Source: Campylobacteraceae bacterium (GTDB taxonomy: Bacteria > Campylobacterota > Campylobacteria > Campylobacterales > Sulfurovaceae). From it: 64,000 nucleotides of DNA. Within the stretch, counting starts at the first letter, position 1. Each line of letters opens with the position of its first letter. The notes under the pieces are model-generated. The model had not been told where the DNA came from. It ran no database searches and saw only the letters and a program-made list of their open reading frames with translations. Shown in pieces: positions 1-64,000 of this stretch. The DNA is taken from NCBI GenBank assembly GCA_027014605.1, contig JALWDJ010000071.1:1-64000 (forward strand), given 5' to 3'. Both the position numbers and the translations under genes were made by a program.

Positions 1-2
1 AG

Positions 3-92
3 ACTATTAATAAAGATGATTTAAACCTCATCTCACTAATTAATAGTGTAGATGAGGTAATTAATATAATTAAAGAGTTTAATAAAGCTTGA
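3..92 (+). CDS. C-terminal fragment of a protein cut by the window edge, possibly a LOG-family (TIGR00730-like) Rossmann protein
   Basis: Frame 3 reads TINKDDLNLISLINSVDEVINIIKEFNKA* ; the ending resembles LOG-family tails. Confidence 0.45.
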   Translation, partial: TINKDDLNLISLINSVDEVINIIKEFNKA

Positions 93-158
93 TATATCTC
101 AATCTAAAATATATATTTTTTTGGATAAAATAGATAAAATCTAAATAAAAGGATATAT

Positions 159-608
159 TTGAGTTGGGAACTACATATACACTTAATTGCTGCAGTATCA
201 TGGATAGGTGGTTCTGTTTTTATGTTCATCTTAGGTATTTCACTTAGAGATAAAGATGACCAAAAAGCTGTATATCCAAGAATTGGACCAATATTTGGAT
301 ATTTTGAAATAGGTTCTTTAGCTACTCTACTAATTACTGGTACTCTGATGATTATAAATAACGGTTTAATCTATATACTATTTGACATCTCTATACATAA
401 TAAAGCAATAGATGCCCTGCGTCATAAATTAATCTTAGTAGCTATTATGGCAATAATTACTACCATTCATACTATTATTGCATTTAAAACAAATAATAAA
501 GAGAGAACAAAATTAGAGATGATAATATCAAGAGCCTCTTCAATGGGAATTTTTATATTAAATTTTATAGTTCTTCATTATGCTATTGTTATAAGAGATA
601 TTATATAG
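159..608 (+). CDS. Small integral membrane protein, CopD/DUF2269-like
   Basis: ORF with TTG start, 4 hydrophobic segments, 'HLIAAVSWIGGSVFM' motif. Confidence 0.6.
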   Translation: MSWELHIHLIAAVSWIGGSVFMFILGISLRDKDDQKAVYPRIGPIFGYFEIGSLATLLITGTLMIINNGLIYILFDISIHNKAIDALRHKLILVAIMAIITTIHTIIAFKTNNKERTKLEMIISRASSMGIFILNFIVLHYAIVIRDII

Positions 609-1181
609 TTGAGATGTCTAAGTTGTCATAAACTATCTTTCTCTATTTTCTGTAAAAGATGTAAAAATGAGCTTTTAAAACCCTCTATCTCAAAAAGAAA
701 TATTGATGGATTGGGAGTTTATAGTTTCTATAAATACTATAATATAGAGGATTTTCTTTTAACAAAACATACTCCATTAGGATTTAGAGTATATGGAGAG
801 TTATCTAAGATAACCTTTAAGCCATTCATTAGAGAGTTTATAAAAAATAGCAATATACCAATATATATAGTAGGAGTTGATGAGAGTGTTAAGAGTGGAT
901 ATAGTCATGTAGCCCTTTTAACTCATCAGATGAGATATAAAGGGGTAAAAGTTCTTCATAATAGTCTAATTGCTCAAAATAGAGTAAACTACTCTGGTAA
1001 ATCTCTAGAGTTTAGATTAGAAAATCCTAGAGAGTTTATCTATAAAGGCAGAGAAGATATAAATATTATCTTAGTAGATGATATTATAACAACAGGTATA
1101 ACTCTAAAAGAGGCTAAGAGAGTACTAAATATAAGTGGAGTTAATACTCTCTTTGCTCTTACATTAGCTACTCTAGTTTAA
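609..1181 (+). CDS. ComF family phosphoribosyltransferase
   Basis: N-terminal CxxC...CxxC zinc motif (CLSCHK..CKRC) and PRPP motif 'IILVDDIITTGITL'. Confidence 0.8.
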   Translation: MRCLSCHKLSFSIFCKRCKNELLKPSISKRNIDGLGVYSFYKYYNIEDFLLTKHTPLGFRVYGELSKITFKPFIREFIKNSNIPIYIVGVDESVKSGYSHVALLTHQMRYKGVKVLHNSLIAQNRVNYSGKSLEFRLENPREFIYKGREDINIILVDDIITTGITLKEAKRVLNISGVNTLFALTLATLV

Positions 1182-2255
1182 ATCTTCTGTAGATATTTCA
1201 CTAAATTTAATTATTTTTTTGCCATTATGGTCTTTTAGAAAAGTTTTAGCACTACTCTCATCTTTAAATGGAATTAACTCATCTCCCATAGGTCCTTTTA
1301 TATCTGAACCAACTACAAAATATGCACTTTTACCATCTATAACTTTTTGAGTATAATAGTCTCTTACTAATATTTGAGAGATATTATTTTTAGTTAAAGC
1401 TTCATATTTTCCATATTTTGTCCTATTAAAATAGAATTTCATCATATCTTTTACACCATCAAAAGATAATCTATTTTTATCTCTATATACTATTTGAGTT
1501 ATCCACTTTGGATACTTATATACAAACATACCACATACAGGGCATTTATCTTTTTTTGAAATATTTATATCAAAATTACTATTTCTATTTTTTTTATTAT
1601 CCCATAGATATATAGCTACTGCATGAAGTTGTTTCTCATTTATATTTTTACATATATTATTATCTCTTATTGCTACTTTTAACTCATTTACTGCATTAAA
1701 TTTATCTAAATCTAAAGTATCTTTACACTTCTTAGAAAATATTTTTTTACCCATAGGGTATAACATCTTCTCTTTTTTTGCTTTAACCATAGAGCTATCT
1801 CTATCTAGTGATTTTTGTGCCTCCTTCAGAGCTTCTTTAAATGAAGCTAATTTTCCACCATGCTCTTTTATAAAATTTTCTGCTTCATTTTTACTCTTGA
1901 AGGCTAACTTACTAACTCTACTCATAGTCCCTTTAATATCTGAACCAATTACAAAATAAGCATCTTTTGCTAAAATAGGCTTTTGAGTTTTTGCATCAAT
2001 TACCTTTACACTATCTAAATCTATTTTACTATTTTTCATATCTGCTACTAAACATCTAATAGAACAATATTGTTTATCTCCTGCTATATATGAAGTTTTA
2101 TAAAACATCTTTAGGTTCATTCCACAAATGGTACACCACATCTTTTTAGCCCCTTTTTGAACTAAAACAGGTTCTATTGAAGCTTTTTTACTAAATGGCT
2201 CTGCATTTATTGCTGTAAATATTAATAATAGTGCTAAAAACACTTTTTTTAACAT
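1173..2255 (-). CDS. NosL-family protein with two NosL-like domains
   Basis: Signal peptide; two copies of 'C..CGM ... AYFVIGSDIKGxM' (MWCTICGMNL and DKCPVCGMFV). Confidence 0.8.
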   Translation of the reverse strand: MLKKVFLALLLIFTAINAEPFSKKASIEPVLVQKGAKKMWCTICGMNLKMFYKTSYIAGDKQYCSIRCLVADMKNSKIDLDSVKVIDAKTQKPILAKDAYFVIGSDIKGTMSRVSKLAFKSKNEAENFIKEHGGKLASFKEALKEAQKSLDRDSSMVKAKKEKMLYPMGKKIFSKKCKDTLDLDKFNAVNELKVAIRDNNICKNINEKQLHAVAIYLWDNKKNRNSNFDINISKKDKCPVCGMFVYKYPKWITQIVYRDKNRLSFDGVKDMMKFYFNRTKYGKYEALTKNNISQILVRDYYTQKVIDGKSAYFVVGSDIKGPMGDELIPFKDESSAKTFLKDHNGKKIIKFSEISTEDLN

Positions 2256-2347
2256 TATATCTCCTTAATTTTTAAATTAAATCAAATTATAACTATTTAA
2301 TTCTAACAAAATAGATATAATTTTAAAAATTTTTATAGGAGAAAAGA

Positions 2348-3463
2348 TTGGAAACCCCATATTGGTTACTTGAAGAGGAGTTATTAGAGAGAAATCTCAA
2401 GATACTATCTTATGTGAAGAAGAGGAGTGAAGTAAAGATACTTCTAGCACTAAAAGGTTTTGCTCTATGGCAAAGTTTTGATTTAGTATCAAAATATCTT
2501 GATGGATGTTGTGCTAGTGGACTACATGAAGCAATACTATCTAATGAGGAGTTTAAAAAAGAGACACATACATATAGTCCAGCTTTTAAAGAGTCTGATA
2601 TTAAAGAGATAGCTAAAATATCTAACCATTTAGTCTTTAACTCACCAAATCAATTTAGAAAATTTGCCAATCTAGCTAAAGAGATAAATCAAAATATATC
2701 TTTAGGATTAAGAGTAAATCCAGAGTATTCTGAGTCGCCTGTAGAGATATATAACCCTTGTGGATTATATTCAAGATTGGGAACAACTCTAAAAAATTTT
2801 GATGACTCAATAGTAGATAGATTAGAAGGATTACATTTTCATGCACTATGTGAACAGGACTCTTTAGCACTTAGTAGAGTTTTAGAGATTTTTGAAGAGA
2901 AGTTCAGTAGATATTTTCATAACTTAAAATGGGTAAATTTTGGAGGTGGACACCATATTACAAAAGATGGATATGATATAGATGGACTAATAGAGATATT
3001 AAATGGATTTAAGAATAGATATCCACACCTAGAGGTATATTTAGAGTTAGGTGAAGCTGTAGGTTGGCATACAGGAACACTTGTATCTACTATACTTGAT
3101 ATAGTACATAATGGCATTGATATAGCTATTTTAGATACCTCTGCTGAAGCCCATATGTTAGATACTATAATTATGCCATATAGAGCTGATGTAAAAGGTA
3201 GTGCTAAACCTAAAGTTAAAAAATATACATATAGACTTGCAGGGAATACATGCCTAGCAGGAGATATTATGGGAGATTATAGTTTTGATAATCCTTTAAA
3301 GATTGGAGATAAGGTTATATTTTGTGACCAAATGCACTATACTATGGTTAAAGCTACAACATTTAATGGGATAAAACTCCCATCTATTGCCATTAAAAGA
3401 ATAGATGGCTCTATAGATATAGTTAAAAAATTTGGATATAAAGATTTTAAAGAGAGATTATAA
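2348..3463 (+). CDS. nspC: Carboxynorspermidine decarboxylase
   Basis: Alanine-racemase-fold decarboxylase; 'ALKGFALWQSF', 'CLAGDIMGDYSF', 'FCDQMHYTMVK'. Confidence 0.88.
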   Translation: METPYWLLEEELLERNLKILSYVKKRSEVKILLALKGFALWQSFDLVSKYLDGCCASGLHEAILSNEEFKKETHTYSPAFKESDIKEIAKISNHLVFNSPNQFRKFANLAKEINQNISLGLRVNPEYSESPVEIYNPCGLYSRLGTTLKNFDDSIVDRLEGLHFHALCEQDSLALSRVLEIFEEKFSRYFHNLKWVNFGGGHHITKDGYDIDGLIEILNGFKNRYPHLEVYLELGEAVGWHTGTLVSTILDIVHNGIDIAILDTSAEAHMLDTIIMPYRADVKGSAKPKVKKYTYRLAGNTCLAGDIMGDYSFDNPLKIGDKVIFCDQMHYTMVKATTFNGIKLPSIAIKRIDGSIDIVKKFGYKDFKERL

Positions 3464-3930
3464 TGAAAAAAAGATACTACCCATATAGTGAATTTATAAG
3501 AGATTTAAATAGACTTATTAAAATTATTGATAAACCATTTGATACAATCCTTTTAATAGCAAGAGGAGGACTATCCATTGCCCATATATTAAGTGAATAT
3601 TACAATATCAGAGCAATCTATAGTATAAATACAATAGGATACAACAATAGAGATAAATTAAATAAAATAGAGATTTTTAATCTACCAAATCTGAAAAATT
3701 CTAAAAGAGTCCTAATAGTTGATGATATAGTTGATAGTGGAGATACACTATATGCTATATTAAAGCTATTGAAAAAGAAATATCCCAATATTATTTTCTA
3801 TAGTGCCTCTATATTTTATAAAAAAACTGCTAAAATTACACCAACTTGGTATATCAATCAGACAGAAGATTGGATAGATTTTTTTTGGAGTGTTGATTTA
3901 AAGGATAAAAATGATTTTAATGATAGATAA
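3463..3930 (+). CDS. Phosphoribosyltransferase domain protein
   Basis: PRPP loop 'VLIVDDIVDSGDTL'. Confidence 0.8.
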   Translation: MKKRYYPYSEFIRDLNRLIKIIDKPFDTILLIARGGLSIAHILSEYYNIRAIYSINTIGYNNRDKLNKIEIFNLPNLKNSKRVLIVDDIVDSGDTLYAILKLLKKKYPNIIFYSASIFYKKTAKITPTWYINQTEDWIDFFWSVDLKDKNDFNDR

Positions 3931-4480
3931 CTATGATAGTTTTACATATAATGTAGTTCAATACTGCTTAGAGCTTGGAGCTAATCTTAAGGTTATTAGA
4001 AATGATGAGTTAAATATAGAAGAGATTAAGAAGTTAAATCCCCAAAAGATTATTATATCACCAGGTCCTGCTACACCAAATGAGGCAGGAGTTACACTAG
4101 ATGTTATAAAAAAATTTGCAGATACTACACCTATATTTGGTATTTGCTTAGGACATCAAAGTATAGCACAAGCTTTCGGTGGAGAGGTAATTAGAGCTAA
4201 AAATATGATGCATGGAAAAACATCACAAGTAGAAGTTAAAAAAGATAGCGTAATATTTAAAGATATACCACAAGAATTTAGAGCTACAAGATACCACTCT
4301 TTAACTGTAAATAGAGATAATCTTCCAGATAATATTATGGTTACATCTTATAGTAAAGATGATAATGAGATTATGTCACTTGAAATTATGAATAAACCTA
4401 TATATGGAGTACAGTTTCATCCTGAATCTATTATGAGTGAATATGGACATGAAATGTTAGATAACTTTTTAAAGCTCTAA
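3911..4480 (+). CDS. Anthranilate/aminodeoxychorismate synthase glutamine amidotransferase subunit
   Basis: Class I GATase: 'MIDNYDSFTYN', 'GICLGHQ', 'QFHPESI'; trpG and pabA not distinguishable here. Confidence 0.9.
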   Translation: MILMIDNYDSFTYNVVQYCLELGANLKVIRNDELNIEEIKKLNPQKIIISPGPATPNEAGVTLDVIKKFADTTPIFGICLGHQSIAQAFGGEVIRAKNMMHGKTSQVEVKKDSVIFKDIPQEFRATRYHSLTVNRDNLPDNIMVTSYSKDDNEIMSLEIMNKPIYGVQFHPESIMSEYGHEMLDNFLKL

Positions 4481-4487
4481 TAGATTA

Positions 4488-4985
4488 TTACTCTATTAAC
4501 TTTACTCTTGCTTTAAGCCCAACTGTTGTACTATATCCAACCTCACTAAACTCTAAATGACCATTACTATTATAGATAAATGTTGTTGGAAAAGCTGTAA
4601 CATTAAATCTTTCTGCCAACTCTCCACTGTAATCATTTATAACTATATAGTCATATCCTCTCTCTTTTATAAACTTCTCTATTGATTTAGATGAACCAGA
4701 GTTTACAGCTACGGTTACTACTCTAATGCCACTATCTTTTAAATCTTGTATATTAGAAGCTTCAAATTTACAAGTTGGACACCAAGTAGCCCAAAAGTGC
4801 AAAACTAGAGGCTCTTTTTTAACAAGAGATACCTCTTGGTTATCTATTGATGTTAGTTTAATATCGGGTAGTCTGCTATCGACATTTGGTTTTCTAATAT
4901 AGTTTAATCCAATAGTTATTATAAATATCATTAAGAGAGTTATAACTGCCTCTTTTAATATAGATTTTATAGACCACTTTTTCAA
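4488..4985 (-). CDS. TlpA/ResA-like thioredoxin-fold protein
   Basis: N-terminal TM; '[12 protein letters not shown]' CxxC active site. Confidence 0.88.
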
Positions 4986-7900
4986 TTTAGATAATCCTGT
5001 AGAGCTTTAGGTTCTAACTTACCATTTAATCTTTTTAGCTCTCTAATAGCTAAAATTGTAGCTTTTGCACCTGCAATAGTTGTAGAGTATGCAATATTCT
5101 CTCTCAATACAGACTGTCTAATGGTTATTCCATCAATCTTACTACCCTGGTCTTCACTTGTATTAATAGCTAATACAATCTCTCTATTTTTAATCATATC
5201 ATCTATATTTGGTCGCCCCTCAGATATCTTTAATACCTTTGTAGATGGAACATTAGCCATCTCTAAAGCTCTATGTGTACCAATAGTAGCTACAATCTCA
5301 AATCCTAAATCTATAAAATCTCTACCAATTTCACCTACAAACTTTTTATCCATATCAGCCAAAGAGATAAAAATCTTACCACTAAGAGGGATATTATTTT
5401 TAGAAGCAAATTGACTCTTTGCAAAACTCATACCAAAATTATCACTAATCCCCATAACTTCACCTGTACTCTTCATCTCTGGCCCTAAGAGAAGGTCTGA
5501 CCCTGTTAACTTATTAAAAGGAAATACTGCCTCTTTAACTGCTATATGCCCTTTTAGATTTGGTTCTAATATCTTTTTATCAAAATTTATCATACTAAAA
5601 TTATCATAAAACCTTAGAGCCTCTTTTAGATTACCTTGTAACATAACTCTTGTAGCTACCTTTGCTAATGGTACTCCTGTTGCTTTACTTACAAATGGAA
5701 CTGTTCTTGATGCTCTTGGATTTACTTCTATAAGATATACCTCATCTCTAAAAATTGCATATTGAATATTTAATAGTCCAACAACTCCAAGCCCCAGAGC
5801 TATATTTGCTGTCTGCTCTTTTATTCTATTAATAAGTCTATCTGATATAGATATTGTAGGTAGTGAACATGCTGAGTCACCAGAGTGGATACCAGCCTCC
5901 TCTATATGTTGCATAATACCACCAATATATACATCTTCTCCATCAGATATAGCATCAACATCAAGCTCTATTGCATTATTTAAAAACTTATCTATTAATA
6001 CAGGTGCATCATTAGATACAGATACAGCCTCATCCATATACTCTTTTAACTCACTATCTGAAAAGACTGTCTTCATTCCTCTACCACCTAAAACAAAACT
6101 TGGACGAACAAGTACGGGATAACCTATACGGTTTGCTACAACTATGGCATCTTCCTTTGTAAATACTGTCCCATTCTCAGGCTGTTTTAGTCCTATCTTC
6201 TCAATAAATGATGAAAATAGCTCTCTATCCTCTGCAAGGTCAATAACTTTTGCACTTGTTCCAGCTATATTTGCTCCAATAGCAGTTAACCCTTTAGCTA
6301 GTTTTAGAGGTGTCTGTCCTCCAAAGTGGACTATTACACCATCAGGATTTTCAATCTCTATAACAGTTCTAACATGCTCAAAATCTATAGGCTCGAAATA
6401 TAATATATCTGATGTATCATAATCTGTTGATACAGTCTCAGGATTACAGTTATACATAATAGATTTAATACCCATATCTGCTAATGCAAATGAGGCATGA
6501 ACACAGCAGTAGTCAAACTCTATACCCTGCCCTATTCTATTTGGTCCACCTCCAATTACTAAAACCTTTTTCTCTTTAGATGGAGTTCTCTTTTTATCTA
6601 TAGGTAGTTTTGTAATATTTGTAGTTGAGTATAGATATGGAGTTAAAGCTTTAAACTCTGCAGAACATGTATCAACCTCATTATACTCTAATGAGATACC
6701 TAACTTCTCTCTTGCTATATATATATCATTTTCACTTAAATTTAATCCATCTACTCTATTAATAGTTTGAGCAATCATTGCATCAGAAAAGCCTTCTGAT
6801 TTAATCTTTCTTAATCTATATTCATCTTTTAATAAATTAATATCTATACTATTTTCACTCTGAATTAACTCTTCAAACTGATATAGATACCATCTATCTA
6901 TCTTAGAGAGTTCAAAAATCTCATCTACGCTCTTCCCTCTCCTTAAAGCTTCAAATATATATAAAATTCTATCTGCGTTTGGACGACGAATTTCATGTAG
7001 TAGTCTATCATTATCACAATCAACTCTATCAAAACCTATTAGTCCTGTCTCTAATGAGATAAGAGCCTTTTGAAAAGACTCTTTAAATGTTCTACCAATA
7101 CTCATAACCTCACCAACTGATTTCATAGATGTGGTAAGAGTTGAGTCTGCCATGGGGAACTTCTCAAATGTAAATCTAGGAATTTTTGTAACAATATAGT
7201 CAATTACAGGCTCAAAACTAGCAGGAGTACCTGTAATATCATTTGTAATCTCATCTAGCGTAAATCCAATAGCTAATAGAGTAGCCACTTTAGCAATAGG
7301 ATAACCCGTCGCTTTAGATGCAAGTGCAGAACTTCTACTAACTCTTGGGTTCATCTCAATAACTATCATTCTACCTGTATCTGGATTTATAGAGAACTGT
7401 ACATTACTCCCACCTGTATCTACACCAACCTCTCTTAGTATTTTAAAAGAGGCATCTCTCATATATTGATACTCTTTATCTGTAAGAGTCAAAGCTGGAG
7501 CAATAGTTATACTATCTCCTGTATGTACTCCCATAGGGTCAAGATTTTCAATAGAGCATACAATAATACAGTTATCATCTCTATCTCTAATAACCTCCAT
7601 CTCATACTCTTTCCAACCGAGTAAAGACTCCTCAATTAAAATCTCTGATATTGGAGAGGCATCTAATCCACCTTGAACTATCTTTTTATACTCATCAATA
7701 TTATAAGCAACTCCACTTCCACCTCCAGCTAGAGTATAAGAGGCTCTAATAATAAGAGGGAAACCTATCTTTTTAGCTATCTCCATAGCCTCTTCCATAC
7801 TATAGGCATACTCTGATATAGGTAAATCCATACCAATCTTTATCATAGCCTCTTTAAAAGCCTGTCTATCTTCACCTTTTTTAATCGCCTCTGGATTAGC

Positions 7901-8245
7901 TCCTAAAAACTCTACCCCTTTAAGCATTCCACTCTCATACATCTCCATAGCTACATTTAGTGCAGTCTGTCCACCCATTGTTGGTAAAATTGCATCAACA
8001 CTCTCTTGTTCTATAATCTTAGAGATAACTTTTGGAGTAATAGGCTCAATATATGTTCTATCGGCAAATTCAGGGTCTGTCATAATAGTAGCAGGATTTG
8101 AATTGATAAGAACTACTCTATATCCTAACTCTTTAAGCGTTTTAGCTGCTTGTGTTCCAGAATAGTCAAATTCACAGGCCTGACCAATCACAATTGGACC
8201 AGAACCAATAAGTAAAATAGTTTTTATATCAGTGCGTTTTGGCAT
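4982..8245 (-). CDS. carB: Carbamoyl-phosphate synthase large subunit
   Basis: 1087 aa, duplicated ATP-grasp, '[20 protein letters not shown]'. Confidence 0.97.
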
Positions 8246-8347
8246 GAAAAGTACCCTTATTTTTAATTTTGGGATTATACTAAAAAGGTACTTAGAGGGG
8301 CTTTTTAAGGAATTTTAAATAGAATTACAACTAAAAAAGGATAAAAA

Positions 8348-9268
8348 ATGAAAAAGATAATCTTACCATTAATTATGCTTCTCTTACCACTTATGGCAAT
8401 GTCTAAGGAAATAGTATATCAAGAGGCAAAAGAGTCATGTTTTGCCTATAATAATATGAAACATACAAAAAATAGTAATAATGTTAGACTAAAAAAAGGT
8501 CAAAAGTATAGAGTTATAGAGCATAGAAAGGGACAGATATTAACTATAATTAAAGGTGAAAAGATTACCCAAAGATGGGTAGATGAGAACTGTTTTTCAG
8601 ATAAAAAATCAAAAGATAAAAAAAGTGTTAATAAAAAAGCTAAACAGAATTTACTTGCTATCTCTTGGCAAAATGCTTTTTGTCAAAACCACCAATATAA
8701 AAAAGAGTGTAGAGCTATGAAACATGGAGATTTTGCAACAACTGCTTTTGTACTTCATGGACTATGGCCACAACCTAGAAACAATCTATACTGTAATGTG
8801 AGTAAAAAAGAGATTGGTATGGATAAAAACAAGCAATGGAATAGACTACCTAAACTAGATTTATCTAAAGAGATAAGAGATGAGTTAAAGAAGTATATGA
8901 GTGGATATAGCTCAAATCTACATCGTCATGAGTGGATAAAACATGGAACTTGTTATGGAACTAATGCCAATGAGTACTATAAAGATGCAATAGAGCTCTT
9001 AAAACAGATAAACAACTCAAAAGTTAGAGAATTTTTTATAAAAAATATGGGTAGAATTGTAAAACAAAAAGATGTAAGAGAGGTTTTTGACAAAGCATTT
9101 GGAAAAGGTGCAGGAGAGCATGTAAACTTAGTCTGTCAAAAGGGATTAATTACTGAATTATGGATATATATTGGAAGTGGAAGTAGTAATTTAAGAGAGC
9201 TTCTTAAAAAAGGAGGAAAAGTTAAGAGTAGATGCTACAAAGGAAAAATTGATGAAATAGGATTTTAA
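8348..9268 (+). CDS. Secreted ribonuclease T2 family protein
   Basis: Signal peptide; CAS I 'FVLHGLWPQP' and CAS II 'HEWIKHGTCYG'; about 70-aa extra N-terminal segment. Confidence 0.9.
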   Translation: MKKIILPLIMLLLPLMAMSKEIVYQEAKESCFAYNNMKHTKNSNNVRLKKGQKYRVIEHRKGQILTIIKGEKITQRWVDENCFSDKKSKDKKSVNKKAKQNLLAISWQNAFCQNHQYKKECRAMKHGDFATTAFVLHGLWPQPRNNLYCNVSKKEIGMDKNKQWNRLPKLDLSKEIRDELKKYMSGYSSNLHRHEWIKHGTCYGTNANEYYKDAIELLKQINNSKVREFFIKNMGRIVKQKDVREVFDKAFGKGAGEHVNLVCQKGLITELWIYIGSGSSNLRELLKKGGKVKSRCYKGKIDEIGF

Positions 9269-9306
9269 TTTTAATTAGATAAAAACAATACATAGAGGAG
9301 ATAGAT

Positions 9307-9384
9307 GTGCTTACTAAATTACAACGATTAAACTATAACAGATTTATTCAATTCCTCCTCATCCAAATCACAAATTATGGATGA
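9307..9384 (+). CDS. Putative 25-aa leader peptide MLTKLQRLNYNRFIQFLLIQITNYG*
   Basis: GTG start with AGGAG upstream; stop overlaps the next ATG (ATGA at 9381-9384); absent from the ORF track. Confidence 0.4.
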   Translation: MLTKLQRLNYNRFIQFLLIQITNYG

Positions 9385-9398
9385 AGTATCCTTGGAGG
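9354..9398 (+). promoter_or_regulatory. Hairpin that could sequester the Shine-Dalgarno of the next gene
   Basis: CCTCC-TCATCC (9354-9364) is complementary to GGATGA (9379-9384) and GGAGG (9394-9398, 6 nt before the ATG at 9405). Confidence 0.4.
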
Positions 9399-9404
9399 GT
9401 CTTG

Positions 9405-9668
9405 ATGAAAAAATTACTAATTGAAGATAAAGAGTTTAATCTAAAAGATATTAAAAAACTCTATCCTGCTGTTTTAGTAAAAACAGGATATAGAGATGAG
9501 ACAACAGAAATGAGCTTAGAATGGATAGAGTTAGAGGCAAAAGGAAAGGTTGAGATAACAGGATATGGACTATTTATTTTAATTGATAAAAATAAAAAAT
9601 ACTCTTTTATATATAAAAGTAGAGATGAGTTAGATATGGCTATTAGCTTAGTAGCAAAACAACTTTAA
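9405..9668 (+). CDS. Small protein of unknown function (ORF track start 9381; 9405 is the better SD-preceded start)
   Basis: GGAGG upstream of the internal ATG; MKKLLIEDKEFNLKDIKKLYP. Confidence 0.6.
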   Translation: MKKLLIEDKEFNLKDIKKLYPAVLVKTGYRDETTEMSLEWIELEAKGKVEITGYGLFILIDKNKKYSFIYKSRDELDMAISLVAKQL

Positions 9669-9680
9669 AAGGGGAAGAAA

Positions 9681-10163
9681 ATGAGAAAGATATTTATACT
9701 ATTAGCCATCTTATCTAATTTTATTTTAGCTGATAAAATAAAACCTAGAGTTATACATGTACATGATAATGTATATAGAAATAGTGGTGGATATAGTAGA
9801 AGTTATAGAAGAGACTCACTAGGAATATCTAGTATAGAAGCAAGTTCTCAAGCTACAGTAGATGTTATATCAATAGCTACACTAGAAGGTACATCTCAAG
9901 CAATAAGTGGTGAAAAAAGAGAAACACCAACAAAAGATAGAGCTAGATATTATAAATCTATAAGTTTTTTAAAAAATAATAGAGATACAATTATGGAAGA
10001 TATATCAAAAGGAAATGGAGAACATCTTGCTACTCTACTAAAATTAATGAAATTAAAAAGAGATAGTAAGAGTCTATCTAAAATTCAGATGAATTTTAAT
10101 ACACTATTAACACTAAATGGTATAGATTTTATATATAAACTTGAAAACCTAAATAACTCTTAA
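9681..10163 (+). CDS. Secreted hypothetical protein
   Basis: Signal peptide [17 protein letters not shown]; Ser/Thr/Ala-rich; 'aaaaggggaag' SD upstream. Confidence 0.6.
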
Positions 10164-13081
10164 ACTCTCTTTTCTAGTTTTATAATAATACTATTTTTAT
10201 GTTTTTTTATATATATAATATATCTCTCTAATTCATTAACTAATCTATTATAATCAATATTTTTATTCTCTTTAATTCCATACTCTATCTCATTACATAA
10301 CTCTCCAATCTTATAAAACTTCAATGCTAATGCTATCCCTCTTAGAGCATGAGAACTCTGATATATAACCTGTTCATCTCTAATATCAACAGCTGGAATT
10401 AAATTTTGCAAATTTCGTATTGAATTTTCAATAAATGAGTTAAATAGTTTTATAATAATTGGTGTACTAAAATTCATACTCTTCTTAGCATTTAAAAGAG
10501 ACTCTACAAATATATCATCATTAAGCAAAACCTCATCTTTTTTAAATTTTTTAGCGTTTATCATATCTCTCTTCACCATTTTCTCTTTAATATCTTTTTC
10601 CATATATTGATATTTATTTAAAATAGCCTCTAACTCTTTAATATCTATTGGTTTACTAAGATAGTTATCCATTCCTTCAGATAGATATAACTCCTTATCA
10701 CCCTCTAGAGCATTTGCTGTTAAAGCTATAATTGGAGTATCTACTCCTCTTTCTCTTAAAATCTTGGTAGCCTCAATTCCATTCATAACAGGCATATTTA
10801 TATCCATAAATATAATAGTATACATATTATTCTCTTCAATTTTCTCTATAGCCTCTACACCATTAAGTGCAAAATCTGGCTCTATACCAAAACTATTAAA
10901 CATCTCCTCAATTAATATACGGTTCATCTCATAATCTTCTACAATTAAGACTTTTAAATTACCCTCTTCCATACTCCTATGAGATATTGGCAGAGTAATA
11001 TTTTTATCCTCTGATATAGTAAAGTTTAATATTGCATTATATAAAATGGATGGTGCTTCATCATAAAATCCAATATGATATAAAATATCCTCTTGCCTTG
11101 CTAACATAAATGCCTCTTTGCTATCATCTATTAATATTACTTTAGATGATATATTGTAAATTGGCTTATATTGACGATAGTTAAATGTAATAATTATACT
11201 ATCTTTATAGTCTCCACATAATAAATCTTCAAAAGAGCCTGTTATAACTTCAAGTCTGAAATGTTTAAGATGAGTTAATACATGATTATATATCTCCCCA
11301 TCATAGTCTAACAGATATATGGGTGCAGAATTTACTTGACTAGCTAGAGTTGGAGTTGAATTACACTTCTCTACATCAAGCTCAAAAAAGAAACTACTCC
11401 CCTCCCCCTCTTTACTTTTAACTTGAAGTTCACTTCCCATAAGCTTACATAGTGAAGCACTAATAGTAAGTCCTAAACCTGTTCCTCCAAAGTTTCTAGT
11501 TGTACTACTATCTGCTTGAATAAAAGATTTAAAAATACTATCTAATCTATTTTTTGGAATACCAATTCCTGTATCATTGACTAGAAAGAGAATTTTTTCT
11601 CTCTGCTCATCTGAAGAAACCAATTTAACTGACATATCAACAGTTCCACCATCTGATGTAAATTTAATAGCATTGTTTACTAAATTAGTAAGTATCTGAA
11701 CTACACGAAGTCTATCCATAATTAGACATTCACTAATAGAGGCATCTACATTTACTATAAATGAGATATTTTTTTTTGTTGCAATAGATTTGAAAATACT
11801 CATAGCACTTCTTAAATCTATAAATGGATTAGTTGGAATTAAATCTAACTCTAAATGTCCACTCTCTATTTTAGAAAAATCTAATATATCATTTACAATA
11901 TCTAATAATAAATTGGTAGAGTTTTTAATATACTCTGTAAATTGTCTCTGTTTTGGGTCTAGGTTACTCTTAAAGAGTAAATCTGTAAATCCAATAATCC
12001 CATTCATAGGAGTTCTAATTTCATGACTCATATTTGCCATAAACTCTGATTTTGCCCTCTCTGAAGCTATTGCCATCTCTCTAGCATGTTCTAATTCTGT
12101 AATATCTGTAAAGTTTACAATCAAAAGATTTTCATCCTCAAACTCAATAGCTTTAATATGAACAGAGTATATTCTCTCAAACTCAAACTTATCTTTTATA
12201 ATCACTTTATGTGTTTTTTGAGGTTCTTTAAAAACTAATTCACTCCAATGTTCATCTGCTGATATCTGTTTTAAATATCCCTCCTTTTCTATAAAAAGTT
12301 CAGATATGTACTTATGTTCTGCTTTAAAAAACTCTATAGATGAAAATCCAAATATATCTAAAAACTTTTGATTAACCTCAATAACACCTAACTCTTTAGT
12401 CGTAGTAAAGACAATATTTTCTTGATTATTAAATATCATCTTACTATACTTCTCTTCTCTTTTTAGCCTGTTTTCTATCTCTACTCTATTTGTAATATTA
12501 TTCCTAATTGCAATATACTCAATAATATTACCCTTAATATCAACAAGAGGAAATATAGTAGCATATACATAATATGTCCTACCATCTTTTGCTCTATTTT
12601 TAAACTCCCCCTTCCATATCTCTTTAGCCTTTATAGTCTCCCACAACTCCTTAAATAACTCATTTGAAACATCTGGATGTCTAATAATATTATGAGATTT
12701 TCCAATAATTTCCTCTCTGGAGTAGCCAGATATTTTAATAAACTCATCATTAGCATAGGTAATAATACCCTCTGTATCTGTTTTGGATACTAAATAACTA
12801 GCATCAATAGCCTCTGTATATTGTTGAAAAATAAGCTTCTTTTCTCCTATTTCATCTTTTAAAGATAGATTATACTCTTCAATTGTCTCATAGGCTTCTG
12901 TTAACTCATCAGAGTTAATCTTAATGGTATGTTCTAAAAATCTCTTTTCACTATGAAAAGCCTCATAAGCCTCGTCCACACGATTAATAAAATCTCTCAT
13001 ATTTAGCTCAAGAGTATTAATATCAAAATTTTTACCAAAAGCGTGTTTTATCTGCCTCCTTAATAGTCTATTCATTATCAA
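10160..13081 (-). CDS. PAS-containing hybrid sensor histidine kinase with receiver and HPt-like C-terminus
   Basis: '[19 protein letters not shown]' H-box, '[12 protein letters not shown]', receiver '[14 protein letters not shown]', C-terminal HPt-like '[12 protein letters not shown]'. Confidence 0.93.
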
Positions 13082-14208
13082 TCCTCATATATAACTGTAA
13101 TAGTCATAGTTTGATTATGCAAATTACACGAGAGCAAATTATCCGAAAATGGAGCTATTTCACCATAAGAGTAAAAACCTGCTAACTCTACACTAACACC
13201 TAAATTATCTGATATGACCTCTAACTCCTCCTCTATTAACTGTTTTAAAACAACTCTTCTACCTATACAACTTACAACTATAGCTAAAGCAGTATGATGA
13301 TTTATTTTTTTTATCTGATTTGATGCAACCATTGCACCATCAATTAAATTATCTATACTACCCTTCATAAGTCGTCCATGATAACCCTCTGGGACATCTC
13401 CTGCAAAAATTAAGGTACTACTCTTCTCATCAACTCCTATAACTGAACGAATTATAGAGTTATTAGAGTTAGGTACTTTTATACTAATTGGAAAATTTAA
13501 CGCACTCTCAAGAATAGATTTAGCATACTCTCCTAAATATTTTTTATATAACTCTAATGCAGATTTATTATCAATCTCATACACAATATTATCAATAGAT
13601 TTTGTAATCTTTCTTAATATTCCAAACTCCTTCCAACCAGAGTAACATCCACTCTCAATAGTTAAACTATCCCCATAAAATCCAACTGCTACAACTCTAT
13701 TTGATTTAGCAATTGAATTTACTCTAACTACACTCTTTTCAAACCTTAAATCATCTCCAGCTAACCCACCTGTAATTGTTATATTATTATTAACTGCTTC
13801 ATTTGCCCCCTTTACCAATGCTGAACCATTCATATTCAAGCCATCTGATAATAAAAAAATATGCTTTAATCTCTCTTTAGGAAGAAGAGAGACCAATTTT
13901 TTACTAACCTCTATTTGATTATCTACAAGACTAAAATCTTTTATAGCTACTCTTACACTTCCCTTACAAAAATCTATAGCCGTAGCTACTATTTTAGCTT
14001 CAGAAATACTATCTCCAATAATATTCCCTCCTGATGAACAACCCACAATATCAGCACTTGGATATAATTTTTTTAATTTTTTATATATCTCATCATCTTC
14101 AATAGCCTCTCTTGAACCAAAGATAAAAACAATATCACTATTACCAAATATACTCTTTTTTGTTATACTCCAACTACTATCTATATATTCAGCCTGTTCT
14201 ATTCTCAT
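13078..14208 (-). CDS. FIST N/C domain sensory protein
   Basis: FIST hallmarks 'VGCSSGGNI', '[13 protein letters not shown]', '[11 protein letters not shown]'; overlaps the start of the hybrid kinase. Confidence 0.88.
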
Positions 14209-14350
14209 AACCTTTTCCTATATCTTATAAATTTTATTTTACTATATCATATTAAGCGTTAATATTTATTATAAAATAAAGTTGAATTAATTTTATATTT
14301 TAGTTTTTTTAAAAGTAAATAAATACTATAATTATAAAAAAGGAAAAATT

Positions 14351-14893
14351 ATGTCACAATTAAGTGAAAAAGATAAAAAAATGATTATTAATAGCATTCG
14401 AGAAGTTCCAGATTTTCCAAAAAAAGGTATTATTTTTAAAGATATTACAACTCTATTAAATAATAGAAAAGCACTAAATACTCTTATGAACCATCTTGAA
14501 GATAGATATAGAGATTATAATCTTGATTTTGTAGCAGGAATTGATGCAAGAGGATTTATATTTGGCTCTATCTTAGCAGATAGATTAAATATTGGTTTTG
14601 TTCCTATTAGAAAAAAAGGAAAACTCCCATATACAACCGTATCAGAAAAGTACTCTTTAGAATATGGATTTGATGAGGTTGAAGTACATATAGACGCTTT
14701 TAATAATATAGATGGGGCAAGAGTTCTTCTTATTGATGATTTAATAGCAACAGGTGGCACAGCAAAAGCTGCTTGTAACCTTATTAATAGAACTAGAGCT
14801 AACTGTGTAGAGTGTTGTTTTATTGCTGAATTATGTTTTTTAAATGGAAAAGATAGCATAAAAAGTCCTGTATATACTGTTTTAGAATTTTAG
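14351..14893 (+). CDS. apt: Adenine phosphoribosyltransferase
   Basis: '[21 protein letters not shown]', '[14 protein letters not shown]'. Confidence 0.96.
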
Positions 14894-14956
14894 TTAGATA
14901 AATAAGAGAAAATAACTCTTTTTTATGCTATAAATATAGTAAAAAGGTAATTTTCA

Positions 14957-15571
14957 ATGGAAGAACTACTAGAAGCAATGCAAAGAGATAATCTTGTAAA
15001 AATTAAAGCTCTCTGTAAACAAGGGATAGATTTAACTCAACCAATTATTTTAGGAAGTGAATATGATTTAGAAGATTATGATGAGACATCTATTCTATTT
15101 TATGCAATAAGAAACGGTGTATCTATTGAGGCTATAGAGATTTTACTAGATTATGGTGTAGATATTAAGCAAATTGATGAAGATGGATTGAGTGCTATTG
15201 ATGTAGCTATTAAATTTAAAAGAGAAGATATAGTTGAACTATGTATTAATAAAGGATTAGATATAAATAAGACATCTCGTAAGAGTGGAATTACCCCTAT
15301 ACTACTAGCCTCTTGTTTTAATAATATACCAATGATAGAACTTCTCTTAAGACATAATGCAGATATTAACTTACTAGATAACTCTGGAATGAGTGCAAAA
15401 GATTATGCTAAAAAATTAGGACAGAAAAAGATGCTAGAGTTTTTAGATAAAAAAGGTGCTAAACATAATATCTATCAAGAGGAAAAAGTTATTATAAAAG
15501 AAGAGAAACCAAAATTTGATATGAGCAATAGAGAAAAGCCAACTGAAGATATGGGGTTTGATTTGATATAA
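14957..15571 (+). CDS. Ankyrin repeat protein
   Basis: Ankyrin units 'DEDGLSAIDVAIKFKREDIVELCINKGLDIN', 'SGITPILLASCFNNIPMIELLLRHNADIN'. Confidence 0.85.
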   Translation: MEELLEAMQRDNLVKIKALCKQGIDLTQPIILGSEYDLEDYDETSILFYAIRNGVSIEAIEILLDYGVDIKQIDEDGLSAIDVAIKFKREDIVELCINKGLDINKTSRKSGITPILLASCFNNIPMIELLLRHNADINLLDNSGMSAKDYAKKLGQKKMLEFLDKKGAKHNIYQEEKVIIKEEKPKFDMSNREKPTEDMGFDLI

Positions 15572-15573
15572 AG

Positions 15574-15652
15574 TGTTTAAATATATTAAAAATATTTCAA
15601 TTGTAATGTTTCTTGTAAAATAACAGACAGTTTATGTGTCTGTTATTTTGTA
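15574..15652 (+). repeat. Left copy of ~80-bp direct repeat bounding the toxin-antitoxin island
   Basis: tgtttaaatatattaaaaatattt..ttgtaatgtttcttgtaaaataacagaca..tgtctgttattttgta; same sequence at 17233-17312. Confidence 0.95.
15617..15649. terminator. Perfect 13-bp stem, 7-nt loop hairpin (bidirectional terminator-like)
   Basis: AAAATAACAGACA-gtttatg-TGTCTGTTATTTT. Confidence 0.75.
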
Positions 15653-15716
15653 GTTTTTGGGGTATTTATTCAAGAAACAGCTTTACAATTAAGAATAAAT
15701 CTGATACAATTGATAT

Positions 15717-16028
15717 ATGGCTAAGTCAAAAAAGAAAAATTATATTAAAGTAATTGATGAACAGTTTATAGTTCCTTATGACAAAGGTGGAGGAATTATA
15801 AAGTTTGAGGCATGGGAATATAAAAACAAAGTAGTAAAATACAATATGGTTTACATTAACAAAAATCTATTTTCAAATGATAATGGAAGAGTGATGGGGT
15901 ATGATAATAGTCATAATTTTCATCATAAACACTATTTTGGCGAAATTTCAGAACTTGATGATTTTATAAGTTATCAAGAGTTAGTTCAAAGATTTAAAAA
16001 CGACATAAAGGAGTTTGTAACATGGTAA
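15717..16028 (+). CDS. TumE/DUF6516-like toxin of a type II TA pair
   Basis: Small protein with 'ELDDFISYQELVQRFKNDIKEF', directly followed by an HTH antitoxin-like ORF. Confidence 0.65.
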   Translation: MAKSKKKNYIKVIDEQFIVPYDKGGGIIKFEAWEYKNKVVKYNMVYINKNLFSNDNGRVMGYDNSHNFHHKHYFGEISELDDFISYQELVQRFKNDIKEFVTW

Positions 16029-16393
16029 ATATTCAAAATGGAACAATAGAGGATTTTTTTGATTCTGCATTGCAAACAGCCACACAGATTGATAAGGGCG
16101 AAAAAGTGACTCCCAAACATACAATTTGGATGGAAACGGATGATTTATTAAATATTCTAAAGCCACAAAGAACTAAACTAATACAATATCTTAAAAATAA
16201 AACTAAAATATATTATAGTGTGATACTTGATGAGCTTAAAAAATCACCATCAAGTTTAAATAAAGACTTAGAACTTTTATCTAAATATCAACTAATTGAT
16301 ATATTAAAAGAACCAAATGCTGGACATGGTATTAGAAAAGTTATAAAACCTTTATATTTAAATGAACAAATAGAATTTAGAGCAACTATATGA
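16022..16393 (+). CDS. TumA/HVO_A0114-like HTH antitoxin
   Basis: wHTH region 'RTKLIQYLKNKTKIYYSVILDELKKSPSSLNKDLELLSKYQLIDILKE'; overlaps the upstream toxin ORF. Confidence 0.65.
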   Translation: MVNIQNGTIEDFFDSALQTATQIDKGEKVTPKHTIWMETDDLLNILKPQRTKLIQYLKNKTKIYYSVILDELKKSPSSLNKDLELLSKYQLIDILKEPNAGHGIRKVIKPLYLNEQIEFRATI

Positions 16394-16419
16394 AAAATGG
16401 ATAACAAATCATAGGAGTG

Positions 16420-16445
16420 AATAAATGCCCAAGAGGGCATTTATT
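16420..16445. terminator. Perfect 11-bp stem, 4-nt loop hairpin between the TA modules
   Basis: AATAAATGCCC-aaga-GGGCATTTATT. Confidence 0.7.
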
Positions 16446-16545
16446 CGCCAGAGTCAACCAATATCATCAAAGTTAAATCTCCGTTTAATACTAAATTAAA
16501 TCTAAATTTGATACAATACAGAATCTTATTTAAAAGGTAGATTCA

Positions 16546-16818
16546 ATGTATTTAAGTCAAGATATAAAACCAATCAGTTACTTAAAAGCAAAAACGGCTG
16601 ATGTAATAAATAGTGTAAATGAAAATCAAAGAGCAATAATTATAACACAAAATGGCGAAGCAAAAGCAATTGTTCAAGATATTAGAAGTTATGAAAATTT
16701 AAAAAACTCTTTAAACTTATTAAAGTTAATCGTTCAAAGTGAAAATAATATTGAAAAAGGTAATATCATAAAACAAGAAGAGATGTTCAATAATTTAGAA
16801 CAGAGATTGTTTGGATAA
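16546..16818 (+). CDS. Phd/YefM family antitoxin
   Basis: 'DIKPISYLKAKTADVINSVNENQRAIIITQNGEAKAIVQDIRSYE'. Confidence 0.88.
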   Translation: MYLSQDIKPISYLKAKTADVINSVNENQRAIIITQNGEAKAIVQDIRSYENLKNSLNLLKLIVQSENNIEKGNIIKQEEMFNNLEQRLFG

Positions 16819-16823
16819 GTTGA

Positions 16824-17153
16824 ATGAAAAAGTTTGAAGTAATATGGACAAAAAATGCTAAATTTGATTTAGAACAAATTATTGAATATATTAAAATTGA
16901 GAGTCAAGATGTGGCAAAAAAAATTTTTTTTCAAATAAAAAAAGAGTGCGAGAATTTATATTATTTTCCAGGGAGAAAACGAATTGTACCTGAGCTGCAA
17001 CAAATCGGTATCTTAAAATATAGAGAAATTATCTATAAAAGATGGAGAATAATATATAAAATTGATAATACAAAAGTTTATGTTTTGTTAGTAGCAGATT
17101 CGAGTAGAAATTTGGAAGATATACTATTTCAAAGATTACTCGATATGAAATAA
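16824..17153 (+). CDS. RelE/ParE superfamily toxin
   Basis: 'IWTKNAKFDLEQIIEYI', 'ILKYREIIYKRWRIIYKIDNTKVYVLLVADSSRN'. Confidence 0.88.
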   Translation: MKKFEVIWTKNAKFDLEQIIEYIKIESQDVAKKIFFQIKKECENLYYFPGRKRIVPELQQIGILKYREIIYKRWRIIYKIDNTKVYVLLVADSSRNLEDILFQRLLDMK

Positions 17154-17232
17154 TAATGATAGTGATTGCTATATTATATATGGGAAGGAGACAAAAAAGA
17201 AACATTTATTATTTAAGTATTTTAATATTAAA

Positions 17233-17312
17233 TGTTTAAATATATTAAAAATATTTTAAATTGTAATGTTTCTTGTAAAATAACAGACATTTTATGTGTC
17301 TGTTATTTTGTA
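17233..17312 (+). repeat. Right copy of ~80-bp direct repeat bounding the toxin-antitoxin island
   Basis: About 3 differences from 15574-15652 by eye. Confidence 0.95.
17277..17309. terminator. Second copy of the 13-bp-stem hairpin
   Basis: AAAATAACAGACA-ttttatg-TGTCTGTTATTTT. Confidence 0.75.
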
Positions 17313-17377
17313 ATATTTAGGGTGTTTGTGTTATAGTGTTCCTTGAATCAATAGTTAGCCCAAGGAGAAAATAAACA

Positions 17378-17974
17378 TTGAAACAAATATTTGAAATAAC
17401 AGATAAAGAGACAATGAACCAAATATTAGACAATGCAGAATATGGAACTCTTGCTCTTTGTCATAATAATCAACCATATAGTTTAGCTATAAATTTTGTT
17501 AGAGTTGAAAATATTTTATACTTTCATGGAAGCTTGAAAGGTAAAAAGATAGATATTTTAAAAGGAAATCCATATGCTTCTTTTTCAGTTGTTGAAGCAT
17601 ACTCTATGATACAGTCATATTTTAGTTCAAAAGATAATCTTGCTTGTCCAGCAACACAATTTTTTAAATCTGTTATAATTGATGGAAAAATTGAGTTTGT
17701 TGAAAATTATGATGAAAAAGTTATAGCACTTTCAAAACTTATGGGAAAACTTCAACCAGAAGGAAAATATAAAGCTTTATCAGATGAAGCTTATCAAAAA
17801 GTTATCAATGCAACAGGAATATTTAAACTTAAAATAAAAGATATAAGAGCCAAATTTAAATTTGGGCAACATTTGAACAAAGATAGATTTGAAATGATTA
17901 TAAAACATTTAGAAGATAGAGGAGAAGAGATAGATATAGCTACAATTAAATTAATGAAAAGCTTAAAGGGCTAA
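17378..17974 (+). CDS. Pyridoxamine 5'-phosphate oxidase-fold flavin-binding protein
   Basis: 'YGTLALCHNNQPYSLAINFV', 'LYFHGSLKGKKIDILKGNPYASFSVVE'; TTG start after SD. Confidence 0.85.
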   Translation: MKQIFEITDKETMNQILDNAEYGTLALCHNNQPYSLAINFVRVENILYFHGSLKGKKIDILKGNPYASFSVVEAYSMIQSYFSSKDNLACPATQFFKSVIIDGKIEFVENYDEKVIALSKLMGKLQPEGKYKALSDEAYQKVINATGIFKLKIKDIRAKFKFGQHLNKDRFEMIIKHLEDRGEEIDIATIKLMKSLKG

Positions 17975-18088
17975 CAAATATTTCTCAACTCAATTGTTCA
18001 TGGAGTGGAGTATCAAAGTTACATCTGTTTTGTGCTAGTTTTGGTAACTCTCCAAGCTTTAAAAAAAATAAAAATAAGGAATTCTTAA

Positions 18089-18880
18089 ATGAAAAAAAAA
18101 CTATTTACAATCTTTGGTAACCCTGTAAACCACTCCAAATCTCCACTTATGCACAATCTAGCATTTAAAGGTTTAAATTATAGTGGTTGTTATACAAGAT
18201 ATAGATTAGAAGATGGCTCTAAGCTTAGAGATAAATTTTTTGAGCTAGATATAACTGGAGCAAATATTACAGTTCCACATAAAGAGATAGCCTTTGAGAT
18301 TTGTGATGAGCTTGATGAGTTTGCAAAGAGAGTTAGAGCTGTTAATACTATTGTAAGAAGAGGAGATAAACTCTATGGATATAATAGTGATGCTTTAGGC
18401 TTTTTAAAAGCTATAGAGGAGTTTAAAGGCTCAAAGAGAGTTCTATTTTTAGGTGCAGGTGGTACAGCTAAAGCTACATCTATTATATTAAAAGATGCAG
18501 GTTATGAGGTTACTATCTTAAATAGAAGTGCTAAGAGATTAGAGCAGTATCCTAATTTTAAAACATACACTTTTGAGAGTTTTAAGCTAGAAGATGATTA
18601 TAACCTTATTGTTAATATGACATCAGCAGGACTGAAAGATGAGTCACTCCCCTGCCCTATTAATATATTAGAGACTCTTATTAGCAGTGCTAAAGCTTTT
18701 ATTGATGTTATCTATGGAAAAGAGACTCCATTTTTAAAGTTTGCAAAACAGCACAATATACCAACAAAAGATGGAAGTGATATGCTACTCTATCAAGGTA
18801 TAATAGCATTTGAGAAGTTTACTAATAACAGATTTACATTTAAAGAGATAGAGCAATATATGAAAAAAGCATTCTATTAA
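18089..18880 (+). CDS. aroE: Shikimate dehydrogenase
   Basis: 'FGNPVNHSKSPLMHN', 'NITVPHKE', 'LGAGGTAKA'. Confidence 0.95.
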   Translation: MKKKLFTIFGNPVNHSKSPLMHNLAFKGLNYSGCYTRYRLEDGSKLRDKFFELDITGANITVPHKEIAFEICDELDEFAKRVRAVNTIVRRGDKLYGYNSDALGFLKAIEEFKGSKRVLFLGAGGTAKATSIILKDAGYEVTILNRSAKRLEQYPNFKTYTFESFKLEDDYNLIVNMTSAGLKDESLPCPINILETLISSAKAFIDVIYGKETPFLKFAKQHNIPTKDGSDMLLYQGIIAFEKFTNNRFTFKEIEQYMKKAFY

Positions 18881-18908
18881 GTGACTTTATACTATAATTT
18901 CTAAATTT

Positions 18909-18932
18909 TCTATAACATTTAATTGTTATAGA
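18909..18932. terminator. 9-bp stem hairpin downstream of aroE
   Basis: TCTATAACA-tttaat-TGTTATAGA. Confidence 0.5.
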
Positions 18933-18977
18933 CATTAAAATAAAATATAAACTCATCTGTTTAAGGAACATTCGATA

Positions 18978-20900
18978 ATGTCTTGTCACAAATCATATAT
19001 TACAACCCCAATCTACTATGTAAATGATGTCGCTCATATAGGACACGCATATACAACTATTATTGCTGATACTCTTGCAAGATATGCAAGACTAATTAAT
19101 CAAGATACCTTCTTTTTAACAGGCACTGATGAACATGGTCAAAAAATTGAAGAGGCTGCTAAAAATAGAGGTAAAGCTACACAAGAGTATGCTGATGAAA
19201 TATCTGCTAAATTTAAAAATCTATGGGACGAGTTTGATATATCCTATGATAAATTTATACGAACTACAGATAAAGAGCATAAGATAGGAGTGCAAAAAGC
19301 CTTTAGCGTAATGTATCAAAATGGTGATATATATAAAGATAAATATAAAGGACACTACTGTATCTCTTGTGAAGCATTCTTTCCAGAGACTCAACTTGTA
19401 GATGGTGAGTTTTGCCCTGATTGTGGTAAATTAACCTCTATTGTTGAAGAGGAGAGCTACTTTTTTAGACTATCAAAATATCAAGATAAGCTACTAGAGT
19501 GGTATAGAGATAATCCACAATGTATCTTACCTAAAAGTAAAAGAAATGAGGTTATTAGATTTGTAGAGGGTGGATTAAATGACTTATCTATTACAAGAAC
19601 AAGCTTTGATTGGGGTGTAAAACTTCCTAAAGAGTTTAATGACCCAAAACATGTTATATATGTGTGGCTCGATGCACTAATGAACTATGTAACAGCATTA
19701 GGTTATGGAACAGATGAGGCTAATATGGAGTTTTGGCCAGCAAGAGTTCATCTAATTGGTAAAGATATTCTAAGATTTCATGCAGTCTATTGGCCATCAT
19801 TCTTAATGAGTCTAGGGTTACCTCTTCCTAAACATATTGGAGCTCATGGCTGGTGGACAAGAAATGGTGAGAAGATGAGTAAATCTAAAGGTAATGTTGT
19901 AAACCCTAAAGAGGTTGCAGACGCTTATGGATTAGAGAACTTTAGATATTTTATGTTAAGAGAAGTACCATTTGGTGGAGATGGAGACTTCTCTCAAAGA
20001 GCATTAATAGATAGAATTAACTCTGACCTTGGTAATGACCTTGGAAATCTATTAAATAGACTTATTGGAATGAGTGGAAAATATTTTGATGGGTTAGTAG
20101 AGTCCAATTTAGTTAAAGAGTTCTATAGAAAAGAGCTAGATGAGGTAAATAGTTCCATCTCTAAATTAGAACCTCTACTATTTGAGTTACAACTTCATAA
20201 ATATCTAGAAGAGCTATGGAGACCTCTTACTATTGCAAATAGAGCTATTGATAAGTATCAACCTTGGAGTATGATAAAAGAGGGTAAAAGAGATGAGACT
20301 ATGGCTCTTAATGGATTGATTGCTACCATATTAGCTAAAGTATCTATAATGCTTCATGCAGTTATGCCAAAGAGTACAAATATAATTGCTAATGCTTTAG
20401 GATTTGAGATAAATCCAAAGAGCTTTAATCATATTATCCGAGAAGATAAGATACTAGCCCCTTTTAAAACAAAAAAGAGAGAGCCACTATTTCCTAGAAT
20501 AGAGAAAGAGCTACTAGAAGAGAAAAAACCTCAAGAGGAGAAAAAGGAGATAAAAAAAGAGCCTAAAACTCTTACACTTATTGGTATAGATAAATTTTTT
20601 GAAACCTCTCTGAAGATTGGTACAGTAGTAGAGGCTAAAGAGGTTAAAAAAAGTAAAAAACTTCTTCTTTTACAAGTTGATATTGGAGAAGATAGACCAA
20701 GACAAATTGTAGCAGGTATTAAAGAGTGGTATAGTGTAGATGATATACTAAATAAGCAGGTTTGTGTAGTAGCAAATCTTAAACCAGCTAAACTTATGGG
20801 ACTAAAAAGTGAAGGTATGCTACTTGCAGCAAAAGATAGTAGTGGACTCTCTTTAATTATTCCAGAAAAACCAAAAGTTAATGGTACTCCAATAAGTTAA
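18978..20900 (+). CDS. metG: Methionyl-tRNA synthetase with C-terminal tRNA-binding domain
   Basis: 'TTPIYYVNDVAHIGHAYTT', 'KMSKSKGN', C-terminal EMAP/Trbp111-like 'IGTVVEAKEVKKSKKLLLLQVDIG'. Confidence 0.96.
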   Translation: MSCHKSYITTPIYYVNDVAHIGHAYTTIIADTLARYARLINQDTFFLTGTDEHGQKIEEAAKNRGKATQEYADEISAKFKNLWDEFDISYDKFIRTTDKEHKIGVQKAFSVMYQNGDIYKDKYKGHYCISCEAFFPETQLVDGEFCPDCGKLTSIVEEESYFFRLSKYQDKLLEWYRDNPQCILPKSKRNEVIRFVEGGLNDLSITRTSFDWGVKLPKEFNDPKHVIYVWLDALMNYVTALGYGTDEANMEFWPARVHLIGKDILRFHAVYWPSFLMSLGLPLPKHIGAHGWWTRNGEKMSKSKGNVVNPKEVADAYGLENFRYFMLREVPFGGDGDFSQRALIDRINSDLGNDLGNLLNRLIGMSGKYFDGLVESNLVKEFYRKELDEVNSSISKLEPLLFELQLHKYLEELWRPLTIANRAIDKYQPWSMIKEGKRDETMALNGLIATILAKVSIMLHAVMPKSTNIIANALGFEINPKSFNHIIREDKILAPFKTKKREPLFPRIEKELLEEKKPQEEKKEIKKEPKTLTLIGIDKFFETSLKIGTVVEAKEVKKSKKLLLLQVDIGEDRPRQIVAGIKEWYSVDDILNKQVCVVANLKPAKLMGLKSEGMLLAAKDSSGLSLIIPEKPKVNGTPIS

Positions 20901-20908
20901 GAAATTAT

Positions 20909-21889
20909 ATGAAAATTAAAGATTTACTAAATTTAACAAAAGGTAAAATGATAACTAATCCTACTATTACTACCATTAACTCTGCAACAATATATCCATC
21001 AAAGGTAGATATTGGTGATTTATTTATCTCAAACTCTAAAGAGGAGATAGAAAAAGCCCTAGAGAGAGGTGCTTATGCTATTATCTATTCAGATAAATCT
21101 ATAGAGATTACAGATAAAGAGGTAGCATGGATAGAGGTTGATGATATTCAAAATGCTAGTTTTAGACTAATTCGTTATGTTTTAATAAATAGAGATGCCA
21201 GTCTCTATCTATTTAATGAGCATGAGTTATCTTTTATGAAGATGGTAGTTACTCAAAAAAACACTCTTACAATACTTCCAGATGATTGGAAAAAGATGTT
21301 TGAGAAGATTTTAAACTCTGATACTAAGATATTTATAGGTAAAAATAAGAAAATCTTAAAGATGATAAAGCCTGATATTTTAACTCTAAATAAAGAAGCT
21401 AGTTGTGAAATTGTTACAGATACACTCTTTAGAACAACCTTTAAGATTAATGAATATATATATCAATCTAAAGAGATAACACCTTTTCATGTTGACTATC
21501 TTCAAAGAGTAGTTGAGTTTTGTGATAAACACCATTTGCCATATAATTTAGATAGAGTAAAATATACAAAGCATTTTGTACCTGTATTTATTGATGGATT
21601 TTTAAATGTGAGCAGACCTAGCAAGAGTGATAAAGTTGCAATTTTTACAGATAATTTAAAAGATATATATAAAGCTAGAGAATATGTAAGGTATAATGGT
21701 GCTTGGGTTAAAACTATTGTATTGACTCCTCCAAAAACAAAAGTTGATGGAGTTGATAGACCAAATTGGTATGAAAACATAGATGATGCTAAAGATATTT
21801 TAAAAAATAGCTACTATAACTATGCATTTGTCTATGTACTAGATAAAACAATTTTATCTACTATAAAAAGAGACTATTCTCTATTATAA
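20909..21889 (+). CDS. MurF N-terminal-like protein of uncertain function
   Basis: Starts like Mur ligase N-domains ('DIGDLFISN.....ALERGAYAIIYSD') but no GxxGKT P-loop seen. Confidence 0.45.
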   Translation: MKIKDLLNLTKGKMITNPTITTINSATIYPSKVDIGDLFISNSKEEIEKALERGAYAIIYSDKSIEITDKEVAWIEVDDIQNASFRLIRYVLINRDASLYLFNEHELSFMKMVVTQKNTLTILPDDWKKMFEKILNSDTKIFIGKNKKILKMIKPDILTLNKEASCEIVTDTLFRTTFKINEYIYQSKEITPFHVDYLQRVVEFCDKHHLPYNLDRVKYTKHFVPVFIDGFLNVSRPSKSDKVAIFTDNLKDIYKAREYVRYNGAWVKTIVLTPPKTKVDGVDRPNWYENIDDAKDILKNSYYNYAFVYVLDKTILSTIKRDYSLL

Positions 21890-21903
21890 AGTATAAAGGA
21901 GAA

Positions 21904-22413
21904 ATGATGAAAAATCATATAAAAAATATATTAATATTGACTCTATTTACAGGAGTACTAAATGCATATAGTGATGGAATAGATAATATATACAGCTTTG
22001 TTGGAGTACAAGGTGGATATAGTACTTATGATAATATAGATGCTCCTACTATCGGTTTTACTTATGGTAAGCAAAACTCAGAATGGAGGACTGCAATTAA
22101 CTATAATTATTCAAATAACTCAAATAATACCTTTCATAGTCTCATTATTCAAGTTGATAAAGGAATTTTAACTAAACTATTTGAAGAGTACCCTTTTAAA
22201 CCATATATTGGTTTCTCACTAGGAGCAATGCAACATACAAAAGGCTCATTTGATGATAGAGGTTATCTATTCGGAGGTAACTTAGGAATAAATTATGTCT
22301 TAAATAACTCTATTGATATAGATTTAGGATATAAATATATGGATACAAGTAAATTAAAAAGGATTAGTAATAGAGGAGATTTAATGCTATCTCTACACTA
22401 CTATTTTGAGTAA
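21904..22413 (+). CDS. Outer-membrane beta-barrel protein
   Basis: Signal peptide; alternating aromatic pattern and terminal 'LSLHYYFE'. Confidence 0.6.
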   Translation: MMKNHIKNILILTLFTGVLNAYSDGIDNIYSFVGVQGGYSTYDNIDAPTIGFTYGKQNSEWRTAINYNYSNNSNNTFHSLIIQVDKGILTKLFEEYPFKPYIGFSLGAMQHTKGSFDDRGYLFGGNLGINYVLNNSIDIDLGYKYMDTSKLKRISNRGDLMLSLHYYFE

Positions 22414-22418
22414 TAAAT

Positions 22419-23306
22419 CTACCTATTTAATAGATCAGATACAGACTCTTTTGGCTCTTTCCCCTCTAACATCTTATAAACCTCATTTGCTATTGGGAGG
22501 TATATATCTCTCTTCTTAGCAATTTTAAATAGTGCTTTAGTTGTAGGGATACCTTCAGCTACCTCTCCAAGTTCATCTAAAATCTCCTCAATAGATTTTC
22601 CCTTAGCCAAACCTAAACCAACTCTATAGTTTCTTGATAGGGTAGAACTGGCAGTTAAAAATAGGTCACCTGCACCACCAAGTGAGAGAAATGTATCAAT
22701 TTTTGCACCAAAATTTTTACCAAATCTACTCATCTCAACCAATCCTCTAGCAATAAGTGATGCTCTAGCATTATTGCCAAGATTTAATCCATCACAAACT
22801 CCACTTGCAATTGCAATAACATTCTTATATGCTCCTGCAACCTCTGCACCAATAACATCACTATCTATATATCCTCTTATATAATCTGGTAGAGTATCTG
22901 CATATATCTTTGCTAAATCTAAATTGGTAGAGCTAATCTTAAGTGCTGTTGGGAGTGACTCCTTTACCTCTTTTGCAAAAGATGGTCCTGATATATAAGC
23001 TAATCTATCTGTTGATATAAAACTACTATAAATCTCATTTAAAAATGCTCCTGTAGAGGTCTCTATCCCTTTAGATGCAACTAATATACTCTGTCCTCTA
23101 TCAATAAAATTTTGCTTAAGCCACTCTCTAATTATCTGTGCAGGAAGTGCGACTATAATATATTTATGCTCTAATGCTCTATCTAAAGATACAAAATTCT
23201 CTATATCTTTTTTATGTCGTGAAGTGATAACAACCTCATTTTTTTGACTATAGGCGTGATAGAGTGCCTGTCCCCACTTTCCTGCTCCTATAATTGCTAT
23301 TTTCAT
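22419..23306 (-). CDS. gpsA: Glycerol-3-phosphate dehydrogenase [NAD(P)+]
   Basis: 'IGAGKWGQALYHAY', 'SGPSFAKEV', 'GLGDLFLT'-like motif. Confidence 0.94.
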   Translation of the reverse strand: MKIAIIGAGKWGQALYHAYSQKNEVVITSRHKKDIENFVSLDRALEHKYIIVALPAQIIREWLKQNFIDRGQSILVASKGIETSTGAFLNEIYSSFISTDRLAYISGPSFAKEVKESLPTALKISSTNLDLAKIYADTLPDYIRGYIDSDVIGAEVAGAYKNVIAIASGVCDGLNLGNNARASLIARGLVEMSRFGKNFGAKIDTFLSLGGAGDLFLTASSTLSRNYRVGLGLAKGKSIEEILDELGEVAEGIPTTKALFKIAKKRDIYLPIANEVYKMLEGKEPKESVSDLLNR

Positions 23307-25255
23307 AAGATATTGTCCTCTCTTAACTTCTCTTCATTTATAAGCTCAACTCCTAACTCTAAAGCCTTTTTATATTTACTACCTGCATTTTTCCCATATA
23401 TCAGATAGTCTGTCTTTTTACTAACTGAACTACTAACTTCTGCTCCAAGCTCTTCTAAAATACTCTTAATCCTATTTCGAGATAGTGACATAGTCCCTGT
23501 TAAGACAACTCTTTTTCCTTTAAATATATTCTCCTCTATCTGCTCTTTTTTCTCTATGGTTGGTTCAATTATATTAAAAAGTTTTAATACTAAATCTCTA
23601 TTTACTCTCATAAACTCTAAAAATGAGTTAGCCATCTCTTCGCCTATTCTATCTATTGCTATAAGCTCATTATAGGAGACATCTACTAAATCTAATCCAA
23701 ACTCTAAGGCTATTTTTCTACTGGCAACCTCTCCAATATGCTCTATGCCTAGACCATTAATTAGATATTTTAGCTCTTTATGCCTACTATTCTTTATAGC
23801 TTTTACTATATTCTCTGCTTTTTTCTCTCCAAATCCATCTAAATCTTTTAAATCTTCTACCCTTAAGCTATATAAATCTAAAATATTTTTAATCTTTTTC
23901 TCTTTTATTAGAACTTTTACTATATTTGAGCCAACTCCATCAATCCCCATACACCCCTTTTTAGCAAAGTGTATAATAGAGTTCTCTACTCTTGCTAAAC
24001 ACTCTAAATTTTGACACTTTATTATTTTACCCTCATCTAAGAGTTCACTATTACATATTGGGCAGTTTATAGGTCTTATTATCTCTTTTTGGCTTCCATC
24101 TCTTCTATCTTTTAAGACTTTAGTAATTTTTGGGATAACATCACCTGAACGAATTAAGATAACACTATCTCCAACCATTAACCCCTTCTTCTCTATCTCA
24201 TCAAAATTATGAAGTGTAGCCCTCTTTACAACTGCCCCATCTATATCTATGGGTATAAGTTCTGCTACGGGTGTAATAACTCCTGTTCTTCCAACTTGAA
24301 GAGTAATATCTTCTACCTTTGTAACTTTCTCTATGGCAGGAAATTTATAGGCTACCATAGATTTAGGGTATTTTATGGTATATCCTAACTGCTCTGCTTT
24401 AGCAATATTATCTACTTTTACCACCATACCGTCCATTAAGATTGGTATCTCATCTCTTTCTGAGATTAGAAATTTATAAAACTTCTCAATCTCCTCTATG
24501 TTACTACACTCTCTACTATATGGTGGTCTTAAAAATCCTAAGTTATATATAAACTCCATCTTATCAGATAGAGACTCATAATCTAAACTATTCTCTCCAA
24601 CTCCCCAAGGGTAAAAAGAGAGACGGCGTTTTGCTGTAATTGAGCTATCAAGTTGTCTTAGACTTCCTGAAGCTGTATTTCGTGGGTTTGCAAATGGCTC
24701 TTTTTCCTCTTTTAGTCTCTCTTGGTTAATTTTTTCAAAATCCTCTTTAGATATAACAACTTCACCACGAATTTCAATTAACTCTTTATACTCAATAGTT
24801 AAAGGGATAGAGCGAATAGTTTTTACATTCTCTGTTACATCTTCTCCAATCTCTCCATTACCTCTTGTAACTGCTTGATTTAGTTTTCCATCTCTATAGA
24901 TGAGGTTCATACTTGCCCCATCAAATTTAGGCTCACAGAAAAAACTAACCTCTCCAATACCTCTTTTAACTCTCTCTAACCACTCTCTAACCTCATCTTG
25001 ACTAAATACATCTTCCATACTCCACATTCTTAAGATATGTTTAGCCTTTGTAAATCCATCTCTAATAACTCCTCCAACCCTTTTTGTAGGAGAGTCATCT
25101 AAAATATTATCTGGATTTTCTCTCTCATAATCTAATACCTTATGATATAACTTATCATACTCTTCATCAGATGCTATTGGATTATCCTCTACATAGTAGG
25201 CATAAGCCCACTCTTTTAAAATCTCTACATTATCTCTATACTCTATACTATTCAT
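23303..25255 (-). CDS. ligA: NAD-dependent DNA ligase
   Basis: 'EPKFDGASMNLIYRDG', Cys4 zinc finger, HhH, BRCT. Confidence 0.96.
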   Translation of the reverse strand: MNSIEYRDNVEILKEWAYAYYVEDNPIASDEEYDKLYHKVLDYERENPDNILDDSPTKRVGGVIRDGFTKAKHILRMWSMEDVFSQDEVREWLERVKRGIGEVSFFCEPKFDGASMNLIYRDGKLNQAVTRGNGEIGEDVTENVKTIRSIPLTIEYKELIEIRGEVVISKEDFEKINQERLKEEKEPFANPRNTASGSLRQLDSSITAKRRLSFYPWGVGENSLDYESLSDKMEFIYNLGFLRPPYSRECSNIEEIEKFYKFLISERDEIPILMDGMVVKVDNIAKAEQLGYTIKYPKSMVAYKFPAIEKVTKVEDITLQVGRTGVITPVAELIPIDIDGAVVKRATLHNFDEIEKKGLMVGDSVILIRSGDVIPKITKVLKDRRDGSQKEIIRPINCPICNSELLDEGKIIKCQNLECLARVENSIIHFAKKGCMGIDGVGSNIVKVLIKEKKIKNILDLYSLRVEDLKDLDGFGEKKAENIVKAIKNSRHKELKYLINGLGIEHIGEVASRKIALEFGLDLVDVSYNELIAIDRIGEEMANSFLEFMRVNRDLVLKLFNIIEPTIEKKEQIEENIFKGKRVVLTGTMSLSRNRIKSILEELGAEVSSSVSKKTDYLIYGKNAGSKYKKALELGVELINEEKLREDNIL

Positions 25256-25261
25256 ACTATT

Positions 25262-25777
25262 CTATAAAGCTCCCCAACCGTGCATCTTTTTAGCTATCAT
25301 TATCTCATAATCTCTAAATATATCAATAGTACTAATAGCTACAAATAGATTATCCTCTAAAGATTGTCTCCATAACTCTCTTATCTCTAAATCATTTTTA
25401 GGTAAAAAGAGAATAATATTTCCACCATTAAGTATATGAGTATGTATTTTTTTTAAAAAGCTATCTTTTATATCAAGAGGAATAGAGGCTGTAACAAATA
25501 TAAAGTTATACTGTTTTGCCATATTTACATATCTTCTCTGCTCTAACTTTATATTATGGACTATTATATTTTTATCTCTAAATTTATCTTTTATCTTATT
25601 AAAATAGTCACTATCTAATATATTTAGAAGATACTCAAAATCATGACTCTTCGCAAAATCTTTTAACTCAATAGATAAATCCTCTAAATCATCACTTATC
25701 TCCATAATGCTTGTTGCTGGGTAGTTTGGAATAATAGATAATAACTCATCTATACTCTTCTTTTCTAATCTATTCAT
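25262..25777 (-). CDS. Hypothetical protein
   Basis: ORF in operon-like spacing between mqnE and ligA. Confidence 0.5.
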   Translation of the reverse strand: MNRLEKKSIDELLSIIPNYPATSIMEISDDLEDLSIELKDFAKSHDFEYLLNILDSDYFNKIKDKFRDKNIIVHNIKLEQRRYVNMAKQYNFIFVTASIPLDIKDSFLKKIHTHILNGGNIILFLPKNDLEIRELWRQSLEDNLFVAISTIDIFRDYEIMIAKKMHGWGAL

Positions 25778-26834
25778 AAATCTTTAACTCCTTATATAGG
25801 CTATCTCTCTCTACTGGTATAAATCCAGAGTTTTTAATAAGAGATATAAAATCATTTAAACTCATACCATTTGCACTATTTGCTCCTGCTGACGATTGAA
25901 TAGACTCTTTTTCTATTGTTCCATCGAGATCATCTGCTCCAAACTCTTGAGCTATTAGTGCTAAATTGATAGTTGTGGTTGCCCAATATGCCTTAATATG
26001 GGGAATATTATCTAAGAGTATTCTGCTTATTGAGTATGTTTTAAGTATCTCTTGAGCCGATAAAAAATTCTTAACTTTTAAAAAATTATTCTCTCTCTGA
26101 TAAACCAAAGGGATAAATGCGTTAAATCCACCTGTTATATCTTGTAAATCTCTAAGCCTTAATATATGGTCAATCCTATCTGTACGACTCTCTATATGTC
26201 CAAATAGCATTGTTGCATTGCTCTGCTTTCCTCTTCTGTGCCACTTTTTATGTATCTCTAACCAATTCTTAGATGAAACTTTACCTTTACATAGATAATC
26301 TCTTATCTTTTCATTAAAAATCTCTGCACCACCTCCTGGCATTGAGTCAACTCCACTCTCTACCATTAAATCTAAAACCTCATCATAGGTTAAACCATAT
26401 TGACGAGATAGAAAATCAACCTCAGCTCCTGTCATAGCCTTTATATGAATATCTGGTAAAGCCTCTCTAATCTTTCTAAAAGCACCCATATACCAATCAA
26501 CCCCACCATTAGGATTATGAGCAGATACAATATGAACCTCTTTTGCTCCTCTACTGTATGCAGATATAGCTATCTCTAAAATCTCTTGATGACTCATAGT
26601 ATATTGATTTGGATTTTTTCTACTAGCACTATATGCACAAAATTTACATATATCAGCACATACATTAGTTGGATTTATATGACGATTAATATTAAAATAG
26701 CTCTTTTTACCAAATTTCTCTTCTCTAATCTCATTAGCTAACTCCCCTAATGTCAATAGGTCAAGTTCATATAGTGCCTCTGCCTCCTTTTGTGTTAATC
26801 TCTCTCTATTTTTTACCTTATCTACTAAATTCAT
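25770..26834 (-). CDS. mqnE: Aminofutalosine synthase (radical SAM, menaquinone via futalosine)
   Basis: 'HINPTNVCADICKFCAYSASRKNPNQYTMS' radical SAM CxxxCxxC. Confidence 0.87.
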   Translation of the reverse strand: MNLVDKVKNRERLTQKEAEALYELDLLTLGELANEIREEKFGKKSYFNINRHINPTNVCADICKFCAYSASRKNPNQYTMSHQEILEIAISAYSRGAKEVHIVSAHNPNGGVDWYMGAFRKIREALPDIHIKAMTGAEVDFLSRQYGLTYDEVLDLMVESGVDSMPGGGAEIFNEKIRDYLCKGKVSSKNWLEIHKKWHRRGKQSNATMLFGHIESRTDRIDHILRLRDLQDITGGFNAFIPLVYQRENNFLKVKNFLSAQEILKTYSISRILLDNIPHIKAYWATTTINLALIAQEFGADDLDGTIEKESIQSSAGANSANGMSLNDFISLIKNSGFIPVERDSLYKELKIYE

Positions 26835-26901
26835 ATATAATACCCACTATTTTTTCTGCTATTATATCAAGAAGAGTTAATAAATAAATTGGAGTTAATT
26901 T

Positions 26902-29358
26902 TTGATAACTAAACAGATAGAGATAGAAAACCTATTATATAATCACGCACCAGATTTTGAGATAGCTAAACTATTAAGAGAAGATATAAAAAATTATTTT
27001 GCTACATTAGAAGAGAGTTTTGCAAATTCAAAAGGTAAAGATTTCCTATATAAGCATACAAAAGCGATTGATAATCTACTTAAAATAATATATAAAGTAG
27101 CACTTCGCTCCTCTTTTGAAAGTTATATCCCTATGAAAAATAGTCTTCCTATCGCACTTTTCGCACTTGGAAGTTATGGAAGAGAGCAGTTATCTGTATA
27201 TTCTGATATAGATTTAATGATTGTATATAAAGAGACAATAGGCTATAACACAAAAGAAATAATAGAAAAAATCTTACATATTCTTTGGGACTGTAGATTA
27301 AAATTAGGTCATAGAGTACATGAGGTTAGTGAACTATTTGAAGTATCTAAAAAAGACATTACAATCAAAACAGCAATGATAGAGTCAAGATTTATAGAGG
27401 GTTCTCATTATCTATTTACAGAGGTACAAAATGAGCTTAATATTATTAGACACTATAAACAAGAAAAATTTATTGATGCTAAAATAGATGAATTAAGAGA
27501 ACTACATATTAAATATCCCCTAACAATGGAACCAAATTTAAAAGATGGAGAGGGTGGATTTAGAAGTGCTAATTTAGTCTATTGGATAGGCAATATTTTA
27601 TATAATATAAATAAGATAAGAGAGTTACCAAGAGATATAATTTTAGAAGATGAGTATAAAAATTTTCATATTGCATTAGACTTTCTATTTAGAGTCCGTT
27701 CAGCACTACATCTTGCAAATGGAAAAAAAGAAGATAGATTAAGATTAGAACTTATTCCACAAATTGCTAAATATTTAGGTTATGAAGATAATTATAAAGA
27801 GCAGATGAAATTTGCTCAAAAAGTTACTCAACAGTTAAAAGTTATTAAGCTATATACAACTATATGGATAAATGAGTTAACAGGAAAACATCTATTAGGG
27901 AAAAATAAACATATTATAAAACCTAAAAACTATACTAAATTAGAGGAGTTTATAGAGCAGTTATGTCATATAGAGGGAGACTTTCTACCACACCCAACAC
28001 TACTAAAAGCATTAATATATACCCAAAAACCTAAAAGAGCTAATGAAATGATATATAAAAGCGTATATAAGATATTTTTTAGACCAAACTCAGCATCTAT
28101 TATAAAAACACTTTTAAATGCCCATCTAATATCTTATACTATTTCACCACTAAAAAAAGTATTAAACCTACCACAATTTGATGGATATCATCAATATACT
28201 GTTGGCATTCACTCTATAAAAGCTCTATATGCACTAGAGCATATTAAAGAGGCTAGATTGTTGGAGATATTTAATAGATTAGAGTTAAAAGAAAAAGCTC
28301 TCTTAAAATTAGTCGTTCTACTTCACGATTCAGGAAAGGGTAGAAGTAGAGACCATCATATAGTTGGAGCTGAACTATTTGGAATATATGCTAAAAAGTT
28401 AGGTTTCTCTACTCAAGAGATAAAATTTGGAAAACATCTTATAAAGTGTCACACTAAAATGAATTTTGTAGCCCAAAGAGAAGATTTAAATAGTGAACAG
28501 ACTATTTTAAAATTTGTATCTCTATTTCCTACTCAAAAAGAGTTAGATTTTATATATCTCTTAACATATGCTGATATGAATGGAGTTGGAGTTGGAATTT
28601 ATAGTGATTTTAATGCACAACTACTATATACCCTTTATAATCAAGCCTCACTCTCTTTAAATTATGATAAAAAAATAAATGCTACTAGCAAAAGATTAAA
28701 AAAAGAGAGACTTTTAAAAAAATCAATAGAGTTTAAATCACTTCCAAAATCTTTGCAAAAAAAAATACTCTCAATTCCTTCAGATTTACTTTTTATAAAA
28801 TACCCTATTGAAAAAATTATTGAGATTTCCAAAAAGAGTAATAAGTTAGATGATTATATATTCTCTATAGAAAATAACAAATTTTTAACAATTGAAATTA
28901 TTAGGAAAAATAATCTTGATTTGAGCTACCTTCTAAATAAACTAAGAAGATTAGATATAGTTAATATGGATATATGTAAACTATTTAATGGTATTAAATA
29001 CTTTAATTTAGAATTTAATGAAGTAGTTGACAATAGTGGAGCTATTCTAATTGAAGACATATTACATAAAGTACTTAATAGAATAGAAATCTTAAAACTA
29101 CCAGCCCCTGATATAAAAAGAGATGAAATTTACATTAACTGTAATCACTCAAATGAACACGCTATGATGCGAGTAAAATGTAAAAATCAAAAAGGAGTAC
29201 TATGTTATATTATTAACATTTTTGATAAGTTAGGTATAGATATAACCTCAGCTAAAATCTATACAAAAAGTAATAGAGTTGATGACCTTTTTTTAATCGA
29301 AAAGAATGGAAACTTTTGTAATAATACTAATCAAATTATTAAAGAGTTAACGGAGTAA
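26902..29358 (+). CDS. glnD: [Protein-PII] uridylyltransferase
   Basis: NTase 'GSYGREQLSVYSDIDLMI', HD domain 'LLHDSGKG', C-terminal ACT. Confidence 0.93.
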   Translation: MITKQIEIENLLYNHAPDFEIAKLLREDIKNYFATLEESFANSKGKDFLYKHTKAIDNLLKIIYKVALRSSFESYIPMKNSLPIALFALGSYGREQLSVYSDIDLMIVYKETIGYNTKEIIEKILHILWDCRLKLGHRVHEVSELFEVSKKDITIKTAMIESRFIEGSHYLFTEVQNELNIIRHYKQEKFIDAKIDELRELHIKYPLTMEPNLKDGEGGFRSANLVYWIGNILYNINKIRELPRDIILEDEYKNFHIALDFLFRVRSALHLANGKKEDRLRLELIPQIAKYLGYEDNYKEQMKFAQKVTQQLKVIKLYTTIWINELTGKHLLGKNKHIIKPKNYTKLEEFIEQLCHIEGDFLPHPTLLKALIYTQKPKRANEMIYKSVYKIFFRPNSASIIKTLLNAHLISYTISPLKKVLNLPQFDGYHQYTVGIHSIKALYALEHIKEARLLEIFNRLELKEKALLKLVVLLHDSGKGRSRDHHIVGAELFGIYAKKLGFSTQEIKFGKHLIKCHTKMNFVAQREDLNSEQTILKFVSLFPTQKELDFIYLLTYADMNGVGVGIYSDFNAQLLYTLYNQASLSLNYDKKINATSKRLKKERLLKKSIEFKSLPKSLQKKILSIPSDLLFIKYPIEKIIEISKKSNKLDDYIFSIENNKFLTIEIIRKNNLDLSYLLNKLRRLDIVNMDICKLFNGIKYFNLEFNEVVDNSGAILIEDILHKVLNRIEILKLPAPDIKRDEIYINCNHSNEHAMMRVKCKNQKGVLCYIINIFDKLGIDITSAKIYTKSNRVDDLFLIEKNGNFCNNTNQIIKELTE

Positions 29359-29364
29359 CCCTAT

Positions 29365-31176
29365 ATGTGTGGAATTGTTGGATATATTGGTAGAAAAGAG
29401 AAAAAAAATATATTATTAGATGGATTACAAGAATTAGAGTATAGAGGATATGATTCAGCAGGTATTGCTATTATTGAAGATGGAGGGCTTAAATACTTTA
29501 AGGCTGTTGGTAAGTTAAATAACTTAAGAAATAAGACAAAAAACTATAGTAGTAGTGGTTTTGGTGTAGCTATTGGACACACAAGATGGGCAACTCATGG
29601 AAAACCAACAGAGCTTAATGCACACCCACATTTAGGAGAGTATAGTTTTGTGGTTCACAATGGAATTATAGAGAACTATCAAGAGATAAAAAATGAGTTA
29701 CAAGATGCAGGAATAACATTTTTAAGTCAAACTGATACAGAGACAATTGTTCACCTATTTGAAAAAAACTATGACAATTTAAAAAATCCATTTAACTCTT
29801 TTAAAAGAACTATATCTAAGCTTAATGGAGCTTATGCGACTCTACTAATTACAGAAGCAGAACCAGATAGTATATTTTTTGCTAAAAATGGCTCACCAAT
29901 GCTTATTGGATTTAATGGAGATGAGATATATTTTGCATCATCAGATACACCTATTATTGGAAAGGCAACAGAGGTATATTATCTTGAAGATGGAGAGTAT
30001 GGATATGCAAAAAATGGGGAAATTAGATTATTTGATAGTAGTAATATAGAGAAGAAAATAATGAAAAAGCCATTAACTACAGATAAAAAGATGGCCCAAA
30101 AAGATGGTTTTAGATTTTTTATGGAAAAAGAGATATATGAGCAATCACAAGTTATAAATGACTGTATGATTGGGAGAGTTTTAGATAAGAGAGCAGAGTT
30201 TGAAGAGTTAGACAGCTCTCTATTTAAAGATATTAATAACATAAAGATATGTGCATGTGGTACAAGCTACCACTCAGCTCTAACAGGTGCATATCTATTA
30301 GAGAGATTAGCCAAAATTCCAACACAGGTTGAGATTGCATCAGAGTTTAGATATAAAGAGCCACTACTACAAAAAAATACACTATTTATTACAATCTCCC
30401 AAAGTGGAGAAACAGCAGACACATTAGAGGCACTAAAGATGGCAAATAGAGCAGGACTTAAGAGTCTTACTATATGTAATGTAGATAACTCATCAATAGT
30501 TAGAGAGAGTAGTAGTGCTATTTTAACAAGAGCAGGGATAGAAAAGGGAGTGGCAAGTACAAAAGCATTTGCAACTCAAACAATGGTATTGTGGTTATTG
30601 GCTCTATATATTGCAGAACTAAAAGATACTATCTCAAAAGAGAGATTAGATGAGGAGTTACATGCAATAAGAAAAGTTCCTAAAGCTCTAATTGTAACAG
30701 ATAAACTACATGATAAAATACATAGACTCTCTAAAAGGTATCTTCATGGACATGGATTTTTCTTTATTGGTAGAGATATATTTTTCCCATTAGCTTTAGA
30801 GGGTGCTTTAAAGTTAAAAGAGATAAGTTATCTTCATGCAGAGGGTTATCCAGCAGGAGAAATGAAGCATGGACCAATAGCTTTAGCAGATAGTGAACTC
30901 TTTACTATTGCACTTATGCCAAAATCTCTACACTATGATAAAATAAAATCAAATGTAGAGGAGCTAAGTGCAAGAGATGCTACTATTTTAGCTATATCTC
31001 CAGAAGAGTTTGAGTTGGCAGATGATTTTATAAAGACAAAATATAGCTCTCATGCTATGTTAGAGTTTTTTGAGATGATGGTTATAACTCAACTATTAGC
31101 TTTGGAGATTTCTATTAGATTGGGAAATGATGTTGATATGCCTAGGAATTTAGCTAAATCTGTAACTGTTGAGTAA
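29365..31176 (+). CDS. glmS: Glutamine-fructose-6-phosphate aminotransferase
   Basis: 'MCGIVGYIGRKE', 'EYRGYDSAG', C-terminal 'NLAKSVTVE'. Confidence 0.97.
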   Translation: MCGIVGYIGRKEKKNILLDGLQELEYRGYDSAGIAIIEDGGLKYFKAVGKLNNLRNKTKNYSSSGFGVAIGHTRWATHGKPTELNAHPHLGEYSFVVHNGIIENYQEIKNELQDAGITFLSQTDTETIVHLFEKNYDNLKNPFNSFKRTISKLNGAYATLLITEAEPDSIFFAKNGSPMLIGFNGDEIYFASSDTPIIGKATEVYYLEDGEYGYAKNGEIRLFDSSNIEKKIMKKPLTTDKKMAQKDGFRFFMEKEIYEQSQVINDCMIGRVLDKRAEFEELDSSLFKDINNIKICACGTSYHSALTGAYLLERLAKIPTQVEIASEFRYKEPLLQKNTLFITISQSGETADTLEALKMANRAGLKSLTICNVDNSSIVRESSSAILTRAGIEKGVASTKAFATQTMVLWLLALYIAELKDTISKERLDEELHAIRKVPKALIVTDKLHDKIHRLSKRYLHGHGFFFIGRDIFFPLALEGALKLKEISYLHAEGYPAGEMKHGPIALADSELFTIALMPKSLHYDKIKSNVEELSARDATILAISPEEFELADDFIKTKYSSHAMLEFFEMMVITQLLALEISIRLGNDVDMPRNLAKSVTVE

Positions 31177-31263
31177 TTTTTTTATAAAAATATTTATCCT
31201 GCTCATAGCTTAGTTTTACGCTATAATTTGATAATTATATATTAAATATAGTAGGAGATAAAT

Positions 31264-31983
31264 ATGATAGATAGTAAAAAAGAGTTAAGTAGTGAACAAC
31301 ATACATTATATATAGAAGCAGTCCCTGAAAAAAAAAGATTGATAGATAAAGAGAGAAGTATCTATGAAATAATCCCAAAACATAAAAGATATAGAGTCTA
31401 TATAGGTAGATTTTTTGAACTTAAAAAAGGGCTTCATTCCGTATTTAATGGTTTAAGAGAAGCTAGTAATAGAGATTATCTTGAACTTATGATAAACTCT
31501 GGAGGTGGACTTGTAAATGAGGGGCAACAGTTTTATAATATAATTCAAGAGAAGTTTTATAAAAGAACTATTGCATATCTTGATAATATGGGTTACAGTA
31601 TGGGAGCATTACTATTTTGTATGGCTGATAAAAGAGTTGTATATGAGTATTCTGACTTAATGTTTCATACATATTCACATGGTTCTCATGGAAAAGGTGG
31701 AGAGGTAAAATCACATGTAGAACACACCTCAAAAAAACTTGAAAAATTTTTCTATAATATTATTGTTAAAAGAGGCTTTTTAACAAAAGATGAATTTAGA
31801 AAAATGGTTATTGGTCAAGACTACTGGATGAATACTAAAGAGCTTTGTAAAAGGGGTATTGCTACACATGTAATCCTAGAGGGAAAAGAGATAACAGCAA
31901 AAGAGTATCTAAAAAAGATAAAAAAGAAGAAGAAAAAAACTCAAAAAAAAGAAGAAACTACCATAGAAGAGAGTAAAAATTGA
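31264..31983 (+). CDS. ClpP-like serine protease family protein
   Basis: 'NSGGGLVNEGQQFYNII', 'GYSMGALLFCMADKR' nucleophile region; Lys-rich tail. Confidence 0.75.
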   Translation: MIDSKKELSSEQHTLYIEAVPEKKRLIDKERSIYEIIPKHKRYRVYIGRFFELKKGLHSVFNGLREASNRDYLELMINSGGGLVNEGQQFYNIIQEKFYKRTIAYLDNMGYSMGALLFCMADKRVVYEYSDLMFHTYSHGSHGKGGEVKSHVEHTSKKLEKFFYNIIVKRGFLTKDEFRKMVIGQDYWMNTKELCKRGIATHVILEGKEITAKEYLKKIKKKKKKTQKKEETTIEESKN

Positions 31984-32351
31984 AAATAAGAATTTATTAT
32001 GAAGATACAGATGCAGGTGGCATTGTATATCATACTAATTATATTAAATATTGCGAAAGAGCAAGAAGTGAGATATTTTTTAGTAAAAGTATAAATCCAC
32101 TAGATAAAAATAGTGGATTTGTAGTTAGAAAAATAGAAGCAGACTTTTTAGGTTTTGCCTCTCTTGGAGATATTGTTGAAGTTACAACAGAGGTAATAAA
32201 AATTAAAGCGGTATCTATACTCTTAAATCAAGAAATATATAAAAACAATAAAAAAATTTTTAGTATGAAGATAATTCTAGCATTTATAAAAGATAGAAAA
32301 CCTCATATTATTCCAGAAGAATTTAAAAAAGTTTTTAAGGAGAAAATATAA
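31980..32351 (+). CDS. YbgC/FadM-like acyl-CoA thioesterase
   Basis: 'YYEDTDAGGIVYHTNYIKYCERAR' hot-dog motif. Confidence 0.93.
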   Translation: MKIRIYYEDTDAGGIVYHTNYIKYCERARSEIFFSKSINPLDKNSGFVVRKIEADFLGFASLGDIVEVTTEVIKIKAVSILLNQEIYKNNKKIFSMKIILAFIKDRKPHIIPEEFKKVFKEKI

Positions 32352-32353
32352 GA

Positions 32354-32428
<75 letters not shown>

Positions 32429-32455
32429 ATAAGTAATAAGCTAAACATAAAAAAA

Positions 32456-32530
<75 letters not shown>

Positions 32531-32592
32531 ACGGACAACTAAATCATCACGATTTAATTGGAATGAGATTATAGACAAAAAACTCTTTAATG

Positions 32593-33531
32593 TCAAGAGT
32601 TTTTTAAATTTTTTTGTCTATTTAGTACAAAAAAATTGTATCCACCACTATTTTTAGTCTTAATCTGCCCCTCTTTTAATAGATTTTCAAATCTATCTAT
32701 ACTCTCTTGATTAAAAAGAAGCTCTATATCATCTTTAGTTAAAGGTCTCTTTTTAATTGTATTTAGTATCTCCTCTTTGGTATAGTTTGATGGCTCTGCT
32801 GTAATCTTTTTTCTTGAAGCGATATATATTGGTAGAGAGTGGTTAAATTTAAATGATATATCTCTTAACTCCTCATAAGTCAATGGCTCTACTCTATATG
32901 CAGGTGGTCTATCAATAGTTCCAATATCCACTCTTGTTGGATTTAACTCCTCTAAAAATCTATTTAACCCCTCTATCTCACTATCTCTATTATTAATACC
33001 TTTTACAAAAAGTATTTCTATAATAAGAGGATTTTTAAAACTCTTTTTAAACTCTAACATACCTCTTTTTATATCCTCTATTGAGATACTTTTCTCTGCT
33101 CTATCTAATCTCTTAAGACAACTCTCTGTTATACAATCTAATGATAACTTTACAGTATCAAATTTTTTTAATGCCTCTTGAACTTCAAAATTATTAATGG
33201 TACTACCATTAGATAAGATAAGAGTTTTTATATCCCCCTTTATAGTATCTATTCTATCCATTAATTTAGATAGATGTGGATATAGAGTAGGCTCTCCATT
33301 TGCTGTAATAGTCAATATATCTATATCTTTTTCTCTCATTAAAACCTCTCTTAGAGATGTAATAACCTCATCAATAGATACAATATCACTGTACTTATCT
33401 GTAACTTTTGCTGGTTCAAGCTCACAATATAAACAATCAAAATTACACTGTTTTCTATGTGGACTCAAATCAATACCAAGAGATTTTCCAAATCTTCTTG
33501 AATTTATCGGACCAAATATTATATCTTTCAT
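32593..33531 (-). CDS. Radical SAM protein
   Basis: 'CNFDCLYCELE' CxxxCxxC; 'GEPTLYPHL'. Confidence 0.88.
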   Translation of the reverse strand: MKDIIFGPINSRRFGKSLGIDLSPHRKQCNFDCLYCELEPAKVTDKYSDIVSIDEVITSLREVLMREKDIDILTITANGEPTLYPHLSKLMDRIDTIKGDIKTLILSNGSTINNFEVQEALKKFDTVKLSLDCITESCLKRLDRAEKSISIEDIKRGMLEFKKSFKNPLIIEILFVKGINNRDSEIEGLNRFLEELNPTRVDIGTIDRPPAYRVEPLTYEELRDISFKFNHSLPIYIASRKKITAEPSNYTKEEILNTIKKRPLTKDDIELLFNQESIDRFENLLKEGQIKTKNSGGYNFFVLNRQKNLKNS

Positions 33532-33668
33532 AATATAACCTTTTTTATAATATTATATCAAGTTATTACAATTTACTACATTTAAGTAAAAAATATAAAT
33601 TACTCTTATTATTTAATAAAAATAGATAACTCAGTTTGATACAATAAAATTATCTAAAAAATCAAAGG

Positions 33669-34475
33669 ATGGAAATGAAAAAAATTATTACCTATTCAAC
33701 TATTGCTATATCAGCACTGCTTTTAATGGGAGGTTGTGCAGAAGATAGTGGAAAAGAACCTAAAGTAAAAATAGAAGAACACTCTACTAAACATGAGACA
33801 CATAAACATTGGGGATATAGTGGAAATGTAGCACCTGAAAATTGGGGAAAATTAGATGAAAAATTTAAAATGTGTTCAGAGGGTAAGATCCAAATGCCTA
33901 TTGATATTAGACCAACAAAAGATATTGATTTACCAAAACTAGATTTAAAATATGGAGCTAAATCTAAAAGTATAATAAATAATGGACATACAGTTCAAGT
34001 AAATATAGATAATGGAGATACTCTAACAGTCGATGGAAATGTTTATGAACTTAAACAGTTTCACTTTCATACACCAAGTGAGAATCATATAAATGGAAAA
34101 TCATTCCCATTAGAGGCACACTTTGTTCATTCAACAAAAGATGGAAAATTAGCAGTCATATCTGTAATGTTTAAAGAAGGAGCAATGAACCCAACTTTAA
34201 CAAAAATTATAAAAACTTTTCCACTTGGAGAGAATAAATCTAAAAAACTTGAACTATCAAAAGAGTACATAGATGTAATGATGCCAAAAGATAAAGATTA
34301 CTATAAGACAATGGGTTCTCTTACAACTCCTCCATGTAGTGAAAATGTCTTATGGATTATATTTAAAAATCCACAAACTGCATCAAAAGCTCAAATAGAA
34401 GCAATGCATAAGGAAATAAATAAAGATAATAATAGACCAATTCAACCTACAAATGGTAGAGAGATATATGAATAA
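33669..34475 (+). CDS. Alpha-class carbonic anhydrase, predicted lipoprotein
   Basis: Lipobox 'LLMGGC'; 'FHFHTPSENHINGKSFPLEAHFVH', 'GSLTTPPCSENVLWIIF'. Confidence 0.94.
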   Translation: MEMKKIITYSTIAISALLLMGGCAEDSGKEPKVKIEEHSTKHETHKHWGYSGNVAPENWGKLDEKFKMCSEGKIQMPIDIRPTKDIDLPKLDLKYGAKSKSIINNGHTVQVNIDNGDTLTVDGNVYELKQFHFHTPSENHINGKSFPLEAHFVHSTKDGKLAVISVMFKEGAMNPTLTKIIKTFPLGENKSKKLELSKEYIDVMMPKDKDYYKTMGSLTTPPCSENVLWIIFKNPQTASKAQIEAMHKEINKDNNRPIQPTNGREIYE

Positions 34476-34496
34476 AATAATATAATTATTTTACAT

Positions 34497-34523
34497 CGCA
34501 TATTTTAGTTAAAAAAATATGCG
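34497..34523. terminator. Bidirectional terminator-like hairpin
   Basis: CGCATATTTT-agttaaa-AAAATATGCG between convergent genes. Confidence 0.75.
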
Positions 34524-34535
34524 AAAATCTAACTA

Positions 34536-35201
34536 TTAAAGTTTTCCACCCATTCTTGCAAAGATAACCCTTTGAGCAATAGTCTCTAGTCTATCTACAA
34601 TTTTTAAACTTTTTCTAAAATATTTAAGTAGATTAAAATACTCTTGTACATTAACATCTGCATCACTCATTTTCTGTACAATCTCTTTTTCTAGTAGTGA
34701 ATATATATCTTCTGTTTTACTCTGCTCAACAGTGATTTTAGAGTTTAGTTTTTTGATTTTATCATCATCTTCAAAGGTATTTAACATCTCTAATGTATAT
34801 TTAAATGCATCTAAAGCACATCTATTAATACGCAAAGAGTCCTTTACAAACTCATGAATATCTTTATCATCTTCCATAATAACTGTTTGCATATTTTTAA
34901 GATAGCTATTTGTATTGTTCTGAATACGATTAAGTGCTGATGTTATCTTTAAGTAAGATACTAACTCCCTTAAATCTCTAGCACTAGGAGTATATTTAGC
35001 AAAAATAACAACTACATCATTATCTACTTTCTCTGTAATAGTTTTAAAGTCTTTAATAGATTTTCGTGCCTCTTCTAGCTCTTTGGCATTCCAATTTTTT
35101 ACTGCATCTACAGCCATTTTATTGGCACTATATAGATTTTCAACCAAATCTATAACGGTATCTCTTACGGCATGTCTTGCCTTTTGGTACTGTTTTAACA
35201 T
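34536..35201 (-). CDS. phoU: PhoU-like phosphate regulatory protein
   Basis: Helical PhoU-like ORF directly downstream of pstB. Confidence 0.75.
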   Translation of the reverse strand: MLKQYQKARHAVRDTVIDLVENLYSANKMAVDAVKNWNAKELEEARKSIKDFKTITEKVDNDVVVIFAKYTPSARDLRELVSYLKITSALNRIQNNTNSYLKNMQTVIMEDDKDIHEFVKDSLRINRCALDAFKYTLEMLNTFEDDDKIKKLNSKITVEQSKTEDIYSLLEKEIVQKMSDADVNVQEYFNLLKYFRKSLKIVDRLETIAQRVIFARMGGKL

Positions 35202-35983
35202 TATCCAAATCTCCCTGTAATATAATCTTCTGTAAGTTTTTGACTAGGGTTCATAAAAATCGTATCTGTCTTATCATACTCAATTAAATCCCCCAAATAC
35301 ATAAATGCTGTATAGTCACTAAGTCGTGAAGCCTGTTGCATATTGTGCGTTACAATAACAATAGATACCTCATCTTTAAGCTCTGCAATTAACTCTTCAA
35401 TAGCCCCTGTAGAGATTGGGTCAAGTGCCGAGGTTGGTTCATCAAAAAGCAGAACATCAGGCTTTAGAGCAACTGCTCTAGCAATACATAATCGCTGTTG
35501 TTGCCCACCACTCATTCCAAGAGCTGAAGTGTGAAGTCTATCTTTGGTCTCTTTCCAAATTGCTGCATCTTGTAGAGCTTTTTCTACTCTATCGTCAAGT
35601 TCAGATTTGTTTTTAACATCTGCTAGTCTCATTCCATAAGCAACATTGTCATAAATACTCATTGGAAAAGGAGTTGGCTTTTGAAAAATCATCCCTACAT
35701 CTTGACGAAGACGAATAAGGTCATTCTCTCTTTTTAGTTTTAAGATATTCTCTTTTTTCCCATCTTTAAAAAGGTTTATCTCGCCCTCATATTTATTCCC
35801 TGGATATAGGTCATGTATTCTATTCATAGCACGAAGGAGTGTTGATTTACCACACCCCGAAGGACCTATCATTGCTGTAATTTTGTTTTTCTCTATTGGT
35901 AGATTTATCTTTTTTAAAGAAGGAGCATCAACCCCTGCATAGGTAAAGCTAAAATCTTTGGTTTCCATTATTAAGTTGCTCAT
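35201..35983 (-). CDS. pstB: Phosphate ABC transporter ATP-binding protein
   Basis: '[16 protein letters not shown]', '[18 protein letters not shown]', '[13 protein letters not shown]'. Confidence 0.97.
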
Positions 35984-35992
35984 TGCGACTCC

Positions 35993-36802
35993 TTATTTTT
36001 TATTTCTAGTCATATATCGACCCGTTAAGTTAATGATTAACACGATAGCTGTTAAAACAAACGACGCAGCCCAAGCCAACTGGCGACTTTCCTCATCTGG
36101 GTATGTAGCTAAGTTATAGATACTTACGGTTAATGATGGAAACTGCCCTGTTAAATCCATGGTAAAAAACTGATTGTTTGCCGAAGTAAAGAGCAGTGGT
36201 GCTGTCTCTCCAATAATTCTAGCAAATGAGAGCAGAACCCCTGTAGTTATTCCCACTTTAGCAGCTTTAATAATAATCTGCACAATAATCGTATGTTTAC
36301 TCCCACCAAGTGCAATCCCTGCTTCTCTTAACTCTTTTGGTACAAGGGCTAACATATTGTCTGTAGTGCTTATAATAATTGGTATCATCATAATAGTTAG
36401 AGCAATAACCCCTGCAAAACCGTTATAGTTACCAAAAGGTGCAACAAAGAGAGCATAGACAAAGACCCCAATAACAATAGATGGAGCAGACATCATAACA
36501 TCGCTTAGATTTCTAATGACTGAAGCCAACTTGTTTTGGTTCGAGTATTCACGAAGCCAAATCCCTGCAAACATTCCAATAGGTACAGCAATCGCCGAGG
36601 CGATAAGTGCCATGGTAAACTGCCCAACAAGTAGGTTTCTAATACCACCATTTACTAAATCTTGTGTAAAGGTACTAAGATGAAGACTAGAGACCCCTTT
36701 GTAGGTTAAGGTTGCTAGTATCCAAAAGAGAAAGCTTATTCCAATCACTGCCGAGAGTGTTGAGAGTACCAATATGATTTTATTTAAGAGTAGTCTGTTC
36801 AT
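35993..36802 (-). CDS. pstA: Phosphate ABC transporter permease
   Basis: Permease with EAA-type loop, between pstC and pstB. Confidence 0.94.
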   Translation of the reverse strand: MNRLLLNKIILVLSTLSAVIGISFLFWILATLTYKGVSSLHLSTFTQDLVNGGIRNLLVGQFTMALIASAIAVPIGMFAGIWLREYSNQNKLASVIRNLSDVMMSAPSIVIGVFVYALFVAPFGNYNGFAGVIALTIMMIPIIISTTDNMLALVPKELREAGIALGGSKHTIIVQIIIKAAKVGITTGVLLSFARIIGETAPLLFTSANNQFFTMDLTGQFPSLTVSIYNLATYPDEESRQLAWAASFVLTAIVLIINLTGRYMTRNKK

Positions 36803-37659
36803 TACTTAACCTTTTTCCCTAAGAAGTAGAATTTTGCTATGGAGATAATGGCAAAACTCACAACAAATAAGATAAGAGCCAAATAATACATGGAACTCAT
36901 CTCAAGACCCTCTGCTTCTGAAAAATTATTCGCTAAAAGAACAGGAATAGAGGTTGTTGCATCAGTTATTTTACTTGGTAGTTGCATGACTGAACCAATA
37001 AGGAATGCTACAGCCATAGTCTCACCCAATGCACGACCAAGAGCCAAAATAATAGAGCCAATAATACCACCTTTAGCATAAGGCATAATAACATCTTTTA
37101 TAACCTCAAACTTAGTTGCTCCCATCGCATAAGCTGACTCTTTGAGTACATCTGGAACAGTATTCATGGAGTCACGAGTAATTGCAGCCATAAAAGGGAT
37201 AATCATAATTGCTAAAACAATACCTGCTGTAAGAAGTCCTACACCATTACCTCCAAAAGTGGATTGAATAATTGGAGCAAAATAGAAAAGCCCCCACATA
37301 CCATAGATAATACTAGGAATAGCAGCCAAAAGCTCAATAGCAATAGAGACAGGCTTAATTAGGCTTTTATGTGCAATTTCAGTTAAGAAGATAGCAATTC
37401 CTATTGCAAGTGGAGTAGCAATAACCATAGCAATAATGGTACTTAACATTGTACCAAGAAGAGGGATATACCCACCAAATACGCCTAACTCTGCATCATC
37501 CTCATCAGCTTCCCACACTTCACTACCTAAAAAATGAAATCCAAACTCATGAATTGAATCTTGTGCATAGATAAAAAGTATTGAAAATATACCAACAAGG
37601 ATAAAAAAAGAGAGTGTAGCTGAGAAAAATGAGAAATTTTTAAAGAGTTTTCCACCCAT
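36802..37659 (-). CDS. pstC: Phosphate ABC transporter permease
   Basis: 'PSIIYGMWGLFYFAP', 'ALGRALGETMAVAFLIG'. Confidence 0.95.
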   Translation of the reverse strand: MGGKLFKNFSFFSATLSFFILVGIFSILFIYAQDSIHEFGFHFLGSEVWEADEDDAELGVFGGYIPLLGTMLSTIIAMVIATPLAIGIAIFLTEIAHKSLIKPVSIAIELLAAIPSIIYGMWGLFYFAPIIQSTFGGNGVGLLTAGIVLAIMIIPFMAAITRDSMNTVPDVLKESAYAMGATKFEVIKDVIMPYAKGGIIGSIILALGRALGETMAVAFLIGSVMQLPSKITDATTSIPVLLANNFSEAEGLEMSSMYYLALILFVVSFAIISIAKFYFLGKKVK

Positions 37660-37701
37660 TTTTTACCTTTGTTTTTTTAATGGTTGATAATACTTTAAGG
37701 T

Positions 37702-37719
37702 GGTAACATTTTGGTAACA
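37702..37719 (-). promoter_or_regulatory. PHO-box-like site upstream of pstC
   Basis: Minus strand TGTTACC-AAAA-TGTTACC, perfect 7-4-7 direct repeat, about 43 bp upstream of pstC start. Confidence 0.8.
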
Positions 37720-37728
37720 AGAGGAGTT

Positions 37729-37890
37729 TTATATTTTTAAGATATCAAAGAGCTTAAACATCTGACTACAACTTAAAATGTTTTCAATATCAAATTCTCT
37801 CTCTTTAGCATTCTTACAAGCATTTTGTAGATAGGGAGATAATTTTTCTACTAACAGTTGAAAAACAACGCAAAAATCACAATAAAATAG
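37729..37890 (-). pseudogene. Degraded ORF remnant between pstS and pstC
   Basis: Open frame LFYCDFCVVFQLLVEKLSPYLQNACKNAKEREFDIENILSCSQMFKLFDILKI* without start codon or SD. Confidence 0.35.
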
Positions 37891-37979
37891 CTAATAAAAA
37901 TAAAAAAAATATTTAAAAAATTAAGATATACACAATAAAAAATATTATATAATACAGATGTCTATTAAAAAAGAAATAA

Positions 37980-38099
37980 CATAATCAGCGAAATCCAAGC
38001 TTTTATGGGATTTACTATAAATTAGGACAAAAATTACAAAAAGGTAGCTTAGACCTTAATCATGACCTTAATCTTTGTGATTTTGGCGATTTAAACTAA
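37980..38099 (+). pseudogene. Degraded ORF remnant HNQRNPSFYGIYYKLGQKLQKGSLDLNHDLNLCDFGDLN*
   Basis: Protein-like open frame without a start codon in an unusually long intergenic region. Confidence 0.3.
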
Positions 38100-38153
38100 G
38101 AGTTACTTAACCCTATGCAATAATAGGGCTAAAATGTAGTGAATAAAGGGGGA

Positions 38154-39158
38154 TTAATTATTTAATCCTTTTGTTTCCCAGTATTTTCTAATAGCATCTT
38201 TAGTCTCTTTTGGAAGAGGTACATAACCTAAGTCAGACGCTACTTTGTTTCCATTTGTGTATGCCCAGTCAAAGAACTTTGTTACTTTTTTATTTGTATC
38301 TACTTTCTCTGTTGGAAGTAAGATAAATGTTGCAGCAACTATAGGATAAGATGTTTCACCTTTAGGGTCACCAATAACAGCATAAAAGTCTTTATCTGCT
38401 GTCCACTCTGCATATTTTGCTGCATCTTGGAATGACTCTAGTGTTGGATTAATAAATTTACCCTCTTTATTCTCTACTTGTGCTGCAGGAAGTCCTAATT
38501 TCTCTTTGAAAGAGTACTCAATGTAACCAATAGAGTTTTTAATCTGTTGAATATTTGCAGATACACCAGAGTTTGACTTACCAGCAACAACCTTAGGTGC
38601 TTTCCATTTTGGTTTCTTGCTTACTTTAAAACTTTTATCAAGTTGATGTAAAAAATAGGTAAAATTAAATGTTGTACCTGATTTATCAGCTCTAACTGCA
38701 ACAGTAATAGGAGCATGAGGAAGTTTTAAATCTTTGTTATCCTTAGCAATAATCGCATCATCCCAATTTGTAGCTTTTCCACTAAAAATGGCAGAAATAG
38801 CTTTACGAGATAATTTTAATTTACCATCTTCAATACCATCAATATTATAAGCAAGAACAATTGAACCTACAACAGCAGGAAACATATAAAGTTTTTTCTT
38901 TTTAAGAATTTTTGGTTTTAATGGTTTATCTGAACCTGCAAAATCTACCATTCTTTTTGTAATAGATTTAATTCCATCACCTGAACCTGTCGGTGTATAG
39001 TTAACTTGATTTTTTGTTGCCTTAAAATAGTCTGATGTCCATGCTTTATAAACAGGTGCAGGAAAAGATGCTCCTCTACCTTTTAGTTCATCTGCATAAA
39101 CGAAAGTTGATGTAACAGTTGCTACAAGAGCTACTGTTAAAAGTTTTGATAGTCTCAT
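38154..39158 (-). CDS. pstS: Phosphate-binding protein
   Basis: Signal peptide; 'GRGASFPAPVYKAW', 'GSGDGI', 'DKSGTTFNFTYFL'. Confidence 0.95.
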   Translation of the reverse strand: MRLSKLLTVALVATVTSTFVYADELKGRGASFPAPVYKAWTSDYFKATKNQVNYTPTGSGDGIKSITKRMVDFAGSDKPLKPKILKKKKLYMFPAVVGSIVLAYNIDGIEDGKLKLSRKAISAIFSGKATNWDDAIIAKDNKDLKLPHAPITVAVRADKSGTTFNFTYFLHQLDKSFKVSKKPKWKAPKVVAGKSNSGVSANIQQIKNSIGYIEYSFKEKLGLPAAQVENKEGKFINPTLESFQDAAKYAEWTADKDFYAVIGDPKGETSYPIVAATFILLPTEKVDTNKKVTKFFDWAYTNGNKVASDLGYVPLPKETKDAIRKYWETKGLNN

Positions 39159-39202
39159 ATTTGACTCCTTATCTTTAAATATGAGAAATTATAAAATGAA
39201 TT

Positions 39203-39220
39203 AATAACAGATTGATAACA
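39203..39220 (-). promoter_or_regulatory. PHO-box-like site upstream of pstS
   Basis: Minus strand TGTTATC-AATC-TGTTATT, about 45 bp upstream of pstS start. Confidence 0.75.
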
Positions 39221-39223
39221 TAC

Positions 39224-39907
39224 TTAAGCTAATTTATAACCTACTCCCCAAACGGGAATAAAATACTCTTTTTCTCCCATTGGATCAATTTTTTTTCTTA
39301 ATCTATTAAGAGTTACATTAATAGTTTTATCATTAAAATTTATACTATCCTCACCCCAAACCTCATCTCTTAAAAAATCTCTATCTAATATAATATTTGG
39401 ATTTTTAATAAAAGTATATAGTAGTTTAAATTCTAAATTCGTAAGCTCTATATCTCTATCTTCTATAATAACTTTATGATTTGAAATATTTAAAACTATA
39501 TCTCTATATTTTATCTTTTCATTAAAAATCAAACCTGAACGACGAAGCAGTGCTTTAACACGCAAAACTAACTCTCTTGGTTTAAAAGGTTTCGTAATAT
39601 AATCATCACCACCTCTTATAAATCCCTCTTCAATATCTTCATCTCTATCTTTAGCTGTTAAAAAGATAACAGGTATATTATATCCATTCTTTCTAAGGTT
39701 AAATACAAATTCACTCCCTTCATAAGATGGTAGATTTCTATCTATAATCATTAATGAAGGGTTCTCCTCTTCTAAAAACTGCTCAACTCCCTTTGTAGAG
39801 AGAAATCCTATAGTCTCATATCCCACCTTTTGTAAATGATATTCGACCAATTCTAAAATATCCTCTTCATCCTCTATAATAACAATTTCTATAGCTTTAG
39901 TTTTCAT
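39224..39907 (-). CDS. PhoB/OmpR-family response regulator
   Basis: Receiver 'IIEDEEDILELVEYHL', 'LMIIDRNLP', C-terminal wHTH; next to pst genes. Confidence 0.9.
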   Translation of the reverse strand: MKTKAIEIVIIEDEEDILELVEYHLQKVGYETIGFLSTKGVEQFLEEENPSLMIIDRNLPSYEGSEFVFNLRKNGYNIPVIFLTAKDRDEDIEEGFIRGGDDYITKPFKPRELVLRVKALLRRSGLIFNEKIKYRDIVLNISNHKVIIEDRDIELTNLEFKLLYTFIKNPNIILDRDFLRDEVWGEDSINFNDKTINVTLNRLRKKIDPMGEKEYFIPVWGVGYKLA

Positions 39908-39929
39908 AAAATAGAGTTTACTCTTAATT

Positions 39930-39947
39930 GATAACTAAATAATAACA
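39930..39947 (-). promoter_or_regulatory. PHO-box-like site upstream of the phoB-like regulator
   Basis: Minus strand TGTTATT-ATTT-AGTTATC, about 23 bp upstream of the start codon. Confidence 0.6.
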
Positions 39948-39954
39948 AAACTTA

Positions 39955-41019
39955 CTATTCTATTTTATTATGTCTATTTTCAATTCTTTTAATAACCTCA
40001 TCAGCAACTAATTCTTGTATCCCCATATCTAAGTGACTAAAAAAACCAACACATGAGCAATTCATCTCACCCAATACAAATTTATCATTACCATCTTCAT
40101 CAGTATCTAACATAAAGTCACCTGTCCAAATAATTGGTGTATTTTTGATTTTTCCAAGTTTATCTGAAATCATTGGAATAGAGTTAACAAACTTATCTAC
40201 AAGCTCTTGATACTCCTCTGGTTTATAATATGTATATTCAGCTCCTGATGCAATAGTTGCAGAAAAAGCATCTTTTTCTTGAACTGGTTTTTTATGAACA
40301 ACAAAAATTGGTTTATCTGCTACCATTAAAATACGAATTTCACCCTCAACAATTCTAGGCATAAATCTCATATCAACAAGCATTCCATTATCACCCTCTA
40401 TATATCGTTTACAAAACTTTATAAACTTACCAAGAGAGTTATACTCAACATGGTTATCAACAGCTTCAGTACATTTAATAACTGTATCTAAAGGTAGCGT
40501 ATCTCCTGCTTCATAATCTACCTTATTATCTACAATCTCTACTCTCCAAATACCCTCTCCTGTTGAACCTCGATTTTGTTTAAGAACTCTTGTCCCATAA
40601 GATATACTTTTTGGAAAATTCTTTTTAAACTCATCATAAGTATAATAAGCATAAGTGTCATCTGGAACAAGGTCAGTATCTGCTAATTTAGCTAAAGCAT
40701 CTTTAGCCCCAAAACGAATCATAGTATTTGGATGTGTTAAGATAATTACACCACTATCGTGAAGTTGACGAAGCATCTCAAAAAGTCTAGCCTCTCCATT
40801 AGGAAGATTTCCTGGATTAATCCTTACTATTACAGCATCTGCTTTTTCTAAAATATAATCAAATACATCACTAAACCATTCATCACGATAATAGATTACC
40901 TCTGCTCCATATCCTTTTTCTATAATAGCATTAACAATTGGCATAGTATCTCTTCTATGCCCATCAATCCACTTATCTGCCCCACCTTCTGCCTCCAAAA
41001 CAATTACATGTCTTTTCAT
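39955..41019 (-). CDS. Cj0069-family ATP-grasp-like protein
   Basis: 'VLKQNRGSTGEGIWRVEI' and 'FVLGEMNCSCVGFFSHLDMGIQELVAD' ATP-grasp-like C-terminus. Confidence 0.75.
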   Translation of the reverse strand: MKRHVIVLEAEGGADKWIDGHRRDTMPIVNAIIEKGYGAEVIYYRDEWFSDVFDYILEKADAVIVRINPGNLPNGEARLFEMLRQLHDSGVIILTHPNTMIRFGAKDALAKLADTDLVPDDTYAYYTYDEFKKNFPKSISYGTRVLKQNRGSTGEGIWRVEIVDNKVDYEAGDTLPLDTVIKCTEAVDNHVEYNSLGKFIKFCKRYIEGDNGMLVDMRFMPRIVEGEIRILMVADKPIFVVHKKPVQEKDAFSATIASGAEYTYYKPEEYQELVDKFVNSIPMISDKLGKIKNTPIIWTGDFMLDTDEDGNDKFVLGEMNCSCVGFFSHLDMGIQELVADEVIKRIENRHNKIE

Positions 41020-41228
41020 TAATTTTCCTTTTTTATCTTTTTCAAAAATCCCAAAGCATTTTAATTTGTTACTTAACCCTAATTCAAAATTCTAAAGAGT
41101 ATTTCTAACATATCCTATCAAAAAAAGTATTAAAAATTCAATAATAATTAAGATTATAATTATTATTATAATCTTAATCTAATCTATCTTCTACTATTAT
41201 TAGCAATTTAATCTAAAAAGGCTTATTT

Positions 41229-41336
41229 ATGAATAGAGAACCATGGGTTGTATATTTAGTTGTTATTGGTGTTGTAGTTGCTATGATGTATGGAAAATAT
41301 TTAATGGCTAGTGGTGATAAAGAGGATAAAAAGTGA
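41229..41336 (+). CDS. 35-aa single-TM microprotein MNREPWVVYLVVIGVVVAMMYGKYLMASGDKEDKK
   Basis: ATG after 'aaaaagg'; stop overlaps the GTG start of the next gene (GTGA); absent from ORF track. Confidence 0.65.
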   Translation: MNREPWVVYLVVIGVVVAMMYGKYLMASGDKEDKK

Positions 41337-42181
41337 ATATAACAACTGATTGTATAAATTGTCTTTTAAATCAATCAATAAGAGTTGCTAAAAATCTAAA
41401 TTTAGATGAATTTAAATCAAAAGAGTTAAGTAAAATTGCACAAGAGTCTATCTCTAAATATAGTGGCGTAACACCTGTTGTAGTAGCTTCAGACCTCTAT
41501 CCAAAGATGAATCATTTTATAGGAAGTAGTGATATTTATGCTGATTTAAAAGCAAAATCAACTAAAGAGGCATTAAAACTTCTTAGAGAGGTGGAGGCTA
41601 CTTTAAACAATTTAGAAGATAGAGTAAAAGGTGCAATTAAAGTGAGTGTAGCTGGAAATGTTATAGATTTTGCTACACCAAATCAGTTTGATTTATCTAA
41701 AGAGTTTAAGACAGTTTTTAAAACTCCATTTGCCATTGACAATCAAGATAAATTTTTAGATAAACTAAAGAGTGCTAAAAGCCTTATGATAGTTGGAGAT
41801 AATGTAGGAGAGCATGTTTTTGATAAACTTCTACTTCAAGAGATAAAAATAGCATATCCCAATATAGAGCTATATTATGCTACTAGAGGTGTGCCTATTA
41901 TTAATGATGTAACTATGAAAGAGGCAAAAGAGATAGGTTTAGATGAAGTTGCAACTCTAATTGATAGTGGAGTTAATACCCCTGGATTAGATTATAATAG
42001 AGCTAGTAGTAGCTTTATGGAGATATATAACTCAATGAATTTAATATTGGCTAAAGGCATGGGAAACTATGAAGCTTTAGATGAGGTAGATGATAATAGA
42101 ATTTTTCATCTTCTAAAAGTAAAATGCAATGTTGTAGCCTCTAGTATAGGTGCTAATTTAGGGGATTTAATCTTTAAATAA
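41333..42181 (+). CDS. DUF89/ARMT1-like damage-control phosphatase family protein
   Basis: 'CINCLLNQSIRVAK', 'AGNVIDFA', 'VGDNVGEHVFDKLLL', 'LAKGMGNYEAL'. Confidence 0.82.
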   Translation: MNITTDCINCLLNQSIRVAKNLNLDEFKSKELSKIAQESISKYSGVTPVVVASDLYPKMNHFIGSSDIYADLKAKSTKEALKLLREVEATLNNLEDRVKGAIKVSVAGNVIDFATPNQFDLSKEFKTVFKTPFAIDNQDKFLDKLKSAKSLMIVGDNVGEHVFDKLLLQEIKIAYPNIELYYATRGVPIINDVTMKEAKEIGLDEVATLIDSGVNTPGLDYNRASSSFMEIYNSMNLILAKGMGNYEALDEVDDNRIFHLLKVKCNVVASSIGANLGDLIFK

Positions 42182-42232
42182 TAAGTAGTAATTTGTTAAA
42201 ATGTCTATCTTAGAAATTAAAGGGTTTAATAG

Positions 42233-44494
42233 ATGATAAATAGAAGTAAAGATTTTTTACGAAAAAGAGTTGAAGAGGATTTAAAATTAGGTAGATATAA
42301 AAAGATAGTTACAAGATTTCCTCCAGAGCCAAATGGTTTTCCACACATTGGACATGCTAAATCTATTAGTATAAATTTTGGTATTGCTAAAGAGTATGGT
42401 GGAGAGTGCAACCTTAGAATGGACGATACAAATCCAACAACAGAGAATATTGAGTTTGTAGAGGCTCTAAAAGATGCTGTAGAGTGGCTTGGATTTAAGT
42501 GGAGTGGAGATGTTCGTTATACCTCTGATTACTTTTTAAAACTCTATAACTATGCTATTAAACTTATTAAGATGGGAAAAGCCTATGTTGATAGTCTCTC
42601 TGAAGAGGAGATAAGAGAGTATCGTGGAACAGTTACCTCAGCAGGAAAAAGAAGTATATATGCTAAAAGAGGCATAGAGGAGAATTTAGAGCTATTTGCT
42701 AGAATGAGAAGTGGTGAGTTTAGAGAGGGAGAGCATGTATTAAGAGCTAAGATTGATATGAGTTCTGCTAATATGAAAATGAGAGACCCACTACTATATA
42801 GGATTAAGAGAGCAGACCACTTTAGAGCAAAAGATAAGTGGGCAATCTATCCTATGTATGATTTTGCACACCCTCTATCTGACTATATAGAGGGGGTTAC
42901 ACACTCAATCTGTACATTAGAGTTTGAGAATAACCGAGATATTTATGATTGGTTAATTGATACATTAGAGCTTAAGCCTCCAAGACCATATCAGCATGAG
43001 TTTGCAAGATTAAATATAAACTATACTATTATGAGTAAAAGAAAAATTTTAGAGCTAATAGATAAAAATATAGTTAGTAGCTGGGACGACCCACGACTTC
43101 CAACTATTGCAGGGCTTAGAAGAAGAGGTTATACACCAGAGGCTATATTAAACTTTTGTGAACAGATAGGAGTAGCTAAGGCAAACTCTATTGTTGATAT
43201 TGCACAACTTGAATTTGCCATTAGAGATGATTTAAATCCAAAAGTACCACGAGTTATGTCTGTATTTAAACCACTAAAGGTTACTATTGAAAACTATAGT
43301 GGATTTGAAGATATTGAAGCATCTTACTATCCTCATGATGTTCCAAAAGAGGGTTCAAGAGTACTCCCTTTTTCTAAAGAGATTTATATTGAACAAGATG
43401 ATTTTATGGAAAATCCTCCAAAAGATTACTATCGTCTAACTCCAAATCAACCTGTAAGATTAAAATATGCCTATATTATCTCTTGCCAAGAGGTTATAAA
43501 AGATGATAATGGTAATATAGTTGAGATAAAAGCAAAATATTATCCTAACTCAAAGAGTGGCTCTGATAGTAGTGGAATTAGAGTAAAGAGTGCAATTCAG
43601 TGGGTCGAAGCTAATAGTGCTAAAAAAATTGAGATTAGATTATACGATAGACTATTTAAAAAAGAGACTCCTGAAAGCATTGAGGATATTAATCCAAACT
43701 CATTAGAGATTATTAAAAATGCCCTAATTGAACCTGCTGTTATCCAAGATAGAGTTAATGATAGATTTCAATTTGAGAGACATGGATATTTCTATAGAGA
43801 CCCAGTAGATTATAGTGATAAAAGACCTATATTTAATAGAGTTGTATCTCTAAAAGACTCATGGGCTAAAAAGATAAAAAAAGATAATAGAAGAGATAGA
43901 AACAAACCTAAAAAAGAGCATATAGAGGGTAAAGTAGCACCTATGAGTAGAGAGGAGGAGAATCTATTTCAAATCTACACTAAAAAGCATAATTTAAATA
44001 AAGAAGTAGCAAATACTCTTGCACGAGATATAGAGCTATCCAAATTCTATCAAGAGGCATTAAAAGAGTTTAACAGTCCTATAACTATTGGAAATATTAC
44101 TACTAATGAAGTTGCAAGAGAGCTAAAAATTAAAAAGATAGATGAGGTAAAGTTTACTCCAAAATATATAGCAGATTTAGCTAAAATGATAGATAGTGAA
44201 ACTATCTCAACTAAAATTGCAAAACAGGTTTTTGAAGAGATGAACAAAAGTGGTAGAGAGCCAACTAAAATAGTTGAAGAGAGAGGACTTAAACAGATAA
44301 ATGATAAATCCCTTATATTAGCTATTATAAGAGATGTAATATCTAAAAATGAAGATAATGTAAAAAAATTTAGAGATGGAAATAAAAAACTTTTAGGCTT
44401 TTTTATAGGAGAAGTTTTAAAAGCTTCTAATGGAAAAGCAAACCCTAAAATAGTCAATAGTCTAATTATAGAAGAGTTAAATAGAGCATTATAA
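42233..44494 (+). CDS. glnS: Glutaminyl-tRNA synthetase with C-terminal YqeY/GatB-tail-like extension
   Basis: 'RFPPEPNGFPHIGHAKSI', 'MSKRK'; final ~170 aa resemble YqeY/GatB-tail. Confidence 0.92.
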   Translation: MINRSKDFLRKRVEEDLKLGRYKKIVTRFPPEPNGFPHIGHAKSISINFGIAKEYGGECNLRMDDTNPTTENIEFVEALKDAVEWLGFKWSGDVRYTSDYFLKLYNYAIKLIKMGKAYVDSLSEEEIREYRGTVTSAGKRSIYAKRGIEENLELFARMRSGEFREGEHVLRAKIDMSSANMKMRDPLLYRIKRADHFRAKDKWAIYPMYDFAHPLSDYIEGVTHSICTLEFENNRDIYDWLIDTLELKPPRPYQHEFARLNINYTIMSKRKILELIDKNIVSSWDDPRLPTIAGLRRRGYTPEAILNFCEQIGVAKANSIVDIAQLEFAIRDDLNPKVPRVMSVFKPLKVTIENYSGFEDIEASYYPHDVPKEGSRVLPFSKEIYIEQDDFMENPPKDYYRLTPNQPVRLKYAYIISCQEVIKDDNGNIVEIKAKYYPNSKSGSDSSGIRVKSAIQWVEANSAKKIEIRLYDRLFKKETPESIEDINPNSLEIIKNALIEPAVIQDRVNDRFQFERHGYFYRDPVDYSDKRPIFNRVVSLKDSWAKKIKKDNRRDRNKPKKEHIEGKVAPMSREEENLFQIYTKKHNLNKEVANTLARDIELSKFYQEALKEFNSPITIGNITTNEVARELKIKKIDEVKFTPKYIADLAKMIDSETISTKIAKQVFEEMNKSGREPTKIVEERGLKQINDKSLILAIIRDVISKNEDNVKKFRDGNKKLLGFFIGEVLKASNGKANPKIVNSLIIEELNRAL

Positions 44495-44498
44495 ATAT

Positions 44499-44530
44499 GT
44501 AAACTACCTCTAACTAAAGAGCTAGAGACT
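44499..44530 (-). mobile_element. IS200/IS605-type right-end/omegaRNA-like terminal hairpin (relic)
   Basis: Minus strand AGTCTCTAGCTCTTTAGTTAGAGGTAGTTTAC directly following the tnpB relic. Confidence 0.6.
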
Positions 44531-44589
44531 TCCTAACTAGCAGATTCCAACAAATCTTAATTTGAAAGGCTCTCTGATTTATAGTCTTA

Positions 44590-44748
44590 AAGGCTAGTTC
44601 CTAGCCCAAGAGACTCTAATCCTCTCTTCTCTATATACCGATACCTATTGCAAGTTTAACTTGTATATTGTGGATTAACTTTTACAAATAGTTTCTCATT
44701 AAGTATAGTCTGTTTATTGAGTCTTAGTATTTTAAATCGCTTACTATC
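44590..44748 (-). pseudogene. Decayed TnpB (IS200/IS605 accessory nuclease) C-terminal remnant
   Basis: Minus frame DSKRFKILRLNKQTILNEKLFVKVNPQYTS*TCNRYRYIEKRGLESLGLGTSL*: TnpB 'VxVNPxYTSQxCxxCG' signature with CAA->TAA stop and a zinc Cys lost. Confidence 0.8.
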
Positions 44749-44823
44749 TTACTTTAAAATTGAGTATCCCTGATTGTTCCAATTTACTCATTAGTGTCAA
44801 TCCTTTTTGTTTATTTATATTTT

Positions 44824-46221
44824 TTAACTAAAAATTGCTGATAATCTCTTTTTATTAATTATTCGTTTTTCTTTAGATGGTTTTCTAATCTTTTTAGGTT
44901 TTGCAACACGCTGAATATTAAGTAGATGTTTAGCTGTAATATTATCTGTTGTAATATTGCGACCATCTGTTCCACAACCTAGAGTAAGTGATGGAGTTAA
45001 ATTATTATATAATCCTCCTACAGCTCCTTGTGCTGATGGACTATTTATAATAATTCTGCTAGTATTAATTAACATAGAATATCTCATAATTTTATTTTTA
45101 TCATTTGAAAAGATACTTGCAGTATGTCCTTTTCCTCCATAATTATTAATGTCTAAACAGATTTTCAAAGCATGTTCAAAATCATTAGCTTCATAAATAG
45201 CAATTACTGGTGCTAAAATTTCTGAAGATAGAGGATATTCTTTTCCAACATTTGTCTGTTTAGCAACTAGTAAAGAGATATTATTAGGAACATTCAGCTT
45301 GGCCTTTTTAGCAATAAAATTTGCTGTCTTTCCAACTATATCACTTGACATAATCTCTAATTCTCTATTATATACAACCTCTTCTAAAGCTTTAATTTCT
45401 CTATTAGGAACTATATATGCACCATATTTCTCTAAAGCCTCTATTGCTTTTTTCATATTGGGCTTTTCAATAACAATTGCTTGTTCACTAGCACAAATTG
45501 TACCATTATCAAATGTTTTTGAATGAATAATTTTTTTAATTGCTAATTCAATATTAAAAGAGTTTTCAATAAGTACAGGAACATTTCCAGGTCCTACACC
45601 TAAAGCAGGTGTTCCAGAACTATATGCTAAATTAACTAAATTTTTACCTCCTGTCGCTAAAATAAGTCCTAATCGTTTATCTCTCATTACTTTTTCTGTT
45701 TTTTCTCTACTAGGATTTTTAATCCATTGAATACAATTCTTAGGTGCTCCTGCTTTTAATGCTGATTTATATAATAATTCAGCTGTATAATTACAAACAT
45801 TCTTAGCACGAGTTGGAGCGCTAATAATAATAGGGTTTCGTGTTTTAAGAGCAATTAAAATTTTAAACATTACTGTAGAACTAGGATTAGTAGATGGAAC
45901 AATAGCTAAAATTGTTCCAACAGGCTTAGCTATCTCAATAATACCTAAATTATTATCTTCAAATATAACACCAACTGTCTTCAAATGTTTTATATCCTCA
46001 TAAATATATTTTGTTGCTAAAATATTTTTAGTTACTTTATCTTCCCATTTTCCAATACCTGTTTCAGCAACTGCCATTTTTGCCAATAGAACACGATTTC
46101 TAAAACCTCTTAAATAGACTTCCTTAATAATTTTATTAACTTTAAATTGAGAATATTTTGCAAATTCTACTGTAGCTTTTTCTGCATTTTCCAAATATTG
46201 TTCTATATCACTATTATTCAT
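44824..46221 (-). CDS. Acylating acetaldehyde dehydrogenase-like (AdhE N-domain/SauS-like)
   Basis: 'KPVGTILAIVPSTNPSSTVMFKILIALKTRNPIIISAP', 'FDNGTICASEQAIVIE', 'TLGCGTDGRNITTDNITAKHLLNI'. Confidence 0.85.
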   Translation of the reverse strand: MNNSDIEQYLENAEKATVEFAKYSQFKVNKIIKEVYLRGFRNRVLLAKMAVAETGIGKWEDKVTKNILATKYIYEDIKHLKTVGVIFEDNNLGIIEIAKPVGTILAIVPSTNPSSTVMFKILIALKTRNPIIISAPTRAKNVCNYTAELLYKSALKAGAPKNCIQWIKNPSREKTEKVMRDKRLGLILATGGKNLVNLAYSSGTPALGVGPGNVPVLIENSFNIELAIKKIIHSKTFDNGTICASEQAIVIEKPNMKKAIEALEKYGAYIVPNREIKALEEVVYNRELEIMSSDIVGKTANFIAKKAKLNVPNNISLLVAKQTNVGKEYPLSSEILAPVIAIYEANDFEHALKICLDINNYGGKGHTASIFSNDKNKIMRYSMLINTSRIIINSPSAQGAVGGLYNNLTPSLTLGCGTDGRNITTDNITAKHLLNIQRVAKPKKIRKPSKEKRIINKKRLSAIFS

Positions 46222-46384
46222 AAATGATTTTCCTCTTTTTATATTAAAGATATAATTATCTCCTCGCTATCTAAAAAAATCTAAGTAAGTTTAAAATTTT
46301 TTATATCTTATATAATTGTGTTACTTTTTGTATCATTTAATAGTAGTATTCATATATGGACTATTTATAATTATAATTTTTAAG

Positions 46385-47371
46385 CTATTTATAAAAATGT
46401 GCCATCTTAAACTTATCTCCCATAATAGTTGGTGCTATCAGTGTTTTTATCTTATCTGCCTCTCTTAGATAATTAGCTTGTGTAGTCTGTGAAGCAAACT
46501 GCTCCAATATATCAATAAGTCCAAATCTAATTAAGGCTCTTGCTTGTGTCTCATAACTATCTAGTTTAAAGTCATTACCTAGAAAAGAGTCTATTAGGTG
46601 GTTAAAGTTTACATCATAGGTTATATCTGCCTTTTGATATACATCTCTTAACTCTAACTCCTCATCAAATAGGGGAAAAGTCTTATGCTTTTGATATACT
46701 CTAATAGAAAAATCATTTCTTACTAACCTCTCTCCATAATCAAAAGTTACAAAATCAAGACTATTAACCCCTTTTGCCATATTTTTAGCAAACTCCTCAT
46801 AACCTATAGAAACTTCACCCTTTACCTGTCTATATTTTGATGCAAAATCTAATATTTTTTTATCTGCTTCTCTCCACTCTATCTTATGACTTTTTACAAA
46901 TGCCATCTGCTCATCTTTAATAAGTTCACAAGGAAAAGCATCAAATATCTCATTTGCTACAAAAAAAGCATACTCTGCTATAACCTCATCTACACTACTA
47001 AAGTGTCTTATTTTAATATCATCTCCAAATCTTTGTTTAATATATTTTAACTGCTCCTCTCTAACCTCTTTTTGTCTCTCTACAATTCCAAATTTAAGAC
47101 TCTTTACTAAAGAACTATCTATTGTATATAACCACTGTATCATATCAGAAATTAGATAACCTTGATGAGCTCCAATCTCAATAAGCCACCCATCTCTCTT
47201 AAAACTATCCTTTTCTATTAAACTATAAAAGTAGTTTGCAATACTTGCTCCAAAAAATGAACTTGTACTAACTGCTGTATAGAAATCTCCTTCTTTTCCA
47301 ATAGCCTTAAAGTTCTTATAATAGCCATTCTCTCCATATAACCACTCATTTATATATCTACTAAATCTCAT
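46385..47371 (-). CDS. MidA/NDUFAF7-like SAM-dependent methyltransferase
   Basis: 'EGDFYTAVSTSSFFGASIANYF', 'EIGAHQGYL', 'VANEIFDAFPCELI', 'FDYG'. Confidence 0.88.
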   Translation of the reverse strand: MRFSRYINEWLYGENGYYKNFKAIGKEGDFYTAVSTSSFFGASIANYFYSLIEKDSFKRDGWLIEIGAHQGYLISDMIQWLYTIDSSLVKSLKFGIVERQKEVREEQLKYIKQRFGDDIKIRHFSSVDEVIAEYAFFVANEIFDAFPCELIKDEQMAFVKSHKIEWREADKKILDFASKYRQVKGEVSIGYEEFAKNMAKGVNSLDFVTFDYGERLVRNDFSIRVYQKHKTFPLFDEELELRDVYQKADITYDVNFNHLIDSFLGNDFKLDSYETQARALIRFGLIDILEQFASQTTQANYLREADKIKTLIAPTIMGDKFKMAHFYK

Positions 47372-47556
47372 TAAATCCCTTTTTAAATTTAAAAGAATTT
47401 TATCATAATTTGATTGATAATGATGATTATTTAGAATTTTAAAATTACATAAGTAACATAACTCTTATATTATAACAATTAATTATAAAATATCTTACAA
47501 ATCATCTAAAAAATAAATCATATATTGTATAATGGAATTAAAAAATAGGAAACGAT

Positions 47557-48744
47557 ATGATAAAAACTTATGGTAAAATAATTTTAGCTTCAATACTACT
47601 CACTCCCATCTTATATGCTAAAGATAGCACAAAAAAGATAGTTAAACCTGCTTTTAAAACTATTTGGCAAAAGACTTATGGTGGAAGTGATGATGATATT
47701 GCTAATGGTGTTATAATGTTAGAGAATGGTGATAGTGCAATTATTGGTATGTGTAAATCAGCAGGAGCTATTAGAGGTGATATATGTGTAACTCGTATCA
47801 ATAGCAATGGTGATACTAAATGGCGTAAACTAATTAAGGGTAAAAAAGAGGATAGAGGGGTAGCTATTAGTAGAGCTAAAGATGGCAATCTCTTAATTTT
47901 AGGTAGTGGAAAATCTTTTAATGATAATGGTGATAGAGATTTATATGTAGCAAAGATGTCGCTTAATGGAAAACTGTTATGGCATAGAACATTTGGAGGA
48001 GATAGAGATGAGTTTGCTGGAGGTATCGCTGGAACTAATGATGGTGGTGTTTTAGTTGTAGGAGATAGTGAGTCCTTCTCTAAAAGAGGATATAAAGATA
48101 TATTAATAATTCGTCTCGATAAAAATGGTAAAACAGTCTCTGAGAAGAGAATTGGAGGTAAAAGAGGAGAGGAGGCAAAAGCTTTAACTCGTACTGCTGA
48201 TGGTAACTTTATGATGGTAGGCTCAAGAGAGGTAAAACGCTCTGGTGATGCTGATTTCTTCTTATTAAAATTAGACCAAAATGGAAAAAAGATATGGGCT
48301 AGAACTTTTGGTGGAGATGATTATGATGTATTAAATGGGGTAGCACCTACTCCTAATGGAGGAATTGTAGCTACTGGTGCAACTCGTTCATTTGGAAGTA
48401 AACAGAGTGATTTATCTGTTATGTATTTCAATAAAAATGGAAAACTTATATGGCATAAGATTTATGGGTATGATTATGAAGATAGAGGAAATGCAATTAC
48501 TATGACAAAAGATGGTGGATATATGATTGCAGGTACTACAAACTCTATAGGAAAAGGTGAGTATGATACATACATTATTGCACTAAATAGTAAAGGTTCT
48601 CTAATCTGGTCAAAACTTTATGGTGGACGAGAGAATGATATAGCTCATGGGATTACAAGAACAACTGATGGAGGAGTTATAGTAGTTGGGCAGAGTGATA
48701 GCTTTACAAGAAGCAAAGATTTCTATATGATAAAATTAAGGTAA
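47557..48744 (+). CDS. Secreted seven-repeat beta-propeller-like protein
   Basis: Signal peptide and seven ~48-aa repeats 'IWxKxYGGxxxDxxxGIxxTxDGGxxxxGxxxS'. Confidence 0.75.
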   Translation: MIKTYGKIILASILLTPILYAKDSTKKIVKPAFKTIWQKTYGGSDDDIANGVIMLENGDSAIIGMCKSAGAIRGDICVTRINSNGDTKWRKLIKGKKEDRGVAISRAKDGNLLILGSGKSFNDNGDRDLYVAKMSLNGKLLWHRTFGGDRDEFAGGIAGTNDGGVLVVGDSESFSKRGYKDILIIRLDKNGKTVSEKRIGGKRGEEAKALTRTADGNFMMVGSREVKRSGDADFFLLKLDQNGKKIWARTFGGDDYDVLNGVAPTPNGGIVATGATRSFGSKQSDLSVMYFNKNGKLIWHKIYGYDYEDRGNAITMTKDGGYMIAGTTNSIGKGEYDTYIIALNSKGSLIWSKLYGGRENDIAHGITRTTDGGVIVVGQSDSFTRSKDFYMIKLR

Positions 48745-48806
48745 ATTATTGCTAAAAGTTATATAAAAGATGATATAATTTCTTATAAAAAACTATAAGG
48801 AATAAA

Positions 48807-49040
48807 ATGAAAAATTCAATTAAAATACTACTCGTTGCTATATTATTAATACCAACTTCAAATCTTTTAGCAAAAGATGACTCTAAAAAGATAACAATAG
48901 AGGAGATGGAGATACATCTAGCAACCTTAGGTGCAGAGATTGCAAAAGAAAAAGTTAAAATTTACGAGAAAGAGGCACTACTAAATGAGATGAAACTTGA
49001 TTTAATTAAAAAGAAAAAAAAGAGAGATTCAAAAAGATAG
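48807..49040 (+). CDS. Small secreted coiled-coil hypothetical protein
   Basis: Signal peptide MKNSIKILLVAILLIPTSNLLAKDDSKK followed by a charged helix. Confidence 0.6.
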   Translation: MKNSIKILLVAILLIPTSNLLAKDDSKKITIEEMEIHLATLGAEIAKEKVKIYEKEALLNEMKLDLIKKKKKRDSKR

Positions 49041-49056
49041 ACCTAATTAATTAGGT
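49037..49056. terminator. Perfect palindrome terminator between convergent genes
   Basis: AGACCTAATTAATTAGGTCT followed by TCTTTTTTT. Confidence 0.75.
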
Positions 49057-49065
49057 CTTCTTTTT

Positions 49066-49464
49066 TTAAGATATTTTAGACATTAATTCAAAACTTTTAA
49101 CAAAAGGCTCTGCCATAGATGGATTTTTAATCATTGCCTTAAAGTCACCTTTTACAAATTTTAATTTTCCTGTAGCTACAGCAATTCCCATTGAAACCAT
49201 AGTTAAAGGTTTCTTACTCCATTTCTCCCAATCTTTCCGAGATGCTCTCATATCCCAATCAGCTACCTCATCATTATAAAGTCCAGCTGATACAGCCTTA
49301 CCATCTTTTACTACAAATACACATAATGGTTTCTCATCTTCTTTAAAACCACATGCTATAGTTGAATTAAAATTAATTTCAGCAAGTTTATCTGAAACCT
49401 CAGGAGTTTTATTCCATAGCTCTTTTAGTTCATTTATCCATTGCTCTGAAAATAGTTCTATCAA
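49066..49464 (-). CDS. SCP2 sterol-binding-like domain protein
   Basis: 'DWDMRASRKDWEKW...GIAVATGKLKFVKGDFKAMIKN' pattern. Confidence 0.7.
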   Translation of the reverse strand: MIELFSEQWINELKELWNKTPEVSDKLAEINFNSTIACGFKEDEKPLCVFVVKDGKAVSAGLYNDEVADWDMRASRKDWEKWSKKPLTMVSMGIAVATGKLKFVKGDFKAMIKNPSMAEPFVKSFELMSKIS

Positions 49465-49607
49465 TTCTTTCCCTTTTTATTATTTAAAATTATCAGAAAT
49501 ATAATCTGAGATTAAATTTTACTTTATATATAATTAAAAAAAGGGAAATTAACCTTAAATTATTTAAAATAATTCCTAATAAGTTTCAAAACTATACTAT
49601 CAAATAT

Positions 49608-50255
49608 CTATATCTCATTTAATTTTTGATTTTTAAGTAAATATCTTTTATCACAAAATTTAGCCATATTCTCATCATGAGTAACCCAAACTAAACTAGC
49701 ATCATTATTTTTAATATAGTCTAAAAGAACTTCCATAACAAGATATGATGTCTCTTTATCAAGATTTCCTGTTGGCTCATCTGCAAATATAATTTTTGGC
49801 TTTTTACTTAAAACTCTAGCAATAGAGACTCTCTGCTGTTGTCCACCAGATAAATCACCTATCTTTTGATACATATTATCTGATATTTCCAATTTTTCAA
49901 TAAGAGAGTTATCTATATTAGTATCTGCTAACATTGTAGCAATCTCTAAATTTTCTAAAGCTGTCATACCTTTAAATAGATAATGTGTTTGAAATATAAT
50001 CCCTAAATCATATCTTCTAATATGTTCAATTTCATTTTCATCTAATGAATATATATCTCTATCAAATAGTTTAATATAACCACTATTTGGTTTTATAAAT
50101 GTTGAAAAGATATGAAGTAGTGTTGATTTTCCTAAACCACTTCTACCAAGTATAGCTTTAGATTCATGAACTTTTAATTCAAAATCTATATTTGCAAATA
50201 GTGGATAGTCAAATCCATGTGATATATTAGAAGCTTGTAGTATAGAGGTGGACAT
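49608..50255 (-). CDS. LolD-like ABC transporter ATP-binding protein
   Basis: Walker A 'GRSGLGKSTLLH', 'LSGGQQQRVSIAR', 'IIFADEPTGNLD'. Confidence 0.88.
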   Translation of the reverse strand: MSTSILQASNISHGFDYPLFANIDFELKVHESKAILGRSGLGKSTLLHIFSTFIKPNSGYIKLFDRDIYSLDENEIEHIRRYDLGIIFQTHYLFKGMTALENLEIATMLADTNIDNSLIEKLEISDNMYQKIGDLSGGQQQRVSIARVLSKKPKIIFADEPTGNLDKETSYLVMEVLLDYIKNNDASLVWVTHDENMAKFCDKRYLLKNQKLNEI

Positions 50256-50318
50256 GATGATTATATCCTTTAAAATAATTTCAATTAGAGAATAGATTAA
50301 ATATCTACTCTCAATATA

Positions 50319-51374
50319 TTAAGCCATTTGCTTTGCAACTTCAGCAGCAAAATCTTCCTCTTTAACCTCTATACCTTCACCAACTTCAAGTCTAATAAAG
50401 TCTGTGATTTCAGCTTTTCCTTTAGAAATTTTTTTAAAATACTCTCCAACACTCATACTATCATCCATTACATATTTTTGGTCAAGTAAAGCTAACTCTT
50501 GGTCAAGTAGAGTATTGTCAGAGATATATCTTCCTAACTTACCAGGTAAAATTCTATCCCAAATCTTTTCAGGTTTACCCTCAGCTTTAAGCTCTGCTCT
50601 AATTTTCTCTTTTGCTTTCTCAATTACTTCATCAGTTAACTGCTGTCTACTCACAAACTCTGGTATATTTTTAAGAGTCTTTCCAAGTCTTGCTAACTCT
50701 TCATTCTCTTTTTTTATTTTTTCTATTCTACCATTTGTTTCATCTTCTACAAATTTAGCATCAAAATCTTTATAAGATAAAGTAGATGGACTCATAGCAG
50801 CTGCATGCATTGCAATATTTTTAAGCTCGGCTTTTACTTTATTAGCAGTAGCTTCATCTTCACATTTTGCACCAAGTAGTACACCTACTCTATTATTTGC
50901 ATGCAGATATCCATTTATCGCAAATGTTTTATCATCAGAACTTATTATTCCTGCCCTTCTTACTACAAGATTTTCACCAATAGTTGCAATTTGTAAAGAT
51001 AGATACTCGCTAAAGGGTTGTCCATTAATCTCTGAAGAGTTAATCTCTTTAGCACTACCTAAATTGTTATTGTAAGCATGTTCTGTAATTGTATTAACAA
51101 CATTTTTAAAAACATCATTTTGAGCAACAAAATCTGTCTGAGAATTAACCTCAATAATAACAGCTTTATTATCTCCAACTTTAATAGAGATAACACCCTC
51201 AGCAGCTACTTTACTAGCTTTTTTAGCAGCAGCCCCTAAACCTTTTTCTCTAAGCCATGCAATAGCCTTATCAAAATCTCCATCTGACTCTTTTAATGCC
51301 TTCTTACAATCCATCATACCAGCATTTGTAGTCTCTCTTAATTTTTTAATATCTTTTGGTCCAAACTTTGCCAT
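50319..51374 (-). CDS. tsf: Elongation factor Ts
   Basis: 'LRETTNAGMMDCKKAL', 'VNSQTDFVAQN'. Confidence 0.96.
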   Translation of the reverse strand: MAKFGPKDIKKLRETTNAGMMDCKKALKESDGDFDKAIAWLREKGLGAAAKKASKVAAEGVISIKVGDNKAVIIEVNSQTDFVAQNDVFKNVVNTITEHAYNNNLGSAKEINSSEINGQPFSEYLSLQIATIGENLVVRRAGIISSDDKTFAINGYLHANNRVGVLLGAKCEDEATANKVKAELKNIAMHAAAMSPSTLSYKDFDAKFVEDETNGRIEKIKKENEELARLGKTLKNIPEFVSRQQLTDEVIEKAKEKIRAELKAEGKPEKIWDRILPGKLGRYISDNTLLDQELALLDQKYVMDDSMSVGEYFKKISKGKAEITDFIRLEVGEGIEVKEEDFAAEVAKQMA

Positions 51375-51377
51375 TGA

Positions 51378-52223
51378 TTATGCCTTTACCTCTTCTGTTT
51401 TTTTCTCTTCTTCTTTTCTACCCTCTTCTACAGCTTCAGCAACAACCTCTTTAACCTCTTTGGTTATCTCTGCTTCCATCATTTTTTTTGCAAATTCACT
51501 ATCAGCAGATGGTGCTTGTTCAACATCTTTACCTTCAGCTTCAGCTAATTCAGCTTGTCCTTCAATAATTGCTTCTGCCATCTCTTTACAAAATAGATTA
51601 ATTGAACGAATAGCATCATCATTTCCAGGAATTGGATAATCAACTAAATCAGGGTCACAGTTTGTATCTAATGGTGCAATAACTTTCATACCCATTCTTC
51701 GAGCCTCTTTTACTGCAATATGCTCTTTTACTGCATCTACTACAAACATCATATCTGGTAACTTTTTCATATATCTAAAACCCTCAAGATATGAACTAAG
51801 CTTCTCTTTTTTTCTTATTAACATTAAAGCCTCTTTTTTTGTTAAAAGCTCTAATTGTCCATTCTCCTCCATCTGCTCAATAATTTCAAGTTTTCTAATA
51901 GATTTTTTCATTGTTGGATAGTTTGTTAACATCCCACCCAACCATCTAGTAGATACATAAGGCATACCACATCTCTCAGCATGTTCTTTAACAGCATTTC
52001 TAGCCTGTTTTTTAGTTCCAACAAAAATTATTGTTTGACCCTCAGCAGCTGCATCTTTTACAACATTATATGTATATTTAAAATATCGTAGAGTCTTTTG
52101 TAAATCTATAATATATATATTTTTTCTCTCACCAAAAATAAACTTTTTCATTTTTGGATTCCATCTTCTCGTTTGGTGACCAAAGTGTACTCCACACTCT
52201 AGTAAATCTTTCATCGTTACCAT
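51378..52223 (-). CDS. rpsB: 30S ribosomal protein S2
   Basis: '[45 protein letters not shown]'; AAGGAG upstream of ATG at 52223 (ORF track start 52310 is too long). Confidence 0.95.
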
Positions 52224-52395
52224 TCTTGCTCCTTGCAAATAATTCAATTTTTTTATAGAGATTTCTCTTTTAGGTTTTGCCTCTGTAGCCTTCAACACTA
52301 AACAGTGCAACCATTCAAGGAATAACTACATGAGAATTTATCTTAAAATAGACGCGAAAGTCTATCTAAATAGCACTTAAGATAAAGATAAATCG

Positions 52396-53310
52396 GTGTA
52401 TAATTTGACTATGAATATAGACAAATATAGCATATGTAACTCACCAATTGAAGAAAGATTTTTTCAAAATCAGAAAATATATATAAAACGAGATGACCTT
52501 CTTAATTCTAAATTTTCAGGTAATAAAGCTAGAAAATTTTACTATTTTATACTAAAAGAGTTTCCAGATATTAAAAAAGTTATCTCATATGGTTCAAATC
52601 AATCTAATGCAATGTACTCTCTATCTGTCTTAGCAAAGGCTAAAGGGTGGAAGTTTGAATACTATACTGACCATCTCTCATCATATTTAAAAGAAAATCC
52701 AATTGGAAACTATAAATATGCCATAGAGAATGGTATGAGAATAATTATAGGAAAAGGAAAACCAAAAAGAGAGAAGCTAGAGAATAAAGATACACTATTT
52801 ATTGAAGAGGGAGGAAGAGAAAAAAATGCAAGGGTTGGAATTAAAATATTAGCTCAAGAGATAAAATTGTGGCAACAGGCACAAGGAATAAAAAATTTAA
52901 ACATATTTTTACCATCAGGTACAGGTACTACAGCACTATTTTTACAAAAATCACTATTTGAATTTGATAGTAGATTTCAAGCAAAAGTATATACCGTCCC
53001 ATGCGTTGGTGATAGTCTATATTTAAAGTTACAATTTGTAATGCTAGATAATAATTTATTAAAATATCCAACAGTAATTAACCCAAAAAAGAAGTATCAA
53101 TTTGGAAAACTATATAAAGAGGCTTATGATATTTGGAAAAGATTAAAATATGAAATGGGAATTGAATTTGATATGCTATATGACCCAATAGGATGGTTGA
53201 CACTAATAGAAAATTCTAAAATTTTAAAAAAACCTACTCTATATATTCATCAAGGTGGATTAATTGGAAATGAAAGTATGCTAGAGAGATATAAACGAAA
53301 ATATAGTTAA
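52396..53310 (+). CDS. PLP-dependent ACC deaminase/D-cysteine desulfhydrase family protein
   Basis: 'KRDDLLNSKFSGNKARKF', 'YGSNQSNAMYSLS', 'HQGGLIGNESML'. Confidence 0.88.
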   Translation: MYNLTMNIDKYSICNSPIEERFFQNQKIYIKRDDLLNSKFSGNKARKFYYFILKEFPDIKKVISYGSNQSNAMYSLSVLAKAKGWKFEYYTDHLSSYLKENPIGNYKYAIENGMRIIIGKGKPKREKLENKDTLFIEEGGREKNARVGIKILAQEIKLWQQAQGIKNLNIFLPSGTGTTALFLQKSLFEFDSRFQAKVYTVPCVGDSLYLKLQFVMLDNNLLKYPTVINPKKKYQFGKLYKEAYDIWKRLKYEMGIEFDMLYDPIGWLTLIENSKILKKPTLYIHQGGLIGNESMLERYKRKYS

Positions 53311-53401
53311 AATTTAACAAATTTAAATATTTTTAAATAAATAAGCTTACTTTTAACTTTTTTTTAATAAAATACATTAATAATATATAAAGGATTTTAT
53401 C

Positions 53402-53965
53402 ATGATATATAGACCAATTGCTATTGATGAAGAGATAAAATTTAGCAAAAAAAAGTTTATAGTAAGTAAAACAGATTTAAAAGGTAATATTATTTTTGTT
53501 AATAAAAATTTTTGTGATATATCAGGCTATAGAGAAGAGGAACTTATTGGTGCACCACACAATATAGTAAGACACCCTGATATGCCAAGAGCTATATTTT
53601 ATCTAGTATGGAAAGCTCTTCTGTCTGGAAGAGCAATATCTGGAGTTATAAAAAATTTAGCTAAAAGTGGTAAATATTATTGGGTTATAGCTGATTTGGA
53701 ACCCAAATTTGATAAAAATGGAAATATTATATCCTTAACAGCATTTAGAAGAGCAGCTCCTCAAGATGTAATAGATACAACAGAAGAGTTATATGAAGTA
53801 ATGTTAAATATAGAAAAAAAACATGGAATGGAAAAATCTTTAGCATATCTTGAAGGTTTTTTGGAGGAACATAATATGACTTATGATGCATTCATTATAG
53901 AATTAATAAAACCTAAAGGGATTATTGCTAAACTTCTTAGTGCTTTTAAGAAGTTGTTTGGATAG
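53402..53965 (+). CDS. Aer-type PAS domain protein without an output domain
   Basis: 'VSKTDLKGNIIFVNKNFCDISGYREEELIGAPHNIVRHPDMPRAIFYLVWKAL'. Confidence 0.85.
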   Translation: MIYRPIAIDEEIKFSKKKFIVSKTDLKGNIIFVNKNFCDISGYREEELIGAPHNIVRHPDMPRAIFYLVWKALLSGRAISGVIKNLAKSGKYYWVIADLEPKFDKNGNIISLTAFRRAAPQDVIDTTEELYEVMLNIEKKHGMEKSLAYLEGFLEEHNMTYDAFIIELIKPKGIIAKLLSAFKKLFG

Positions 53966-53980
53966 ATTAAATAAATATAT

Positions 53981-55018
53981 CTATCTAAATACTCTACTAC
54001 AATCCTTTTCTATAGCCTCTGGTATAGTAGCAATAGTCATAAATTCTTCCATCTTTAAATTAGGATACATTACAGATATATAATATTTAGGGTCTAATAT
54101 CACTGCTTTATTATTCTCTATTAAAACAGGATATGGTAATAATCCAGCATTTTTTAATCCAATTTTTTTAGGAAATTTTTTTGTTCTTTTTGATAACTTT
54201 ACTCCAACTATTGTTGAATCCTTATCTAAATTTAAAACAAATGCAACTCGTTTATTATTTTTAACTTTTTCTAATAAATCAGTTCCATTTCCAATCTCTA
54301 TCATATCCTTATAGTGTGGCATTCCTTCCATAAATTGATATTTTGGTAATCCTTGAAATTTAAATCTATCTAATGAGTCTCTCAGTCCATTAAACTCTTT
54401 TGTTATTTTATTTAAAAGTTTTTCTGAGTTCTTTTTATCAAAATCATCTTGTAAAAAAGCTTTTGTAATATATAATGGATTTGTAATTGCAAAAATTTTA
54501 TCTTTTTTATCTATAAGAAGTCTTAGAGTTCCAGCAAAACCTCTACCATTTTTACTAGCCATTTTCTTTAGAGTATCATCTGTAAATACAATAGATACTA
54601 AACTTCTTCTCTTATTAATATGATAAACTTTTACAATCTTAAATCCTGCCTTAATCAATTTTGCTTTAGCATCTTTTGTCTTAATTAAATCACCTATTAA
54701 ATTGACAGATACTCTACCATGATTAATATATCCTACTTTAGTAGAGTTATTGCTCTCTTTACTCATTTTAGCAATTTTATCTTTTAATGGAATATAGTTT
54801 GGAGGATATCTTTTTGAAAATTTAATCTTACGATTTGATATATCCATATTACCATTTTTTACATCTAACTCAACTACCTTTGGAGATTTGACTACTTTTG
54901 GTATTATAATGTGTATATTACTAGAACTATTAATATCTCTATCTATCTCATTTGAAAATAGCATTGATGATGCTAATAATATAATACCTAATGTTAATAG
55001 ATAACTCTTTAATTTCAT
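53981..55018 (-). CDS. Secreted hypothetical protein
   Basis: Signal peptide MKLKSYLLTLGIILLASSMLFS; no family recognised. Confidence 0.6.
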   Translation of the reverse strand: MKLKSYLLTLGIILLASSMLFSNEIDRDINSSSNIHIIIPKVVKSPKVVELDVKNGNMDISNRKIKFSKRYPPNYIPLKDKIAKMSKESNNSTKVGYINHGRVSVNLIGDLIKTKDAKAKLIKAGFKIVKVYHINKRRSLVSIVFTDDTLKKMASKNGRGFAGTLRLLIDKKDKIFAITNPLYITKAFLQDDFDKKNSEKLLNKITKEFNGLRDSLDRFKFQGLPKYQFMEGMPHYKDMIEIGNGTDLLEKVKNNKRVAFVLNLDKDSTIVGVKLSKRTKKFPKKIGLKNAGLLPYPVLIENNKAVILDPKYYISVMYPNLKMEEFMTIATIPEAIEKDCSRVFR

Positions 55019-55160
55019 TTGATTTCCTTAAAAATTCTTATTATAAATATAATAACATAATTTTATAGAAAATGTAATTTTTGATTATTGTGTTTTATTA
55101 TTTTAAAAGATAAAGCTACTAAAAGTGACTAGTAACCTTATTTTATCTAACTATCGTTAG

Positions 55161-55409
55161 TTAACTCTTCTTTCTATCATTAGATATATCTTTTGCAGAC
55201 TCTTTTCTATCTTTAGATATACTCTTTGTACTATCTTTATCTGAAATACTTTTTCTTACATCATTAGCATTATCAGAAATATCATTTATTGCGTCTGTAG
55301 CATTATCGGTAACATGTTTCGCAGCCTCTCTCATATCATGGAACATACTACTAAAGAAATCAGCTGATAAAAATGTTACTACTATTGAAAAAATAATAAT
55401 CTTTTTCAT
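55161..55409 (-). CDS. Small secreted paralogue of the 11-mer repeat protein
   Basis: Signal peptide then 'DFFSSMFHDMREAAKHVTDNATDAINDISDNANDVRKSISDKDS'. Confidence 0.65.
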   Translation of the reverse strand: MKKIIIFSIVVTFLSADFFSSMFHDMREAAKHVTDNATDAINDISDNANDVRKSISDKDSTKSISKDRKESAKDISNDRKKS

Positions 55410-55587
55410 TAAGAAATCCTTTATATTGATATATGATATGATAACACTAATTATTCTAAATAATACTTAAAAGATATAAGAAATAGTAATATAAATAAAT
55501 TATATTCATAGATGTAACTAAGGGTAAATATTAAAAAATTTTGACAAAGCTATAATATATAGCCTTATCTAACTAAAAATATAGAAA

Positions 55588-56334
55588 TTATTTTTTATCA
55601 TCTTTAATCTCTTTTGTTGCATCATTTGCATCATTAGAGATAGTTTTTGTTGTATCTGCTGTATCATTAGATACCTCTTTTACTGCATCTCTAGTATCAT
55701 TAGAAACTGTTTTAGTTGAATCATTTACATTATCAGAAACATCTTTTACAGAGTCTCTAGTATCATTCGATACAGTCTTAACAGAATCTTTTGTATCATT
55801 AGAAACAGTTTTTACTGAATCTCTACTATCATTAGATACAGTCTTAACAGAATCTTTTGTATCATTAGAAACAGTTTTTACTGAATCTCTACTGTCATTA
55901 GATACAGTTTTTACTGAATCTGTAGCATCATGAGAGACTGCAACAGCCGAATCTTTCATATCCTTTGATGCAATAGTTGTACTATCTTTAAGGTCTTTTG
56001 TTGTATTTGTAATTGAATCTTTTGTATCTTCAGCTACCTCAACAAGAGAATCTCTACTATCTTTACTTGTTGAAACTTCAGAAGTTTTAAGGTCATCAGA
56101 AACTTTTACTGCACTATCTTTTGCATCACTACTAACATTTGTTATGGTTCTCTCAGCACTTTTACTTGTCTCAACTGCACCATCTTTCATAGATGCAACA
56201 CTATCTTTTGCATCTTTACTCATACTTATAGCAGCCTCTTTCATATCTTTAAACATATCTCCAAAACTAAAATCAGCCTGTACATTTATAATCATTCCTG
56301 CTACTATAGCACTTAAAATTATACCTTTTCTCAT
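55588..56334 (-). CDS. Secreted LEA-like 11-residue repeat protein
   Basis: Signal peptide then repeated 'DSVKTVSNDTK/SR' 11-mers. Confidence 0.75.
   Translation of the reverse strand: MRKGIILSAIVAGMIINVQADFSFGDMFKDMKEAAISMSKDAKDSVASMKDGAVETSKSAERTITNVSSDAKDSAVKVSDDLKTSEVSTSKDSRDSLVEVAEDTKDSITNTTKDLKDSTTIASKDMKDSAVAVSHDATDSVKTVSNDSRDSVKTVSNDTKDSVKTVSNDSRDSVKTVSNDTKDSVKTVSNDTRDSVKDVSDNVNDSTKTVSNDTRDAVKEVSNDTADTTKTISNDANDATKEIKDDKK
55771..55902 (-). repeat. Two tandem 66-bp units inside the 11-mer repeat gene
   Basis: 55771-55836 and 55837-55902 differ by one base (ctactatc vs ctactgtc) by eye. Confidence 0.95.
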
Positions 56335-56509
56335 TTTTATCCTTTTATTGTTTTTTTAATAACCTCATCTTAGCAATATATATTTGAAATAATACTTAAA
56401 CAAGATAAAAAAAAATAATAAGATTAAATGATGTTTATCAATGAAACTTAGTAATTAAAGATAATTTGTTACAATACAATTATAAAATACTTTCAAAAGG
56501 ACAAATAAA

Positions 56510-56920
56510 ATGAAAAGATTACTATTAATTCCAATTATTGCAACAACAATAAATTATGCTAATGGATACACACAAGCAGATAGAATTTTAGATATGCAAA
56601 AAATGGCAAAAGCTATGGAGGCAATACAGACAGGATTTTTCTATAATAACCTAGATATAGTTAATGAAGGGGTAGATGTATTAGAAAAGACAATCGTTAA
56701 AGTACGGGCAATAGACTCAGAAGTAAATAATAAAGATATATATGAAAAGTGGATAAATAATAATCTTAAAATGACAAATAAAATAAGAAAAAAAATCATT
56801 CAAAAGTCTGAAGATATTAAAGCAAGATTTAAAGCAGGAGATGCAATTCAAGCACTTCAAGCATATAGCAAAATTACTCAACAATGTATGAAATGTCATA
56901 TTCAAATAAGAAAATGGTAA
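56510..56920 (+). CDS. Secreted cytochrome c'/c-556-like protein
   Basis: Signal peptide, helical, C-terminal CxxCH (QQCMKCHIQIRKW). Confidence 0.72.
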   Translation: MKRLLLIPIIATTINYANGYTQADRILDMQKMAKAMEAIQTGFFYNNLDIVNEGVDVLEKTIVKVRAIDSEVNNKDIYEKWINNNLKMTNKIRKKIIQKSEDIKARFKAGDAIQALQAYSKITQQCMKCHIQIRKW

Positions 56921-56938
56921 TAGGATTAATGGAATAGT

Positions 56939-57727
56939 ATGAAAAAAATATTAATTGTATCATTTTTACTCATTATATCACTAAGAGCTGATAAAATTAC
57001 TCTTACAGGTACAGTTGTATCAGACGGGCAGAAGATGATAGGTAGTAGATATATGGGATATGTCAAAAAAGTCTTTGTAAAACTTGGAGATAAAGTAAAA
57101 AGAGAGGATAACCTATATGAGATGGAGTCAGCAGAGTTTGATATTATGAAATCACAAGCTGACTTAATGTTAGAGCAGTCAAAAATTGTTGTAGAGTTTT
57201 GGAGAAAGAGATTAGCACGAATTAATGCCAAAAAGGAGAGACTAAAAAAGAGAAAAAAAATTCCTATGATGGATTTAGATGATTTAGAAGCACAAGCTGA
57301 AAATTTTCAAGCTATGCTAGACTCAGCACAAATTATGGTAGAACAGGCTTCAATTAAAGCTAAACAGATGGCTAGTATCTATAATTATATAAAAATGAAA
57401 GCTCCATCAGATGGTGTTGTTGTTCAAAAAAATATTAAAGTTGGAGATATGGTAATGCCTGGGATGTTAACAATTATGATTGTAGATACAGAACATTTAG
57501 AGATTGATGTTTCAATTTCTGAGAGTATTATATCTAAAGTACATGTTGGACAGAAAATCCCTGTTGAAATCCCATCTATAAAATTTCATACAGTGGGTAA
57601 AATCAAAGCTGTAATACCAGATGCAAATCCAATGACACATAAGATAAAAATCCGTGTATCATTCGATAAGAAAAATAAAAATATATTCCCTGGAATGTAT
57701 GCTAAAGTAACACTTCAAGATTTTTAG
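56939..57727 (+). CDS. Periplasmic adaptor (HlyD/RND-MFP-like)
   Basis: 'VVSDGQKMIGSRYMGYVKKVFVKLGDKVKREDNLYEMES', 'IKAPSDGVVVQKNIKVGDMV'-type hinge motifs. Confidence 0.82.
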   Translation: MKKILIVSFLLIISLRADKITLTGTVVSDGQKMIGSRYMGYVKKVFVKLGDKVKREDNLYEMESAEFDIMKSQADLMLEQSKIVVEFWRKRLARINAKKERLKKRKKIPMMDLDDLEAQAENFQAMLDSAQIMVEQASIKAKQMASIYNYIKMKAPSDGVVVQKNIKVGDMVMPGMLTIMIVDTEHLEIDVSISESIISKVHVGQKIPVEIPSIKFHTVGKIKAVIPDANPMTHKIKIRVSFDKKNKNIFPGMYAKVTLQDF

Positions 57728-57765
57728 TATTACTAATTTAAAAAAAATGTTCAATTATTTACTAC

Positions 57766-57785
57766 CTCTAGCTCTTTAGCTAGAG
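57766..57785. terminator. Perfect 8-bp hairpin; terminator-like and related to the IS relic hairpin at 44508-44527
   Basis: CTCTAGCT-CTTT-AGCTAGAG preceded by ACTAC. Confidence 0.6.
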
Positions 57786-57790
57786 ATAAT

Positions 57791-57985
57791 TCATATAAGT
57801 CCTAATTCTATTAGAATAGGCTCTATATCTTTTGAAATCTCAACCAACTTTTTATATAAAATTCCAGAAGCTTTATCTTCTCTTGACCACTCTTCAATAA
57901 TCTTAAAACTAGAACTCTTCTGTTCCTCTGTTAATTTATTTGAACTACCTATTGACTCTTTAATCTTTTCTAACTTTTTTTGCAT
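57791..57985 (-). CDS. Small hypothetical protein downstream of hslU
   Basis: 64-aa ORF with close operon spacing. Confidence 0.5.
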   Translation of the reverse strand: MQKKLEKIKESIGSSNKLTEEQKSSSFKIIEEWSREDKASGILYKKLVEISKDIEPILIELGLI

Positions 57986-57998
57986 TTTCTATCCTTTT

Positions 57999-59348
57999 TT
58001 ATAAAATATATCTAGTAGTATCTTCACTATCTACTAACTTATCTAATTTCTCTTCAATAAGAGCCTCATCTATTACTATATCTTCTCCTGCATACTCATC
58101 TGCATTAAAACTAATATCTTCTATAATCTTTTCCATAATTGTATGAAGTCGTCTAGCTCCAATATCTTCTGTCTTCTCATTCGCAAGAGCTGAGTAGTTT
58201 GCAATACTTCTTAGAGCATCTTCATCAAATATTAGATTTACACCCTCAACTGCTAGTAGTGCTTTATACTGCTTTACAAGTGAATTTTGAGGCTCTGTTA
58301 AAATCCTATATAGTGCTTCACTATCTAAACTATCAAGTTCAACTCTTAGAGGGAAACGCCCTTGAAGTTCAGGAATTAAATCACTTGGTTTACTTAGATG
58401 AAATGCTCCTGCTGATATAAATAGGATATGGTCAGTTTTTACTACTCCTATACGAGTCTGAACATTAGAACCTTCAACTATTGGTAGCAAATCTCTCTGA
58501 ACTCCCTCTTTAGATGGGTCTTGTCTTGAATTTGAGTTTGCAGGAACTGCAATTTTATCAATCTCATCAATAAATATAATTCCACCCTGCTCTATCTTTT
58601 TTACTGCTAAATCTTTTAACTTATCTTCATCAAAAAGTTCTCTACTCGCCTCTTGGGCTAATATCTTTTTAGCCTCTTTAACTGTTACCTCCTTCTTTTT
58701 ACCCTTTTTATTTAATCCACCTATAACTTTAATAATAGACTCTTGAACATTTGCCATTTCAGGTGGAACATTACCTGCTGTTGATACATCAATTGTTGGT
58801 GCTGGTAACTCAATCTCTATCTTTAAATGCTCAAGCTTCCCCTCTTCAAACTTCTTCTGCATTCTAGCAAAAGAGTTCTCATAATCTTTTAATTTTGCCT
58901 CACTCGCACCAGCTGGGAGAGGTGGGAGTAGTTTTTCTATAATTTTATTCTCAACATAAGCTTCAATCTTATCTATATTTAACTCATTCTGCTCCTCTCT
59001 AACTAAGGAGAGCGAATTTAGAGCTAAATCTCGTATCATGGATTCTACATCTCTACCTACAAAACCAACCTCTGTATATTTACTAGCCTCTACTTTTACA
59101 AATGGAAGACGCATCATTGTTGAGAGCCGTCTTGCTATCTCTGTTTTTCCTACACCTGTACTTCCTATCATAAGAATATTTTTAGGCATAACATCTTTCT
59201 GTAACTCAGGGGTTAATTGCATTCTCCTATACCTATTTCGTAAAGCTACGGCTATTGTCTTTTTTGCATTTTGTTGCCCAATTACATATTTATCTAAAAA
59301 TGAGACAATCTCTTTTGGTGTAAGATTGGTTGATACTGTTTTACTCAA
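57999..59348 (-). CDS. hslU: HslU ATPase subunit of HslUV protease
   Basis: 'LTPKEIVSFLDKYVIGQQNAKKTIAVALRNRYRRMQL', 'IGSTGVGKTEIARRL'. Confidence 0.97.
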   Translation of the reverse strand: MSKTVSTNLTPKEIVSFLDKYVIGQQNAKKTIAVALRNRYRRMQLTPELQKDVMPKNILMIGSTGVGKTEIARRLSTMMRLPFVKVEASKYTEVGFVGRDVESMIRDLALNSLSLVREEQNELNIDKIEAYVENKIIEKLLPPLPAGASEAKLKDYENSFARMQKKFEEGKLEHLKIEIELPAPTIDVSTAGNVPPEMANVQESIIKVIGGLNKKGKKKEVTVKEAKKILAQEASRELFDEDKLKDLAVKKIEQGGIIFIDEIDKIAVPANSNSRQDPSKEGVQRDLLPIVEGSNVQTRIGVVKTDHILFISAGAFHLSKPSDLIPELQGRFPLRVELDSLDSEALYRILTEPQNSLVKQYKALLAVEGVNLIFDEDALRSIANYSALANEKTEDIGARRLHTIMEKIIEDISFNADEYAGEDIVIDEALIEEKLDKLVDSEDTTRYIL

Positions 59349-59879
59349 TTAAAGCTCCAATATTTTAATATTTGTATTTGTATATATGCAGAGTTCACCT
59401 GCAATTTTAAGACTCTCTTCTACTAATTTACGAGCCTCCATATTTGCATGTCTATCTAATGCCCTAGCTGATGATATAGCGTAATTTCCACCACTACCAA
59501 TAGATGCAATCTTCCCATCTTCTGGCTCTACTACATCACCTGTTCCAGAGAGTATAAATATATGCTTCTTATTTAAAACTAACATCATAGCCTCTAGTTG
59601 CCTTAAATGCTTATCTTTCCTCCACATCTTAGAAAATTCAATAACAGACTTTAGTAAATCACCCTTTTTTTCATTTAATATTGTTTCAAACATATCAAAC
59701 AAATTAAAAGCATCAGCTGTACTACCCGCAAATCCAGCTAAAATTTTTCCATGATAAAGAGTACGAATTTTAGTTGCATTTCCTTTTAATATGGTATTTC
59801 CAAATGTCACTTGCCCATCTCCACCAATAACAGCAGAATTTTCACCTCTATAAGCAAGAATTGTTGTTGCTTCAAACAC
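59349..59879 (-). CDS. hslV: HslV peptidase subunit
   Basis: '[37 protein letters not shown]'. Confidence 0.97.
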
Positions 59880-59883
59880 TAAT

Positions 59884-60357
59884 TTACACTCCTACAACTT
59901 CTACAACAGTATCTGCATGGATACCATGCCCTAGTTTAATATCTATTTTAAACTCTCCTGTTGATTTAATCGCTTTTTTAAGACCTATATTTCTCTTATC
60001 TATGGTAATATTCAACTGCTCTTTAATTGCATTAAAAATATCATCTTTCTTTACAGAACCTTGAATACCAACAGGAGCTAATTTTTTTGGTATAATAATC
60101 TTTTTAGCCTCTAATATACCCTTCTCCTTTTTAAATCTCTCTAGCTCATCAGCTAACTCTTTAGCTAATCTCTCCTGTTCTGCTTTCCAATCCTCAACAA
60201 TCTTTGGAGTTGCTAACTTTGCCATACCTTTTGCTATAAGAAAATTTTGACCATAACCATCTTTTACCTCTTTTATATCACCCTTTTTACCTAAGTTTTT
60301 AACATCTTTTATAAGTAATACTTTCATTTTATATAATCCTTTTAAATAAATTATCAT
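59884..60357 (-). CDS. rplI: 50S ribosomal protein L9
   Basis: '[31 protein letters not shown]'; true start likely the internal ATG near 60327. Confidence 0.96.
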
Positions 60358-60445
60358 TTTTTTTATAATTCATAATTTTAGCAGGTTTTATTTAGAAATG
60401 GGATATTATAAGAATAATATCTATTTTTTTATTATTTAACATGAA

Positions 60446-62455
60446 ATGTTATTTAAAATTAATATATATTATTATATAATGGTTATTATGAAAAAGGCAA
60501 TTAATTACTTATTAGAAAATATATCCAGATTAAATGTTAGAGATACTCTTATAAAAAAGATATACTACTCCATACCCAAAATTGCAATATTAATATTTAT
60601 ACTATCTATCATTTTTTTCTATATATTTAAAGATAAAATCCAAAATAATATGGCATTAACAGGTTGGATTATATCTCTAAATACTCTAGTCTTTATCTTT
60701 CTATATGACTATCTCTATTATAGACTATTTTATAGACGAAAAAGTGAAGCAAGATATAAGAATGCAAAAAGAAAATTGGAGATAAAAGGAAAAAAACTCT
60801 CTCTTCTACTTAGTCAAGCACCTATAGGTATATTCTATTATGATAAAAATCTAAGAATTTTAAACTACAACAAAATATTTTATAAAATATTTGGATTAAA
60901 AAGAGATCTAAAAGGTTTTAATCTAAATCACTTAAGTGATAGAAAAGTAGTAAATACTATGAAAAGTGTCTTAATTAAAAAAGAAGCTAAAAACCGTGTT
61001 GGCTCCTACGGTTTTACTTTTCAAAATAAAGCTATTTGGGTAGAGCTTAGATGTTCTGCACTTATCGATGATAATGGTAATGTTATTGGAGGTATTGGAA
61101 TTTTGGAGGATAAAACAAGAGAACACGAAGCTTATAAAAAGCTAAACTATGTATCACTACATGACTCTTTAACAGGACTTCCTAATAGAAGACACTATAA
61201 AAATTTTATGCGTAAACTAGTTAAAGATAAAAGAAATCAAGACTACTTCTCTATACTATTTTATATGGATTTAAATCACTTTAAAGAGATTAATGATACC
61301 TTTGGACACTCAGTAGGTGATAAACTTCTACTTGAAGTTGCCAATAGATTTAAAACTTTAAAAATAAAAAATAGCCACTTAAGTCGCCTAGGTGGAGATG
61401 AGTTTACTCTAGCAGTTACATTTATATCAAAAAAAGAGACAGAAACTATAGAAAAAGCAAAAGAGATTGCTCATAGGATAAAAAAATTATTTAATAAAGT
61501 ATTTGAAATAGAGGGATTAAATCTATATATGACATCAAGTATAGGTATTGTTATCATCGAACCTAAAACAGATAATATAGATACAATTATTCGTCATGCA
61601 GATATGGCAATGTATCAAACTAAAAGAGATGGACAAAATAATATAAAATTTTATGACCATACACTAGATTTAGAAAGACAAGAATTAACAGCATTACAAC
61701 AAGATTTAAATCATGCAATAGATAAAGGAGAACTTAAACTATATTATCAACCAATAGTAGCTATAAAAGATGATAAACTAAATGCTATAGAGGCTCTTAT
61801 TCGTTGGCAACATCCCACAAAAGGCATGATTATGCCTGATAAATTTATACCTATGGCAACAGAATCAGGTCTTATTAATAGAGTTGGCTGGTGGGTAGCC
61901 AATGAGGTTTGTAAACAACTATCTATATGGAATAAAAATGGGTTAATAAATTTTGAATATGTAGCAATCAATATAAATGCAAGACAGTTACACGAGATAA
62001 ATTTTCCGCAACATCTTGAAAAATGTATTTTAGATTATAAAATTAATCCCTCTCTAATCAAATTAGAAGTTACAGAAACAACTCTTATAGATAGTTTTAC
62101 AAAAACACAAAAAATTATTAAAGATTTAAATAGGATAGGTATAGAGTGTAATATTGATGATTTTGGAACAGGATACTCATCTCTATCTTATCTAAAAAAA
62201 CTCTCATTTAAAGTTTTAAAAATAGATAGAGTATTTGTTAATGAGCTTCTAATAAATAGTGATAATTTAGAATTAATAAAGAGTATTATTAAAATAGGTA
62301 AACAATTTAACTATAAAATTATTATAGAAGGTATTGAGACACTAGCACAAAAAAAGAAAATTTTAGAAATTGATAGTGACGTCTCATATCAAGGATTTTT
62401 ATGCAGTAGGGCAATTCCTGCTAAAGAGTTTGAAGATAGATTTTTAAAAAATTAA
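60446..62455 (+). CDS. Membrane-anchored PAS-GGDEF-EAL protein
   Basis: 2 TM segments, PAS, 'RLGGDEFTLAV', 'EALIRWQHP'; start may be one of the later ATGs. Confidence 0.92.
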   Translation: MLFKINIYYYIMVIMKKAINYLLENISRLNVRDTLIKKIYYSIPKIAILIFILSIIFFYIFKDKIQNNMALTGWIISLNTLVFIFLYDYLYYRLFYRRKSEARYKNAKRKLEIKGKKLSLLLSQAPIGIFYYDKNLRILNYNKIFYKIFGLKRDLKGFNLNHLSDRKVVNTMKSVLIKKEAKNRVGSYGFTFQNKAIWVELRCSALIDDNGNVIGGIGILEDKTREHEAYKKLNYVSLHDSLTGLPNRRHYKNFMRKLVKDKRNQDYFSILFYMDLNHFKEINDTFGHSVGDKLLLEVANRFKTLKIKNSHLSRLGGDEFTLAVTFISKKETETIEKAKEIAHRIKKLFNKVFEIEGLNLYMTSSIGIVIIEPKTDNIDTIIRHADMAMYQTKRDGQNNIKFYDHTLDLERQELTALQQDLNHAIDKGELKLYYQPIVAIKDDKLNAIEALIRWQHPTKGMIMPDKFIPMATESGLINRVGWWVANEVCKQLSIWNKNGLINFEYVAININARQLHEINFPQHLEKCILDYKINPSLIKLEVTETTLIDSFTKTQKIIKDLNRIGIECNIDDFGTGYSSLSYLKKLSFKVLKIDRVFVNELLINSDNLELIKSIIKIGKQFNYKIIIEGIETLAQKKKILEIDSDVSYQGFLCSRAIPAKEFEDRFLKN

Positions 62456-62538
62456 AAATCCTCATAGTCCTCTATTATTTAACTAAAAAAGATATAATTC
62501 TATAAAAAATTATATTTTAGATTTAAAAGGAGTTTCTT

Positions 62539-63276
62539 ATGGGTAGAGCGTTTGAGTATCGTAAGGCAGCTAAAATGAAAAGATGGGGAACAATGTCTAA
62601 ACTGTTTCCTAAATTGGGGAAAATTATTACAATGGCAGCTAAAGCAGGTGGTACAGACCCAGATATGAACCCTAGACTTAGAACAGCTATCTTAAATGCA
62701 AAAGCCCAAAATATGCCAAAACATAATATTGAATCAGCAATTAAAAGAGCAACAGGAAAAGATAGTGCAGATATAAAAGAGATACACTATGAAGCAAAAG
62801 CTCCTTATGGAGTACAACTTATTATAGATTGTGCTACTGATAATCCAACAAGAACTGTAGCAAATGTAAAAGCAACACTTACTAGAAATAGAGCAGAATT
62901 ATTAACATCAGGGTCTTTAAATTTTATATTTACTAGAAAGGCTGTATTTATTCTTGATAAAAAAGATAATATAGATTTAGAGGAGTTAGAGTTAGAGCTT
63001 ATTGATTTTGGTTTAGAAGAGATAGAAGAGGATATTGAACCACAAGATAATGGAAAAGATAAAGATATTATTAGAATTTATGGAGAATTTACTTCATTTG
63101 GTGAATTATCTAAAGCTTTAGAAGATAGAAATATATCTGTTACAAAAGCAGAAATTCAATACATTGCAAATAATCCAATAGATTTAACAGATGAACAGAT
63201 GGAAGAGATTGATATATTAATAGACAAACTTGAAGATGATGAAGATGTTCAAGCTGTCTATACAAATATTAATTAA
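62539..63276 (+). CDS. YebC/PmpR family transcriptional/translational regulator
   Basis: '[38 protein letters not shown]'. Confidence 0.95.
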
Positions 63277-64000
63277 TTAGTGCTAAATTTCATACCTAAA
63301 TTAAACATACATCTATAGGAGCTATCAAAATTATTCTCTTCTCTCCATAATATAGATGGACTAACCTCATAATATAACCAATTTTTATAAAAAATCTCTC
63401 TATATGCTATATATAGCTGTTGATAACTAAGATATGCTTTTAGTGCATCTAATCTACTAGCAAAAGAAACTCCGGTTGTTAACTCCTGCTTATGTGAGAT
63501 AATTTTAGTCATTGATATACTATTTATTATAGTAGTACTATTTGTTCTATCTTTATACTTAAAGAAGTTACGATATAGTATATATATATTTTTTTTAAGA
63601 TGTTCAATTTTACTAAGAGTAACTGCATTTTCAAATTTTCCATCACTATATAGACGAAAACGACTATTTGCTATAAAATCTCTGTTTTCAAATAGATATT
63701 TAACTTTTAAGTTAACATAAGGATATAGATTAAACTTTCTAAATTTAACTCCAAATCCTGATGTAAAATCTATCTTCTTAAATATATAATCAAAAAAATC
63801 TAATCTTAAAAAGTAACTCTTATTATTAACTCTATATCTATTATCTAATTTAGTACCATCATAAAAAATATTATCACTATCTTCATCTTCAAAAAAAAGT
63901 CTAAATTTTTTTTGAATTTTAGGAAGATTTATCCTTAATCTAAACCTAAGAGCATATTCACTCTCTCTATTACTCTCTACTGCAAAAGATGTCTTTAACT
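63273..64000 (-). CDS. C-terminal part of a gene truncated by the window, probable outer-membrane-type protein
   Basis: Frame stays open upstream of the listed Met at 63512 ([40 protein letters not shown]...). Confidence 0.65.

Follow-up and report, generated by a model that had tools for sequence, protein, structure and literature searches.

The block inserted between the ankyrin gene (ank) and aroE in the window, the whole 64,000-nucleotide stretch of Campylobacteraceae DNA that was analysed, is very probably the remains of a chromosomal integron of the Campylobacterota type, or of two adjacent integron fragments, that lacks an integrase and in which two toxin-antitoxin (TA) pairs and a PNPOx-family gene are gene cassettes. 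From the ank stop onwards the block is composed of a first leader copy with an inverted attI core, a TumE/TumA cassette, a damaged attC, a Phd/ParE cassette whose attC is replaced by a second leader copy, an intact attI and a PNPOx cassette with a half-deleted attC, followed by aroE (Table 1).

Table 1. Features of the inserted block, in window coordinates.
Feature	Position	Strand	Remarks
Whole inserted block	15572..18088	+	ank stop to aroE start; absent from nearest relative G015 (L053)
Leader copy 1 (repeat 1), left-truncated	15572..15662	+	85% identical over 100 bp to intI-attI region of L106
Palindrome/hairpin 2, leader copy 1	15617..15649	.	From sequence; covaries across 36 leaders
attI core of copy 1, inverted, Pc lost	15663..15674	-	12 nt, reverse complement of core, CTTGAATAAATA; direct sequence; sole occurrence in window
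Promoter-like site before tumE	15682..15710	+	TTTACA-17-TACAAT with TG; such sites overall near shuffled expectation
TumE toxin gene, TA cassette 1	15717..16028	+	Pfam PF20126
TumA-like HTH antitoxin gene	16022..16393	+	Pfam PF25212 (HVO_A0114-like), 25.7 against cut-off 27.6
attC closing cassette 1	16399..16466	+	R'' GGATAAC intact; 3' crossover box degenerate, AATATC not GTTATC
Phd/YefM antitoxin gene, TA cassette 2	16546..16818	+	PF02604, TIGR01552; 91% amino acid identity to attI-proximal G011 cassette
ParE/RelE toxin gene	16824..17153	+	PF05016; leader copy 2 stands in place of its attC
Leader copy 2 (repeat 2 and 5' extension)	17160..17331	+	89% identical over 167 bp to intI-attI region of L106
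Palindrome/hairpin 2, leader copy 2	17277..17309	.	From sequence; covaries across 36 leaders
attI core with extended -10 (Pc-like)	17332..17356	+	TATAGTGTTCCTTGAATCAATAGTT; one mismatch to Campylobacterota attI core; crossover G/TT 17354-17356
PNPOx-family gene cassette (ORF 17378-17974)	17355..17993	+	Start TTAGCCC; R'' GGGCTAAC 17968-17975; attC remnant right arm 17976-17993
Residual DNA, last cassette to aroE	17994..18088	+	About 95 bp; absent from G015

The block is absent from the nearest relative, G015, whose neighbouring proteins are about 85–95% identical and in which ank runs into aroE with a TAATG overlap. An earlier note on this DNA had described a discrete insertion bounded by two direct repeats. 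Its discreteness is borne out by this empty site, which was found in one close relative only; ank adjoining aroE was seen in none of the other genus members examined, and the island is not shared in synteny by relatives. The unit does not stop at the repeats: the insertion runs beyond them, takes in the PNPOx gene and reaches the start of aroE. The block would have reached this position after the split from G015, an order of events that we infer. The related unit in G011 is an insertion too: in about 20 other members of the genus its two flanking genes are neighbours, separated by a short gap.

The two near-identical repeats (about 15572–15664 and 17230–17324) agree in 86 out of 95 aligned columns. 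Homology to relatives extends over 17191–17360 and concerns the right copy only. In genomes of the same genus the repeat has a tyrosine recombinase gene on one side and, on the other, the cassette that opens an array. Repeat 2 matches the DNA that separates intI from the leading cassette in G011 (89%, 167 bp) and in G024 (81%, 179 bp), and the adjoining recombinases there reach 427 and 417 bits with the integron-integrase model, for which the cut-off is 265. Judged from their sequence, repeats 1 and 2 are copies of one integron leader, repeat 1 being damaged. The suggestion that the repeats are the attachment sequence of an undescribed integrase-less cassette was thus correct as to an attachment region and a genome without a detected integrase, but the sequence is an integron leader with attI that is accompanied by gene cassettes, not an unknown cassette type. 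As an exact 30-mer the repeat had no match in 85,462 genomes, and no leader family was found in Rfam. Partial matches in G004, G014, G018, G020 and G001 were set aside, being AT-rich stretches of 40–50 bp only with neither hairpin 2 nor the attI core.

The identical hairpins previously described in both repeats, AAAATAACAGACA/TGTCTGTTATTTT, are real; the window holds two matches to the 33-nt pattern, whereas 100 shuffles gave none. Alignment of window positions 17238–17356 with 35 related leaders identified this hairpin as one of two leader palindromes. Over the 36 leaders, 76% of cells were paired in the two helices as compared to 40–48% when slid, and the covariation score, counted on a named structure, was 0.217 versus 0.127 ± 0.012 upon shuffling. 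For the gapped alignment of leaders, RNAalifold gave no predicted consensus fold. Either protein binding at a symmetric site or folding of the strand would give this pattern. The two palindromes may act on intI and the cassette promoter, Pc, as an operator or insulator. A different explanation, in which chance duplication has left two copies of a common bidirectional terminator next to the TA genes, agrees with the AT-rich stem followed by T at 15613–15663 yet is most improbable: a genome-wide search returned only two strong copies in 1.98 Mb, and homologues lie between intI and attI in many integrons with similar spacing and covariation. This refutes termination as the whole account of the repeats, but ending transcription may still be among the functions of the palindrome.

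A scan of named genomes found 80 IntI loci; those with a group name in the record are of the Campylobacterota type (e.g. Sulfurovum, Sulfurimonas). In 31 of the 80 a conserved core was located 195–277 bp upstream of intI. The core pattern derived from the IntI loci, close to TATAATGTTC-N-TTGAATAAATAGTT and with different sequences directly after it, is the attI site. In the block, an attI with a GTT crossover is present at 17332–17356, and the TG-TATAAT-like box before its core suggests a putative Pc. Right after leader copy 1, TATTTATTCAAG, the reverse complement of the attI core, is found instead and the promoter box is absent.

The four small ORFs between the repeats and their families were confirmed. 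TumE, Phd/YefM and ParE pass the Pfam cut-off and the HVO_A0114-like HTH falls just below it, giving two pairs of small toxin and antitoxin genes of known type II families, PF20126 with the sub-threshold PF25212 and PF02604 with PF05016. Relatives of both pairs occur outside cassettes too. Using an attC covariance model built on 16 sites, most of them from IntI-linked arrays of related genomes, the site at the end of tumA scored 26.5 bits and was the sole match at E ≤ 1 in the whole genome (genome-wide E 0.1); the score is modest because the 3' box is degenerate. The TumE cassette of G006, whose protein is 94% identical to window TumE over the 48 residues available, starts with GTTATCC, complementary to the R'' of the window attC. 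This G006 cassette lies directly behind a comM-like gene, with TAGTTATCCTAAAA occurring twice and without a leader (L216 1434–1646, G006:C164), and by its sequence looks like an insertion at a non-attI site.

In G011, another species, the Phd/ParE pair shares 93.6% DNA identity with that of the window, follows a leader and attI that have no intI, and closes with a 54-bit attC. In the window the attC of parE is gone and leader copy 2 comes directly after the gene, such that leader and attI stand 3' of parE in place of the attC seen in the G011 homologue. A plasmid search returned short Phd matches only. As for the PNPOx cassette, its ends GTTAGCCC (start) and GGGCTAAC (end) pair at 8 of 8 positions. 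The right arm of a standard attC is kept while the left arm is deleted as compared to full-length attCs, and the remnant scores 10.2 bits, which is not significant by the model, so the case is made by the matching ends and the right arm. The block hence contains attC-ended cassettes with paired R''/R', cassette 1 by the model and cassette 3 by its ends and remnant arm. PNPOx relatives in the genus had neither a leader nor a model-scored attC alongside. Integrase-mediated recombination of attC with attI would have brought in each TA pair and the PNPOx gene as a circular cassette, either in this lineage or in a donor.

The genome itself has no TIGR02249 match over the cut-off of 265, the best reaching 38 bits in a 97-contig, 99.99% complete assembly whose gaps leave room for one, and no intI adjoins the attI of the block. 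For this genome the description of the block as integrase-less therefore holds. Plasmid relatives of IntI were all below 60% identical. In G015 an intI fragment with an in-frame TAG at about 181 is found at a contig end (L113 1–488, G015:C105). Damage within the block affects the forward attI of copy 1, which is lost, and the attCs: that of cassette 1 has a degenerate crossover, that of Phd/ParE has been replaced, and half of that of PNPOx is deleted. Given that no integron integrase is detected in the genome and that most recombination sites are damaged, the block is probably a locked remnant that is now immobile. The earlier note had it as an integrase-less element, bounded by its two repeats, that could excise by recombination between them. 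Direct repeats that are about 90% identical do flank the two TA pairs, and IntI1 excises attI-ORF-attI cassettes efficiently in published assays (PMC12901181). Such an element is nevertheless very unlikely, as the insertion passes repeat 2 to aroE, and units in relatives, such as G011:C182, have a single leader. Support for excision across the repeats is itself lacking because repeat 1 has lost the forward attI core, along with its promoter, and no integrase was found. The TA pairs may be functional and help to retain the integron remnant; stabilisation is plausible by analogy to TA cassettes of other integrons.

In the customary description, an integron consists of a single platform linked to its integrase, with residual attC clusters as the only possible addition. 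The distribution of attI relative to intI was evaluated by searching the core in 34 genomes of the genus at up to 3 mismatches and in 200 genomes of the order at 1 mismatch; the reversed control pattern gave no match in either set. Out of 57 distinct attI sites examined, 4 were left out on account of too little upstream DNA. Among the 53 with readable upstream DNA, 8 were linked to intI, 1 had an intI fragment and 44 had no intI within 700 bp. Contig breaks are not the explanation, since several, and in fact many, of the intI-less cores lie in single-contig genomes (G076, G100, G136, G171, G222), and attC sites are present in the same loci as many of them. In six species (L284, L285, L287, L305, L309, L311) the flank is 85–91% identical at the DNA level up to an intI-less attI, behind which the first cassettes are unrelated. 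The chromosome resumes 0.7–1.1 kb past attI in L287, L305, L309 and L311, approximately at the attC end in L287 and L311. At a second position, beside a gene that we take from its start sequence to be napA-like, unrelated first cassettes likewise follow an intI-less attI in three species. Four genomes (G011, G024, G212, G125) each combine a full intI platform with at least one attI core without a demonstrated intI.

The simplest reading of these loci suggests that intI was lost before the cassettes diverged and that integrase was supplied in trans. They would fit a satellite integron, in which leader, promoter, attI and cassettes are kept without intI and are served in trans by an integrase that is located elsewhere or arrives by transfer, the window block being a recently decayed example. 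We put this forward tentatively, at somewhat below an even chance: the genome of the block has no detectable integrase and the sites of the block are damaged, and transfer of the whole locus by homologous recombination, an alternative for the cassette differences, could swap cassettes too.

Several further loci were observed. The intI-less leaders at L107 3690–3740 and L109 405–440, from different species, both retain approximately the first ten codons of intI, and in L109 a transposase-like ORF is found nearby at the contig start. An intI-less attI with half of hairpin 2 is located beside a chromosomal gene in L029 1–340 (G006:C233), followed by a small ORF that is BrnT-like by eye. In G184 (L297 6304–13085) three attI cores are spaced at 3.1–3.6 kb; the sequences ahead of them are similar and look like the start of a transposase gene, not like the usual leader.

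Campylobacterota could accordingly carry dispersed satellite integrons at several chromosomal sites per genome, with cassettes exchanged by a trans-acting integrase and the window block a decayed member holding TA cassettes; we regard this as a real possibility, though one that still falls a little short of probable. If intI-less attI is the commoner state in the phylum and such sites still exchange cassettes, one integrase reaches far beyond its own array, and tools that seek only intI and attC miss landing sites. In the window block, TA cassettes persist after the recombination machinery has been lost. Integrons of Campylobacterota have already been listed (PMC8618304). The literature has also established attC clusters without an integron integrase (CALINs), the use of these clusters in trans and cassettes that carry TA genes (PMC8618304, PMC9668308, PMC12444791). 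A search of the open-access literature with limited terms found no description of intI-less attI platforms.

Compared to known systems, the block resembles a sedentary chromosomal integron in its attI core and leader, its attC-ended cassettes and its TA cassettes, but is very short, has most sites damaged and has intI neither adjoining nor detected in the genome. CALINs, which have been proposed as degraded integrons (PMC9024848; PMC8618304), likewise hold cassettes without an integrase. The block differs from these in keeping attI, leader and a Pc-like promoter, and whereas IntegronFinder 2 by default calls a CALIN from at least two attC sites without intI, the block has one scorable attC, the second being the 10.2-bit remnant. 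The Phd/ParE cassette is similar to the delta-attI2(-238) type, in which attC is replaced by attI and a long leader. Delta-attI-type cassettes have been described in class 1 and 2 integrons (PMC12901181), while the block is chromosomal, belongs to Campylobacterota and carries TA genes instead of resistance genes. Finally, attG insertions, i.e. cassettes at non-attI genomic sites, are comparable to the G006 TumE cassette, which stands behind a chromosomal gene without a leader; the units of the window, in contrast, carry an integron leader.
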